Positions 1 through 42,924 of a stretch of DNA of 42,924 nt are shown in pieces. This DNA is from Chloroflexota bacterium (GTDB lineage Bacteria > Chloroflexota > UBA6077 > FW602-bin22 > CADDYW01). The stretch covers positions 1 to 42,924 of the forward strand of contig JADGGD010000009.1 in NCBI GenBank assembly GCA_019690095.1, written 5' to 3'. Below the pieces are notes generated by a model. It was given only the letters and a program-made list of their open reading frames with translations. It did not search any database and was not told the DNA's origin. Position numbers and translations under genes: made by a program. Numbering within the stretch: the stretch's first letter is position 1; each line of letters begins with the position of its first letter.

Positions 1-747
1 CGCCTCGGGGCCGAGGGAGTACCTCATGTCCTGCTCGAAGTTCGCCAGATGACCCGGATCAACGTCATGGTGCACGAGATCCGCATCGGGCGGCGGAGCC
101 GGCTCTATCTTCCCGGGCCGCGCATCACCTCCCGTGACCTTGCCTCCCTCTGGGAGATGCTTTCCTTGCTGCCGACGGGCACGACGCTTATCATGGGCGG
201 GAGCATACCGCCCGGTCTCCCCACCACCATCTATCGGGACTTCACACGGAACCTGGCGGCACGCGGCATCTCGGTGGTTGTCGACGCGTCTGGCCCGGCG
301 CTCGCCGCGGTGCTCCCGGCGCATCCGATGCTCATCAAGCCGAACGTGGAAGAGGCGGCCGAGGTTCTGCAGCACCCTCTTACAAGCGACGCGGAGGTCT
401 TCGAGGCGGCCGTCGAACTGCGCAAACGTGGGGCCAGCAATGTTGTGATCTCACAAGGAGCGCAGGGTGCCATTGGCGTTGGAACAGACGGCTGCTGGAA
501 GGCAATTCCTCCTGCTGTGACGGCGCGGAGCACGGTTGGATCAGGCGATTCTATGGTCGCGGGCATGGCGATCGTCCTCAACGAAGGGGGACGACTGGCG
601 GATGCCCTGCGCCTGGGCACGGCGGCCGGTGCAGCAACCGCGATGACCCCCGGGACGCGCCTGTGCCGCGCTGCGGATGTCCAGCTCCTTCTCCCGCGAG
701 TCCAGATTCTTCCCCTGGGCGACGACACCAGCGGTCTGGCACGGTGA
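1..747 (+). CDS. PfkB-family sugar-phosphate kinase (1-phosphofructokinase-like), 5' end cut
   Basis: The reading frame is open to base 1, so the N-terminus lies outside the window; 248 codons are visible and an ATG at 49 is internal. The visible start (RLGAEGVPHVLLEV, then TRINV) is the substrate-lid region typical of 1-phosphofructokinase, tagatose-6-phosphate kinase and 6-phosphofructokinase 2. GGSIPPGLP and IKPNVEEA follow. The C-terminal ATP/anion-hole signature reads STVGSGDSMVAGMA, with GSGD in place of the common GAGD and the catalytic Asp retained. Family knowledge says such enzymes phosphorylate fructose-1-P, tagatose-6-P or fructose-6-P in the cytosol; the exact substrate cannot be told from the sequence. 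The stop lies 1-4 bases before the candidate starts of the exporter gene, so the two are probably co-transcribed, although no functional link is evident. Confidence 0.85.
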   Translation, partial: RLGAEGVPHVLLEVRQMTRINVMVHEIRIGRRSRLYLPGPRITSRDLASLWEMLSLLPTGTTLIMGGSIPPGLPTTIYRDFTRNLAARGISVVVDASGPALAAVLPAHPMLIKPNVEEAAEVLQHPLTSDAEVFEAAVELRKRGASNVVISQGAQGAIGVGTDGCWKAIPPAVTARSTVGSGDSMVAGMAIVLNEGGRLADALRLGTAAGAATAMTPGTRLCRAADVQLLLPRVQILPLGDDTSGLAR

Positions 748-748
748 A

Positions 749-2293
749 ATGATGGAGAAACACCCCGTGAGACAGCCCGGAACGGAGGCCGGGACCGGCT
801 ACGAGTGGGTTGCGCTCTCAGTCACGACGGTAGGAGCCCTGCTGGCATCGGTCCAGGGATCCGCCCTGTTGATTGCGTTACCCGCGATCCTGGTTGAGCT
901 GCAGGCAACCTTCCTGACCATCATGTGGATGCTCCTGGGGTACCTGCTGGTGACCACCGCGGTGGTGCCAGTGATCGGTCGCCTGGCCGACATGTTTGGC
1001 CGCAAAAACCTCTATAACGCGGGCTTCGCTATCTTCACCCTTGGCTCGCTCCTGGCAGGTCTGGGACAGCCTGTCTTCCACGGCTGGGATCTGGTGCTGT
1101 TCCGCATGATCCAGGGCATTGGTGGGGCACTCCTCATCACCAACAGCACAGCCATCGTGACCGATGCCTTCCGAACCGGTCGCGTCGGTCTGGGACTGGG
1201 GGTAAATCAGATCGCCAGTGTATCCGGATTCCTCATCGGCCCGGTGGTCGGGGGCCTCCTCACTGCCATCTCCTGGCGCTGGGTGTTCCTGGTGAATGTC
1301 CCCCTGGGCATTTTCGGGACCTTCTGGGCGATGCACCGCCTGCGTGAACCAGTGATGCTCCCGCGGGGGCAGACATTCGACTGGGGCGGGAGCATCAGCT
1401 TCACGCTGGGGCTCGGCTCACTCCTCCTGGCCCTATCGCTCCTGGCACTTCCGGCTGCGGGCACAAGCGCGATTGGAATCCTTCTGGCGATCGCGGTGAT
1501 CGGGATCGCAACCTTCATCGGCATCGAGTTGCATCATCCCCACCCGATGCTTGACCTTCGTCTGTTCCAGAACCCGCTTTTCGCCTTTGCCTGCACGGCC
1601 AATGCGCTCAATGGCCTGGCCCGCGGTGCCGTGCTGTTCCTGCTCATCTTCTTCCTCCAGGGACCCTATGGGAAAGACCCCCTGACCGCGGGCATCATGA
1701 TGGCTCCGTTTGGCGCGGCGTTCCTCCTGGTTGGTCCCGTCTCGGGCTATCTGTCAGACCGCTACGGATCGCGCGGCCTGGCCACCCTCGGCCTTGCCGC
1801 TTCGGCCGTCGGCCTCCTCGGGTTAAGCACCGTCACCGCCACTACACCGTACTGGATCATCGCGGTGTATATGGCAATCATGGGGGGCGGTTCCGGCTTC
1901 TTCAGCTCGCCCAATACCAACGCGATTATGACATCCGTGCCGGCCGCGCGCCGTGGAACAGCCGCGGGCACCCGAACAATGCTGGCCAACACCGGCCAGA
2001 TGCTGAGCATTGCAATCGCCTTTCCTCTCGTCCTCAGCCAGATTCCACCGGACGTTATGATGCGGGTATTCCTCTACGGTGGGGGCCTCGGCCGTGCACC
2101 CAGTGCGCTGGCGGCCTTTGAGCGAGGGCTTCATCTTGCATTCCTGGTGTCGTTCCTGGTGACCATCATCGCGGCAGTCGTGTCATTCCTCCGCCCGCCG
2201 CACCACACAATCGGATCACCACCGGTCCACTCTCCGCGTCCCCAACCGGCACCCGGGCCCTCTGGAAGGACGCCCGGCCAACCTCCCCGATGA
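749..2293 (+). CDS. MFS multidrug exporter, DHA2 (EmrB/QacA) family
   Basis: A protein of about 514 residues with some 14 hydrophobic segments, the size and topology of DHA2 proton-coupled drug exporters. The MFS motif A between the second and third helices is visible as GRLADMFGRKN, and motif C-like glycines occur in GFLIGPVVGGLLT. The end is a hydrophilic Pro/Arg-rich tail. The frame is open further upstream, but those codons overlap the kinase gene and are not membrane-like. ATG at 749 or 752, directly after the kinase stop, is the likely start. A GTG at 767, preceded by GGAGA at suitable spacing, is a real alternative. Family role is efflux of hydrophobic drugs or cations across the inner membrane; the substrate cannot be deduced. 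Confidence 0.88.
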   Translation: MMEKHPVRQPGTEAGTGYEWVALSVTTVGALLASVQGSALLIALPAILVELQATFLTIMWMLLGYLLVTTAVVPVIGRLADMFGRKNLYNAGFAIFTLGSLLAGLGQPVFHGWDLVLFRMIQGIGGALLITNSTAIVTDAFRTGRVGLGLGVNQIASVSGFLIGPVVGGLLTAISWRWVFLVNVPLGIFGTFWAMHRLREPVMLPRGQTFDWGGSISFTLGLGSLLLALSLLALPAAGTSAIGILLAIAVIGIATFIGIELHHPHPMLDLRLFQNPLFAFACTANALNGLARGAVLFLLIFFLQGPYGKDPLTAGIMMAPFGAAFLLVGPVSGYLSDRYGSRGLATLGLAASAVGLLGLSTVTATTPYWIIAVYMAIMGGGSGFFSSPNTNAIMTSVPAARRGTAAGTRTMLANTGQMLSIAIAFPLVLSQIPPDVMMRVFLYGGGLGRAPSALAAFERGLHLAFLVSFLVTIIAAVVSFLRPPHHTIGSPPVHSPRPQPAPGPSGRTPGQPPR

Positions 2294-2362
2294 GGGGATC
2301 CGTCCCGCTCTTTAACCCTCGAAGCGTTTATCGAGTGCTATGCCAGGGGGCGGGAGGTTGGG

Positions 2363-2599
2363 ATGGATCGGTCGAAGGCGGCCCGCCCTTTGGGGCAGAG
2401 GCCGAAGCGGAAGCGGTACACCCGCACCTGTCCCGTCTGTGGACGGGAGTTTGCGACGACCGAGCGGGGCATCTACTGCTCCGCGCGGTGCCAATGGCGG
2501 GCGGCCAGCCGCCGCAAGCGGGCTGCTATGGACGCGCCGGACGTCGGCCACGCGGCGGTGACCGCCGCGCACGGAGAGGGCGGCACGGTCGTCGCTTGA
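2363..2599 (+). CDS. small zinc-finger protein
   Basis: A 78-residue protein with a strong Shine-Dalgarno (GGGAGG, 2352-2357) 5 bases before the ATG. The N-terminus is very basic (RPKRKR). It is followed by a four-cysteine zinc-finger-like motif, CPVCGREF then YCSARCQWRA at about residues 24-46, i.e. C-x2-C ... C-x3-C. A second basic patch (SRRKRAA) and an Ala/Gly tail follow. The pattern resembles small zinc ribbons that bind nucleic acid or serve as metal-binding accessory proteins, but no named family can be assigned. It lies alone between the exporter and tRNA-Thr. The overlapping longer frame at 2290-2865 runs into the tRNA and is not a gene. Confidence 0.6.
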   Translation: MDRSKAARPLGQRPKRKRYTRTCPVCGREFATTERGIYCSARCQWRAASRRKRAAMDAPDVGHAAVTAAHGEGGTVVA

Positions 2600-2717
2600 C
2601 CGGGACGGGGAGGCACGCGACCATGGAGCCGCATGTGAAAAACAAATGCCCCGGCACTGATGGCGCCCGTCCAGGGCATGGCCAGGCCAGATGGGGTGGC
2701 CTGACGTGGGCAGGATA

Positions 2718-2765
2718 CCACACGCGACGGCTCGTCAGGACATCCTGGCGGGCCGTCGCGTGTGG
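2718..2765. repeat. large nested inverted repeat (hairpin)
   Basis: A perfect 14-bp inverted repeat (CCACACGCGACGGC at 2718-2731 with its complement at 2752-2765) encloses a second, near-perfect CAGGA-CA-TCCTG palindrome. Neither strand has a T-run after it. It sits 69 bp beyond the 3' end of the minus-strand tRNA-Thr, so it may stop or process that transcript. The rest of 2600-2833 shows no gene. Confidence 0.7.
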
Positions 2766-2833
2766 GGAGCGTGACACCATCCCGACGCCACTGCGGCCGG
2801 GCCAGGCCGGCGCGTGGGTGCGGGCAACAGGGG

Positions 2834-2905
2834 AGCCGACGGGGGGATTCGAACCCTCGACCTAGTGTTTACGAAACACTTGCTCTACCGCTGAGCTACG
2901 TCGGC
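2834..2905 (-). tRNA. tRNA-Thr (anticodon CGT)
   Basis: A complete cloverleaf reads on the minus strand. The 7-bp acceptor stem is GCCGACG/CGTCGGC, the D-arm is GCTCAGCGGTAGAGC, and the anticodon stem AGTGT/ACACT closes the loop TTCGTAA (anticodon CGT, reading ACG). The T-arm contains TTCGAAT. The discriminator is T and the CCA end is not encoded (the next bases are CCC). One oddity is that the T-stem as read (GAGGG/CCCCC) contains one A-C mismatch. A good promoter lies directly upstream. Confidence 0.95.
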
Positions 2906-2925
2906 ACGTCCGGTTCGCGCCTTTC

Positions 2926-2955
2926 ATTCTACCATACGACGCCCCTCTGTGTCCA
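2926..2955 (-). promoter_or_regulatory. sigma-70-type promoter of tRNA-Thr
   Basis: On the minus strand TGGACA (2955-2950; 5 of 6 to consensus) is followed after 18 bases by TAGAAT (2931-2926; 5 of 6), about 20 bases before the mature tRNA-Thr 5' end. Apart from this, 2906-3286 holds nothing I can recognise as a gene, and I found no convincing plus-strand promoter for the PBP1A gene in it. Confidence 0.65.
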
Positions 2956-3286
2956 CGCTCTTGATCGGGTTGACCGTGTTCCGGCGCCCGGTAGCGACTC
3001 GTCGAGCAACAGACCTGGCGAGCAAAACCCTGCATCTGCCCACCACGGGACGAATCGCCGGGATCCGATCGAGAAGCTCCCCACGTGACAGATGGGATCC
3101 AGATCCCCGGGTTCCGCAATGGCTCCGGTGGCTGGATCGTTACCCTGCTCCATGCTCTGATCCTCTGTGTCTAGCTCGCCGGCCTCTATCTCGGCTGAGC
3201 TGGTCCGTGACTTGCATTTCTTCTGGCGACTGCTCAGCGCACCTGTATCGATGGGCAGGACTGGTGTCCCCGGGGCCGGATAAGCG

Positions 3287-5419
3287 ATGGATCCTCGACG
3301 ACCTCTTCAGTCCGAAAGCCGCGAGTCGCGCCGGGGTCAACGCCGCCTGCGGACCTGGCGTCATCCGACTGGCCTGTTCTCGACCATTCGAAGTTTCCAC
3401 ACCTCGGATGTCGCGGCTATCGCCGAGGTGCTGATTGCGGCGGCCGGCCTGGGCCTCTTCAGTCTGGTGATCGCACTCCCCCTTGCTGCATACACCGCGT
3501 TCGTCTACATTGCCCGGGATATCCCGCCGGTCTCGACTGTCGTCAATCAACCAGTCTTCCAGACAACACGCATGTACGATCGGAATGGCGTGCTTCTTTA
3601 TGAGCTTATTGACCCCAACCAGGGGCGCCGAATCCTGGTCAATCTCAATCAGATCCCGACATCCCTGATCGATGCGACGATTGCCGTCGAGGATCCCACT
3701 TTTTTCAGTAATCCCGGTGTCGATCCACTCTCGATCCTCCGTGCGGCCTATCAGAATCTCTCCCACCGGGAGATCGTGAGCGGTGCCAGCACACTCACCC
3801 AGCAGCTCGCTCGCAATCTGCTCTTCGATATTCAGGAGCGTCAGTCGCAGACGCTGGACCGCAAGCTGAAAGAGGCAATCTTCGCCATGCGCCTCACCCA
3901 GACCTATTCGAAACCCCAGATTCTCAGCATGTACTTCAACGAGGTGTACTACGGGAATCTCAGTTACGGTGTCGGGACTGCGGCTGAATCGTATTTTGGC
4001 AAATCAGTCGATCAGCTCGATCTGGCCGAGGCGGCTCTCCTGGCCGGACTTCCCCAGGCGCCAGCCGACTATGACCCGATCCATCATTTTGCGGCGGCCA
4101 AGGCCCGGCAGGCTTACGTTCTCGATCGCATGGTCGCGCGCGGCTACATCACCCCGGACGAGGCTGCCCGCGCCAGGGCGGAGCCCTTGCACTTCCAGAG
4201 CCCACGCTTCACCATCAAGGCTCCCCACTTCGTCAACTACGTGACCCAACTGATCGAAGAGCGATACGGCCGAGACGCCCTCTACAACCGCGGCTGGCGC
4301 ATCCAGACCACCCTCGATCTGGGCCTCCAGCAGATCGCTGAGGCCAAGGCACGTGAACGTATCGATCAGATCCGCCAGCAGATGAATGCTCACAACGCCT
4401 GCGTGGTGACAATTCAGCCGTCAACTGGCGAGATCCTCACGATGGTTGGAAGCCTGGACTATTGGGATGCCAGCATCCAGGGACAGGTCAACGTCTGCAC
4501 ATCGCTGCGCCAGCCGGGCTCGTCGGTGAAGCCATTTACCTACGTCACAGCCTACGAGCGCGGCTACGTACCGGATTCGCTCGTCTACGACGTCAAGACC
4601 GCTTTCGACCGAGGACCCGGCCTGAGCCCGTATGTTCCGACTAACTTCGATTTCCAGTTTCACGGACCGGTCATGCTCCGAGAGGCGCTGGCGAGTTCGC
4701 TCAACATTCCTGCGGTCAAGCTCCTGCAGCGGATCGGGGTGCACGCGATGGCTGATACGGCGCACGCTATGGGGATCACCTCGATGACAGACCCTGACCG
4801 GTACGGTCTGACCCTCACTCTTGGAGCCGCCGATGTCACGCCGCTGGACATGGCCTTTGCCTACAGCGTGTTCGCGAACGATGGCTTCATGGTGGGCGAG
4901 GAGGTCCCGCTGAAGGATCGCGTCCTCGGGATGCGCCGGTACGAGCCAGTCGCGATCCTCCAGATTACCGATCCGGCGGGGAACATCGTCTATCGGTACC
5001 ATCCGCCTCCGCCGATCCAGGTGGTCTCACCCCAGGCCGCCTATCTGATCACGAGCAGCCTGTCGGATGACCACGCTCGCCACTTCACCTTCGCGCCGGG
5101 CGGCGTGCTGAATATCGATCGCCCGGCTGCGGTGAAGACGGGCACAACCCAGTTCGAGCAGGACGCCTGGACGATCGGCTACACGCCCGATCTGGCGATC
5201 GCGATCTGGGTGGGAAACACCGACGGGACACCCATGAAGCAGATCGAAGGGGTAACATCGGCGGGATACATCTGGCACACCTACGCACCTGCTGCGCACC
5301 GATACCTGCGCTTGCCGGTTCGGGATTTTAAAGTACCAGCCGGCGTGGTGCACGGCCCGGTCTGCGGGAAAATCGACTGGTATATCCAGGATGTCCCCCC
5401 GATCTGCACGGTTGGATAG
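3287..5419 (+). CDS. bifunctional penicillin-binding protein 1A (transglycosylase/transpeptidase)
   Basis: A 710-residue class A PBP that polymerises lipid II and cross-links peptidoglycan outside the membrane. A short basic cytoplasmic tail precedes a membrane anchor at about residues 45-75. The GT51 domain has its catalytic Glu at about 135 in VEDPTFF, plus GASTLTQQLARNLL and KEAIFAMRLTQTYSK. The transpeptidase motifs are intact: SSVK at 412-415, SLN at 471-473 and KTG at 617-619. The usual EDRxFxxHxG signature reads EDPTFFSNPG, so its Arg and His are replaced. An in-frame TAA two codons upstream fixes ATG 3287 as the earliest start. This is the only PBP in the window with an intact transpeptidase site, which matters given the neighbouring degenerate PBP2. 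Confidence 0.95.
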   Translation: MDPRRPLQSESRESRRGQRRLRTWRHPTGLFSTIRSFHTSDVAAIAEVLIAAAGLGLFSLVIALPLAAYTAFVYIARDIPPVSTVVNQPVFQTTRMYDRNGVLLYELIDPNQGRRILVNLNQIPTSLIDATIAVEDPTFFSNPGVDPLSILRAAYQNLSHREIVSGASTLTQQLARNLLFDIQERQSQTLDRKLKEAIFAMRLTQTYSKPQILSMYFNEVYYGNLSYGVGTAAESYFGKSVDQLDLAEAALLAGLPQAPADYDPIHHFAAAKARQAYVLDRMVARGYITPDEAARARAEPLHFQSPRFTIKAPHFVNYVTQLIEERYGRDALYNRGWRIQTTLDLGLQQIAEAKARERIDQIRQQMNAHNACVVTIQPSTGEILTMVGSLDYWDASIQGQVNVCTSLRQPGSSVKPFTYVTAYERGYVPDSLVYDVKTAFDRGPGLSPYVPTNFDFQFHGPVMLREALASSLNIPAVKLLQRIGVHAMADTAHAMGITSMTDPDRYGLTLTLGAADVTPLDMAFAYSVFANDGFMVGEEVPLKDRVLGMRRYEPVAILQITDPAGNIVYRYHPPPPIQVVSPQAAYLITSSLSDDHARHFTFAPGGVLNIDRPAAVKTGTTQFEQDAWTIGYTPDLAIAIWVGNTDGTPMKQIEGVTSAGYIWHTYAPAAHRYLRLPVRDFKVPAGVVHGPVCGKIDWYIQDVPPICTVG

Positions 5420-5457
5420 GCGGCAAGCCGTCCGAGGAGCGTGGACCTCTCGCGAGA

Positions 5458-5487
5458 TTGTCGGCCGACCCGACCTTGCGGTATCAT
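5458..5487 (+). promoter_or_regulatory. candidate promoter of the coiled-coil gene
   Basis: TTGTCG (5458-5463; 4 of 6), an 18-base spacer, then TATCAT (5482-5487; 5 of 6). It lies between the PBP1A stop and the GTG start at 5532 and could begin transcription of the coiled-coil/PBP2/RodA genes. Confidence 0.45.
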
Positions 5488-5531
5488 CGGCATGGCGACC
5501 ACCAACCGGAACGGCGCAGGGAAGGGATGTC

Positions 5532-6806
5532 GTGACACTGGATTCCCCAGTCCCGCCGCGGGACTCCGACCTTGAACCAGGCATCCCGCACCATCTCGTG
5601 ACCTGGCTCGAAGGACAGCGGCAGGCCGAGCACGAGCGGCTGAGCCAGCTTTCGCGCTATATTGATCAACTTCGCGATGAACTCCGCGACTGCAGCGCTC
5701 AGCTTGCCCGTGTCAATGAGGCGGCTAGCCAGCCCAATGCCCACTATATCGATCTGGTCAACCAGATTCGCGAGCGGCTCGCGGCACTCGACCGGTCGGT
5801 GCAGGAGCATCTGGACGCACAAGCACGCGAGGATCAGGCGCGAGCGGCCCAACGGGAACGGGATCAACGACAGCTTGCCGAGCTGGCCCAGCAGGTAAAT
5901 GGGCTGACTCGCACCGTCGATGCGCTCGGTGGCCGCCTCCTCGGTCTGGCGGAGGAAGTGCGTCACCTGCGCGAGGAACGTGCGCCGGTCGCTCAGCTCC
6001 TAGAGGATCTCCAGCGCTCCCAGACCGCACTCCAGAACCGGGTCGCGACCCTTGACGAAATCACACGTCGGTATGCGGCGTCGCAGTCCCTCGCCGAGCA
6101 GGCTGACGAACGACTGCGCAGCGATATCGTCCGCCTGGATGGACTGGTGAAGCTGGTGGATGTCCGCCTCACGCGCGAGACCGGTGATCTTCGACGCGGG
6201 CTGGACAGCCTGCAGGCCCAGATAGAGGATCGTCTGAAGTCCGTGGCCGAGATGTCACGCCGGATCACGGTCCTGACCGATCAGCGGGATCAGGTCGAAC
6301 AGCGACTGGCGGCCCTGACAAGCGATCTGGAAGGCGCGGTCTCGGAGATCGGCAGGCTCGATGCGCAGGGGAAGATCGACCGCTCCGCCCTCAAGCGGGT
6401 GGCTGATGCAGTCGATGCGCTGAGCCATCGTCTGGACGAGGTCGGCGTGGCCTCGTGGCAGCTCGGCGAACGGCTGAACGGGCTCGCCGCGAGCCTGGAG
6501 AGCCTTCAGGGTGTGGTCGAGAGTCTGGGAAACCGAATCGACGAGATCGATCAGCGTGAGGCGCATCTGGATGAAGAGCACCGTCGTCTGGACGAGGCCC
6601 TTGCCGCGCTGAGCGGTGACCTGCGCACCACCGAGATGAGTGCCCGGGATCGGGTGACCGGCCTTGTGGATCGCCTCGAAGGGGCGATCAGCGAACTCCG
6701 GTCATGGGTCGAGAGCTCTCAGCGCCTCTCGATCGAACACCTGCGCCGCACGATCAGCGAGCTTCAACAGCAGCTGCGCGAGCTGGAAGCGGAGCGTCCA
6801 TCGTGA
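5532..6806 (+). CDS. long coiled-coil protein of unknown function
   Basis: About 424 residues, almost entirely charged heptad-like sequence (for example DEITRRYAASQSLAEQADER). It has no cysteine-rich, catalytic or membrane-spanning motif and no signal peptide, so I expect a rod-like cytoplasmic protein. The GTG at 5532 with AAGGGA four bases upstream is the best start; the frame is open back to 5391 but would overlap the PBP1A end. I do not recognise a family. It sits between PBP1A and the PBP2-like/RodA pair, so an envelope-related scaffold role is plausible but is only inference from position. SMC-like or Apolipoprotein-type domain hits would be expected from its composition and should not be over-read. 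Confidence 0.8.
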   Translation: MTLDSPVPPRDSDLEPGIPHHLVTWLEGQRQAEHERLSQLSRYIDQLRDELRDCSAQLARVNEAASQPNAHYIDLVNQIRERLAALDRSVQEHLDAQAREDQARAAQRERDQRQLAELAQQVNGLTRTVDALGGRLLGLAEEVRHLREERAPVAQLLEDLQRSQTALQNRVATLDEITRRYAASQSLAEQADERLRSDIVRLDGLVKLVDVRLTRETGDLRRGLDSLQAQIEDRLKSVAEMSRRITVLTDQRDQVEQRLAALTSDLEGAVSEIGRLDAQGKIDRSALKRVADAVDALSHRLDEVGVASWQLGERLNGLAASLESLQGVVESLGNRIDEIDQREAHLDEEHRRLDEALAALSGDLRTTEMSARDRVTGLVDRLEGAISELRSWVESSQRLSIEHLRRTISELQQQLRELEAERPS

Positions 6807-6921
6807 CGACTGGTTGCGGTCGGATCTCCGCGCCGCTGGTGTCGGCGCGCGCGAGCCAATCCGCCCCGACCACACTGTTCGGGCATTCGCAACGGGGCTT
6901 CCTGACCGCCGTGGTCATCGT

Positions 6922-8844
6922 ATGATCGAGCCGATCACCTCGCTGAATGACCCTCTCGAACCGCTCGCCGAGGAGGAGACCGACGAGCGAGGACATCACG
7001 GTGGACGCCTGAAGATCCTTACCGCCGTGATCCTGCTGGGCATTCTCATTCTCGTGGTTCAGCTCTATCGCCTCCAGATCGTCCAGGGGGCTGCGTTTCG
7101 CGAGGAGGCAGATAATAACCGCTTCCGCCTGATGACGATCTCGCCGCCCCGGGGCGTGATCTACGATCGCAATCACACCGTCCTGGCACGCAACCGGCCT
7201 AGCTACAGCATCGGGGTGGTCCGTGCCGACCTGCCCGCGGACCCGATGCGCGCGATCGTCTTTCGCCGTCTCGCCACCCTGATCGGGATGTCGGTAGCGG
7301 ATATCACGCGCACCGTGGATGCCGATCCCGGCAATCAATTCAGCTTCATTCCTCTGCGGTCGAATGTGCCGCCGGAGATCGCGTTCCAGATTGAGGAGCG
7401 CCATCGCGACCTCCCGGGTGTGCACGTGCAGCCGGAGCCGATCCGGGAGTATCCGCTCGGACCGGTTGCCGCACCGGTTATCGGGTACGTCGGGCGGATC
7501 AGTGATGCCCAGTACCAGCGGCTCAAGGATGATCCAGTCCGGCGGTACAGCCGCAATGATACGATCGGTCAGGTGGGCATCGAGCAGACCTTCGAGAGTC
7601 AGCTCCGCGGGCAGCCCGGCGCGGAACAGATGGAAGTGGATGCGACCGGCCGCCAGGTCCGATCGCTCGGCGCGATCGATCCAGTCCCCGGACATAACCT
7701 GGTCCTGACGATTGATGCCAGCCTTCAGCAGACGATCTATCGTATCCTGTCGGCAGGCCTCGACCGCTACCAGATGGCGGCGGCAGTCGCGCTGGACCCC
7801 CGGAACGGCCAGGTCCTGGCGCTTGTCTCGGTGCCTTCGTATGATGACAATCTGTTCGCCGGCGGCATCAGCACTCGCGACTATGAAGCACTGCTCAATG
7901 ACCCGCGGCACCCGCTGATCAACCAGGCTATCAGTTCGGCCTTCCCCCCGGGCGCGACGTTCCATCTTGTGACAGCTGCAGCGGGCCTGGAGACCGGGGT
8001 GATCTCACCCCGCACGAAGATCGATTGTAATGGCTCGATCACAGTTCCTAACCGCTACGATCCAACTGTGGGAACACGGTTGAATGACTGGAAGGCATTC
8101 GGTCCGCAGGATGTGGTGAGCGCCATCGCCGATTCCTGTAATGTCTTCTTCTATGAAGTCGGGGGCGGTGATCCATCCGGTCGCAGGGATGGCGTGGGAA
8201 TCGACGCGCTGGGGCGGTATGCGCGCCTGCTGGGGCTGGGTACACCCACTGGAATCGATCTGGTCGGGGAAAGTGACGGCCTGGTTCCGACGGTCCGCTG
8301 GAAGCGCCAGACCCTCAATCAGGAGTGGGTTCCCATGGACACGTACCTCACCTCAGTTGGACTGGGGTACGTGACGGTGACGCCGCTTCAGATGGCGGTC
8401 CTTGCTGCCGCTATCGCCAATGGAGGAACCCTCTACCGTCCGCAGCTGGTGCTGGAGACAGTTGATGCCCAGGGACGCGTGGTCTCGCGCTTCACGCCCG
8501 ATGTCGTGCGGCGGCTACCGCTTAAGCCGGAGACGCTAAGCCGCCTGCGTGAGGGCATGGTGGACGCAGTTCGGAAGGGACAGACGGACCAGGGGACATC
8601 TTACGACGGTGCGGCACAGCGCGCTGCGGTCTCCGGCCTGGCTGTCGCCGGCGTTGTCGGCTCTCCAGAGTTCGGGACACCGGACAAGAGCGGCGCGCTT
8701 TCCACCCACGGCTGGTTTGTGGGATTCGCACCAGCCGATCACCCACGTCTCGCCCTGGCAGTCTTCGTCTGGCGCGGGACCGGCCCCGGCGATGCGGCGC
8801 AGATCGCCAGCCAGATCTTTTCCACCCTGAAGGAGCACTCTTAG
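6922..8844 (+). CDS. PBP2-like protein with degenerate transpeptidase site (RodA partner)
   Basis: A 640-residue class B PBP architecture: cytoplasmic acidic tail, membrane anchor at about 31-49 (KILTAVILLGILILVVQLYR), a PBP-dimer/pedestal domain (SPPRGVIYDRNHTVLARN, then LPGVHVQPEPIREYP) and a C-terminal transpeptidase fold. The fold is clear, but key residues are absent. The box normally PPGSTFK reads PPGATFH, giving Ala 345 for the acylated Ser and His 348 for the general-base Lys. The KTG triad reads VVG at 578-580. The SxN motif survives as SCN at 405-407. Codons at 7954-7965 and 8653-8661 read clearly and the frame is intact, so this is not a frameshift artefact. RodA follows after two bases, the usual rodA-mrdA pairing. 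I infer a non-catalytic partner or activator of RodA. The start at ATG 6922 has no clear ribosome-binding site. Confidence 0.85.
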   Translation: MIEPITSLNDPLEPLAEEETDERGHHGGRLKILTAVILLGILILVVQLYRLQIVQGAAFREEADNNRFRLMTISPPRGVIYDRNHTVLARNRPSYSIGVVRADLPADPMRAIVFRRLATLIGMSVADITRTVDADPGNQFSFIPLRSNVPPEIAFQIEERHRDLPGVHVQPEPIREYPLGPVAAPVIGYVGRISDAQYQRLKDDPVRRYSRNDTIGQVGIEQTFESQLRGQPGAEQMEVDATGRQVRSLGAIDPVPGHNLVLTIDASLQQTIYRILSAGLDRYQMAAAVALDPRNGQVLALVSVPSYDDNLFAGGISTRDYEALLNDPRHPLINQAISSAFPPGATFHLVTAAAGLETGVISPRTKIDCNGSITVPNRYDPTVGTRLNDWKAFGPQDVVSAIADSCNVFFYEVGGGDPSGRRDGVGIDALGRYARLLGLGTPTGIDLVGESDGLVPTVRWKRQTLNQEWVPMDTYLTSVGLGYVTVTPLQMAVLAAAIANGGTLYRPQLVLETVDAQGRVVSRFTPDVVRRLPLKPETLSRLREGMVDAVRKGQTDQGTSYDGAAQRAAVSGLAVAGVVGSPEFGTPDKSGALSTHGWFVGFAPADHPRLALAVFVWRGTGPGDAAQIASQIFSTLKEHS

Positions 8845-8846
8845 TC

Positions 8847-9947
8847 GTGGAGACGCGGGCCTGGCGGCACTTTGATCCGGTTCTCCTGCTGGCGATGATC
8901 CTGCTAGTACTCTACGGGCTGGCGATGATCCACAGTGCGACCTTCGAGCGGTCCGGCGCGGGCATCGATCCGCTGGTGTACCACCAGGCGGCCTACGGGA
9001 TCGCCGGGTTTGGCCTGTTTATGGCTTTGAGCAGCCTCGAGTACCGCGTGCTCGGGAATCTCGCCTGGTCCTTGTACGCGGGCGCCATTGGCCTCCTGAC
9101 CCTCGTTCTCTTCGTCGGACGCATTCTCCACGGCTCGCAGCGGTGGATCCAGCTGGGGCCGATTCAGTTCCAACCGTCTGAGTTCGCCAAGCTCTGTGTT
9201 GTCATCGCGCTGGCACGGTACCTGTCGCGCGAGGCCGACAACATCAAGAGCCCGCGCGTCTCACTGGTGTCATTCCTGATCGCGGCACTCCCACTCACTC
9301 TGATTGAGCTGCAGCCGGACTTCGGCACAGCGACAGTCTATCTGGCCATCTGGCTGGGGATGCTCTTCGTGGCCGGGGCGCCGCTTCGGGTCTTCGGCTT
9401 CCTCTTTGGGCTCGCTGCGGCTGGCGCGCCAGCTGCCTGGCTGCTCATGCACGATTACCAGCGACAGCGCATCCTAACATTCCTCAACCCGCAGAGCGAT
9501 CCGCTTAACACGGGCTACAATACGATCCAGGCGCTGATCTCGGTCGGTGCAGGAGAGTTCCTGGGACGCGGTTATCTGAGCGGCTCGCAGAATCAGCTCC
9601 ACTTTCTCCGGGTGCAGTACGCCGACTTCATCTTCTCGGTCGTGGCAGAAGAACTGGGATTCGTTGGCTCGGTAGTCCTGCTGTTCCTCTTCACCCTCCT
9701 GCTTCTCCGCGGCCTCCGTGCCGCCAGCCGCTCACGGGAGGACTTCGGGCGCCTGCTCTGCTGCGGCATCGTCACGATGCTGGCGTACCAGGTGGTGGTC
9801 AACGTGGGGATGAACGTCGGCCTGCTCCCGATCACCGGCGTGCCGCTGCCGATGATCAGCTACGGCGGGAGTTCGCTTATGACGTTCATGGGGTCCCTTG
9901 GTATACTTGAGAGCGTCGTGATGCGGCATCGAAAGCTAGAGTTTTAA
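8847..9947 (+). CDS. rodA: RodA, SEDS-family peptidoglycan glycosyltransferase
   Basis: A 366-residue polytopic membrane protein of the RodA/FtsW/SpoVE (SEDS) family, which polymerises lipid II into glycan strands together with a class B PBP. SEDS hallmarks are present: GSQRWIQLGPIQFQPSEFAK, the extracellular-loop segment YADFIFSVVAEELGF with the putative catalytic Asp at 260, and PITGVPLPMISYGGSS. Start is GTG 8847 with AGGAG at 8831-8835. Pairing with the adjacent PBP2-like gene favours RodA (elongation) over FtsW (division). No mreBCD genes are in the window. Confidence 0.93.
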   Translation: METRAWRHFDPVLLLAMILLVLYGLAMIHSATFERSGAGIDPLVYHQAAYGIAGFGLFMALSSLEYRVLGNLAWSLYAGAIGLLTLVLFVGRILHGSQRWIQLGPIQFQPSEFAKLCVVIALARYLSREADNIKSPRVSLVSFLIAALPLTLIELQPDFGTATVYLAIWLGMLFVAGAPLRVFGFLFGLAAAGAPAAWLLMHDYQRQRILTFLNPQSDPLNTGYNTIQALISVGAGEFLGRGYLSGSQNQLHFLRVQYADFIFSVVAEELGFVGSVVLLFLFTLLLLRGLRAASRSREDFGRLLCCGIVTMLAYQVVVNVGMNVGLLPITGVPLPMISYGGSSLMTFMGSLGILESVVMRHRKLEF

Positions 9948-9969
9948 TCCAAGGCGGGATTCTGGTCGC

Positions 9970-11358
9970 ATGAGCTATCTACCGGCGACAGCGGCCGACC
10001 GGGAACGGATGCTGCGAGCGATCGGCGCGCGTTCGACCGCCGATCTGTTCGAGGATATCCCGGCCTGCGCGCGACGGACCTTCCTGGCACTTCCCCCGGC
10101 TCTCGCGGAACTTGAGGTAGCCCGGCTCCTTCGAGAGCTGAGCGAGCGCAACGCTGATCTGGATCATCATCCCTGCTTCCTCGGTGCGGGCGCGTACTGG
10201 CACTATGTCCCAGCGGTTGTCGATCACATCATCGGCCGTTCTGAGTTCTACACGAGCTACACGCCCTACCAGCCGGAGATCAGCCAGGGGACCCTGCAGA
10301 CGATCTACGAGTTTCAGAGCCTGATCTGTTTGCTGACCGGCATGGAGATCGCTAACGCGTCGATGTATGACGGCGCCTCGGCCCTGGCCGAAGCAGTCAT
10401 CATGTGCGCGAATATCACGGACCGCGGGACAGTCGTGCTCGCGTCATCAGTCCATCCGGAATACCGGCGGGTGGTGCAGACCTACGTCCAGGGGCTGTCA
10501 TTCCGCCTGGCGGCCGATCCGGTCGGACCGAGCGGATCGGTCGATCCGGGCGAGCTGGCGCGCCATCTGACGGATGACGTGGGGTCGGTGGTGATCCAGT
10601 ACCCGAACTTCTTTGGTCATCTGGAGGAGATCGACCGGATCGCTGATGTGGTGCACGCGGCGGGTGCTCTGCTGATCGTGGTGGTTAACCCGATCGCACT
10701 CGGCCTGCTGACCCCACCCGGGGAGATGGGCGCGGATGTCGTGGTCGGGGAAGGCCAGCCGCTGGGCATTCCCCCGAGCTTTGGCGGGCCCTATCTGGGG
10801 CTCTTTGCGACGCGCGAGAAGTTCATTCGCCAGATTCCTGGTCGGATTGTCGGCGCGACGACCGACGGCCAGGGACGCCGCGGATTTGTCCTGACCTTCC
10901 AGACACGCGAGCAGCACATCCGGCGTGAAAAGGCCACATCCAATATCTGCTCGAACGAGGCGCTCTGCGCGCTTGCGGCGACGGTCTACCTCTCCTATAT
11001 GGGGCGGCACGGCCTCCGGGCAGTGGCCGAGCTGTGCCTGCAGAATGCCCACTATCTGGCCGATCGGGTGACGTCTGTGCCCGGATTTCGTCTCGCCTTC
11101 ACCGGGCCCTTCTTCAACGAGTTTGCAGTGCGGTGCCCGATCGCGCCCGCGGCAATTAATGCTCGCCTGCAGAAGGCAGGGATTATCGGCGGGTATGAGC
11201 TGGGCCGTGACTACCCGGAGCTCTCGGACGCCCTTCTCCTGTGCGCGACCGAGATGAATCGTCGTGCTGATATGGACCGCCTGGTCGAGCTTCTGGGTGA
11301 GATGGTCACCGAAGAGCGGACAGTCACTGCAGCTGGAGACGGGAGGACCAATGCCTGA
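9970..11358 (+). CDS. gcvPA: glycine dehydrogenase (decarboxylating) subunit 1, P-protein alpha
   Basis: 462 residues, matching the N-terminal half of the PLP-dependent glycine cleavage P-protein in organisms with a split enzyme. Diagnostic stretches are [53 protein letters not shown] and [17 protein letters not shown]. With GcvPB it decarboxylates glycine and passes the aminomethyl group to lipoyl-GcvH. It starts 22 bases after rodA and overlaps gcvPB by 8 bases, indicating translational coupling. gcvT and gcvH are not in the window. No glycine-riboswitch-like leader is possible in the short gap. Confidence 0.96.
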
Positions 11359-12817
11359 ACCGCTTATCTTCGAGCGGAGCTCGCCGGGGCGCCAGGCGGC
11401 GACGATCCCCTCGGCCGAGGTCCCGACGGTCGCGGTCGAGCATGTTCTTCCCGAACGGTTCCTGCGCCGCGACCTCCCGCTTCCCGAAGTGAGCGAGCTC
11501 GATGTCGTGCGCCACTTCACGCGCCTGTCGCAGAAGAACGCCTGCATCGACACGACGTTCTATCCCCTGGGCTCGTGCACAATGAAGTACAACCCGAAGA
11601 TCAACGAGGACGTTGCGCGGCTGCCCGGATTCGCCCGGATCCATCCCTACCAGCCGATAGAGATGGTCCAGGGGGCGCTCCAGCTCATGTACGAACTCCA
11701 GGAGTACCTCGCCGAGATCAGCGGTATGGATGCGGTAACGCTCCAGCCCGCCGCAGGTGCGCACGGGGAGCTCACCGGCATGCTCATGATCCGCGCCTAT
11801 CACACCGAGCGCGGTGAGACCGGGCGCTCGCGCGTGCTCATCCCCGACTCGGCGCACGGGACCAATCCGGCAACTGCCAAGATGGTCGGCTACACGGTCC
11901 AGTCCATCCCGTCAGACAGCCGCGGCAACCTGGACCTCGCCGCTCTGCGCCGCGCCGTTGGACCAGATGTAGCGGCGCTGATGATCACGATCCCGAGCAC
12001 CTTCGGCCTCTTCGACGAGCAGATCCTGGACGTCATCGGGGCGATCCACGAGGTCGGCGGCCTGGTGTATGGGGACGGCGCCAATATGAACGCCATGCTC
12101 GGGCAAGCCCGCTTCGGCGACCTGGGCGTGGATGTGATGCACTTCAATCTCCATAAGACATTCACCACGCCGCACGGAGGTGGAGGGCCGCCGGCCGGGC
12201 CGGTAGCGGTGAAGGCGCACCTGGCGCCCTATTTACCGGTGCCGGTTGTGGCACGCCGCCAGGCACCCGATGGCTCAGTCGAATACTATCTGGACTATGA
12301 TCGCCCGCGTTCGATCGGGAAGATCCGCGCTTTCTACGGGAACTTCGGCATGCTTGTGCGCGCTTACACGTACATCCGCTCGATGGGTGCTGAGGGACTG
12401 CAGGCGGTTGGAGAGGCAGCCGTCCTCAACGCGAATTATCTGATGGAACGCCTGAAAGGCGCCTATGACCTGTACGTTGATCGCCGCTGCAAGCACGAGT
12501 TCGTTCTCTCAGCACGGCGCCAGCGCCGCACGACCGGCGTGCGTGCCTTGGATATCGCCAAACGCCTCATTGATTATGGCTTCCATCCGCCGACGATCTA
12601 CTTCCCGATCGTGGTCGAAGAGGCTCTGATGATCGAGCCAACCGAGACCGAGAGCATCGAAACCCTGGACGAGTTCGCGGAGGCCATGCTGGCCATTGCC
12701 CGCGAGGCCGAGGAAAACCCGGAACTGGTCAAGCAGGCGCCGCACACGACAGAGATCGGGCGGTTGGACGAGGTGGCCGCGGTACGGCGCCCGAATCTCC
12801 GCTGGAAACCGGCGTGA
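11351..12817 (+). CDS. gcvPB: glycine dehydrogenase (decarboxylating) subunit 2, P-protein beta
   Basis: 488 residues from ATG 11351, which follows GGGAGG by four bases and overlaps the end of gcvPA. This half carries the PLP-binding Lys (269, in NLHKTF) followed by the glycine-rich [12 protein letters not shown]. Other typical blocks are [25 protein letters not shown] and YGDGANMNA. It forms the alpha2-beta2 P-protein with GcvPA and acts in the cytosol in one-carbon metabolism. The frame is open further upstream, but that would run deep into gcvPA. Confidence 0.96.
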
Positions 12818-12897
12818 CGCGGCCGGTGCGTCGGTCTATCCGCGCATGGGCAAGCCGCACCCGTGGCCTCAACCGATCGATATGGAGTGATTCGAGT

Positions 12898-14529
12898 GTG
12901 AGGCGAGTAGGCGGTCCGTTAGCGATCGGGAGACGCGGAGGGCGGCTCCTGTCCCGCCTGGCCGCTGGCTTCCTCCTCCTCGGGCTCCTGCTCCCGCTGA
13001 TCACGGCGTGCTCGGCAGTCCGCGACAGCATTGGTGGTCTACTAGGCGGATCGAGCGGCGTCCTGCGCCTGTCTGGTGTCGAGCCGGATACGCTTGATCC
13101 GGCAGTAGCACAGGACGTCGTCTCGTGGACCTATCTTCTCCAGATCTACAGCGGCCTGGTCCGGCTCGATGACAAGCTCCAGGTGGTGCCGGACCTCGCC
13201 CAGTCCTGGACGGTCAGCCCCGATCGCCGCACCTATACCTTCACGCTCCGGTCGGATGCTCGCTTCCAGGATGGCCGCCCGATCACTGCCGAGGATGTGA
13301 AGTACAGCCTGGAACGAGCCCTGGATCCCGCCACGCGGTCACCGGTCGCGCGGACCTACCTGGGTGATATCGTAGGGGCAGTGGATCGTCTCCGCGGAAC
13401 TGCATCGAGCGTAGCCGGCATTACGGTCGTGGATGCGCGGACCGTGCGCATCACGATCGATGCTCCCAAGAGTTACTTCCTTGCCAAGCTTACCTATCCG
13501 ACGGCATTCGTTGTCGATCGCCGCAATGTTGCCGCGGGGCCAGACTGGTTTCGCCATCCGAACGCGAGCGGGCGCTTCACGCTGAAGTCGTGGACCCCCG
13601 GCCAGGAGATTGTTCTGACCCACAACCCCGGCTACTGGGGACAGCCATCCGGGCCGTCGGAGATCGATTTCTACTTCGGTCCAGACAGCCCGCTGTCGCT
13701 CTACGAGCAGAACAAGCTCGATGTCGCGACGGTCGGCGTGGGGGATGTTCCGCGCCTGACAGATCCCTCCAGCCCGTACCACGACCAGCTGGTAGTGACG
13801 CCGATGATGACGCTGTGGTACATCGGGTTTAATACGAAGCAGAAGCCCTTTGATGACCCGCGCGTTCGCCTTGCCTTCGCCTATGCAACAAACAAGAAGG
13901 CGCTCGCGAACGGTCTTTTCCGAGGCACCCGCACAGTTGCACAGGGAATCCTGCCGCCGGGCCTGGCCGGTTATGATGCGGGGTTTACGGGCGTTCCGTT
14001 CGACCCGACCCGGGCCCGAGCCCTCCTTGCACAGTCATCCTATCATTCGGCGGCGAACCTGCCGCCAATTACCCTTTCGGTCTCAGCCGGGAGCGGCCCA
14101 CTCGGCGAGGCGTTCGCTCGTATGTACGAGGAGACACTCGGCGTCCACATCGCGGTAGAAGAACTGGAGAACACCTTCTTCGATGACCTCGCCGCTCACC
14201 GTCTCCAGATGTACTACCTGGGGTGGTCGGCGGATTATCCTGATCCACAGGATTTTCTGGATATCCTCTTCTCCGGTCAGAGCGATGCCAACTATTCGGG
14301 GTACGATGATCCCACGGTCAACCGCCTGCTGGCGACTGCGGCCACCGAGGCCAGCATGGACCGCCGCATCGCGCTGTACCGTGAGGTCCAGCGCAAGGTG
14401 ATCGAGGATGCGCCGGTGATCCCGGTGGTCTTTGATACAGAGTACACGCTTGTCCGGCCGACTGTTCATGGACTGACCATTACCCCGCTGGGAATCGTAT
14501 CGTTTGACGGGGTCCGGGTCGGCACATGA
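12898..14529 (+). CDS. ABC transporter substrate-binding lipoprotein, peptide/nickel family (SBP_bac_5)
   Basis: About 543 residues. A signal peptide with hydrophobic core ends in the lipobox LITAC, so the mature protein is lipid-anchored. The SBP family 5 fold is evident: EPDTLDPAVAQDVVSW, LAQSWTVSPDRRTYTFTLR, DGRPITAEDVKYSLERALDP and, near the end, QRKVIEDAPVIPVVFDTEY. Family members bind oligopeptides, nickel chelates or related ligands. No permease or ATPase genes adjoin it, so the ligand and partner are unknown. I chose GTG 12898, preceded by GGAG at 12884-12887, because it gives a normal-length signal peptide; an ATG-free extension to 12814 would overlap gcvPB. Confidence 0.9.
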   Translation: MRRVGGPLAIGRRGGRLLSRLAAGFLLLGLLLPLITACSAVRDSIGGLLGGSSGVLRLSGVEPDTLDPAVAQDVVSWTYLLQIYSGLVRLDDKLQVVPDLAQSWTVSPDRRTYTFTLRSDARFQDGRPITAEDVKYSLERALDPATRSPVARTYLGDIVGAVDRLRGTASSVAGITVVDARTVRITIDAPKSYFLAKLTYPTAFVVDRRNVAAGPDWFRHPNASGRFTLKSWTPGQEIVLTHNPGYWGQPSGPSEIDFYFGPDSPLSLYEQNKLDVATVGVGDVPRLTDPSSPYHDQLVVTPMMTLWYIGFNTKQKPFDDPRVRLAFAYATNKKALANGLFRGTRTVAQGILPPGLAGYDAGFTGVPFDPTRARALLAQSSYHSAANLPPITLSVSAGSGPLGEAFARMYEETLGVHIAVEELENTFFDDLAAHRLQMYYLGWSADYPDPQDFLDILFSGQSDANYSGYDDPTVNRLLATAATEASMDRRIALYREVQRKVIEDAPVIPVVFDTEYTLVRPTVHGLTITPLGIVSFDGVRVGT

Positions 14530-14600
14530 TCAGACGGGGCGGCCGCGAATGACGGTGCTTCCCAGTAAGAGAAAGCAGGTAAGGGAGGACTGGTCGGGAT

Positions 14601-14606
14601 TATAAT
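14601..14606 (+). promoter_or_regulatory. consensus -10 box (TATAAT) upstream of the GNAT gene
   Basis: A perfect TATAAT in the 139-base gap before the GNAT gene. No good -35 element is visible at 16-18 bases, so this is a weak call. It would drive the GNAT-GT4-binding protein-trmD series. Confidence 0.35.
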
Positions 14607-14668
14607 TCCGGCGCAGTGCTCGCGACATGCACCGTTGACGCCTGCGGGCTGCTGAAAAGGGAGACCGG

Positions 14669-15544
14669 ATGGTGAGTCTGTTCGCGCGGGATGCCGGTCG
14701 AGGGCGTGATGCACCTGACGCCATCGAGCCTCTCACGCCGGCGAGCGCCGGTCGGGTGCGGATCCCGATCGGCTGCCGCTTCACGGCGCGGACGCTGATC
14801 GAGCATGCACGCCGATACCCGGGGTTTGGATTTACCTGTGACGGCGGGCGTCAGTGGGCCGTCGCCGGTCCATGGCGTCGGCGGGACGACATCGCCGAGT
14901 TGATCGAGGTAACGCCCGGTCATCGGAGGGCGGCTCTGGTCGCGGCGATCGAGCGGAGCCTGGCTGCACGAGGGGTTCATTTGCTCCTTGTGGACGGAGG
15001 GCCGTATGAGGTCGATCCCGGACTGACGGCCGAGCTGGGCTTTTCTCTCATCGAACGCGTCATCGAGTACGAACGGCCGCTTGAGTCGGTCCAGCCGCGC
15101 CCCTCCGGCTTGCTCGTGCGCGCTTACTGTCCGGCCGATCAGGAGGCAGTCCTTGCGGTGGAGCGTGAGTCCTTCCCCTGGCTCTGGTGGAACAGCGAGG
15201 AGGAATGGCGCGCGTACGTGGCGAGTCCGGGCGTCTCGGTCATCGTCGGGCTCTGGAATAGCGAGATCGTCGGCTACGCTGGCTTCACCCGCTTTGGCGG
15301 CGATGGCCACCTGGACCGTCTGGCCGTACGCGCACGCGACCAGGGACGCGGCTTCGGGGCAACCCTGCTGGTCGAAGCACTACGGCAGCTGGCTATGCTG
15401 GGAACGCGCCGGGTGCGCCTCACGACCCAGGAGAACAACGAACGCTCGCGCGCCCTCTACGAGCGGTATGGCTTCCGCCGAACACGTGCAACGTACGATA
15501 TCGTGGGGGTGTGGCTGTCGCATCCGGAGGGTAGGCCGTCGTGA
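14669..15544 (+). CDS. GNAT acetyltransferase with an N-terminal GNAT-like half
   Basis: 291 residues. The C-terminal half (about 145-285) is a clear GNAT domain with the acetyl-CoA pyrophosphate loop in RDQGRGFGATLLVEALRQL and the typical ending NERSRALYERYGF. The N-terminal half lacks that loop but ends in AELGFSLIERVIEYERPL, which looks like the last strand of another GNAT fold. I infer a tandem protein with a degenerate first half. The ribosome-binding site AAGGGAGA lies just before ATG 14669. The substrate cannot be deduced. The stop overlaps the start of the glycosyltransferase (GTGA), so the two are translationally coupled. Confidence 0.82.
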   Translation: MVSLFARDAGRGRDAPDAIEPLTPASAGRVRIPIGCRFTARTLIEHARRYPGFGFTCDGGRQWAVAGPWRRRDDIAELIEVTPGHRRAALVAAIERSLAARGVHLLLVDGGPYEVDPGLTAELGFSLIERVIEYERPLESVQPRPSGLLVRAYCPADQEAVLAVERESFPWLWWNSEEEWRAYVASPGVSVIVGLWNSEIVGYAGFTRFGGDGHLDRLAVRARDQGRGFGATLLVEALRQLAMLGTRRVRLTTQENNERSRALYERYGFRRTRATYDIVGVWLSHPEGRPS

Positions 15545-16767
15545 GAATCCTGATGCTTTCCTGGGAATACCCGCCGCATGTGATCGGGGGGCTAGGCAAG
15601 CACGTGTCCGAACTCGTTCCGGCGCTGGTCGGCCAGGGAGTGGAGGTGCATCTAGTGACACCTCGCCTGCACGGGGGAGAGGCGCGCGCAGTGATTGGCG
15701 AGGCGGCGCCGGCGACCGATGGCCCGACCTCCACTGTGTATCGGGTGGATCCGCCAGCGAATAGCGAGCACGATTTCTTCACCCGCGTTACGCGCACGAA
15801 CATCGTCCTGGAGCAGTTTGCGCGGGAGTTGTGGGAGAAGATCGGCCCATTCGCACTCATTCACGCGCATGACTGGCTGGTAGCCCCTGCGGCGGTCGGC
15901 CTCAAGCACGCCTATCGGACCCCTCTTCTGGCGACGATCCACGCGACCGAGTACGGCCGTTGCCGCGGGCACATTAACGGTGAGATGTCGCGTGCGATCA
16001 ACAACGTGGAGTGGTGGCTGAGCTACGAGGCCTGGCGGGTGATCTGCTGCTCCGGCTTCATGGCATCGGAGGTCCAACGGGCCCTCCAGGCCCCACCCGA
16101 TAAGATCGACGTGATCCCGAACGGGGTGGACACCCGACGCTTTGATGCCCTGGATGGTGAGGATCTTCGTGACTTCCGCCGAGGCTACGCTGCCCCGGAT
16201 GAACAGATGATCTTCTATGTGGGACGGATCGTTCACGAGAAGGGTGTTCACCTTCTGGTTGAGGCAATGCCGCGCATCCTTGCCGCACGCCCGCGGACCA
16301 AGCTGGTCGTAGCCGGGACGGGAGGCTACCTGGATGCCGTTCGGCAGCGCGCTTATGATCTGGGCATTGGCGACCGATGCTATTTCACCGGCTACGTACC
16401 GGATGGTGTGCGCGACCGCCTCTTTCGGGTTGCCGATGTCGCTGTCTTCCCAAGCCTTTACGAGCCGTTCGGCATCGTGGCCCTCGAGGCGATGGCCGCG
16501 CGAACGCCGGTGGTGGTCGCGGAGGTCGGAGGACTGGCGGAGGTGGTGCGGCACGGGGAGACCGGCATCACCGTCTACCCGGACAACGTGGATTCGCTGG
16601 TGTGGGGCATCCTGCATACCCTGGATCGACCAGACTGGGCACGCCAGCGTGCTGAGAACGCCTATCGAGTGGTGATCGAGCAGTACAACTGGGCGGTGAT
16701 TGCTGGCCGAACCATCGACGTGTACCGGCGGATCGTGGACGAACGTGCCCATGTCAGGTGGGATTGA
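15541..16767 (+). CDS. glycosyltransferase family 4 (glycogen-synthase-like)
   Basis: 408 residues with a GT-B fold. The N-terminus LSWEYPPHVIGGLGKHVSEL is the GT4/GT5 nucleotide-sugar loop with the GGLGKH motif. FYVGRIVHEKGVHLLVEAM and the C-terminal E-x7-E motif in EPFGIVALEAMAA mark a retaining glycosyltransferase. Relatives include glycogen synthases and exopolysaccharide or glycolipid glycosyltransferases, so the acceptor is open. GTG 15541 overlaps the GNAT stop by four bases. No glgB or glgC is near, which weakens a specific glycogen-synthesis call. Confidence 0.88.
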   Translation: MRILMLSWEYPPHVIGGLGKHVSELVPALVGQGVEVHLVTPRLHGGEARAVIGEAAPATDGPTSTVYRVDPPANSEHDFFTRVTRTNIVLEQFARELWEKIGPFALIHAHDWLVAPAAVGLKHAYRTPLLATIHATEYGRCRGHINGEMSRAINNVEWWLSYEAWRVICCSGFMASEVQRALQAPPDKIDVIPNGVDTRRFDALDGEDLRDFRRGYAAPDEQMIFYVGRIVHEKGVHLLVEAMPRILAARPRTKLVVAGTGGYLDAVRQRAYDLGIGDRCYFTGYVPDGVRDRLFRVADVAVFPSLYEPFGIVALEAMAARTPVVVAEVGGLAEVVRHGETGITVYPDNVDSLVWGILHTLDRPDWARQRAENAYRVVIEQYNWAVIAGRTIDVYRRIVDERAHVRWD

Positions 16768-17542
16768 TTTTTCCCGCGCGCCGCGCCCGGCCTTCTGGCT
16801 GGTGATCGGCCTCGTTATCGGTAGCGCCGCGGGTGCGGCCCTGTGGCTTGGAGTGCCCCGGCGGTCGCCACCGGACCTGAGCTTGCAGCGCATCAGAGAG
16901 GCTGGCGTTCTCGTGATTGGCATCGATCCGAGCTATCCGCCTTTCGAGGTCGATAATAATGGCCGGCTCGCCGGTTACGACATCGATATTGCACGCGAGG
17001 TGGGACGGCGGCTCGGTGTTCAGGTGCGTTTCGTCACTGTCGACTTCGGCAGTCTGTTCGATGGCCTTGAGGTGCGCAAGTACGACGCAGCTATCGGTGG
17101 CGTGTCGCCGTATCCGGAGTACGCCAACATGCTTGACTACAGTGTTCCGTACTTCGATGACGGTCTCGTCCTGGTGGAGAAGCCCTCTGTTCCGATGCGC
17201 ACTCTTGGCGTCGAGAGCGGCTCCGATGCCGATCTGAACGCGGATGCCCTCCGAGCGCGACTGCCGGGCTATTCCTTCCAGCAGTTCGAGACCCAGGATG
17301 ATGTCCGGGCAGCGCTCGGTCGGGGCACTATCCGCGGTGCCATTGTCGACGCGGCCACGGCGAGCCAGTGGACAAGCACGATGAGTGATCTCGTGGTTCA
17401 CCCGGAGCGCCTGACCAGTGTGCCATTCGTAATCGCCGTTCGGCGTTCCGATCAGGCGCTCCTGAAGGCACTCAATGGAGCGATCCGTGCAATGGAGGCG
17501 GACGGCTCGACCGCCAACCTGGCGCGGGTGTGGCTGCGGTGA
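16751..17542 (+). CDS. membrane-anchored amino-acid-type solute-binding protein (SBP_bac_3)
   Basis: 263 residues. An N-terminal signal anchor ([20 protein letters not shown]) has no lipobox cysteine. It is followed by a type-2 periplasmic binding domain: [35 protein letters not shown], and [20 protein letters not shown]. Family 3 proteins bind polar amino acids for ABC import or act as sensors. No ABC permease or ATPase is adjacent, so it may serve a distant transporter or act as a sensor. It overlaps the glycosyltransferase end by 17 bases and the trmD start by four bases, an unusual operon for either gene. Confidence 0.87.
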
Positions 17543-18330
17543 GCATACGTTTCGACATCCTCACGATCTTCCCCGGCATGTTTCGAGGTCCGCTGGATGA
17601 GAGCATGATTCGCCGTGCCGTGGAGGCCGGTCTGCTTACGATTGAGGTACACGATATCCGTCAGTATGCCACGGATCGGCACCGGACGACTGATGACTAT
17701 CCCTTTGGCGGCGGAGCCGGGATGGTCATGAAGGCGCCCCCCATTGTCGAGGCGGTGGACGATATCCGCGCGCGGGCGACACGCGCGGGATGGCCAGGAC
17801 CGCCGCGGATCATCATTCTGACGCCGGCCGGACGGCGATTCACCCAAGCGGTGGCCGAGGAGCTGGCCCACTGGTCCCACCTGATCCTGATCTGCGGCCA
17901 TTATGAGGGCATCGACGAGCGCGTTCACGAGCACGTGGCGACCGATGAGATCTCAATCGGCGACTATATCCTGACTGGCGGCGAACTCCCGGCGATGGTT
18001 CTGCTGGACGCGGTAGCACGCCTGGTACCGGGCGTTCTGGGTGCGCCTGCATCGCTGGAAGAAGAGTCGATCAGTAGCGGACTGCTGGAATACCCGCAGT
18101 ACACGCGACCGGCGATCTATCGGGGCTGGACGGTCCCGGAGGTGCTCCTGTCGGGCAATCACCAGGCGATCGCACGCTGGCGGCGTGCCCGGGCACTGGA
18201 GCGGACGTTCCGTCGCCGCCCTGATCTGCTCCGGTCGGCCCATCTGACGCGCCAGGATGGCGATCTCCTCTCCGCGCTTGTCGAGTTACCCCCCAGCGCC
18301 TCCGATCCGTCGTATACTGAACAGGGATAG
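17539..18330 (+). CDS. trmD: tRNA (guanine-37-N1)-methyltransferase
   Basis: About 263 residues. TrmD methylates G37 of tRNAs reading CNN codons with S-adenosylmethionine and prevents +1 frameshifting. Hallmarks are [27 protein letters not shown], the knot segments [13 protein letters not shown] and [19 protein letters not shown], and YPQYTRP. GTG 17539 forms a GTGA overlap with the upstream stop and matches the usual TrmD N-terminus; GTG 17530 is an alternative. It is not in the common rpsP-rimM-trmD-rplS order here but follows a solute-binding protein gene. Confidence 0.96.
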
Positions 18331-18395
18331 CTGGCGGTCTGGCAGCGACGGAATGTCCGCGGCCCGCCAGCAATCGGCGGCGCTCGGGGATATTC

Positions 18396-19118
18396 ATGCG
18401 GCGCGCGATGCTCTGGGTTGGCAACGGACTGATTGGGCTCGGTCTGCTGGCGATTGCCACCGCAGTCGGGCTCCGCGTGTACGGCTTCTACGAGCAGAGC
18501 CTGTTCGAGCGCACGACCATCGCCCTCCTCACCCCGATCCCCTCCTCGCCGACGCCGATCCCCTCGCCATCGGCTGTGCCGACCGCCGGGTCGACGCCAG
18601 CGATCTGGCCGACCAATGCGCCGCGCGAGTTCGTCCCGTGGGCAGAGCGATTCTCAGCGACCCCAACGCTGGTGCCGACCGCGACCCCCTGGGAGATCCT
18701 GCCGGCCCGGCGCATCGTCGCGCCGACCATCCATCTTGATGCGCCGGTGGTTGAATCTCCCCTGGTCAACGGACAGTGGCAGATCCCCAAGTTTGCGGCC
18801 GGCCACCTGGAGGGCACAGCTCAGCCGCTCCAGGGGAGCAATGTCGTTCTTGCGGGTCACGTGGAGAGTATCTCCAGCGGCAACGTCTTCGCCAACATCC
18901 ACCGCCTGCGGCCCGGCGACCCGGTTCGCCTGTATACCGCTCGAACGATCGTGTCATATCGAGTGGAGCGGATTCTCACCGTGAGTAATACGGATATTGG
19001 TGTCATTGCCCCTACGCCGCGGGAGACCCTTACCCTGATCACCTGTGCCGGCGCATGGCTTCCTCTCCAACACGATTACAGCGAGCGGACAGTCGTGGTC
19101 GCGACTGGCGAGAAGTAG
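18396..19118 (+). CDS. sortase (class D/E-like transpeptidase)
   Basis: 240 residues: an N-terminal membrane anchor (about 7-30), a Pro/Thr/Ser-rich linker (about 45-105), then a sortase domain. The catalytic triad is visible as His 155 in LAGHVES, Cys 217 in LTLITCAG and Arg 231 in SERTVV. Sortases cleave a C-terminal sorting signal such as LPxTG and attach the protein to peptidoglycan or build pili. No sorting-signal protein is in the window, so the substrate is elsewhere. A TATACT box at 18313-18318 could be its -10, but no matching -35 is seen. Its presence suits a cell with an exposed wall and no outer membrane. Confidence 0.92.
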   Translation: MRRAMLWVGNGLIGLGLLAIATAVGLRVYGFYEQSLFERTTIALLTPIPSSPTPIPSPSAVPTAGSTPAIWPTNAPREFVPWAERFSATPTLVPTATPWEILPARRIVAPTIHLDAPVVESPLVNGQWQIPKFAAGHLEGTAQPLQGSNVVLAGHVESISSGNVFANIHRLRPGDPVRLYTARTIVSYRVERILTVSNTDIGVIAPTPRETLTLITCAGAWLPLQHDYSERTVVVATGEK

Positions 19119-19219
19119 CCTGACGTGCCCTCTCACGTTAGATCTCCCGGCCGGGAGGAGAGAACGCCAAGTAGCTGTCCGCTGGGTGACTGCAGTCGAA
19201 AAACTTGACCATAATTCGT

Positions 19220-19228
19220 GCTATAATA
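19220..19228 (+). promoter_or_regulatory. extended -10 promoter of ftsH
   Basis: TG-C-TATAAT (TATAAT at 19223-19228) is a perfect extended -10 element; a -35 is not evident at proper spacing (TTGACC at 19206 is too close). The leader of about 110 bases that follows contains a CGCCAG/CTGGCG hairpin near 19270. A 14-base palindrome (19144-19157) lies upstream. Confidence 0.55.
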
Positions 19229-19343
19229 CCAGGACTATTCTCACTCTCCGGCCGGCTCTTCTGTGCCGCGCCAGCCGTCGACTGGCGGCGCTCGGACGGG
19301 CATTCGCCGGCCTTCCAGTACCAACCTCGGTGGGGATGAGGGG

Positions 19344-21134
19344 ATGAGAGATCCACGACAATGGCTGTCCGGCCTGACGCGGCGGGCATGGCTCATCGGC
19401 GCGGCCGCCTTCTTCGCTATTTGCCTTGGCACCGCGCTGTTTCTAATGCGGGATACGGCGCCCGCGCCAGCGACCATTCCGATCAGTCAGCTACTCGACC
19501 TCGCCGACCAGCATCAGATCAGGCGGGTGGTCATCGCGGATAACCAGCTCTACGCGACGGCAGTTGATGGACATCAATACCAGGCGACGAAGGAGCCACA
19601 GCAGACAGTGACTGAGCAGCTGCGGCGGGACGGCATCACGGTCGTTGTCGTGGATAGGGGCGGCGGTGCGATTGGCCTGAACTCGCTCATCGCCCTGGTG
19701 CCACTTCTCATCATCCTGGGGATGATCTGGGTCATGCTCCGCCGGGGTGGACCAAACAACCAGGCCATGTCGTTCGGCCGGAGTGGGGCACGCCGGTATG
19801 GCGGCCAGAACGTGACGGTCACCTTTGACGACGTGGCCGGGGTGGACGAGGCCAAGCAAGAACTCGCGGAGATCGTTCAGTTCCTCAAGCACCCAGAGCG
19901 ATTTCGGGCGATGGGGGCGCGGATCCCGAAAGGGGTCCTCCTCGTCGGGCCGCCTGGAACAGGCAAGACCCTTGTGGCGCGTGCCGTGGCGGGCGAGGCC
20001 GGGGTGCCGTTCTTCAGCATCTCCGGCTCGGAGTTCGTCGAGATGTTTGTGGGCGTGGGAGCCAGCCGCGTGCGGGATCTCTTTCGGCAGGCCCGACGTC
20101 ACGCGCCGTGCATCATCTTTATTGATGAGATCGATGCCGTCGGGCGGCAGCGCGGCACCAGCGTCGGCGGCCACGACGAGCGCGAGCAGACGCTGAACCA
20201 GCTCCTGGTTGAGATGGATGGATTCGATCTCCACACGAACATCATCGTGATCGCGGCGACGAACCGTCCAGATGTACTTGATGCGGCGCTTCTCCGCCCC
20301 GGTCGCTTTGACCGGCGAGTGGTTCTGGATCCGCCGGATATCCGCGGGCGCCAGGCGATTCTAGAGGTCCATGCGCGATCGAAGCCCCTGGCACCGGGCG
20401 TGGACCTGGCGGCGATTGCTCAGCAGACAGCAGGCTTCTCCGGGGCCGATCTCGCGAATCTGCTCAACGAGGCGGCAATCCTCGCCGCGCGGGCAAACAA
20501 ACCAGCCATCGGGCGGGAAGAGCTTGAAGAAGGAATCATGCGGGTCGTGGCAGGCCCGGAGCGTCGGAGCCGCGTGGTCAGCGAGTACGAGCGGTCTATC
20601 ATCGCCTACCATGAAGTCGGCCACGCGCTGGTGATGAAGGCACTCCGCCACGCCCTGCCGGTCCAGAAGGTCTCGATCATCTCGCGCGGCCAGGCGCTGG
20701 GGGTCACAGTGCAGGCGCCGCGCGAGGACAGCTACCTGACGAGCCGGGCTCAGCTCAAAGCACGCCTGGCATCACTGCTCGGCGGCCGTGCGGCCGAGGA
20801 GCTCATTTTTGGGGATGTGACAACAGGGGCTCGGCAGGATCTCGAGGCGGTCTCAGACCTGGCCCGACGCATGGTCATTGAGTTCGGCATGAGCGACCTG
20901 GGCATCGTTGCCACCCCCGGTCGTGATGCCAGTCCGCTGAGCGCTGATCTGGCCGCCCAGGTTGACCGCGCGGCGATGCAATTGATTGACGAGGCATTCG
21001 CGACAGCCCGGAGGATCTTATCGGAGCGGCGCGATAAGCTGGTCACGGTCGCCGAGCACCTGAAGAAGGTCGAGACGATGAGCGGCGAGGAACTCGACGC
21101 GCTACTCGGACCGGACTGGACTGTCTGCGACTGA
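19344..21134 (+). CDS. ftsH: ATP-dependent zinc metalloprotease FtsH
   Basis: 596 residues from ATG 19344. Two membrane segments (about 13-33 and 112-130) flank an extracytoplasmic domain. The AAA+ module has Walker A GPPGTGKT (202-209), the pore loop FVEMFVGVG, Walker [12 protein letters not shown], and a second region of homology ending [18 protein letters not shown]. The zinc site HEVGH is at 423-427 in the M41 peptidase domain. FtsH degrades misfolded membrane proteins and regulatory substrates. Start choice: ATG 19344 lies in a G-rich stretch; the frame extends to 19263 without a better start. A GC-rich bidirectional hairpin follows the stop. Confidence 0.97.
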
Positions 21135-21140
21135 CAGCGC

Positions 21141-21168
21141 AGGGCCCGGGCGAGATGACCCGGGCCCT
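21141..21168. terminator. bidirectional terminator-like hairpin
   Basis: A perfect 10-bp stem (AGGGCCCGGG, loop CGAGATGA, CCCGGGCCCT) between the convergent ends of ftsH and the coiled-coil gene. There is no T-run on either side, so it would rely on stem strength or on factors. Confidence 0.65.
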
Positions 21169-21190
21169 CAGTGGATCCGACACCTATGGA

Positions 21191-21742
21191 TCAGGCAACG
21201 ATGCGCTGGCGGCGAAGGGTTTCAAGCGTATAGCGCACGTCGTCATCGTACTCGCTCTGGCGAAACAAGGCACTCTCAATGTAGTTCGTATAGGCCTGAT
21301 CCCGCCCGGTGCGCTCGGCGATCGCCCGCGCGAGGTACCCTTTGCGCTCGGCAAGCTCCTCATACTGCCGGAGAGGGCCGGCAAGCTCCCGCAGCACCGT
21401 GAGGATGCGCTCACGCAGTTCACCGATCTGTCTGGTTACCTCAGCATGCTCAGCAGACAGCCGCTGAAGGTCGCCGCGCTCGGACTGGCTCTGGAGCGCC
21501 TGGATGCGCTCCTCAAGTTCCTGGATCTCGCGCTTGCGTCGCTCGATCTGGATCGCGTGGTCCTGGACGGTCCGCTGGAGTTGCAGGAGCGCATCAGGGT
21601 GAAGGCGAGGATGGCCGCGCTGTCCTTGAACAAGCGCGAGCTGCCGCTCGAGCTCGGCGTGGCGCCGTTTGAGGTAGATCAGTCCCACTTCGAGCTGAGC
21701 CTTGGTTGACTTCAGAGCAACCAGATTCTCGATCTCTGACAC
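21191..21742 (-). CDS. coiled-coil protein of unknown function
   Basis: About 183 residues on the minus strand, largely heptad-like and charged (EELEERIQALQSQSERG region), with a short non-coiled C-terminus containing RYTLETLRRQRIV. It has no membrane or catalytic motif and I do not recognise a family. Two GTG starts are possible: 21751 and 21742. The latter has AGGCAGGG eight bases upstream, so I chose it. A promoter lies just upstream. It converges on ftsH and diverges from the SRP RNA gene. Confidence 0.7.
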   Translation of the reverse strand: MSEIENLVALKSTKAQLEVGLIYLKRRHAELERQLALVQGQRGHPRLHPDALLQLQRTVQDHAIQIERRKREIQELEERIQALQSQSERGDLQRLSAEHAEVTRQIGELRERILTVLRELAGPLRQYEELAERKGYLARAIAERTGRDQAYTNYIESALFRQSEYDDDVRYTLETLRRQRIVA

Positions 21743-21769
21743 TGGTGTCACCCTGCCTGGATGAGTGCG

Positions 21770-21798
21770 ATTATGCCATGGCCGTCTGTCCGGGACAA
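21770..21798 (-). promoter_or_regulatory. promoter of the minus-strand coiled-coil gene
   Basis: On the minus strand TTGTCC (21798-21793; 4 of 6), a 17-base spacer, then CATAAT (21775-21770; 5 of 6). The predicted start leaves a leader of about 20 bases before GTG 21742. Confidence 0.5.
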
Positions 21799-21847
21799 GT
21801 CAGGTACGTGTGCGAGACGGTGCTACGGCGGTTGCTCGCCCTGCTCC

Positions 21848-21877
21848 TTGACGCCTGCTACAGCAGGCCAGTATGAT
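21848..21877 (+). promoter_or_regulatory. promoter of the SRP RNA gene
   Basis: TTGACG (21848-21853; 5 of 6), an 18-base spacer and TATGAT (21872-21877; 5 of 6), placing the transcript start at about 21884, exactly where the SRP RNA terminal helix begins. Confidence 0.75.
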
Positions 21878-21883
21878 CATCAT

Positions 21884-22155
21884 GGCCGTGCTAGACGGGG
21901 AGCTAGCGGTGCCCTGTACCCGCAATCCGCTCGAGCGGGGTCGAATTCCCGCCCCCGGTCCTGTGCCTGTCGGGACTGTCCACATGGCAGAGGTGCTGAC
22001 GGTTGGGTCCTGCGCGGCAGGAGCCTGCGAACCCCGCCAGGTTCGGAAGAAAGCAACGGTAAGCAGTCCCTCCTGGGTGCCGCAGGGGTGCCTGGCCCGA
22101 GCCGGCTGATGTGGATAAGCCGGGAGGCCTCGATCAAAGGCGGGTGCACGGCCGG
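21884..22155 (+). ncRNA. ffs: signal recognition particle RNA, large bacterial type with Alu-like domain
   Basis: About 270 nt. The ends pair (GGCCGTGC at 21884-21891 with GCACGGCC at 22146-22153). The 5' part GTGCTAGACGGGGAG then GCGGTGCCCTGTACC matches the Alu-domain region of the Bacillus scRNA. The Ffh-binding domain IV has the GGAA tetraloop and conserved internal loop (GTTCGGAAGAAAGCAACGG). The 3' arm contains GTGCCGCAGGGGTGCCTGG. It partners Ffh for co-translational targeting of membrane proteins. The long form with an Alu domain is typical of Firmicutes and a few other groups rather than of the short 4.5S type. Confidence 0.95.
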
Positions 22156-22165
22156 ACGCGAAATC

Positions 22166-22206
22166 AGCACGGGGGAGCCGGCATGGTCTCCCCCGTCGTG
22201 CTTTCG
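22166..22206 (+). terminator. intrinsic terminator of the SRP RNA gene
   Basis: A strong stem pairs GCACGGGGGAG with CTCCCCCGTCGTGC (one bulged base) around a loop of about 11 bases, followed by TTTC. It ends the SRP RNA transcript 30 bases before the rsmA start. Confidence 0.7.
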
Positions 22207-22235
22207 GCGGATTTGCGTAAGACGAGGCAGTCGCG

Positions 22236-23144
22236 GTGCACTCTTCCCCACGGCCAGACCCTGAGCCGCCCATTCCACCGCCGTTTAGCCCGACGGCCGG
22301 TGCGCCGGGGTCCCCCGCTGCCGTTCGCACCCTGCTCCGGTCGCTTGGTCTCCGGCCCCAGAAAGGATTTGGTCAGAACTTCCTGGTCGACGAGGCGATC
22401 CTCAGGCGGATCGTCCATGCGGCAGACCTCCAGCCAGGCGATCTCGTCATCGAGGTCGGGCCGGGGCTAGGGCATCTGACCCGTCACCTGGCGGCTCAGG
22501 CCGGGCAGGTGATCGCGATCGAGATTGATCGCGGGATCGTTCGGGCACTGCGGCGGCTGTTCCAGGAAACCCCAAATGTGGAGATCATCGAGCAGGATGT
22601 CCTGCGGATTCGGCCGGAGGAGCTGGCCGGCGACCGTCCGTATAAAGTCATCGGAAACCTGCCGTACTACATCACGTCGCCTGTTCTGCGCCTCTTCCTG
22701 GAAACTCCCCGCCGTCCATCGCTCATGGTCGTTATGGTCCAGCGGGAGGTCGCCTCACGCATTCTCGCGCGGCCCGGTGATCTGAGCCTGCTAGCGGTCA
22801 GCGTGCAGGCCTACGGTCAGCCGCGCCTGGTAGCCCGCGTCCCGTCGTCGGCGTTCTTCCCTCGCCCGAAAGTCGAGTCCGCCGTTCTTCGGATCGACGT
22901 GTACGATCATCCACGGTTTGACAGCCCGCCGTCGGCATTCTTTCGCGTAGTGGCGGCCGGATTTGCAACGCCGCGCAAACAACTCCATAATGCCCTTGCC
23001 CAGCGAATCTGGATGCCTCCCGACAGTGCTCCAGCAATCCTGCGCGAGGCCGGCATAGACCCGGCCCGGCGGGCGCAAACCCTCACTATTCCCGAATGGG
23101 ATCGCCTGACCAGAATCCTCGTCGAACGCAGGCTGGTTTCGTGA
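22236..23144 (+). CDS. rsmA: 16S rRNA (adenine-1518/1519-N6) dimethyltransferase
   Basis: 302 residues. RsmA/KsgA dimethylates two adenines in the helix-45 loop of 16S rRNA late in 30S assembly. Motifs: QKGFGQNFLVD, the SAM-binding VIEVGPGLGHLTRHL, IAIEID, the catalytic NLPYYITSPVL, and FFPRPKVESAVLRI. A Pro-rich N-terminal extension of about 25 residues precedes the core. Start is GTG 22236; an AGGCAG lies just upstream. The stop overlaps ispE by four bases. Confidence 0.96.
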   Translation: MHSSPRPDPEPPIPPPFSPTAGAPGSPAAVRTLLRSLGLRPQKGFGQNFLVDEAILRRIVHAADLQPGDLVIEVGPGLGHLTRHLAAQAGQVIAIEIDRGIVRALRRLFQETPNVEIIEQDVLRIRPEELAGDRPYKVIGNLPYYITSPVLRLFLETPRRPSLMVVMVQREVASRILARPGDLSLLAVSVQAYGQPRLVARVPSSAFFPRPKVESAVLRIDVYDHPRFDSPPSAFFRVVAAGFATPRKQLHNALAQRIWMPPDSAPAILREAGIDPARRAQTLTIPEWDRLTRILVERRLVS

Positions 23145-24004
23145 GATTAGTGGCATGGGCGCCGGCCAAGGTGAACCTTGGTCTTGAGGTTCTGGGCCGG
23201 CGTTCTGATGGATATCACAATCTGGTCACAATTCTGCAGACGATCAGTCTTGCCGATGAGCTCAGCGTGAGTCAGGCGGAGACTCTCATGCTAGCCTGCG
23301 ATGATCCGTCACTTGCGGTAGCCGAGAACTTGGTTCTTCGGGCAGCGCATCTCCTGCGAGCCCGCACGGGCACAAGCCAGGGCGCGCACCTGGAATTGCG
23401 CAAAGCGATTCCGGTCGGGGCGGGGCTCGGGGGCGGAAGCTCGGACGCCGCCGCCGCGCTCCGCCTGCTCCGCCGCGCGTGGAACCTGGACCTGGATGAT
23501 CGGGCCCTGCAGCGGCTCGCGGGCCACCTGGGCGCGGATGTAGCGTTCTTTTTGCGCGGCGGCACTCAGCTTGCGACTGGCCGCGGGGATGAGCTGGAAC
23601 CCCTCCCCACGCCAGCCCTGTGGATCGTGCTCGTCCCGATCGAAGGAGGAGCCGACAAGACGCGGCGTCTCTACCGGGCCTTGTGCCCGGACGACTGGAG
23701 CGATGGGCGCCGGGTGAGCGCACTGGCGGCACGTCTGCGGTCCGGACAGGGGTGGGAAGAACAGGGGCTTCCGAACGCGTTCGAGCGAGTGGCTCTGGCG
23801 ACATACCCGGTGATCGCTGAGGCCTGGCGCTTGATCCGCGAAGCGGGTGGAGAGCCGGTCCTCTGCGGGGCCGGTCCCTCGGTGATCAGCATCCACCGGG
23901 ACCGAGAACGGGCTGAGCGGATCGCGATGCTCGTTCGATCGTCTGGCTGGAGAGCACTGGTGGTCAGGAGCCTTGGCCCGGGAGACTGGCCGGATGTTCC
24001 TTGA
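23141..24004 (+). CDS. ispE: 4-diphosphocytidyl-2-C-methyl-D-erythritol kinase
   Basis: 287 residues from GTG 23141, which forms a GTGA overlap with the rsmA stop. IspE phosphorylates CDP-ME in the MEP isoprenoid pathway. GHMP-kinase features: APAKVNLGLEVLGRRSDGYHNL, the ATP-binding PVGAGLGGGSSDAAAALR, HLGADVAFFLRGGTQLATGRG, and near the end GGEPVLCGAGPSVIS. The rsmA-ispE pairing is common in many bacteria. The frame is open to 23096, but that would overlap rsmA in another frame. Confidence 0.95.
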   Translation: MRLVAWAPAKVNLGLEVLGRRSDGYHNLVTILQTISLADELSVSQAETLMLACDDPSLAVAENLVLRAAHLLRARTGTSQGAHLELRKAIPVGAGLGGGSSDAAAALRLLRRAWNLDLDDRALQRLAGHLGADVAFFLRGGTQLATGRGDELEPLPTPALWIVLVPIEGGADKTRRLYRALCPDDWSDGRRVSALAARLRSGQGWEEQGLPNAFERVALATYPVIAEAWRLIREAGGEPVLCGAGPSVISIHRDRERAERIAMLVRSSGWRALVVRSLGPGDWPDVP

Positions 24005-24030
24005 CGAGTACCTACGGATGGGTGTAATAT
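24001..24030 (+). promoter_or_regulatory. promoter of the glmU leader transcript
   Basis: TTGACG (24001-24006; 5 of 6) overlaps the ispE stop. After 18 bases comes TAATAT (24025-24030) preceded by TG; an overlapping TATTAT at 24028-24033 is the alternative -10. Transcription would begin near 24037-24040, giving a 5' leader of roughly 230 bases before glmU. Confidence 0.55.
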
Positions 24031-24039
24031 TATATGTCG

Positions 24040-24254
24040 ATATCGCGCAAGGCGGTTCACCGCCGCGTGCGATGGGTCTGACCGAGCCAGGGCTTGTGAA
24101 AGCTGGCTGTCACTGCGGTTCGGACCGGCGGTACCTGCCGGGTGGCCGAGCAGTCTGGAGCATGTAAGAGACGGGTGTGATCCCCCTGCGGCCAGGGATT
24201 CTGGCCGGCTCATCCGCCGGTCAGGAGGGCCGGGGTGGGTCGCACCCGTTTTTC
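24040..24254 (+). ncRNA. structured leader RNA or attenuator upstream of glmU, family not recognised
   Basis: The gap between ispE and glmU holds no ORF I believe. It does hold many hairpins: 24044-24069 (stem GGCGG/CCGCC with CGCGC/GCGTG), 24086-24107 with a GTGA (GNRA-type) tetraloop, 24109-24156 closed by ACTGC/GCAGT, and 24189-24207 with a perfect 7-bp stem (CGGCCAG/CTGGCCG). A helix TGACC-GAGCC (24079-24088) can pair with GGCTC...GGTCA (24207-24223); it partly excludes two of these hairpins. GTGCGA (24067-24072) can pair with TCGCAC (24240-24245), inside the terminator hairpin that follows. This looks like a transcription attenuator or riboswitch-like control of glmU. I compared it by eye with glmS ribozyme, T-box, FMN, cobalamin and 6S patterns and found no convincing match. 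Confidence 0.55.
24231..24254 (+). terminator. intrinsic terminator in the glmU leader
   Basis: GGGTG (24233-24237) pairs with CACCC (24243-24247) around a 5-base loop, followed by five T (24249-24253). It lies only a few bases before the GGGGGAGG ribosome-binding site of glmU, the classical position of an attenuator. Its 3' arm can instead pair with 24067-24072. Confidence 0.65.
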
Positions 24255-24267
24255 GTCGGGGGAGGTT

Positions 24268-25635
24268 ATGAGCGAGACCGCCGCGGTGATCCTCGCGGCC
24301 GGCCTGGGACGGCGTATGCAGTCGAGCATTCCAAAGGTTCTGCATCGTGTGGCAGGTCGCCCGATGGTTCAGTATGTCATCCAGGCGGCACGTGAGGCGG
24401 GGGTCGAGCGCATTGTGGTCGTCCTCGGTCACGGAGCGGACGCGGTCCGCCAGGCCCTGGACGGGGACTGCGAGTCGGTGGTCCAGCCGGAGCCTGCCGG
24501 TACCGCAGACGCCCTGGCGCGGGCGGCGCCGATACTGACAGCGTCGCCGGACTGCCGCCAGGTGCTCGTTGCCTATGGCGACTGCCCGCTCCTGACCGGT
24601 GATCTCTTCCGCTCGGTGATCGAGGCACAGCGCCAGGCCGGTGCGGCTATCGCGCTCGTGTCGTCAATCGTGGAGGATCCGCGCGGTTATGGGCGGATCG
24701 TCCGCGATCCGGACGGCGGCGTGCGCGCTATTGTCGAAGAGGCGGCTGCGACCGAGGCAGAGCGTGCGATCCGCGAGGTCAACGCGGGCGTGTACTGCTT
24801 CGATGCGGCCTGGCTCTGGGAACGGTTGCCGTCCGTACCCCGATCGACCTCTGGCGAGTACTATCTGACCGATCTGGTTGGCCTTGCCGCGCAGGATGGT
24901 CGCCGGGTCTGCGCGGTGACCGCACCGCTGGAGATCACAGCAGGGGTCAACGATCGGAAACAGCTTGCCATGGCGGAGGCGGTGATCCGCGACCGGGTCC
25001 GCCAGCGTCTGCTGGAGGCTGGCGTCACCCTGGTGGATCCGGCGACCGTATATGTCGATGCGACGGTCCGTATTGCTCCGGATACGATCCTCTATCCCGG
25101 GACGCTTATCGAGGGGAATACAGTCATTGGCCCGGGGTGTCGGATCGGACCGTATAGCCGGATTGTTGATTCGTGGCTCGGGAGTTCGGTCACAGTTGAC
25201 ATGTCCGTCATAGAGGGGGCGCGGGTCGGGGACGGGACCCGGATTGGCCCCTTCTCGCACCTGCGGCCCGGTGCGGAGATTGGACCGCGCGTCGAGCTCG
25301 GCAATTACGCGGAGATCAAGAACGCGCGGATCGGAGCTGACACCCGTATCCACCACGTGAGCTACATCGGCGATGCCGAGATCGGCGAACGGGTGAATGT
25401 CGGGGCTGGCACGATTACCGTGAATTTCGATAGTGAATCGGGGACAAAGCACCGGACGGTCGTCCAGGACGGCGCGAGCCTCGGAAGCGACTCGATGCTC
25501 GTGGCGCCCGTGACGATCGGGCGGGACGCGCTCACCGGCGCTGGAGCCGTTGTCACGCGCGACGTCGAACCAGGCATGGTTGTCGTCGGCGTGCCCGCGC
25601 GTCCGCTTCGCCGGCGCCGCCAGTCCGCTGGCTGA
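24268..25635 (+). CDS. glmU: bifunctional GlcNAc-1-P uridyltransferase / glucosamine-1-P acetyltransferase
   Basis: 455 residues, normal for GlmU, which makes UDP-GlcNAc for peptidoglycan and other glycans. The N-terminal pyrophosphorylase has VILAAGLGRRMQSSIPKVLH (the usual GKGTRM reads GLGRRM) and VAYGDCPLL. The C-terminal left-handed beta-helix has hexapeptide repeats, HLRPGAEIG, the catalytic-His segment TRIHHVSYIGDAEIG, and VNVGAGTITVNFDSESGTKH. ATG 24268 follows a strong GGGGGAGG. The preceding leader carries a terminator, so expression is probably attenuated. Confidence 0.96.
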   Translation: MSETAAVILAAGLGRRMQSSIPKVLHRVAGRPMVQYVIQAAREAGVERIVVVLGHGADAVRQALDGDCESVVQPEPAGTADALARAAPILTASPDCRQVLVAYGDCPLLTGDLFRSVIEAQRQAGAAIALVSSIVEDPRGYGRIVRDPDGGVRAIVEEAAATEAERAIREVNAGVYCFDAAWLWERLPSVPRSTSGEYYLTDLVGLAAQDGRRVCAVTAPLEITAGVNDRKQLAMAEAVIRDRVRQRLLEAGVTLVDPATVYVDATVRIAPDTILYPGTLIEGNTVIGPGCRIGPYSRIVDSWLGSSVTVDMSVIEGARVGDGTRIGPFSHLRPGAEIGPRVELGNYAEIKNARIGADTRIHHVSYIGDAEIGERVNVGAGTITVNFDSESGTKHRTVVQDGASLGSDSMLVAPVTIGRDALTGAGAVVTRDVEPGMVVVGVPARPLRRRRQSAG

Positions 25636-25655
25636 CCCGATGAGGAGGACTCTGT

Positions 25656-26999
25656 TTGGACGGTGATGGTAGTAGTTACGGCGCCCTGGGCATACTGATC
25701 CTGGCGACCTTGCTCTACCTCTTCGCATCACTGGCTGAAAGTGTCGTTGGCGCGCTCAGTCGGGCGCGCGTTCAGCGCCTCGCGGAACGCGACGAGGCGG
25801 CCGCGAACCGGATCCTCGACTTCGCCGAGCGGCCGGTACGCTACCTCTCTTCGATCGCGGTGCTGAAGCCAGCCGCCCTGGTCGCGGCGGTTGTTACCCT
25901 CTTGCAGATCTTCACCCACCAGACGTTCCAGGCGGACGCGCTTCTGGCGTGGGCGGTGGCTGTTCTTGCGGCCCTCGTCCTGGGCTGGATCATTCCCCAC
26001 GCCGTCGTGTCGAAGCATCCCGAAGACGCCGCGCTCGCCCTGGCCGTACCCTTGCGCGTCTCTGCGTTCCTGTTCGCTCCGCTGGCGCGCCTTGTGGCCG
26101 CGGCGACCAGCGGCTTGTCCAATCTGCTCGGGACCGGTCCGGTGCCTGAGGGGCCACTGGTGACCCCTGCCGAACTGAAGGTTATGGTGGCGGCGAGCGA
26201 GGAGGAGGGGCTGATCGAGCGTCAGGAGCGCACGATGATCGATAACGTGCTCGAGCTGGAGGAGAAGACCGTCCGCGAGGTTATGGTGCCCCGGCCGGAT
26301 ATCGTGGCACTGCCCGCGGATACATCGGTGCGCGAGGCAATTGATACGTTCGTGCGCGAGGGATATTCGCGCCTGCCAGTGTATCGCGGGACGATCGATG
26401 ACATCATCGGTGTGGTCTACGGCAAGGATCTCCTGCCGCTCACCGTCACCGAGCGGCTTGGCAGCCCGGTGGGTGAGTTCGTGCGGCCAGCGTATTTCGT
26501 ACCGGAGTCCAAGAAGGCCGATGCCCTTCTACGTGAACTGCAGCAACAGCGCGTGCACATCGCGATCGTCGTCGATGAGTACGGCGGCACTGCTGGTCTG
26601 GTCACGATCGAGGATCTTCTCGAGGAGATCGTCGGGGAGATCCAGGACGAGTATGATACCGAAGAGCAGAAGATCGTCCGGGTCAGCGAAGACGAAGCCC
26701 TCGTTGATGGCGGTGTGACGATCGATGATGCGAACGAGGAACTCGGTCTTGACCTGGCCGCGGAAGAGGTCGATACGGTCGGGGGACTGGTGCACGAGAA
26801 GCTCGGGCGAATTCCGGTGGTCGGTGACAAGGTGACGCTCGACCACGCCGTTCTCACTGTCGTATCATCGAGCGGGCGGCGGGTGACCCGGGTGCGCATC
26901 AATCGGATCCGTGAGGACGTCGATCCGGCGCCCTCCCACGTCCCTTCGGAGTCCACGGGAGGCCGATACCAGGGTGAGCGATCCGGACGGGGTGATTGA
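25656..26999 (+). CDS. CorC/HlyC-type membrane protein with CNNM (DUF21), CBS pair and CorC domain
   Basis: 447 residues starting at TTG 25656, supported by GAGGAGG at 25642-25648. The N-terminal part (1 to about 165) has several hydrophobic segments of the CNNM/DUF21 type. A CBS pair spans about 195-325 ([46 protein letters not shown]), and a transporter-associated CorC_HlyC domain follows at about 345-425. Such proteins are often labelled hemolysins, but better-studied relatives function in magnesium efflux or homeostasis. The TTG start may lower translation. The end overlaps cdd by 26 bases. Confidence 0.9.
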
Positions 27000-27387
27000 C
27001 CGTGATGCCCTGCTCGCCGCAGCATGGAGAGCACGCGAGCAGGCATACGCGCCATATTCAGGTTTCGCGGTCGGCGCTGCGGTGCTTGGGATTTCGGGGC
27101 GCATTTTCGCCGGGGCCAATGTGGAAAACGCCTCTTATGGCCTGACTATTTGCGCCGAACGGGTAGCGATTACCGCCGCCGTATCGGCAGGGGAACGCCG
27201 CATCGCGGCGCTGGCCGTGGTGACGGGGGCATCGCAACCGACCCCGCCGTGCGGGGCCTGCCGTCAGGTGTTATGGGAGTTCGGACCGGAGGCCGAGGTG
27301 GTCGTCGAGAATCGCCGTGGTGAGCGGCGGCACTGGACGGCACGGGAACTCCTGCCGGAGGCGTTCGACTCGGGGCGTTTGGCCTGA
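26974..27387 (+). CDS. cdd: cytidine deaminase
   Basis: 137 residues from GTG 26974, with GGGAGG 11 bases upstream; GTG 26992 is a possible later start. Hydrolytic deamination of cytidine/deoxycytidine to uridine for pyrimidine salvage. The zinc and catalytic motifs are intact: CAERVAI (Cys ligand and catalytic Glu) and [10 protein letters not shown] (two Cys ligands). The N-terminal [14 protein letters not shown] and [15 protein letters not shown] are typical of the homotetrameric class. It overlaps the CorC-like gene upstream and shares TGATG with the next gene. Confidence 0.95.
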
Positions 27388-28526
27388 TGGGGCGAGGCGT
27401 CTCGCGCCGCGAGCTGGTTCGCATCGGCATGGGCGGGCTGGCGGCGGCCTCCTCCGCACTGCTCACGGGCGATCGGTCGCTCTTCGAGGCACAGCACCCG
27501 TTCGGGATCAGCCCGCCAGATCCTCGAACAGTGCTGGGGGTGCACACGCGTCTAACTGATGAAGTCGAGCCGTGGAAGATCGAACGGACACTCGACATGA
27601 TCCGGCAGATGGGAGCGCGGTGGATCGTCGAGCTGTTCCCGTGGGCATACATCGAGCCGCATCAGGGGGTATTCGATTGGGATCACCCGGATCTGGTGGT
27701 TCGAAACGCCGTGGCGCGCGGCCTGGAGGTGATCGCTCGCCTGGACTTCGTTCCCGCCTGGGCCCGGCCAGCCGGCACGACACCGCGCCTGCTTCCCCGT
27801 GAGCGCTTTCCTGATTATGCAAACTTCGTTGCCGCCTTTGCCCACCGCTACCGGGAGGCAGTTCGCTACTTCATCATCTGGAACGAGCCGAATACCAGCT
27901 TTGAGTGGGGATTCCGTCCTGTCAGCGTGCCGTCGTACGTGGAGCTCCTGGCCGCTGCTGCGGCATCGATTCGCGCGGTCCACCCATCGGCACGGATTCT
28001 CCCGGCAGGCCTGGCGCCCACAATCGACCGGAGCGATCTCGCCCTGGAAGATCGCCTGTTTCTCCAGCAGATGTATGATCTCGGTGCGGCGCGCTACTTC
28101 GACGCCCTGTGCGTCCACGCCTACGGCTGGAAGTTCCCGCCCGATGATCCGCCGCGCGCAGACCGGCTCAACTTCCGCCGGGTCGAGCTTCTCCGGGAGG
28201 TGATGGAGAAAAACGGCGATGCGGCCAAGCCAGTGCTCGTCACCGAGGCCGGCTGGAATGACAGCCCGCGGTGGACCAAAGCGGTGCGGCCTGCACAGCG
28301 CATCGCCTACACCCTGGAAGCGCTGCGCCTCGCTACCGCGTCCTGGCCGTGGGTCCGGGCGCTGTGCCTCTGGGTCTTCCGATTACCGACCCTGGCTCAC
28401 GACTACAACGACTATTTCACGTTCGTGGACACGAATTTTCGCCCAAAGCCGATCTACACGGCGGTGGCTGCGCACGCTGGCGAATGGGTGCGGACGGCGC
28501 CTGGATCGGCTTCCCGCCTTCCTTGA
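27387..28526 (+). CDS. Tat-exported glycoside-hydrolase-like protein (clan GH-A fold)
   Basis: 379 residues. The N-terminus SRRELVRIGMGGLAAASSALL is a twin-arginine signal. The body looks like a GH-A (beta/alpha)8 barrel: FPWAYIEPHQGVFDWDHPD, then the acid/base Glu 167 in IIWNEPN and the likely nucleophile Glu 287 in VTEAGWND. This pair, about 120 residues apart, is the clan-A signature and resembles GH39/GH5-like or unclassified families. The substrate is unknown. It overlaps cdd (TGATG), an odd partner for a secreted enzyme. Confidence 0.8.
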   Translation: MGRGVSRRELVRIGMGGLAAASSALLTGDRSLFEAQHPFGISPPDPRTVLGVHTRLTDEVEPWKIERTLDMIRQMGARWIVELFPWAYIEPHQGVFDWDHPDLVVRNAVARGLEVIARLDFVPAWARPAGTTPRLLPRERFPDYANFVAAFAHRYREAVRYFIIWNEPNTSFEWGFRPVSVPSYVELLAAAAASIRAVHPSARILPAGLAPTIDRSDLALEDRLFLQQMYDLGAARYFDALCVHAYGWKFPPDDPPRADRLNFRRVELLREVMEKNGDAAKPVLVTEAGWNDSPRWTKAVRPAQRIAYTLEALRLATASWPWVRALCLWVFRLPTLAHDYNDYFTFVDTNFRPKPIYTAVAAHAGEWVRTAPGSASRLP

Positions 28527-28552
28527 CGCTGCTCGAAAGGAGGTGCTAGACT
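28523..28552 (+). promoter_or_regulatory. promoter of the dap/lys cluster
   Basis: TTGACG (28523-28528; 5 of 6) overlaps the upstream stop; after 18 bases comes TAGACT (28547-28552; 4 of 6), preceded by TG-C as an extended -10. It gives a leader of about 90 bases with a GGCAC/GTGCC hairpin but nothing resembling a lysine riboswitch. Confidence 0.5.
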
Positions 28553-28651
28553 TCCGTCAGCCGCTGGTAGGATACTGGCGCCATCTGGTCGTCGTGAGGC
28601 ACGGGCGTGCCGGCGAAGGTCCGGCGCGCGAGAATCAGGAGGGCCGTAAAC

Positions 28652-29545
28652 GTGTTTTCGGGTTGCCTGGTCGCATTGATCACGCCGTTTCGGGACGGCC
28701 AGATCGACGAGCCGGCGCTCCGCCGCCTGGTCGAGTTCCATCTGCAGAACGGCACAGACGGGCTCGTACCATGCGGCACGACCGGTGAGTCGGTGGCGAT
28801 GACCGAGGAAGAGCAGCTGCGGGTCATCGAGATCGTGGTCGAGACGGTCAATCATCGGATTCCAGTGATCGCAGGTACCGGCACTAACAGCACCGCCAAG
28901 ACGATCAAGATGACCAAGAAAGCCCGGGAGATCGGGGCAGATGGGGCGCTTCTGGTCACGCCATACTACAACAAGCCCACTCAGCAGGGGCTTTTCCTGC
29001 ACTTCGAGGCCGTGGCGAAGGAGACCGATCTCCCGCTCGTGCTCTATAACGTGCCCAGCCGCACCGGCGTCAACCTCTTGCCAGAGACGGTGGCCCGGCT
29101 CGCGAAGATTCCGACGATTGTCGGGATCAAGGAGGCGAGCGGCAGCATGGATCAGGTAAGCCAGATCATCGAGAGCTGCCGCCCAGACTTCGCGGTGCTC
29201 TCGGGTGATGACTCGCTAACCCTGCCCATGCTCGCCCTCGGCGCAGTCGGCGTCGTGTCTGTGGTCGGCAATCTTGCGCCGGCCGCGATGAGCGAGATGG
29301 TGCGGGCGTATCGCACTGGCCAGGTGGCGCGAGCGCGTGAGCTCCACTATCAGCTGTTCGATCTGTGCCGGGCGATGTTCCTGGAAACGAACCCGATCCC
29401 GGTAAAGACCGCCGCCGGCATTCTGGGGCTCTGCTCGGATGAGATGCGTCTGCCGATGTGCCCGATGGGCGAAGCGAATCGGGCGAAGCTCGAGGCGGTG
29501 CTGCGCGCCTCGCCGGTCGTGCAGCCGATGCTGGTGACCCGGTAG
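28652..29545 (+). CDS. dapA: 4-hydroxy-tetrahydrodipicolinate synthase
   Basis: 297 residues from GTG 28652, with AGGAGGG eight bases upstream. Condenses pyruvate with aspartate semialdehyde, the first committed step to diaminopimelate and lysine. The Schiff-base Lys 160 is in VGIKEASGS, the catalytic Tyr 132 in VLYNVPSRTG, and the substrate-binding stretch is PCGTTGESVAMTEEE. It begins the dapA-dapB-lysA-dapL cluster, with a promoter candidate just upstream. The frame is open to an ATG at 28607, but that start lacks a ribosome-binding site. Confidence 0.96.
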   Translation: MFSGCLVALITPFRDGQIDEPALRRLVEFHLQNGTDGLVPCGTTGESVAMTEEEQLRVIEIVVETVNHRIPVIAGTGTNSTAKTIKMTKKAREIGADGALLVTPYYNKPTQQGLFLHFEAVAKETDLPLVLYNVPSRTGVNLLPETVARLAKIPTIVGIKEASGSMDQVSQIIESCRPDFAVLSGDDSLTLPMLALGAVGVVSVVGNLAPAAMSEMVRAYRTGQVARARELHYQLFDLCRAMFLETNPIPVKTAAGILGLCSDEMRLPMCPMGEANRAKLEAVLRASPVVQPMLVTR

Positions 29546-29551
29546 GACCGG

Positions 29552-30349
29552 ATGCCCCTGCGGCTTATCGTGCACGGCGCCGCCGGTCGGATGGGACGCG
29601 AGGTGATCCGTGCGGCGGCGGCCGATCCGGCGTTCACGGTCGCCGCCGCCCTGGTGCGGCCGGGCTCTCCCCAGCTCGGGCTTGATGCGGGTGTCGTCGC
29701 TGGAGCAGGGCCGCTCGGGGTTGAGCTCAGCGCCGATGTTCCAGCCGGGCTCGCAGCAGGTGAGGTGGCGGTGGATTTCAGCACACCGGCCGCCGCAGTC
29801 GAGTTTGCGCACGCGGCAGCAGACGCGGGGCGTCCGCTCGTCGTCGCAACGACCGGGATCGCATCCGAGCAACTGGAGGCGGTGAAGGAGGAGGCGCGGC
29901 GGATACCGCTCCTGATCGCGCCCAACCTCAGCGTCGGCATTAGTGTCCTGGCAGGGCTTCTTCCCATGATCACGCGCGCCCTGGGGGACGACTACGATGT
30001 CGAGGTGATCGAGGTTCACCATCGGCACAAGAAGGATGCGCCCTCCGGAACAGCGATCCGCCTGGCCGAGGCGGTGGCCGCGGCACGCGGGCGCGCGCTG
30101 GTCGATGTGGAACGATATGGTCGGCGGGGGATCGCGCCCCGTGCGCCGGGCGAGATCGGCATGCACGCGGTGCGGGCGGGAGGCGTGGTCGGTGAGCATC
30201 GGCTTCTGTTTGTCAGCGAGGGCGAGGAGATCGAGATCGCTCACCGTGCGTTCAGCCGGCAGACCTTCGCGCTGGGTGCGCTCCGGGCGGCACGATTCCT
30301 TGTGGACCGGCCGCCGGGCCTCTATACAATGGAAGACGTTGTAGGCTGA
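29552..30349 (+). CDS. dapB: 4-hydroxy-tetrahydrodipicolinate reductase
   Basis: 265 residues, six bases after dapA. Reduces HTPA to tetrahydrodipicolinate with NAD(P)H. The Rossmann motif VHGAAGRMGREV, the AVDFSTPAA stretch, PNLSVGISVL, the active-site EVHHRHKKDAPSGTA and IGMHAVRAGGVVGEH are all present. The start ATG 29552 has a weak ribosome-binding site, so translation may be coupled to dapA. Confidence 0.96.
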   Translation: MPLRLIVHGAAGRMGREVIRAAAADPAFTVAAALVRPGSPQLGLDAGVVAGAGPLGVELSADVPAGLAAGEVAVDFSTPAAAVEFAHAAADAGRPLVVATTGIASEQLEAVKEEARRIPLLIAPNLSVGISVLAGLLPMITRALGDDYDVEVIEVHHRHKKDAPSGTAIRLAEAVAAARGRALVDVERYGRRGIAPRAPGEIGMHAVRAGGVVGEHRLLFVSEGEEIEIAHRAFSRQTFALGALRAARFLVDRPPGLYTMEDVVG

Positions 30350-30425
30350 TGCGTGTGGGACGGTGCTGTGCACCGATAGCACGGTACCGTGATATGCGGA
30401 TTTGACGTGGGAGCAGGGCAGGCCA

Positions 30426-31670
30426 GTGGACTGGTTCCGGTACCAGGGAGACGCGCTTTTCTGTGAGGAGGTGCCGCTCGCCGAGCTGGGCGCGATTCAC
30501 GGGACACCGCTGTATGTCTACAGCGCGCGAACGATCCGCGAGCGGTTCGCGGCGATCGAGGCGGCGTACGCGTCGGTCCCGCACCTGATCTGCTACGCGA
30601 TGAAGGCAAACGATAATCTCTCCATCGTACGCATGCTCGCGGAGCTGGGAGCGGGTGTGGACATCGTCTCGGGAGGCGAGCTGTTTCGCGCCCGGCGGGC
30701 CGGTGTGCCGGCAGATCGGATCATCTTCGCGGGCGTCGGGAAGACCCGCGCCGAGATCGCTCAGGCCGTTGATGAGGGGGTTCTTCTCTTCAACGTTGAA
30801 TCGGCGGACGAGCTTGAGGTCATTGCTGAGGTCGCAGCGGAGAGGCGCCAAACAGCCCGGATATCGGTCCGGGTTAATCCGGACGTGGACCCTCGCACGC
30901 ATCCCTATATCTCGACAGGTCTCCGCAAGAACAAGTTCGGCATTCCCTCTGACCAGGTACTGACGGTCTATCGGCGAGCCCGAGCGGCGCCATTCGTGGA
31001 GCCAGTCGGCATCCAGATGCACATCGGTTCCCAGCTGGTCCAGGTACAGCCAATCGTTGATGCCGTCGAGCGGCTTGCCGATCTGGTACAGAGGCTTCGC
31101 CGCGAGGGATTTGATATACGCTATCTCGACATCGGCGGCGGCCTGGGCATTCGATATCGCGATGAGAATCCCGAGGGCCCGGCCGTGCTCGCGGAGCGGA
31201 TTCTGCCGACCGTCCGTGACCTGGGGGTTACACTCCTGTGCGAACCGGGCCGCTTCCTGGTGGGAAGTGCAGGCGCGCTGTTGACGCGCGTGCTGTATCG
31301 GAAGGAGAATGGAGCGAAGACATTCATTATCGTGGACGCGGCGATGAATGACCTGATCCGCCCGGCCCTCTATGATGCGTACCACGAGATCTGGCCAGTC
31401 CGGCGCACAGATGAGCCGTCCGAGGTGGTCGACGTAGTAGGGCCAGTGTGCGAGTCCGGCGACTTCTTCGCCCATGACCGACCGCTCCCGCGCACGCAGG
31501 CGGGTGATCTTTTGGCAGTTCTCTGTGCGGGTGCGTACGGCTTCTCGATGGCCTCGACGTATAACGCCCGTCCACGGCCGGCTGAAGTCCTGGTTACGGA
31601 TTCCACCTACCGCTTGATTCGACGGCGTGAAACCTACGAGGATCTCGTTCGCACGGAGGAAGGTCTGTGA
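30426..31670 (+). CDS. lysA: diaminopimelate decarboxylase
   Basis: 414 residues from GTG 30426; a TTG at 30402 would add eight residues. A PLP enzyme converting meso-diaminopimelate to L-lysine. PLP Lys is in ICYAMKANDNLS; HIGSQL, YLDIGGGLGIRY, CEPGRFLVG and the C-terminal VGPVCESGDFFAHDR (active-site Cys across the dimer) are intact. The gap to dapB holds short inverted repeats (CGGTGC/GCACCG) but no clear terminator. It ends in a GTGA overlap with dapL. Confidence 0.95.
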   Translation: MDWFRYQGDALFCEEVPLAELGAIHGTPLYVYSARTIRERFAAIEAAYASVPHLICYAMKANDNLSIVRMLAELGAGVDIVSGGELFRARRAGVPADRIIFAGVGKTRAEIAQAVDEGVLLFNVESADELEVIAEVAAERRQTARISVRVNPDVDPRTHPYISTGLRKNKFGIPSDQVLTVYRRARAAPFVEPVGIQMHIGSQLVQVQPIVDAVERLADLVQRLRREGFDIRYLDIGGGLGIRYRDENPEGPAVLAERILPTVRDLGVTLLCEPGRFLVGSAGALLTRVLYRKENGAKTFIIVDAAMNDLIRPALYDAYHEIWPVRRTDEPSEVVDVVGPVCESGDFFAHDRPLPRTQAGDLLAVLCAGAYGFSMASTYNARPRPAEVLVTDSTYRLIRRRETYEDLVRTEEGL

Positions 31671-32842
31671 TCACCCGGGAGTTCGAGGTTGCCCGCCGCC
31701 TCGCCGCATTGCCGCCCTATCTGTTCGTGGAGATCGATCGGAAGCGTCGTGAGGCGATCGCGCGGGGAATCGATGTGATCAATCTGAGCATCGGCGATCC
31801 AGACCTCCCAACACCTCCGCCGATTGTCCGCGCGCTCGCCCGGGCTGCCCGGGATCCGGCGAACCACCGCTACCCGGAGTCGGAAGGGCTGGAGCGTTTT
31901 CGGCAGGCAGTATCCGACTGGTATCGCCGGCGCTTCGGGGTCGAGCTCTCACCCCAGCGAGAGGTGCTGACCCTGATCGGCGCCAAGGAAGGCATCGGCC
32001 ACCTGCCGCTGGCAGTGGTAAACCCCGGCGATATCGTCCTGATTCCAGATCCAGCTTACCCGGTCTACCGAGCCGGGACCATCTTCGCAGGGGGTACTCC
32101 CTATGAGATGCCCCTGCGCCGCGAGAACGGCTTCCTGCCGGATCTCGGAGCCATCCCGCGGTCAGTTCTGGAGCGCGCCCGGCTCATGTTCCTGAACTAC
32201 CCGAATAATCCGACCGGAGCGGTGGCGCCGGTCTCGTTCTACGAAGAGGTCGTTGAGTTTGCCCGGCGTCACAACATCATCGTAGCTCAGGATAATACCT
32301 ACTCCGAAATCTGTTTTGACGGCTACCGTCCCCCAAGCTTCCTGCAGGTTCCCGGCGCAAAGGATGTCGGGATTGAGTTCCATTCGCTATCGAAGACGTT
32401 CAATATGACGGGTTGGCGGATCGCGTGTGCGGTCGGACGAGCCGAGGTGATCGAGGCCCTGCGGATGGTCAAGTCGAATCTCGACTCCGGAGCCTTCCAG
32501 GCCGTCCAGGAGGCGGGGATCGTGGCACTCTCGATGGCCGAGGAGATCAGCCGCCGCAACAGCGCGATCTATCAGCGGCGGCGGGATGTTCTGGTGCGCG
32601 GGCTCCGGAAGGTGGGGCTGGAGGTAGACGCACCTCGGGCGACCTTCTATGTGTGGCTGCGGGTCCCGCCAGGCCAGGACTCGGCCGGGTTCGTGGCAAG
32701 GCTGATCGAGACGGCGGGGATTGTAGCGACGCCCGGGAGCGGGTTCGGGAAAGAGGGTGAGGGCTACGTCCGCTTTGCCCTAACCGCGCCGATCCCGCGG
32801 CTGCGCGAGGCGATCGGGCGGCTGCAGTCTGCGCTCGGCTGA
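31667..32842 (+). CDS. dapL: LL-diaminopimelate aminotransferase (probable DapL)
   Basis: 391 residues of fold-type I class I/II aminotransferase. ALPPYLFVEIDRKRREA and INLSIGDPDLPTPPP match the DapL-type subgroup, FLNYPNNPTGAVAP binds PLP, and the Schiff-base Lys is in HSLSKTFNMTGWRI. In this cluster it would convert tetrahydrodipicolinate directly to LL-diaminopimelate, bypassing the acylated routes (DapD/C/E). Start GTG 31667 follows AGGAAGG and overlaps the lysA stop. dapF is not in the window. A general aspartate-type aminotransferase is the alternative. Confidence 0.85.
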   Translation: MITREFEVARRLAALPPYLFVEIDRKRREAIARGIDVINLSIGDPDLPTPPPIVRALARAARDPANHRYPESEGLERFRQAVSDWYRRRFGVELSPQREVLTLIGAKEGIGHLPLAVVNPGDIVLIPDPAYPVYRAGTIFAGGTPYEMPLRRENGFLPDLGAIPRSVLERARLMFLNYPNNPTGAVAPVSFYEEVVEFARRHNIIVAQDNTYSEICFDGYRPPSFLQVPGAKDVGIEFHSLSKTFNMTGWRIACAVGRAEVIEALRMVKSNLDSGAFQAVQEAGIVALSMAEEISRRNSAIYQRRRDVLVRGLRKVGLEVDAPRATFYVWLRVPPGQDSAGFVARLIETAGIVATPGSGFGKEGEGYVRFALTAPIPRLREAIGRLQSALG

Positions 32843-32935
32843 GATCGGCATATATCTTGCCCTTTCGCACTGGAGCCGCCCGTCGGGAGTTGTCGGAGCG
32901 GCGCCCGAGCGCAGGCGCGCCGCCGGGGGGACACA

Positions 32936-34780
32936 ATGGCGTGGCATCGGCAGACCCGGAGAATCCGCTCCTTTGTGGAGAGCGCGCTCTGGTGGCTCAC
33001 CGTAGCGCCGTACTGCATTGCAACCCCGCTGGGCACGCTGGGTAGCCCAGTCGGACGGCCGCTATCCCTGGGCGGCACGGATGAGCAGGAGACCGCGACG
33101 GAGCTTCTCGGAAGGCTCTGGGCGTTTCGCAGCCGCCTCCGTCTGGTTCGGACATTCCTCATTCTCCCTCGCTCCCTTCTCCTGGCCGCGCTCATTCTCC
33201 TCTGCGCCCGAGTAGTCCAGGTCGTCACGATGCGGCCAGTGTCGGCCTGGATCTACCTGGCCATGTTCCTGGTGGTCGCGTGGGGCCTCCATCTGGCCCT
33301 CCATCACCGGATCCCCTTCTTCGAGGTTGCGCGCCTGATCGACCGGCGGGCCGGCTTGCAGGCCCAGCTTGCCACGGCAGTCGAGCTGACGCAGAGGTAT
33401 CGACTCGAGCACCCCTTCTTCCGGACCCAGATCCGGCTCGCAACCCACCGGCTGCGCGAGCTGGAACCGAGTCAGGTTGTGCCTTTCGTCTGGCCCTCGG
33501 CCGAGATCAAGGGGCTCGCAGTCGTGGGCGCACTCCTCGTGGCGGTCTCGGCGATTGGATCACTGGGGTTATCCGTGCCGCGCCCGCGCGGTCCGATCGA
33601 TACCGAGCTTGCGCGCCTGGCGAGCCAGGAGGCTCAGGCACCATCCCAGTATGTTACGGTCGATCCCTCGGCTTTTACCCTGCAAGAGACCGGCGGAGCG
33701 CTCCCTGCGATTGCCCCTCAGCTCCAGTCTCTACAGCAGCAACTCCAGTCACAGGCGATCACCCCGGAGCAGTACCGCGCGCAGCTGGAAGAGATTCAAC
33801 GGCAGATTCAGGATCAGGCAAGCCAGTCGCTGGCAGCCCAGCAGGCGTTGAATGCGCTGGCAGCGGCGCTCAAAGATTCATCCACGACCCATGCGGTCAG
33901 CGATAGCCTCGCCCGGGGGGCCTATCAGCAAGCGGCACAACAGCTTGCTGACCTGGGCCAGCAGCTCAGTCAGCTATCGCCGCAGGCGCGCCAGGAGCTG
34001 GCGGCAAACCTTGCGCGTGCTGCCAGCGAAACCGCACGATCTGATCCAGGAATCTCACGCGACGCCGGTCAGACGGCCGATGCCCTGCAACAGGGCGATA
34101 CTGGCCGAGCCGGGCAGGGCATGCAGTCCCTGGCCTCCGATGTGCAGCGAGCAAGCAACCAGATCGCAGCCCAGGCCGAGCTCGGCCAGGCCCTCCAGCA
34201 GATCCAGAGTAGCCTCGGTTCGCAACAGGCGTCCCAGGGAAATGCACCGCCCGGCTCGTCATCCGCGACAGCCGCCGCGCCCCAGGGATCCTCCGGGGCC
34301 GTACCTCCCTCCGATATGGCCCAGCAGGCTGGGTCCGCGAGCACGGGAGCGGACGCGAGTGCCCTCGATCAACTTGATGGGACCGGCCAGGGCGATCAGA
34401 ACGGTACTGGATCGCCGTCCAGTTCGGCTGGCTCGCCCGCCGCGACTGCTCAGCAAATCCAGGGTGATCAGCAAAGCAACGCAGGAGGGGTTGGTAATGG
34501 TGCAGGAGCCCCTTCGCTCGACAGTCATCCGACCCCGCTGGACGTATCCGGTGTCAAGCTGACGATTACCGGTCAGGCGAGTGGACCCGGCAGTGGGGCC
34601 ACGATCGCCGGGGATCGCTCGACGCCCCTGACCAGCCCCGACGACAGTACGATTACAGCCGCTGGAGGGGCAGCCGGCGGCGCCTCGAATGTCCCGATTG
34701 CGGTCCACCAGGAGAGCAACGTGGTGCCGCTGGAGATGAAGCCGGTCGTGCGCGAGTACTTTAGCAATGCGGGATCCTGA
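32936..34780 (+). CDS. membrane protein with Gln/Ser-rich domain in DUF58/VWA cluster
   Basis: 614 residues, with no family I can name firmly; it resembles the large DUF4175-like membrane proteins that accompany DUF58 and VWA genes. Hydrophobic segments lie at about 71-97, 101-121 and 191-213. A region rich in Gln/Ala with coiled-coil character follows at about 240-420, then a low-complexity Ser/Gly/Ala/Gln stretch at about 420-560. The C-terminus ends in VPLEMKPVVREYF. ATG 32936 has GGGGGGA five bases upstream. The first 70 residues are basic and not membrane-like. It overlaps the DUF58 gene by 14 bases. Confidence 0.75.
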   Translation: MAWHRQTRRIRSFVESALWWLTVAPYCIATPLGTLGSPVGRPLSLGGTDEQETATELLGRLWAFRSRLRLVRTFLILPRSLLLAALILLCARVVQVVTMRPVSAWIYLAMFLVVAWGLHLALHHRIPFFEVARLIDRRAGLQAQLATAVELTQRYRLEHPFFRTQIRLATHRLRELEPSQVVPFVWPSAEIKGLAVVGALLVAVSAIGSLGLSVPRPRGPIDTELARLASQEAQAPSQYVTVDPSAFTLQETGGALPAIAPQLQSLQQQLQSQAITPEQYRAQLEEIQRQIQDQASQSLAAQQALNALAAALKDSSTTHAVSDSLARGAYQQAAQQLADLGQQLSQLSPQARQELAANLARAASETARSDPGISRDAGQTADALQQGDTGRAGQGMQSLASDVQRASNQIAAQAELGQALQQIQSSLGSQQASQGNAPPGSSSATAAAPQGSSGAVPPSDMAQQAGSASTGADASALDQLDGTGQGDQNGTGSPSSSAGSPAATAQQIQGDQQSNAGGVGNGAGAPSLDSHPTPLDVSGVKLTITGQASGPGSGATIAGDRSTPLTSPDDSTITAAGGAAGGASNVPIAVHQESNVVPLEMKPVVREYFSNAGS

Positions 34781-35768
34781 ATCGTCTACCTCGTGGTCAG
34801 CGCGCCTGCGGCGGATGCTTTCGTTCGGGAGGCGCGGAGCAGGTCGGTCCCCCGCGCGAGCATACGGGGTGACCGACGACTCGGGGACAGCGGCCGATGT
34901 ACTGGGAGAGTCGTTCATTCGGCGGCTCGAGCGGCTGAATCTCATGACGCGCGGCCTCGTCCTCCAGGGACTGGCAGGTGAGCACCGGAGCCGCCGCCAC
35001 GCCAGCTCAACCGAGTTTGCCGATTTTCGAAAGTATGTTCCCGGTGATGACTTCCGTCGGATTGACTGGAATGCGCTGGCACGTCTCGATGCCCTCTTCC
35101 TGAAGCAGACCGAAGCAAAAGAAGATGTGACCGTCCACCTCCTGCTGGACTGCAGTCAATCAATGGACTGGGGGAAACCGAGCAAGCTGGCATTTGCGCG
35201 CCGTCTCGCGGCGGCCCTTGGATTTCTCGCCCTGGCTCGCTTTGACGCGGTCACGGCGGCCTGCTTCTCCGATACGCTCCATGACCGCTTTCCGGTCGCA
35301 CGGGGACGCGGTCAGATCTTTCGCCTGCTCAGCTATCTCGATCAGACACGCGCTGGGGGCATGACGCGCTTTCGGGAAGCGATGGAGCGCTACTGCACCG
35401 GCACAATGGGCGGCGGCATCGCTTTCGTAATCTCGGATCTCTTCTCCGAGGACGACTGGCAGGACGGGATTGCGCGGCTTCTGCGGGAAGGCATGGATGT
35501 TGTCGTGATGCAGATCCTGGCACCGCAGGAAGTGCATCCGGAGGTAGACGGCGAGCTTGAGCTTCTCGACTCGGAAACGGGCGATGTGGTCGAGATCATC
35601 GTCGGGAACGAGGCACGCCGTGCCTACGAACAGCGGGTCCAGGACTGGTGCGCGAGTGTCGCCGAGTTCTGCCAGCGGTCTGAGATCGGCTACCTGTGCC
35701 TGGAAAGCGATGTGCCGCTCGAAGAGGTTTTCCTGAACCGGATGCGGCTTCGGAGGATTGTCCGATGA
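34767..35768 (+). CDS. DUF58 domain protein
   Basis: 333 residues. The DUF58 signature is clear: FADFRKYVPGDDFRRIDWNA, then FLKQTEAKEDVTVHLLLDCSQSM, the latter a VWA-like metal site (DCSQS). DUF58 proteins usually sit with MoxR AAA+ ATPases and VWA proteins and are thought to take part in chaperone-like or envelope assembly functions, which remain poorly defined. Here no MoxR gene is in the window. No strong membrane segment is visible, so it may be peripheral. The stop overlaps the next gene as ATGA. Confidence 0.9.
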   Translation: MRDPESSTSWSARLRRMLSFGRRGAGRSPARAYGVTDDSGTAADVLGESFIRRLERLNLMTRGLVLQGLAGEHRSRRHASSTEFADFRKYVPGDDFRRIDWNALARLDALFLKQTEAKEDVTVHLLLDCSQSMDWGKPSKLAFARRLAAALGFLALARFDAVTAACFSDTLHDRFPVARGRGQIFRLLSYLDQTRAGGMTRFREAMERYCTGTMGGGIAFVISDLFSEDDWQDGIARLLREGMDVVVMQILAPQEVHPEVDGELELLDSETGDVVEIIVGNEARRAYEQRVQDWCASVAEFCQRSEIGYLCLESDVPLEEVFLNRMRLRRIVR

Positions 35769-37600
35769 CCCTGCTCCAGCCCGCCGCTCTCGGAGCGCTG
35801 ATCATCCTCCCGCTGATCCTCCTTCTGTACATCCTCCGGCCGCGGCATCGTCGGTTGATCGTCCCGAGCGTTCGTCTCTGGCGGCATCTGTCGAGCGACC
35901 TTGAGGGGCGGCCGCGCTGGCGTCTTCCACTCGCAAGCCTTCTGTTGTTCCTCCAGTTGATCGCGGCAGGGGCGCTTGCCGTCGCACTGGCCCGTCCAGC
36001 CCTGCCCGGTGGGATTGGCCAACACCTTATCCTGCTGGTCGACACATCTCCGACGATGCTGGCGACTGACGTCAGTCCGAATCGCCTGGCGGCCGCGGTC
36101 ACCCAGGCCCGACAGCTCGTCTCGGAGCTTGGACCGGATGACCGGGCCACTCTGATCAAGATTGCACCGGTGTCGTCGGTCATTGCGACCGGCACGGGGC
36201 CGCGCGCACTCGATGCTGCGCTGGACCGTCTCGAGGTATCGCCGACGCGCGGGGATCTGCTGGGTGCGCTCGCGCTGGCGGCACAGACCGCCCAGAACTC
36301 TCCAGAGACGCACAATCGCGTGGTCATTCTGTCAGATGGTGCCTTTGACAGCATCCCGATCGCCGATATCGGGACGATCTCTGCAGACGTGTCATTTCAG
36401 CAGATCGGCGGGAGCGATGAGAACCAGGGCATAACTGCCCTGAGCGTGCGCCCGATGATCGGTTCGGTCAACCGCTATCTCGGCTTTATCCAGGTGGCGA
36501 ACTTCGCTCACCACGACGCATCGGTGACAATCCAGGCGATGGCCGATGGCCTGCCGATCTTCCGCCGTGTGATGACCATTCCGGCGCGCCAACCGGTCGA
36601 GCTTTCGTTGTCGCTCCCCCAGGGAACGCACCTCGTGCGGGTCCAGCTGAGCGCGCAAGATCGGTATGCGCTGGACAACCAGGCAGATATTCTCGTTCCC
36701 GATCCCCGTCCGATTCCGGTCACTGTGGTCGCGGAGGATCCGTCGCTCTGGCAGAAGGCCCTGAAGACGCTCCCGTCGGTTGACCTGAGGATCCAGAGCC
36801 CGTCCTCGTACCGTCCGGACGATGCCGCAGTGACCATCTTCAACGGCTTCGTCCCGGCCCGCCTGCCGTCCGGCAGCATCGTACTGGTGGCACCGCCGCC
36901 TGGCAACCCGCTGATTCCAGTGTCCGGTGTGCTCGCCCCGACGACGCTCGTACGGGCGGATGAGGGCAATCCGCTCTTCGACTCGGCCGACGTGATTGGT
37001 CTGATCATCCAGCAGCCGGAGCGCATCGGTCCCCTCTCCTGGGCTCGGCCGATTGCCGAGACCGCCGCCGGACCAGTCATCTTCCAGGGCCAGCTTCAAG
37101 GCCGCCAGGCGGTGATCATTGGCTTCGACCCGGCCGGGACAGACTGGCCCGAACGCATCGCCTTTCCCGTGTTCGTCGCAAACCTGATCCAGGCACTCTC
37201 ACCGTCTGCGTTTCCGCTCCAGATCGAACCGGGGAGCGTCCTCGACATGGTCCCGTCGCCCGAGGCGAAGACAATCGCATTCCGCCTCCCCAACGGAAAG
37301 ATTGATCTCTTCCAGAACAACGGCCGTCCGCTTCGGTTCACGGACACCGCCCAGCGGGGAACGTATGTTGTGACTGAGTTGAATGGGCAGACCACGGTCG
37401 AGACCCACGAGTTCGTCGTGAATAAGCTGGGGCTGGCCGAAAGCGATATCGCGCCGCGGCTGGACCCGCAGGTGCTGGCCCGCGCCGGAAGCCCCCCGGG
37501 CCGGCCGGTCGAGCACGATGTCTGGCCCTGGTTCGCCGGGGGCGCCCTGGCCGTGCTCACCCTGGAATGGATTATCTTCTTTCGCCGTCTAGCACCGTGA
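35765..37600 (+). CDS. BatA-like VWA membrane protein
   Basis: 611 residues from ATG 35765 (ATGA overlap). An N-terminal pair of membrane segments (about 9-22 and 58-75, with RPRHRRLIVPSVRLW between) is the BatA N-terminal module. A VWA domain follows with MIDAS motif DTSPT (93-97), where DxSxT replaces DxSxS, and ILSDGAFD later. The middle is a beta-rich region of unknown fold, and the protein ends with a C-terminal membrane segment (WPWFAGGALAVLTLEWIIFF). Family knowledge links BatA-type proteins to aerotolerance or envelope stress operons, but function is not established. Confidence 0.85.
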   Translation: MTLLQPAALGALIILPLILLLYILRPRHRRLIVPSVRLWRHLSSDLEGRPRWRLPLASLLLFLQLIAAGALAVALARPALPGGIGQHLILLVDTSPTMLATDVSPNRLAAAVTQARQLVSELGPDDRATLIKIAPVSSVIATGTGPRALDAALDRLEVSPTRGDLLGALALAAQTAQNSPETHNRVVILSDGAFDSIPIADIGTISADVSFQQIGGSDENQGITALSVRPMIGSVNRYLGFIQVANFAHHDASVTIQAMADGLPIFRRVMTIPARQPVELSLSLPQGTHLVRVQLSAQDRYALDNQADILVPDPRPIPVTVVAEDPSLWQKALKTLPSVDLRIQSPSSYRPDDAAVTIFNGFVPARLPSGSIVLVAPPPGNPLIPVSGVLAPTTLVRADEGNPLFDSADVIGLIIQQPERIGPLSWARPIAETAAGPVIFQGQLQGRQAVIIGFDPAGTDWPERIAFPVFVANLIQALSPSAFPLQIEPGSVLDMVPSPEAKTIAFRLPNGKIDLFQNNGRPLRFTDTAQRGTYVVTELNGQTTVETHEFVVNKLGLAESDIAPRLDPQVLARAGSPPGRPVEHDVWPWFAGGALAVLTLEWIIFFRRLAP

Positions 37601-37607
37601 GGAGAGG

Positions 37608-40313
37608 ATGAGCCTGACATTCGATCGGCCGCTGACCCTGTGGCTCCTGCTCCTGGTTCCGGGCTTCTATCTGGTGGCGCGCCTGGGCATGACCTACCTG
37701 CCCCGATCGGTGCGGAGCGCAGCTATTATAGTCAGGAGCGCCGCGGTGATCGCTCTGGTGCTGGCGCTGTCGGAGCCGGTCCTCCATCGCCCGAGTAATC
37801 AGCTCTCGGTGGTCTTTGCCGTGGATCGCTCGGCCAGCGTCGCGGCTGCCGGGCAGAGCAGTGCGACTGCCTGGCTTGAGGAGGCACTGCGGGCTGCCGG
37901 TCCGGATGACCGGACGGCAGTTGTCGAGTTCGGGGCCAATGCTGTCGTTCGCCGGATGCTGGGAGCCCGGGCGGCGACGACTGCCCCCTCTCCAACGCCG
38001 AGTGCTACTGACCTGGCCAGTGCCCTTCACCTTAGCGCCGCCCTCTTTCCTCCGATCGGCGCCCGCCGCATCGTCGTACTTTCTGATGGACAGACAAACG
38101 CCGGTGATGCCCTTGCCGAGGCCCGTGCGGCCTCGCTCCACCACATCGAGGTGGATGTCGCACCAATCGGGCCGCCGCCGGCGCTGAAGGAAGTGCTGAT
38201 CGACTCGGTCGCCGTTCCGAGCTACGTCCGACTGGGGCAGGATTTCGAGGTCAGTGCGGTCGTCAACAGCACGACGGAAACCGAGGCCAGTCTCGAATTC
38301 GTCATGGATGGCGCAGTTGTCGCTCGAAGTACCCAGCACCTGCGTCCAGGCGCGAATCATTTTTCGATCACGCTCAAGGCAGCCAGGGAAGGGTTCCATA
38401 CCTTCGAGGTGGCCGTCAGTAGTCCCAATGACACGTACAGTCAAAACAATCGGTCATTTGCCTTCACGGTTGTCAAACCTGCCGGCAAGGTGGCGGTCGT
38501 GACCAGCGACCCTTCAGCCGCCGGCCCGATTGTCAGTGCGCTTCAGGGAGCGGGTATCACGGTGGAGGTACGCCCCCCCTCGTCGATCCCTCCGACCCTA
38601 CCCGCGATGAAGGCCTATGACGGCATCGTCCTCGTCAACACACCGGCCTCCGCCTTCAGCCTCGATCAGATGAACTCGATCGTCGGCTTTGTCCACGACC
38701 TGGGGCGAGGGCTGGTGGTCATCGGCGGTGATCAGAGCTACGGCCTGGGAAAGTACGCGGGCACACCGCTCGACAGCATCCTGCCGGTACAAGGGGATGT
38801 ACCGGGCAACGTTCAGAACGGAAACGTCGCACTCGTTCTGGTGATTGATAAGTCGGGAAGCATGGACGAGAGCGAAGGCGGTGTCCGCAAGATGGCGATG
38901 GCAGACAAGGCGGCCCAGCTGGCGATCGGACTGCTCGCCCCGGAGGACGAGATCTCAGTCATTGCATTCGATACCGAGCCGACGATGGTCATTCCGCTCC
39001 AGACGGTGGGAAGCCCCCAGCACCGCCAGCAGCTGTCTGACCGCGTGGGGAGCATCACTGCCTCTGGGGGTACGGATATTTTCAACGCGCTCCAGGCGGC
39101 TTATGGGGTAGTTCGGCAGAGCTCGGCGCGGTACAAGCACATCATCCTGATGAGTGACGGGAACTCGCTCGTCGAATCCGACTACAATCCGCTCCTGCAG
39201 AGGATTGAACAGGATCGAATTACCCTCTCGACCATCGCCATCGGGAGCGACGCCGACCAGAAGCTTATGCAGATGCTTGCCCAACGCGGGAAGGGCAAGT
39301 ATTACTACACTGACCAGGCGGCGAAGATTCCGGAGATCACGATGCGCGAGACGCGGGTCGTGAGCGGTTCGGTGACGGTGACCTCGACCTTTCAGCCGAA
39401 AGTTGCTGGCCCGAGCCCCTTGCTCCAATCGGTCGTGGCCAGCGACCTGCCGGATCTTGACGCGTACGTCGTGACAACCGCGCGGAGCGGCGCCCAGGTT
39501 GCCCTGCAGTCCGATCGCCGCGATCCGATCCTGGTGCATTGGAACTATGGCCTCGGACGGGTTGTCGCATGGACTTCTGATCTGACCAGCCGGTGGGCCT
39601 CGGCGTGGCTCTCCTGGCCGCGGTTCGGGCAGTTCTGGTCGCAGGTGGTGAACTGGAGCTTGCGGGCGCCGAACGATCCGGATCTAGAGATGTCGTCAAC
39701 CGTTCACGGCAGTGTCGTAGACTTTCGGGTTGACGTGGTCAATGATCTGGGGGTCTTCCAGGACGGCCTTGACCTGCGTGCGCGCGTTCCGACTGCTGAT
39801 GGAAAGACGGTCGAGGTACGGCTGGGCCAGTCGCGGCCGGGACGATACGAGACCGAGTTCAGTGTCAGCCAGCCTGGTGCGTACCCGATCGAGGTCGTAC
39901 AGTACAGCGGTGGCCAGGTCGTGCGTAGCGAGACCGGTGGCGTCGTTGTCTCGTACCCGCCGGAGTATCGAGACTTCGGCATCAATGAGATGAACCTGGC
40001 GGCGATCGCAGCTGCGACTGGCGGACGGGTTCTTCACGCACCTGACGAGAGCTACGATCGGTCTGGCGTTCAGTTCGAAGGTCAGGATACCCTTCCGCTG
40101 TGGCTATATCTGCTGGCCCTGGCGGCGACCTTGTTCCCGATTGACGTGGCGATTCGGCGGCTTCGGGTTGATCCGCTTGACCTGGGACGGCGCGGCTGGG
40201 GAGGCGGCATCCGGGCAGTGCGGCAGACCGGGGCACTGATCCAGGCCGGGCAGGCGAAGCTCGCCGGGCAGCTCCGGCGGGTCGTGGGATTCGCCCGCCC
40301 GCCGATCGGCTAG
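37608..40313 (+). CDS. double-VWA membrane protein with glutamine-amidotransferase-like domain
   Basis: 901 residues, the last gene of the cluster, seven bases after the BatA-like gene. Two N-terminal hydrophobic segments precede a first VWA domain with MIDAS DRSAS (73-77). An Ig-like region follows, then a class-I amidotransferase-like fold (YDGIVLVNTPASAFS; RGLVVIGGDQSYGLGKYAGT) without an obvious catalytic Cys. A second VWA domain with an ideal MIDAS DKSGS (414-418) and GGTDIFNAL comes next. The C-terminal membrane segment is at about 835-850. The two metal sites suggest ligand-binding surfaces on the extracytoplasmic face. Function is unknown; fold relatives are annotated as VWA/GATase-like proteins. 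Confidence 0.88.
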   Translation: MSLTFDRPLTLWLLLLVPGFYLVARLGMTYLPRSVRSAAIIVRSAAVIALVLALSEPVLHRPSNQLSVVFAVDRSASVAAAGQSSATAWLEEALRAAGPDDRTAVVEFGANAVVRRMLGARAATTAPSPTPSATDLASALHLSAALFPPIGARRIVVLSDGQTNAGDALAEARAASLHHIEVDVAPIGPPPALKEVLIDSVAVPSYVRLGQDFEVSAVVNSTTETEASLEFVMDGAVVARSTQHLRPGANHFSITLKAAREGFHTFEVAVSSPNDTYSQNNRSFAFTVVKPAGKVAVVTSDPSAAGPIVSALQGAGITVEVRPPSSIPPTLPAMKAYDGIVLVNTPASAFSLDQMNSIVGFVHDLGRGLVVIGGDQSYGLGKYAGTPLDSILPVQGDVPGNVQNGNVALVLVIDKSGSMDESEGGVRKMAMADKAAQLAIGLLAPEDEISVIAFDTEPTMVIPLQTVGSPQHRQQLSDRVGSITASGGTDIFNALQAAYGVVRQSSARYKHIILMSDGNSLVESDYNPLLQRIEQDRITLSTIAIGSDADQKLMQMLAQRGKGKYYYTDQAAKIPEITMRETRVVSGSVTVTSTFQPKVAGPSPLLQSVVASDLPDLDAYVVTTARSGAQVALQSDRRDPILVHWNYGLGRVVAWTSDLTSRWASAWLSWPRFGQFWSQVVNWSLRAPNDPDLEMSSTVHGSVVDFRVDVVNDLGVFQDGLDLRARVPTADGKTVEVRLGQSRPGRYETEFSVSQPGAYPIEVVQYSGGQVVRSETGGVVVSYPPEYRDFGINEMNLAAIAAATGGRVLHAPDESYDRSGVQFEGQDTLPLWLYLLALAATLFPIDVAIRRLRVDPLDLGRRGWGGGIRAVRQTGALIQAGQAKLAGQLRRVVGFARPPIG

Positions 40314-40361
40314 CCGCTGTTCCAGAGATCGGTCGGTAATCGGTGCGTGAGGCGGCGGCAT

Positions 40362-40390
40362 TTGCGCGCGGTGCCCGTGGTCGCTATAAT
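40362..40390 (+). promoter_or_regulatory. promoter of tRNA-Phe
   Basis: A perfect TATAAT (40385-40390) 17 bases after TTGCGC (40362-40367; 3 of 6), ending 10 bases before the tRNA. Confidence 0.65.
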
Positions 40391-40400
40391 TAAGAGGCGT

Positions 40401-40473
40401 GCCGAGGTAGCTCAGTCGGTAGAGCACATGACTGAAAATCATGGTGTCGGCGGTTCGATTCCGCCCCTCGGCA
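40401..40473 (+). tRNA. tRNA-Phe (anticodon GAA)
   Basis: Complete cloverleaf: acceptor GCCGAGG/CCTCGGC, D-arm GCTCAGTCGGTAGAGC, anticodon stem CATGA/TCATG around CTGAAAA (anticodon GAA), T-arm GGCGG-TTCGATT-CCGCC, discriminator A. The following CCG is close to but not CCA, so CCA is added later. It is next to a minus-strand tyrosine integrase, so its 3' end is a likely integration site. Confidence 0.97.
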
Positions 40474-40490
40474 CCGCAGAACTCCCGATT

Positions 40491-40533
40491 CGGCCGCACC
40501 GGCCAAGGCGAAACGCCACGGTCGGTGCGGCCG
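40491..40533. terminator. large hairpin after tRNA-Phe
   Basis: A perfect 10-bp stem CGGCCGCACC/GGTGCGGCCG with an inner GGCG-AAA-CGCC hairpin, between the tRNA-Phe 3' end and the integrase 3' end. It has only weak T content downstream. It may stop transcription from either side. Confidence 0.6.
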
Positions 40534-40555
40534 TTCGCTTTGTCTCCCGCCTGAT

Positions 40556-40577
40556 TCAGGCCACAATCAGGCCACAT
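40556..40577. repeat. tandem 11-base direct repeat
   Basis: TCAGGCCACAA directly followed by TCAGGCCACAT, immediately beyond the integrase stop codon and about 85 bases from tRNA-Phe. Short direct repeats in this position could be integrase arm-binding sites; that is inference. Confidence 0.6.
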
Positions 40578-40579
40578 CG

Positions 40580-41747
40580 CTACGGACTGCCCGCACTGGC
40601 GAGCAGACGCCCGAGGACGTCGGCCGCTTCCCGCTGCAGCGTCGGGATGACGTGGCTGTAGATATCGCCCGTGACGCTGATGCTGGCATGCCCCAGCCGC
40701 TCGCTCACAACCTTGAGATGGATGCCGGCGGCCAGCAGTGCGGTGGCTGACGCGTGCCGCAGGTCGTGGAAGCGGATGCGGGGGAGACCGGCCTGCGCGG
40801 TCAGGCGGGCGAAGTCCCGCCGGCTCAGGTTGTGGTAATCGATCGGCCCGCCGTCGGGGAGGGTGACGACCAGGCCGTAGTCCCGGTAGGCGGGGCCGAG
40901 CAGGAGCCGCTCCTGGTTCTGCTGGGCCTTCCAGGCCCGCAGGAGCGCCACCAGTTCGGCGGGGAGCGCGACGGTGCGGCGGCTGCGGGCGGTCTTGGGG
41001 GTCCCGAAGCGGGGATGCCGCCCGGCCCGCTCCAGGGTCTGCTGCACGGTGAGGCTGCCCGCCTCCAGATCCACGTCCTGCCAGCGCAGCCCCAGAAGCT
41101 CGCCCTGGCGCAGGCCCGTGGCCAGGGCCGTGGCGAACAGGGGATAGTACCGATTCCCGGCGGCCTTCGCCGTCGCCAGGAAGCGGACGCATTCGGCCGG
41201 TGACCAGACGGCCATCTCGCCCCGCTGGCGCGGCGGGGGATCCACGGCGTCGCAGACGTTGCGCCCGACCAGCCCCCAGCGGACCGCGCACTCCAGCGCC
41301 CGATGCAGGGTGCGGTGATGGCCGTTGACGGTCGTGCTGGAGAGCCCCGCCTCCCGCTTGGCCCGGTAGTACCGCTGGACCATCGCCGGCGTCAGCTTCA
41401 TCAACGGGACCGCCCCCAGCGCGGGGATGAGATGGTTGCGGACCGCCGTGGCGTAGAACTCGCGCGTCTTTTGCTTCTGGATCTGAACCGCCACGGCGTC
41501 CGTGAGCCAGCGCTCCAGGAAATCCCGGACCGTCTCCCGACTGGGGGCACGTAGCTGCCGCTGGCCAGCGCATGCAGGACCTTTGCCAGCTCAGCCTCTG
41601 CCTGCTTCTTCGTCCCGTGGATGGTCTTCGCCTGCTGCTTCCAGGCCCCGGTCACGGGGTCCTGGACCTTCCAGTCGATCTGCCAGCTACCCGGTGAGCG
41701 CTGGCGAATGAACCCTGCGTATCGTCAGCCTTCTCCCGTGCCTTCAC
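40580..41747 (-). pseudogene. tyrosine recombinase/integrase with two frameshifts
   Basis: The minus strand encodes a phage-type integrase in three frames. GTG 41747 begins KAREKADDTQGS. A one-base loss near 41704-41714 shifts to IRQRSPGSWQIDWKV...ALASGSYVPP. A second one-base loss in a run of five G (41543-41547, plus strand) shifts to SRETVRDFLERWLTDAV and on to the end. Restoring both bases gives about 389 residues, normal for the family. The catalytic residues remain: Arg in TGLRQGELLGLRW, HxxR in FHDLRHASAT, and Tyr in VTGDIYSHV. It lies beside tRNA-Phe, so it marks a former integrated element. Sequencing error is possible but the other genes here are intact. Confidence 0.85.
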
Positions 41748-41878
41748 AGCCGCGGCCGGCGCCCGGCGAGCAGACGGCGCACCTGCCGCCGCGCCTCGTA
41801 GCGGGCGAAATACCCCGGCCCGCGCGCGAGCGCCCGGCCGAGGAAGACCCAGTGGAGCAGACGGTACAGCCAGCGCAT
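41744..41878 (-). CDS. 44-residue basic ORF preceding the integrase
   Basis: A small gene on the minus strand. ATG 41878 follows GGGAGGGG by a few bases, an excellent ribosome-binding site. The product begins RWLYRLLHWVFLGRALARG and is Arg-rich and amphipathic, with no known domain. Its TGA overlaps the integrase GTG start as GTGA. That supports both its reality and the choice of the integrase start. It could be an accessory recombination factor or a leader for translational coupling. Confidence 0.55.
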   Translation of the reverse strand: MRWLYRLLHWVFLGRALARGPGYFARYEARRQVRRLLAGRRPRL

Positions 41879-41922
41879 ATCCCCTCCCGCACCAGTGGCG
41901 TCGCAGTGCTGCTGAGCCCATC

Positions 41923-42042
41923 CTAGGCAACGTCCCGTGCATAGACAACCCCCGCCATCACGTCGGGCGGAGACATCCCCAGCGCCGCAGCAACCCTGCG
42001 AATCGTGCTCAGACGCGGCAAGAACCTTCCCGCGTTCGCCAG
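41923..42042 (-). pseudogene. truncated XRE-family regulator (C-terminal fragment)
   Basis: On the minus strand an open stretch between a TGA (42045-42043) and a TAG (41925-41923) reads LANAGRFLPRLSTIRRVAAA and then LGMSPPDVMAGVVYARDVA. This matches the last helices of a Cro/C1-type HTH (the usual SGRxxPRLSTLRRIAxALG block). The first helices and a start codon are missing. It looks like the remains of the element's regulator, cut near 42045. Confidence 0.55.
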
Positions 42043-42103
42043 TCAGAAGATTGACCGATCATGCAGAGGCTCGCGCCATTATGTCAAAATAGCTGGCCAG
42101 ACC

Positions 42104-42924
42104 TCATACACCTTTGAATGCCCCACTGCTCACCGCGTCGATGAACTGCCGCTGGAAGAAGAGAAAGACAATAATCAGTGGCAGACTGGCTAGCGTCGCG
42201 CCCGCGATGAGGACACCGTACTCGAAGTTATAGGGACCCAGGATCGCGCTCAGCCCAACATTCAGGACGAACATATCGTTACGGCCGAGAACGATTAAGG
42301 GCCACAGGAAAGCATTCCAGGCGCCATTGAAGGAGAGGATCGTCAACACTGCAACCGCGGGGGCCAGCAACGGAAGGACGATCTGCCAGAAGATCGTTAA
42401 CTCACCGGCCCCATCGATTCGTGCTGCGTCGAGCAACTCGCTCGGTATGCTCAGGGCGTACTGGCGCATCAAAAAGATACTGAAGGCGCCGACCGCACCA
42501 GGCACGATCACCGCCAGGTAGCTGTTGTACCAGCCGATCGCCGTAATCTCGATGAACTGGGGCAGGAGGAGCACCTGGCCCGGGATCATCATCGTAAAGA
42601 GGAGCAAGACAAAGAGCGGAGTACGGAAACGGAACTCATACTTCGCAAATGCAAAGCCGGCCAGCGAGGCTAGGATGACGTTCAGCGCGGTTCCCAGGAC
42701 TGCGATGACGATCGTATTGAGGTACCAGCGTGCATAGGGAAAATCATGGAAGAGCGTCACATAGTTTGAGAGGATGGGATGCTGCGGCCAGAGGGTGATT
42801 GGGAAGCCGTAGATCTCATCGTTCGTCTTGAAGCCTGAGGAAAGCATATACAGGTAAGGGATAATCGTGGCCGCGACACCAACGAGAACCACTGCGTTGA
42901 CGATCACTGCCAGGATCCCCGACC
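42104..42924 (-). CDS. carbohydrate ABC transporter permease, MalG type (start outside window)
   Basis: The minus-strand frame is open to the window edge. A GTG at 42907 is possible, but membrane-like codons continue upstream (SGILAVIV...), so I treat the start as outside. The protein has about six hydrophobic segments, and the ABC-ATPase-contact EAA loop appears as LLDAARIDGAGELTIFWQIVLPLL. Similar MalG-type permeases import sugars or sugar alcohols with a binding protein and an ATPase. By eye this gene is noticeably less GC-rich than the rest of the window, which hints at a different origin or the far side of an insertion boundary. The 60 bases between it and the XRE remnant hold nothing I recognise. 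Confidence 0.88.
   Translation of the reverse strand, partial: SGILAVIVNAVVLVGVAATIIPYLYMLSSGFKTNDEIYGFPITLWPQHPILSNYVTLFHDFPYARWYLNTIVIAVLGTALNVILASLAGFAFAKYEFRFRTPLFVLLLFTMMIPGQVLLLPQFIEITAIGWYNSYLAVIVPGAVGAFSIFLMRQYALSIPSELLDAARIDGAGELTIFWQIVLPLLAPAVAVLTILSFNGAWNAFLWPLIVLGRNDMFVLNVGLSAILGPYNFEYGVLIAGATLASLPLIIVFLFFQRQFIDAVSSGAFKGV

Follow-up and report, generated by a model that had tools for sequence, protein, structure and literature searches.

A PBP2 homologue without transpeptidase catalytic residues is retained beside rodA in Chloroflexota

Introduction

The usual task of PBP2 is to cross-link the cell wall as the cell elongates. A stretch of 42,924 nucleotides from an uncultured Chloroflexota bacterium (contig JADGGD010000009.1; hereafter the window) carries a homologue of the PBP2 gene, mrdA, next to rodA, in which the residues for this chemistry appear to be missing. 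The locus raises the question of why such a protein would be kept, and of what would cross-link the glycan strands made by the adjoining RodA. It is known from point mutants that the activation of SEDS proteins and the chemistry of class B PBPs are separable. A sequence-only reading of the window proposed that its PBP2 is a non-catalytic scaffold or activator. Here the gene is compared with its relatives in the order and across Chloroflexota, and the other transpeptidases of the genome are considered.

The PBP2 gene of the window

Translation of the gene gives 640 amino acids with no internal stop (Table 1). The product has a predicted N-terminal membrane helix (residues 27-65), a PBP_dimer domain (73-248) and a Transpeptidase (TP) domain (287-633). 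Against TIGR03423 (pbp2_mrdA) it scores 565.7 bits for a cut-off of 455, which places it 110 bits above the equivalog threshold, and it shares domain order, length and RodA adjacency with PBP2/MrdA, the class B PBP of the elongasome. The structure predicted for it is of moderate confidence (mean pLDDT 67.5, 8 sequences in the alignment). Its best matches are to the E. coli and other PBP2 structures and to RodA-PBP2 of T. thermophilus (6PL5); the fold search confirmed the PBP2 family and nothing beyond it.

The catalytic boxes read FPPGATFH, DSCN and AGVVGS where functional enzymes have PPGSxFK, SxN and GKTG. Unlike functional PBP2/MrdA enzymes, the window protein lacks the serine and lysine of SxxK, replaced by A345 (GCG at 7954) and H348 (CAT at 7963), as well as the lysine and threonine of KTG (codons 578-580 are GTT GTC GGC); the SxN motif is present. 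Solved MrdA/PBP2 structures place their own active-site box at the site of PPGATFH. The losses, the retained SCN and the full-length frame had all been claimed from the sequence alone and are confirmed by translation, except that the first box spans residues 342-348 and not 343-348. By descent, domain architecture and synteny the protein is a PBP2/MrdA; it lacks the catalytic features that also define the family and, as read from its sequence, is a pseudoenzyme member of the family. Current annotation names such dead proteins as active PBP2, the window protein being well above the mrdA equivalog cut-off.

Table 1. Features of the window and dead PBP2 genes of a second lineage
Feature	Position	Strand	Remarks
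Class A PBP (PBP1A-like)	3287..5419	+	GT and TP motifs intact: RQPGSSVK, SLN, KTGT
Coiled-coil protein, candidate elongation factor	5391..6806	+	Start codon uncertain; listed ORF overlaps PBP1A end
mrdA/PBP2 homologue, catalytically dead TP domain	6922..8844	+	640 aa, full length
SxxK box, degenerate: PPGATFH (Ser now A345, Lys now H348)	7945..7965	+	Aligns with the box of a solved MrdA structure
SxN motif kept (SCN; S405-C-N407)	8134..8142	+	Motif alignment
Degenerate KTG box VVG (V578-V-G580)	8653..8661	+	Motif alignment
rodA (SEDS polymerase), catalytic-type Asp in ADFIF kept	8847..9947	+	TIGR02210 rodA_shape 382 bits (cut-off 336.7)
Dead PBP2s of family f16	L280:3223-5067 and L281:5639-7741		mreB-mreC-PBP2-rodA cluster

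Distribution of the loss

Thirteen genomes of the order were sampled. PBP2 is dead in all four genera of the window's family f1 (the window genome, G000, and G001-G003) and in one genus (G004) of a second family, f2. The three boxes read A..H / SCN / VVG in the window, A..H / SCN / EVG in G001, A..Q / SCN / VVG in G002 and A..Q / GCN / HAA in G004. In G003 they read S..Q / SCN, a contig end cutting the gene before the third box. The SxxK lysine is gone from 5/5 of these proteins, while the serine remains in G003. As to the idea that Ala/His and VVG might be conserved across the clade, it is the loss that is conserved and not the identity of the replacing residues (A/S..H/Q; VVG/EVG/HAA). In the remaining eight genera of the order (G005-G012) PBP2 scores intact, and so do the second copies of G005 and G011 and the PBP2s of those members of the class that have one. 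The grouping of G004 with f1 is weak on the PBP2 tree alone (79/50 in one tree, 45 in another); the tree of a dead class A PBP (see below) groups them at support 100.

Among 121 PBP2 homologues sampled across Chloroflexota, 114 keep both the S and the K of SxxK. Beyond f1 and f2, dead PBP2s were detected in two genera of family f16, reading PPGSMLN / HCD / MGA in G051 and PPGPMLD / GCS / LGG in G029. Both genes sit between mreB-mreC-like genes (named from N-terminal sequences and position) and rodA, that is, in an elongasome cluster. One origin for all dead PBP2s was rejected when f16 was held together with f1 and f2 (AU p = 0.006, catalytic columns masked). The f16 proteins lost PBP2 catalysis independently of f1/f2, so that the loss is not unique. 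In a third lineage, the PBP2 of G168 (L282:5760-7973, near mreB/mreC) has intact SxxK and SxN motifs and has apparently lost the KTG lysine (AGVMVGTP).

The division counterpart, ftsI, is missing from the window assembly, as contig C320 stops at mraY. The SxxK box of FtsI is intact in G001 and G002. The dcw-linked FtsI of G003 (L072 / L050:988-2751) is dead, with GSLFR (PGSLFR) / SSE / AEG, as is that of G009 (L283:2021-3721), with VSLIR / GSE and the KTG deleted; no MecA_N PBP was found in the G009 genome (74% complete). Given a dead FtsI and a PBP2 without the SxxK lysine, no SEDS partner of G003 seems to be catalytic.

RodA and its gene neighbourhood

The two-base gap between PBP2 and rodA reported earlier holds: the stop codon (TAG) occupies 8842-8844 and the rodA start (GTG) follows at 8847. 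The catalytic Asp of the ADFIF-type segment is present in RodA of 13/13 genomes of the order. In E. coli RodA, the catalytic D262 falls within the equivalent segment, E258-F263 (PMC10449877). Only two SEDS genes occur in the window genome.

The gene order coiled coil - PBP2 - rodA - gcvPA - gcvPB is the same at the dead copies of the window, G001 and G002 and at the intact copy of G006. Since the neighbourhood is the same, dead and intact copies are orthologs and the dead copy is not a divergent paralog. In the dead genomes the adjacency of PBP2 and rodA is retained wherever both genes are readable. The coiled-coil gene lies directly 5' of PBP2 in G001, G002, G003, G004 and G006 as well; adjoining as it does dead PBP2 in f1 and f2 and intact PBP2 in G006, its product is a candidate elongation factor. 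A search for MreC gave no match in the window MAG and one in each of G001-G004, and the absence, a point against the mechanism proposed below, is probably due to the incompleteness of the assembly.

Other transpeptidases of the genome

Six TP-domain proteins are encoded in the window assembly. Class B comprises, besides PBP2, two MecA_N (PF05223) PBPs with a PBP_dimer domain, on contigs C21 and C284. Their SxxK and KTG motifs are intact, and at the SxN position they have SCD, a form that many intact PBPs share. One of the two has an N-terminal membrane segment. The C284 protein (L038:162-2366) has a lipoprotein-type N-terminus (LITAC) and no obvious membrane anchor. Class A comprises the PBP1A-like protein of the window, a second intact PBP on contig C353 and a third on contig C39 (L006:301-2799). 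The latter has a strong GT domain and a PASTA domain, and its TP domain reads GILG / GLS / HAA. With its orthologs (L095, L096, L097, L098) it forms a separate clade, found in the five genomes of the order that have a dead PBP2 and in no other genome of the order; this may point to a wider uncoupling of polymerisation from cross-linking. Four YkuD L,D-transpeptidases complete the set. The sequence-only reading, which left cross-linking to PBP1A or other enzymes, was right about the intact motifs of PBP1A at 3287; to this enzyme must be added C21, C284, C353 and the YkuD proteins. It had missed the MecA-type PBPs, and also the class A PBP whose TP domain is dead.

Intact MecA_N class B PBPs are found in all dead-PBP2 genomes except G029 (66% complete), and G041, of the same genus, has one. 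MecA-type PBPs are also present in most relatives with an intact PBP2. Because of this they could at most permit the loss and do not explain it, and as a sufficient cause they were rejected for want of specificity. An expansion of L,D-transpeptidases was likewise rejected as the single cause, the intact-PBP2 family f6 having equally many.

Could a MecA_N-type PBP be the working partner of RodA, the dead PBP2 being a modulator, decoy or negative regulator? Other class B PBPs had been proposed as something to look for, a complete paralogue counting against the scaffold idea, and the genome does hold two complete ones, of which one has a membrane segment at its N-terminus and both narrowly exceed the NCBI pbp2_mrdA cut-off. 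However, neither gene lies beside a SEDS gene, and the lipoprotein-type N-terminus of the C284 protein makes it probable that it has no transmembrane helix packing against RodA. The dead genomes, moreover, keep a conserved pedestal and the PBP2-rodA linkage described above. We regard such a substitution of partners as unlikely.

Conservation of the dead domain

Between f1 genera, identity is 68-78% in the dead TP domain, 64-71% in the pedestal and 71-80% in RodA. The dN values are 0.17-0.27 with dS at least 1.3 and mostly saturated; pN is 0.13-0.23 versus a pS of about 0.6-0.8, synonymous changes being near saturation. Positions conserved to 90% or more across 24 intact relatives number 32 in the pedestal and 73 in the TP domain. 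In the window PBP2, 31 of the 32 pedestal positions are unchanged and one is changed, and 11 of the 73 TP positions are changed. The TP changes fall on five of the seven catalytic-motif positions (S345, K348, K578, T579 and T581, with S405 and G580 kept) versus 6/66 of the others (Fisher p = 0.0006). This is the pattern expected if the chemistry was lost while fold and contacts were kept. On these comparisons, purifying selection on the dead PBP2 domain is supported.

We consider it very unlikely that the dead PBP2 is a recently inactivated relic, en route to gene loss. The catalytic residues do vary among genera (A/S, H/Q, VVG/EVG), and the G004 protein diverges faster in its TP domain (42% identity with G006 and G012) than in its pedestal (53-55%). 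Yet the frame is full in five genera of two families, except at the contig end of G003, within f1 the TP domain equals the pedestal in conservation and comes close to RodA, and the loss of the lysine is common to the whole family. It is less likely still that the protein transpeptidates through an altered active site. SCN and many cleft positions are kept, but a conserved alternative nucleophile is not seen (residue 346 varies, T/A/T/I, as do the serines that precede the box), and both lysines, the general base and that of KTG, are lost. Finally, an assembly or sequencing artefact, conceivable for a fragmented source MAG (3.8 Mb, 403 contigs, 5% contamination) and a doubt that the sequence-only reading had itself raised about the SxxK and KTG codons, is refuted by related, non-identical dead PBP2s in four other genomes that derive from two or more separate public projects, the loss being common to independently assembled MAGs of five genera.

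Proposed mechanism and precedents

We think it probable that PBP2 persists here as a pseudoenzyme whose role is to activate RodA, and that D,D-cross-linking is provided in trans by MecA_N-type and class A PBPs, possibly with L,D-transpeptidases. Judging from its motifs, the dead PBP2 could not be acylated and would neither cross-link nor bind penicillin covalently. It would be kept as the structural and allosteric partner of RodA, binding the polymerase and switching it on, and it would probably bind MreC too. Of the earlier scaffold or activator proposal, it stands that the protein is non-catalytic, conserved and next to an apparently active RodA; the activator role we infer from gene linkage, from conservation that includes the pedestal, and from the known biology of SEDS-class B PBP pairs. 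Cross-links between the strands made by RodA would then be formed in trans. The most likely enzymes for this are the intact MecA_N-type class B PBPs together with class A PBPs, the L,D-transpeptidases being possible additional cross-linkers. A likely route is that redundancy with a MecA-type transpeptidase lifted selection on PBP2 chemistry, after which the catalytic residues may have been lost while folding and RodA contacts remained under selection.

PBP2 activates RodA, and class B PBPs activate their own SEDS polymerases (PMC6207328). In E. coli, when transpeptidation by PBP2 is blocked, RodA synthesis becomes a toxic futile cycle (PMC6207328), so that cross-linking in trans must be efficient here. 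The closest parallels to the proposed arrangement are engineered. B. subtilis carrying the inactive PBP2B(S309A) survives only if PBP3, a relative of PBP2a, is present (Sassine et al. 2017, PMC5656894). As proposed here, a non-catalytic SEDS partner is kept structurally and transpeptidation comes from a PBP2a-like class B PBP; unlike there, where FtsW and division are concerned, the Chloroflexota case is natural, clade-fixed and belongs to RodA and elongation. An S. aureus strain with mecA/PBP2a can do without the TP activity of PBP1 but not without PBP1 itself (Wacnik et al. 2022, PMC9426605). Again the protein is needed and its chemistry can be replaced by a MecA-type enzyme, as we propose, but that case is a laboratory mutant of a division complex and this one a wild-type elongation system. 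With C. difficile SpoVD(S311A) and PBP3 (PMC12713402), the likeness is a SEDS-class B PBP function partly independent of catalysis; in contrast, that is an engineered mutant, and its redundancy does not need PBP3 catalysis.

Significance

No description of a natural dead PBP2 was found in searches of the open-access literature, and for inactive class B PBPs the titles and abstracts listed there gave engineered examples only. The separation of activation from chemistry seems to have been fixed by nature in elongation, and more than once. It is quite possible, although we advance it tentatively, that Chloroflexota evolved a non-catalytic elongasome at least twice, with G003 apparently having a non-catalytic FtsI in addition, such that the SEDS proteins of G003 would work with non-catalytic partners only and all cross-linking there would occur in trans, by MecA-type and class A PBPs and perhaps L,D-transpeptidases. 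If the proposed reading is true, a Rod complex does not require a transpeptidase of its own in order to work. Whether PBP2-coupled cross-linking is needed to avoid a futile cycle of the mecillinam type becomes a testable mechanistic question, and a RodA partner that is dead, as its motifs predict, would escape acylation by beta-lactams.
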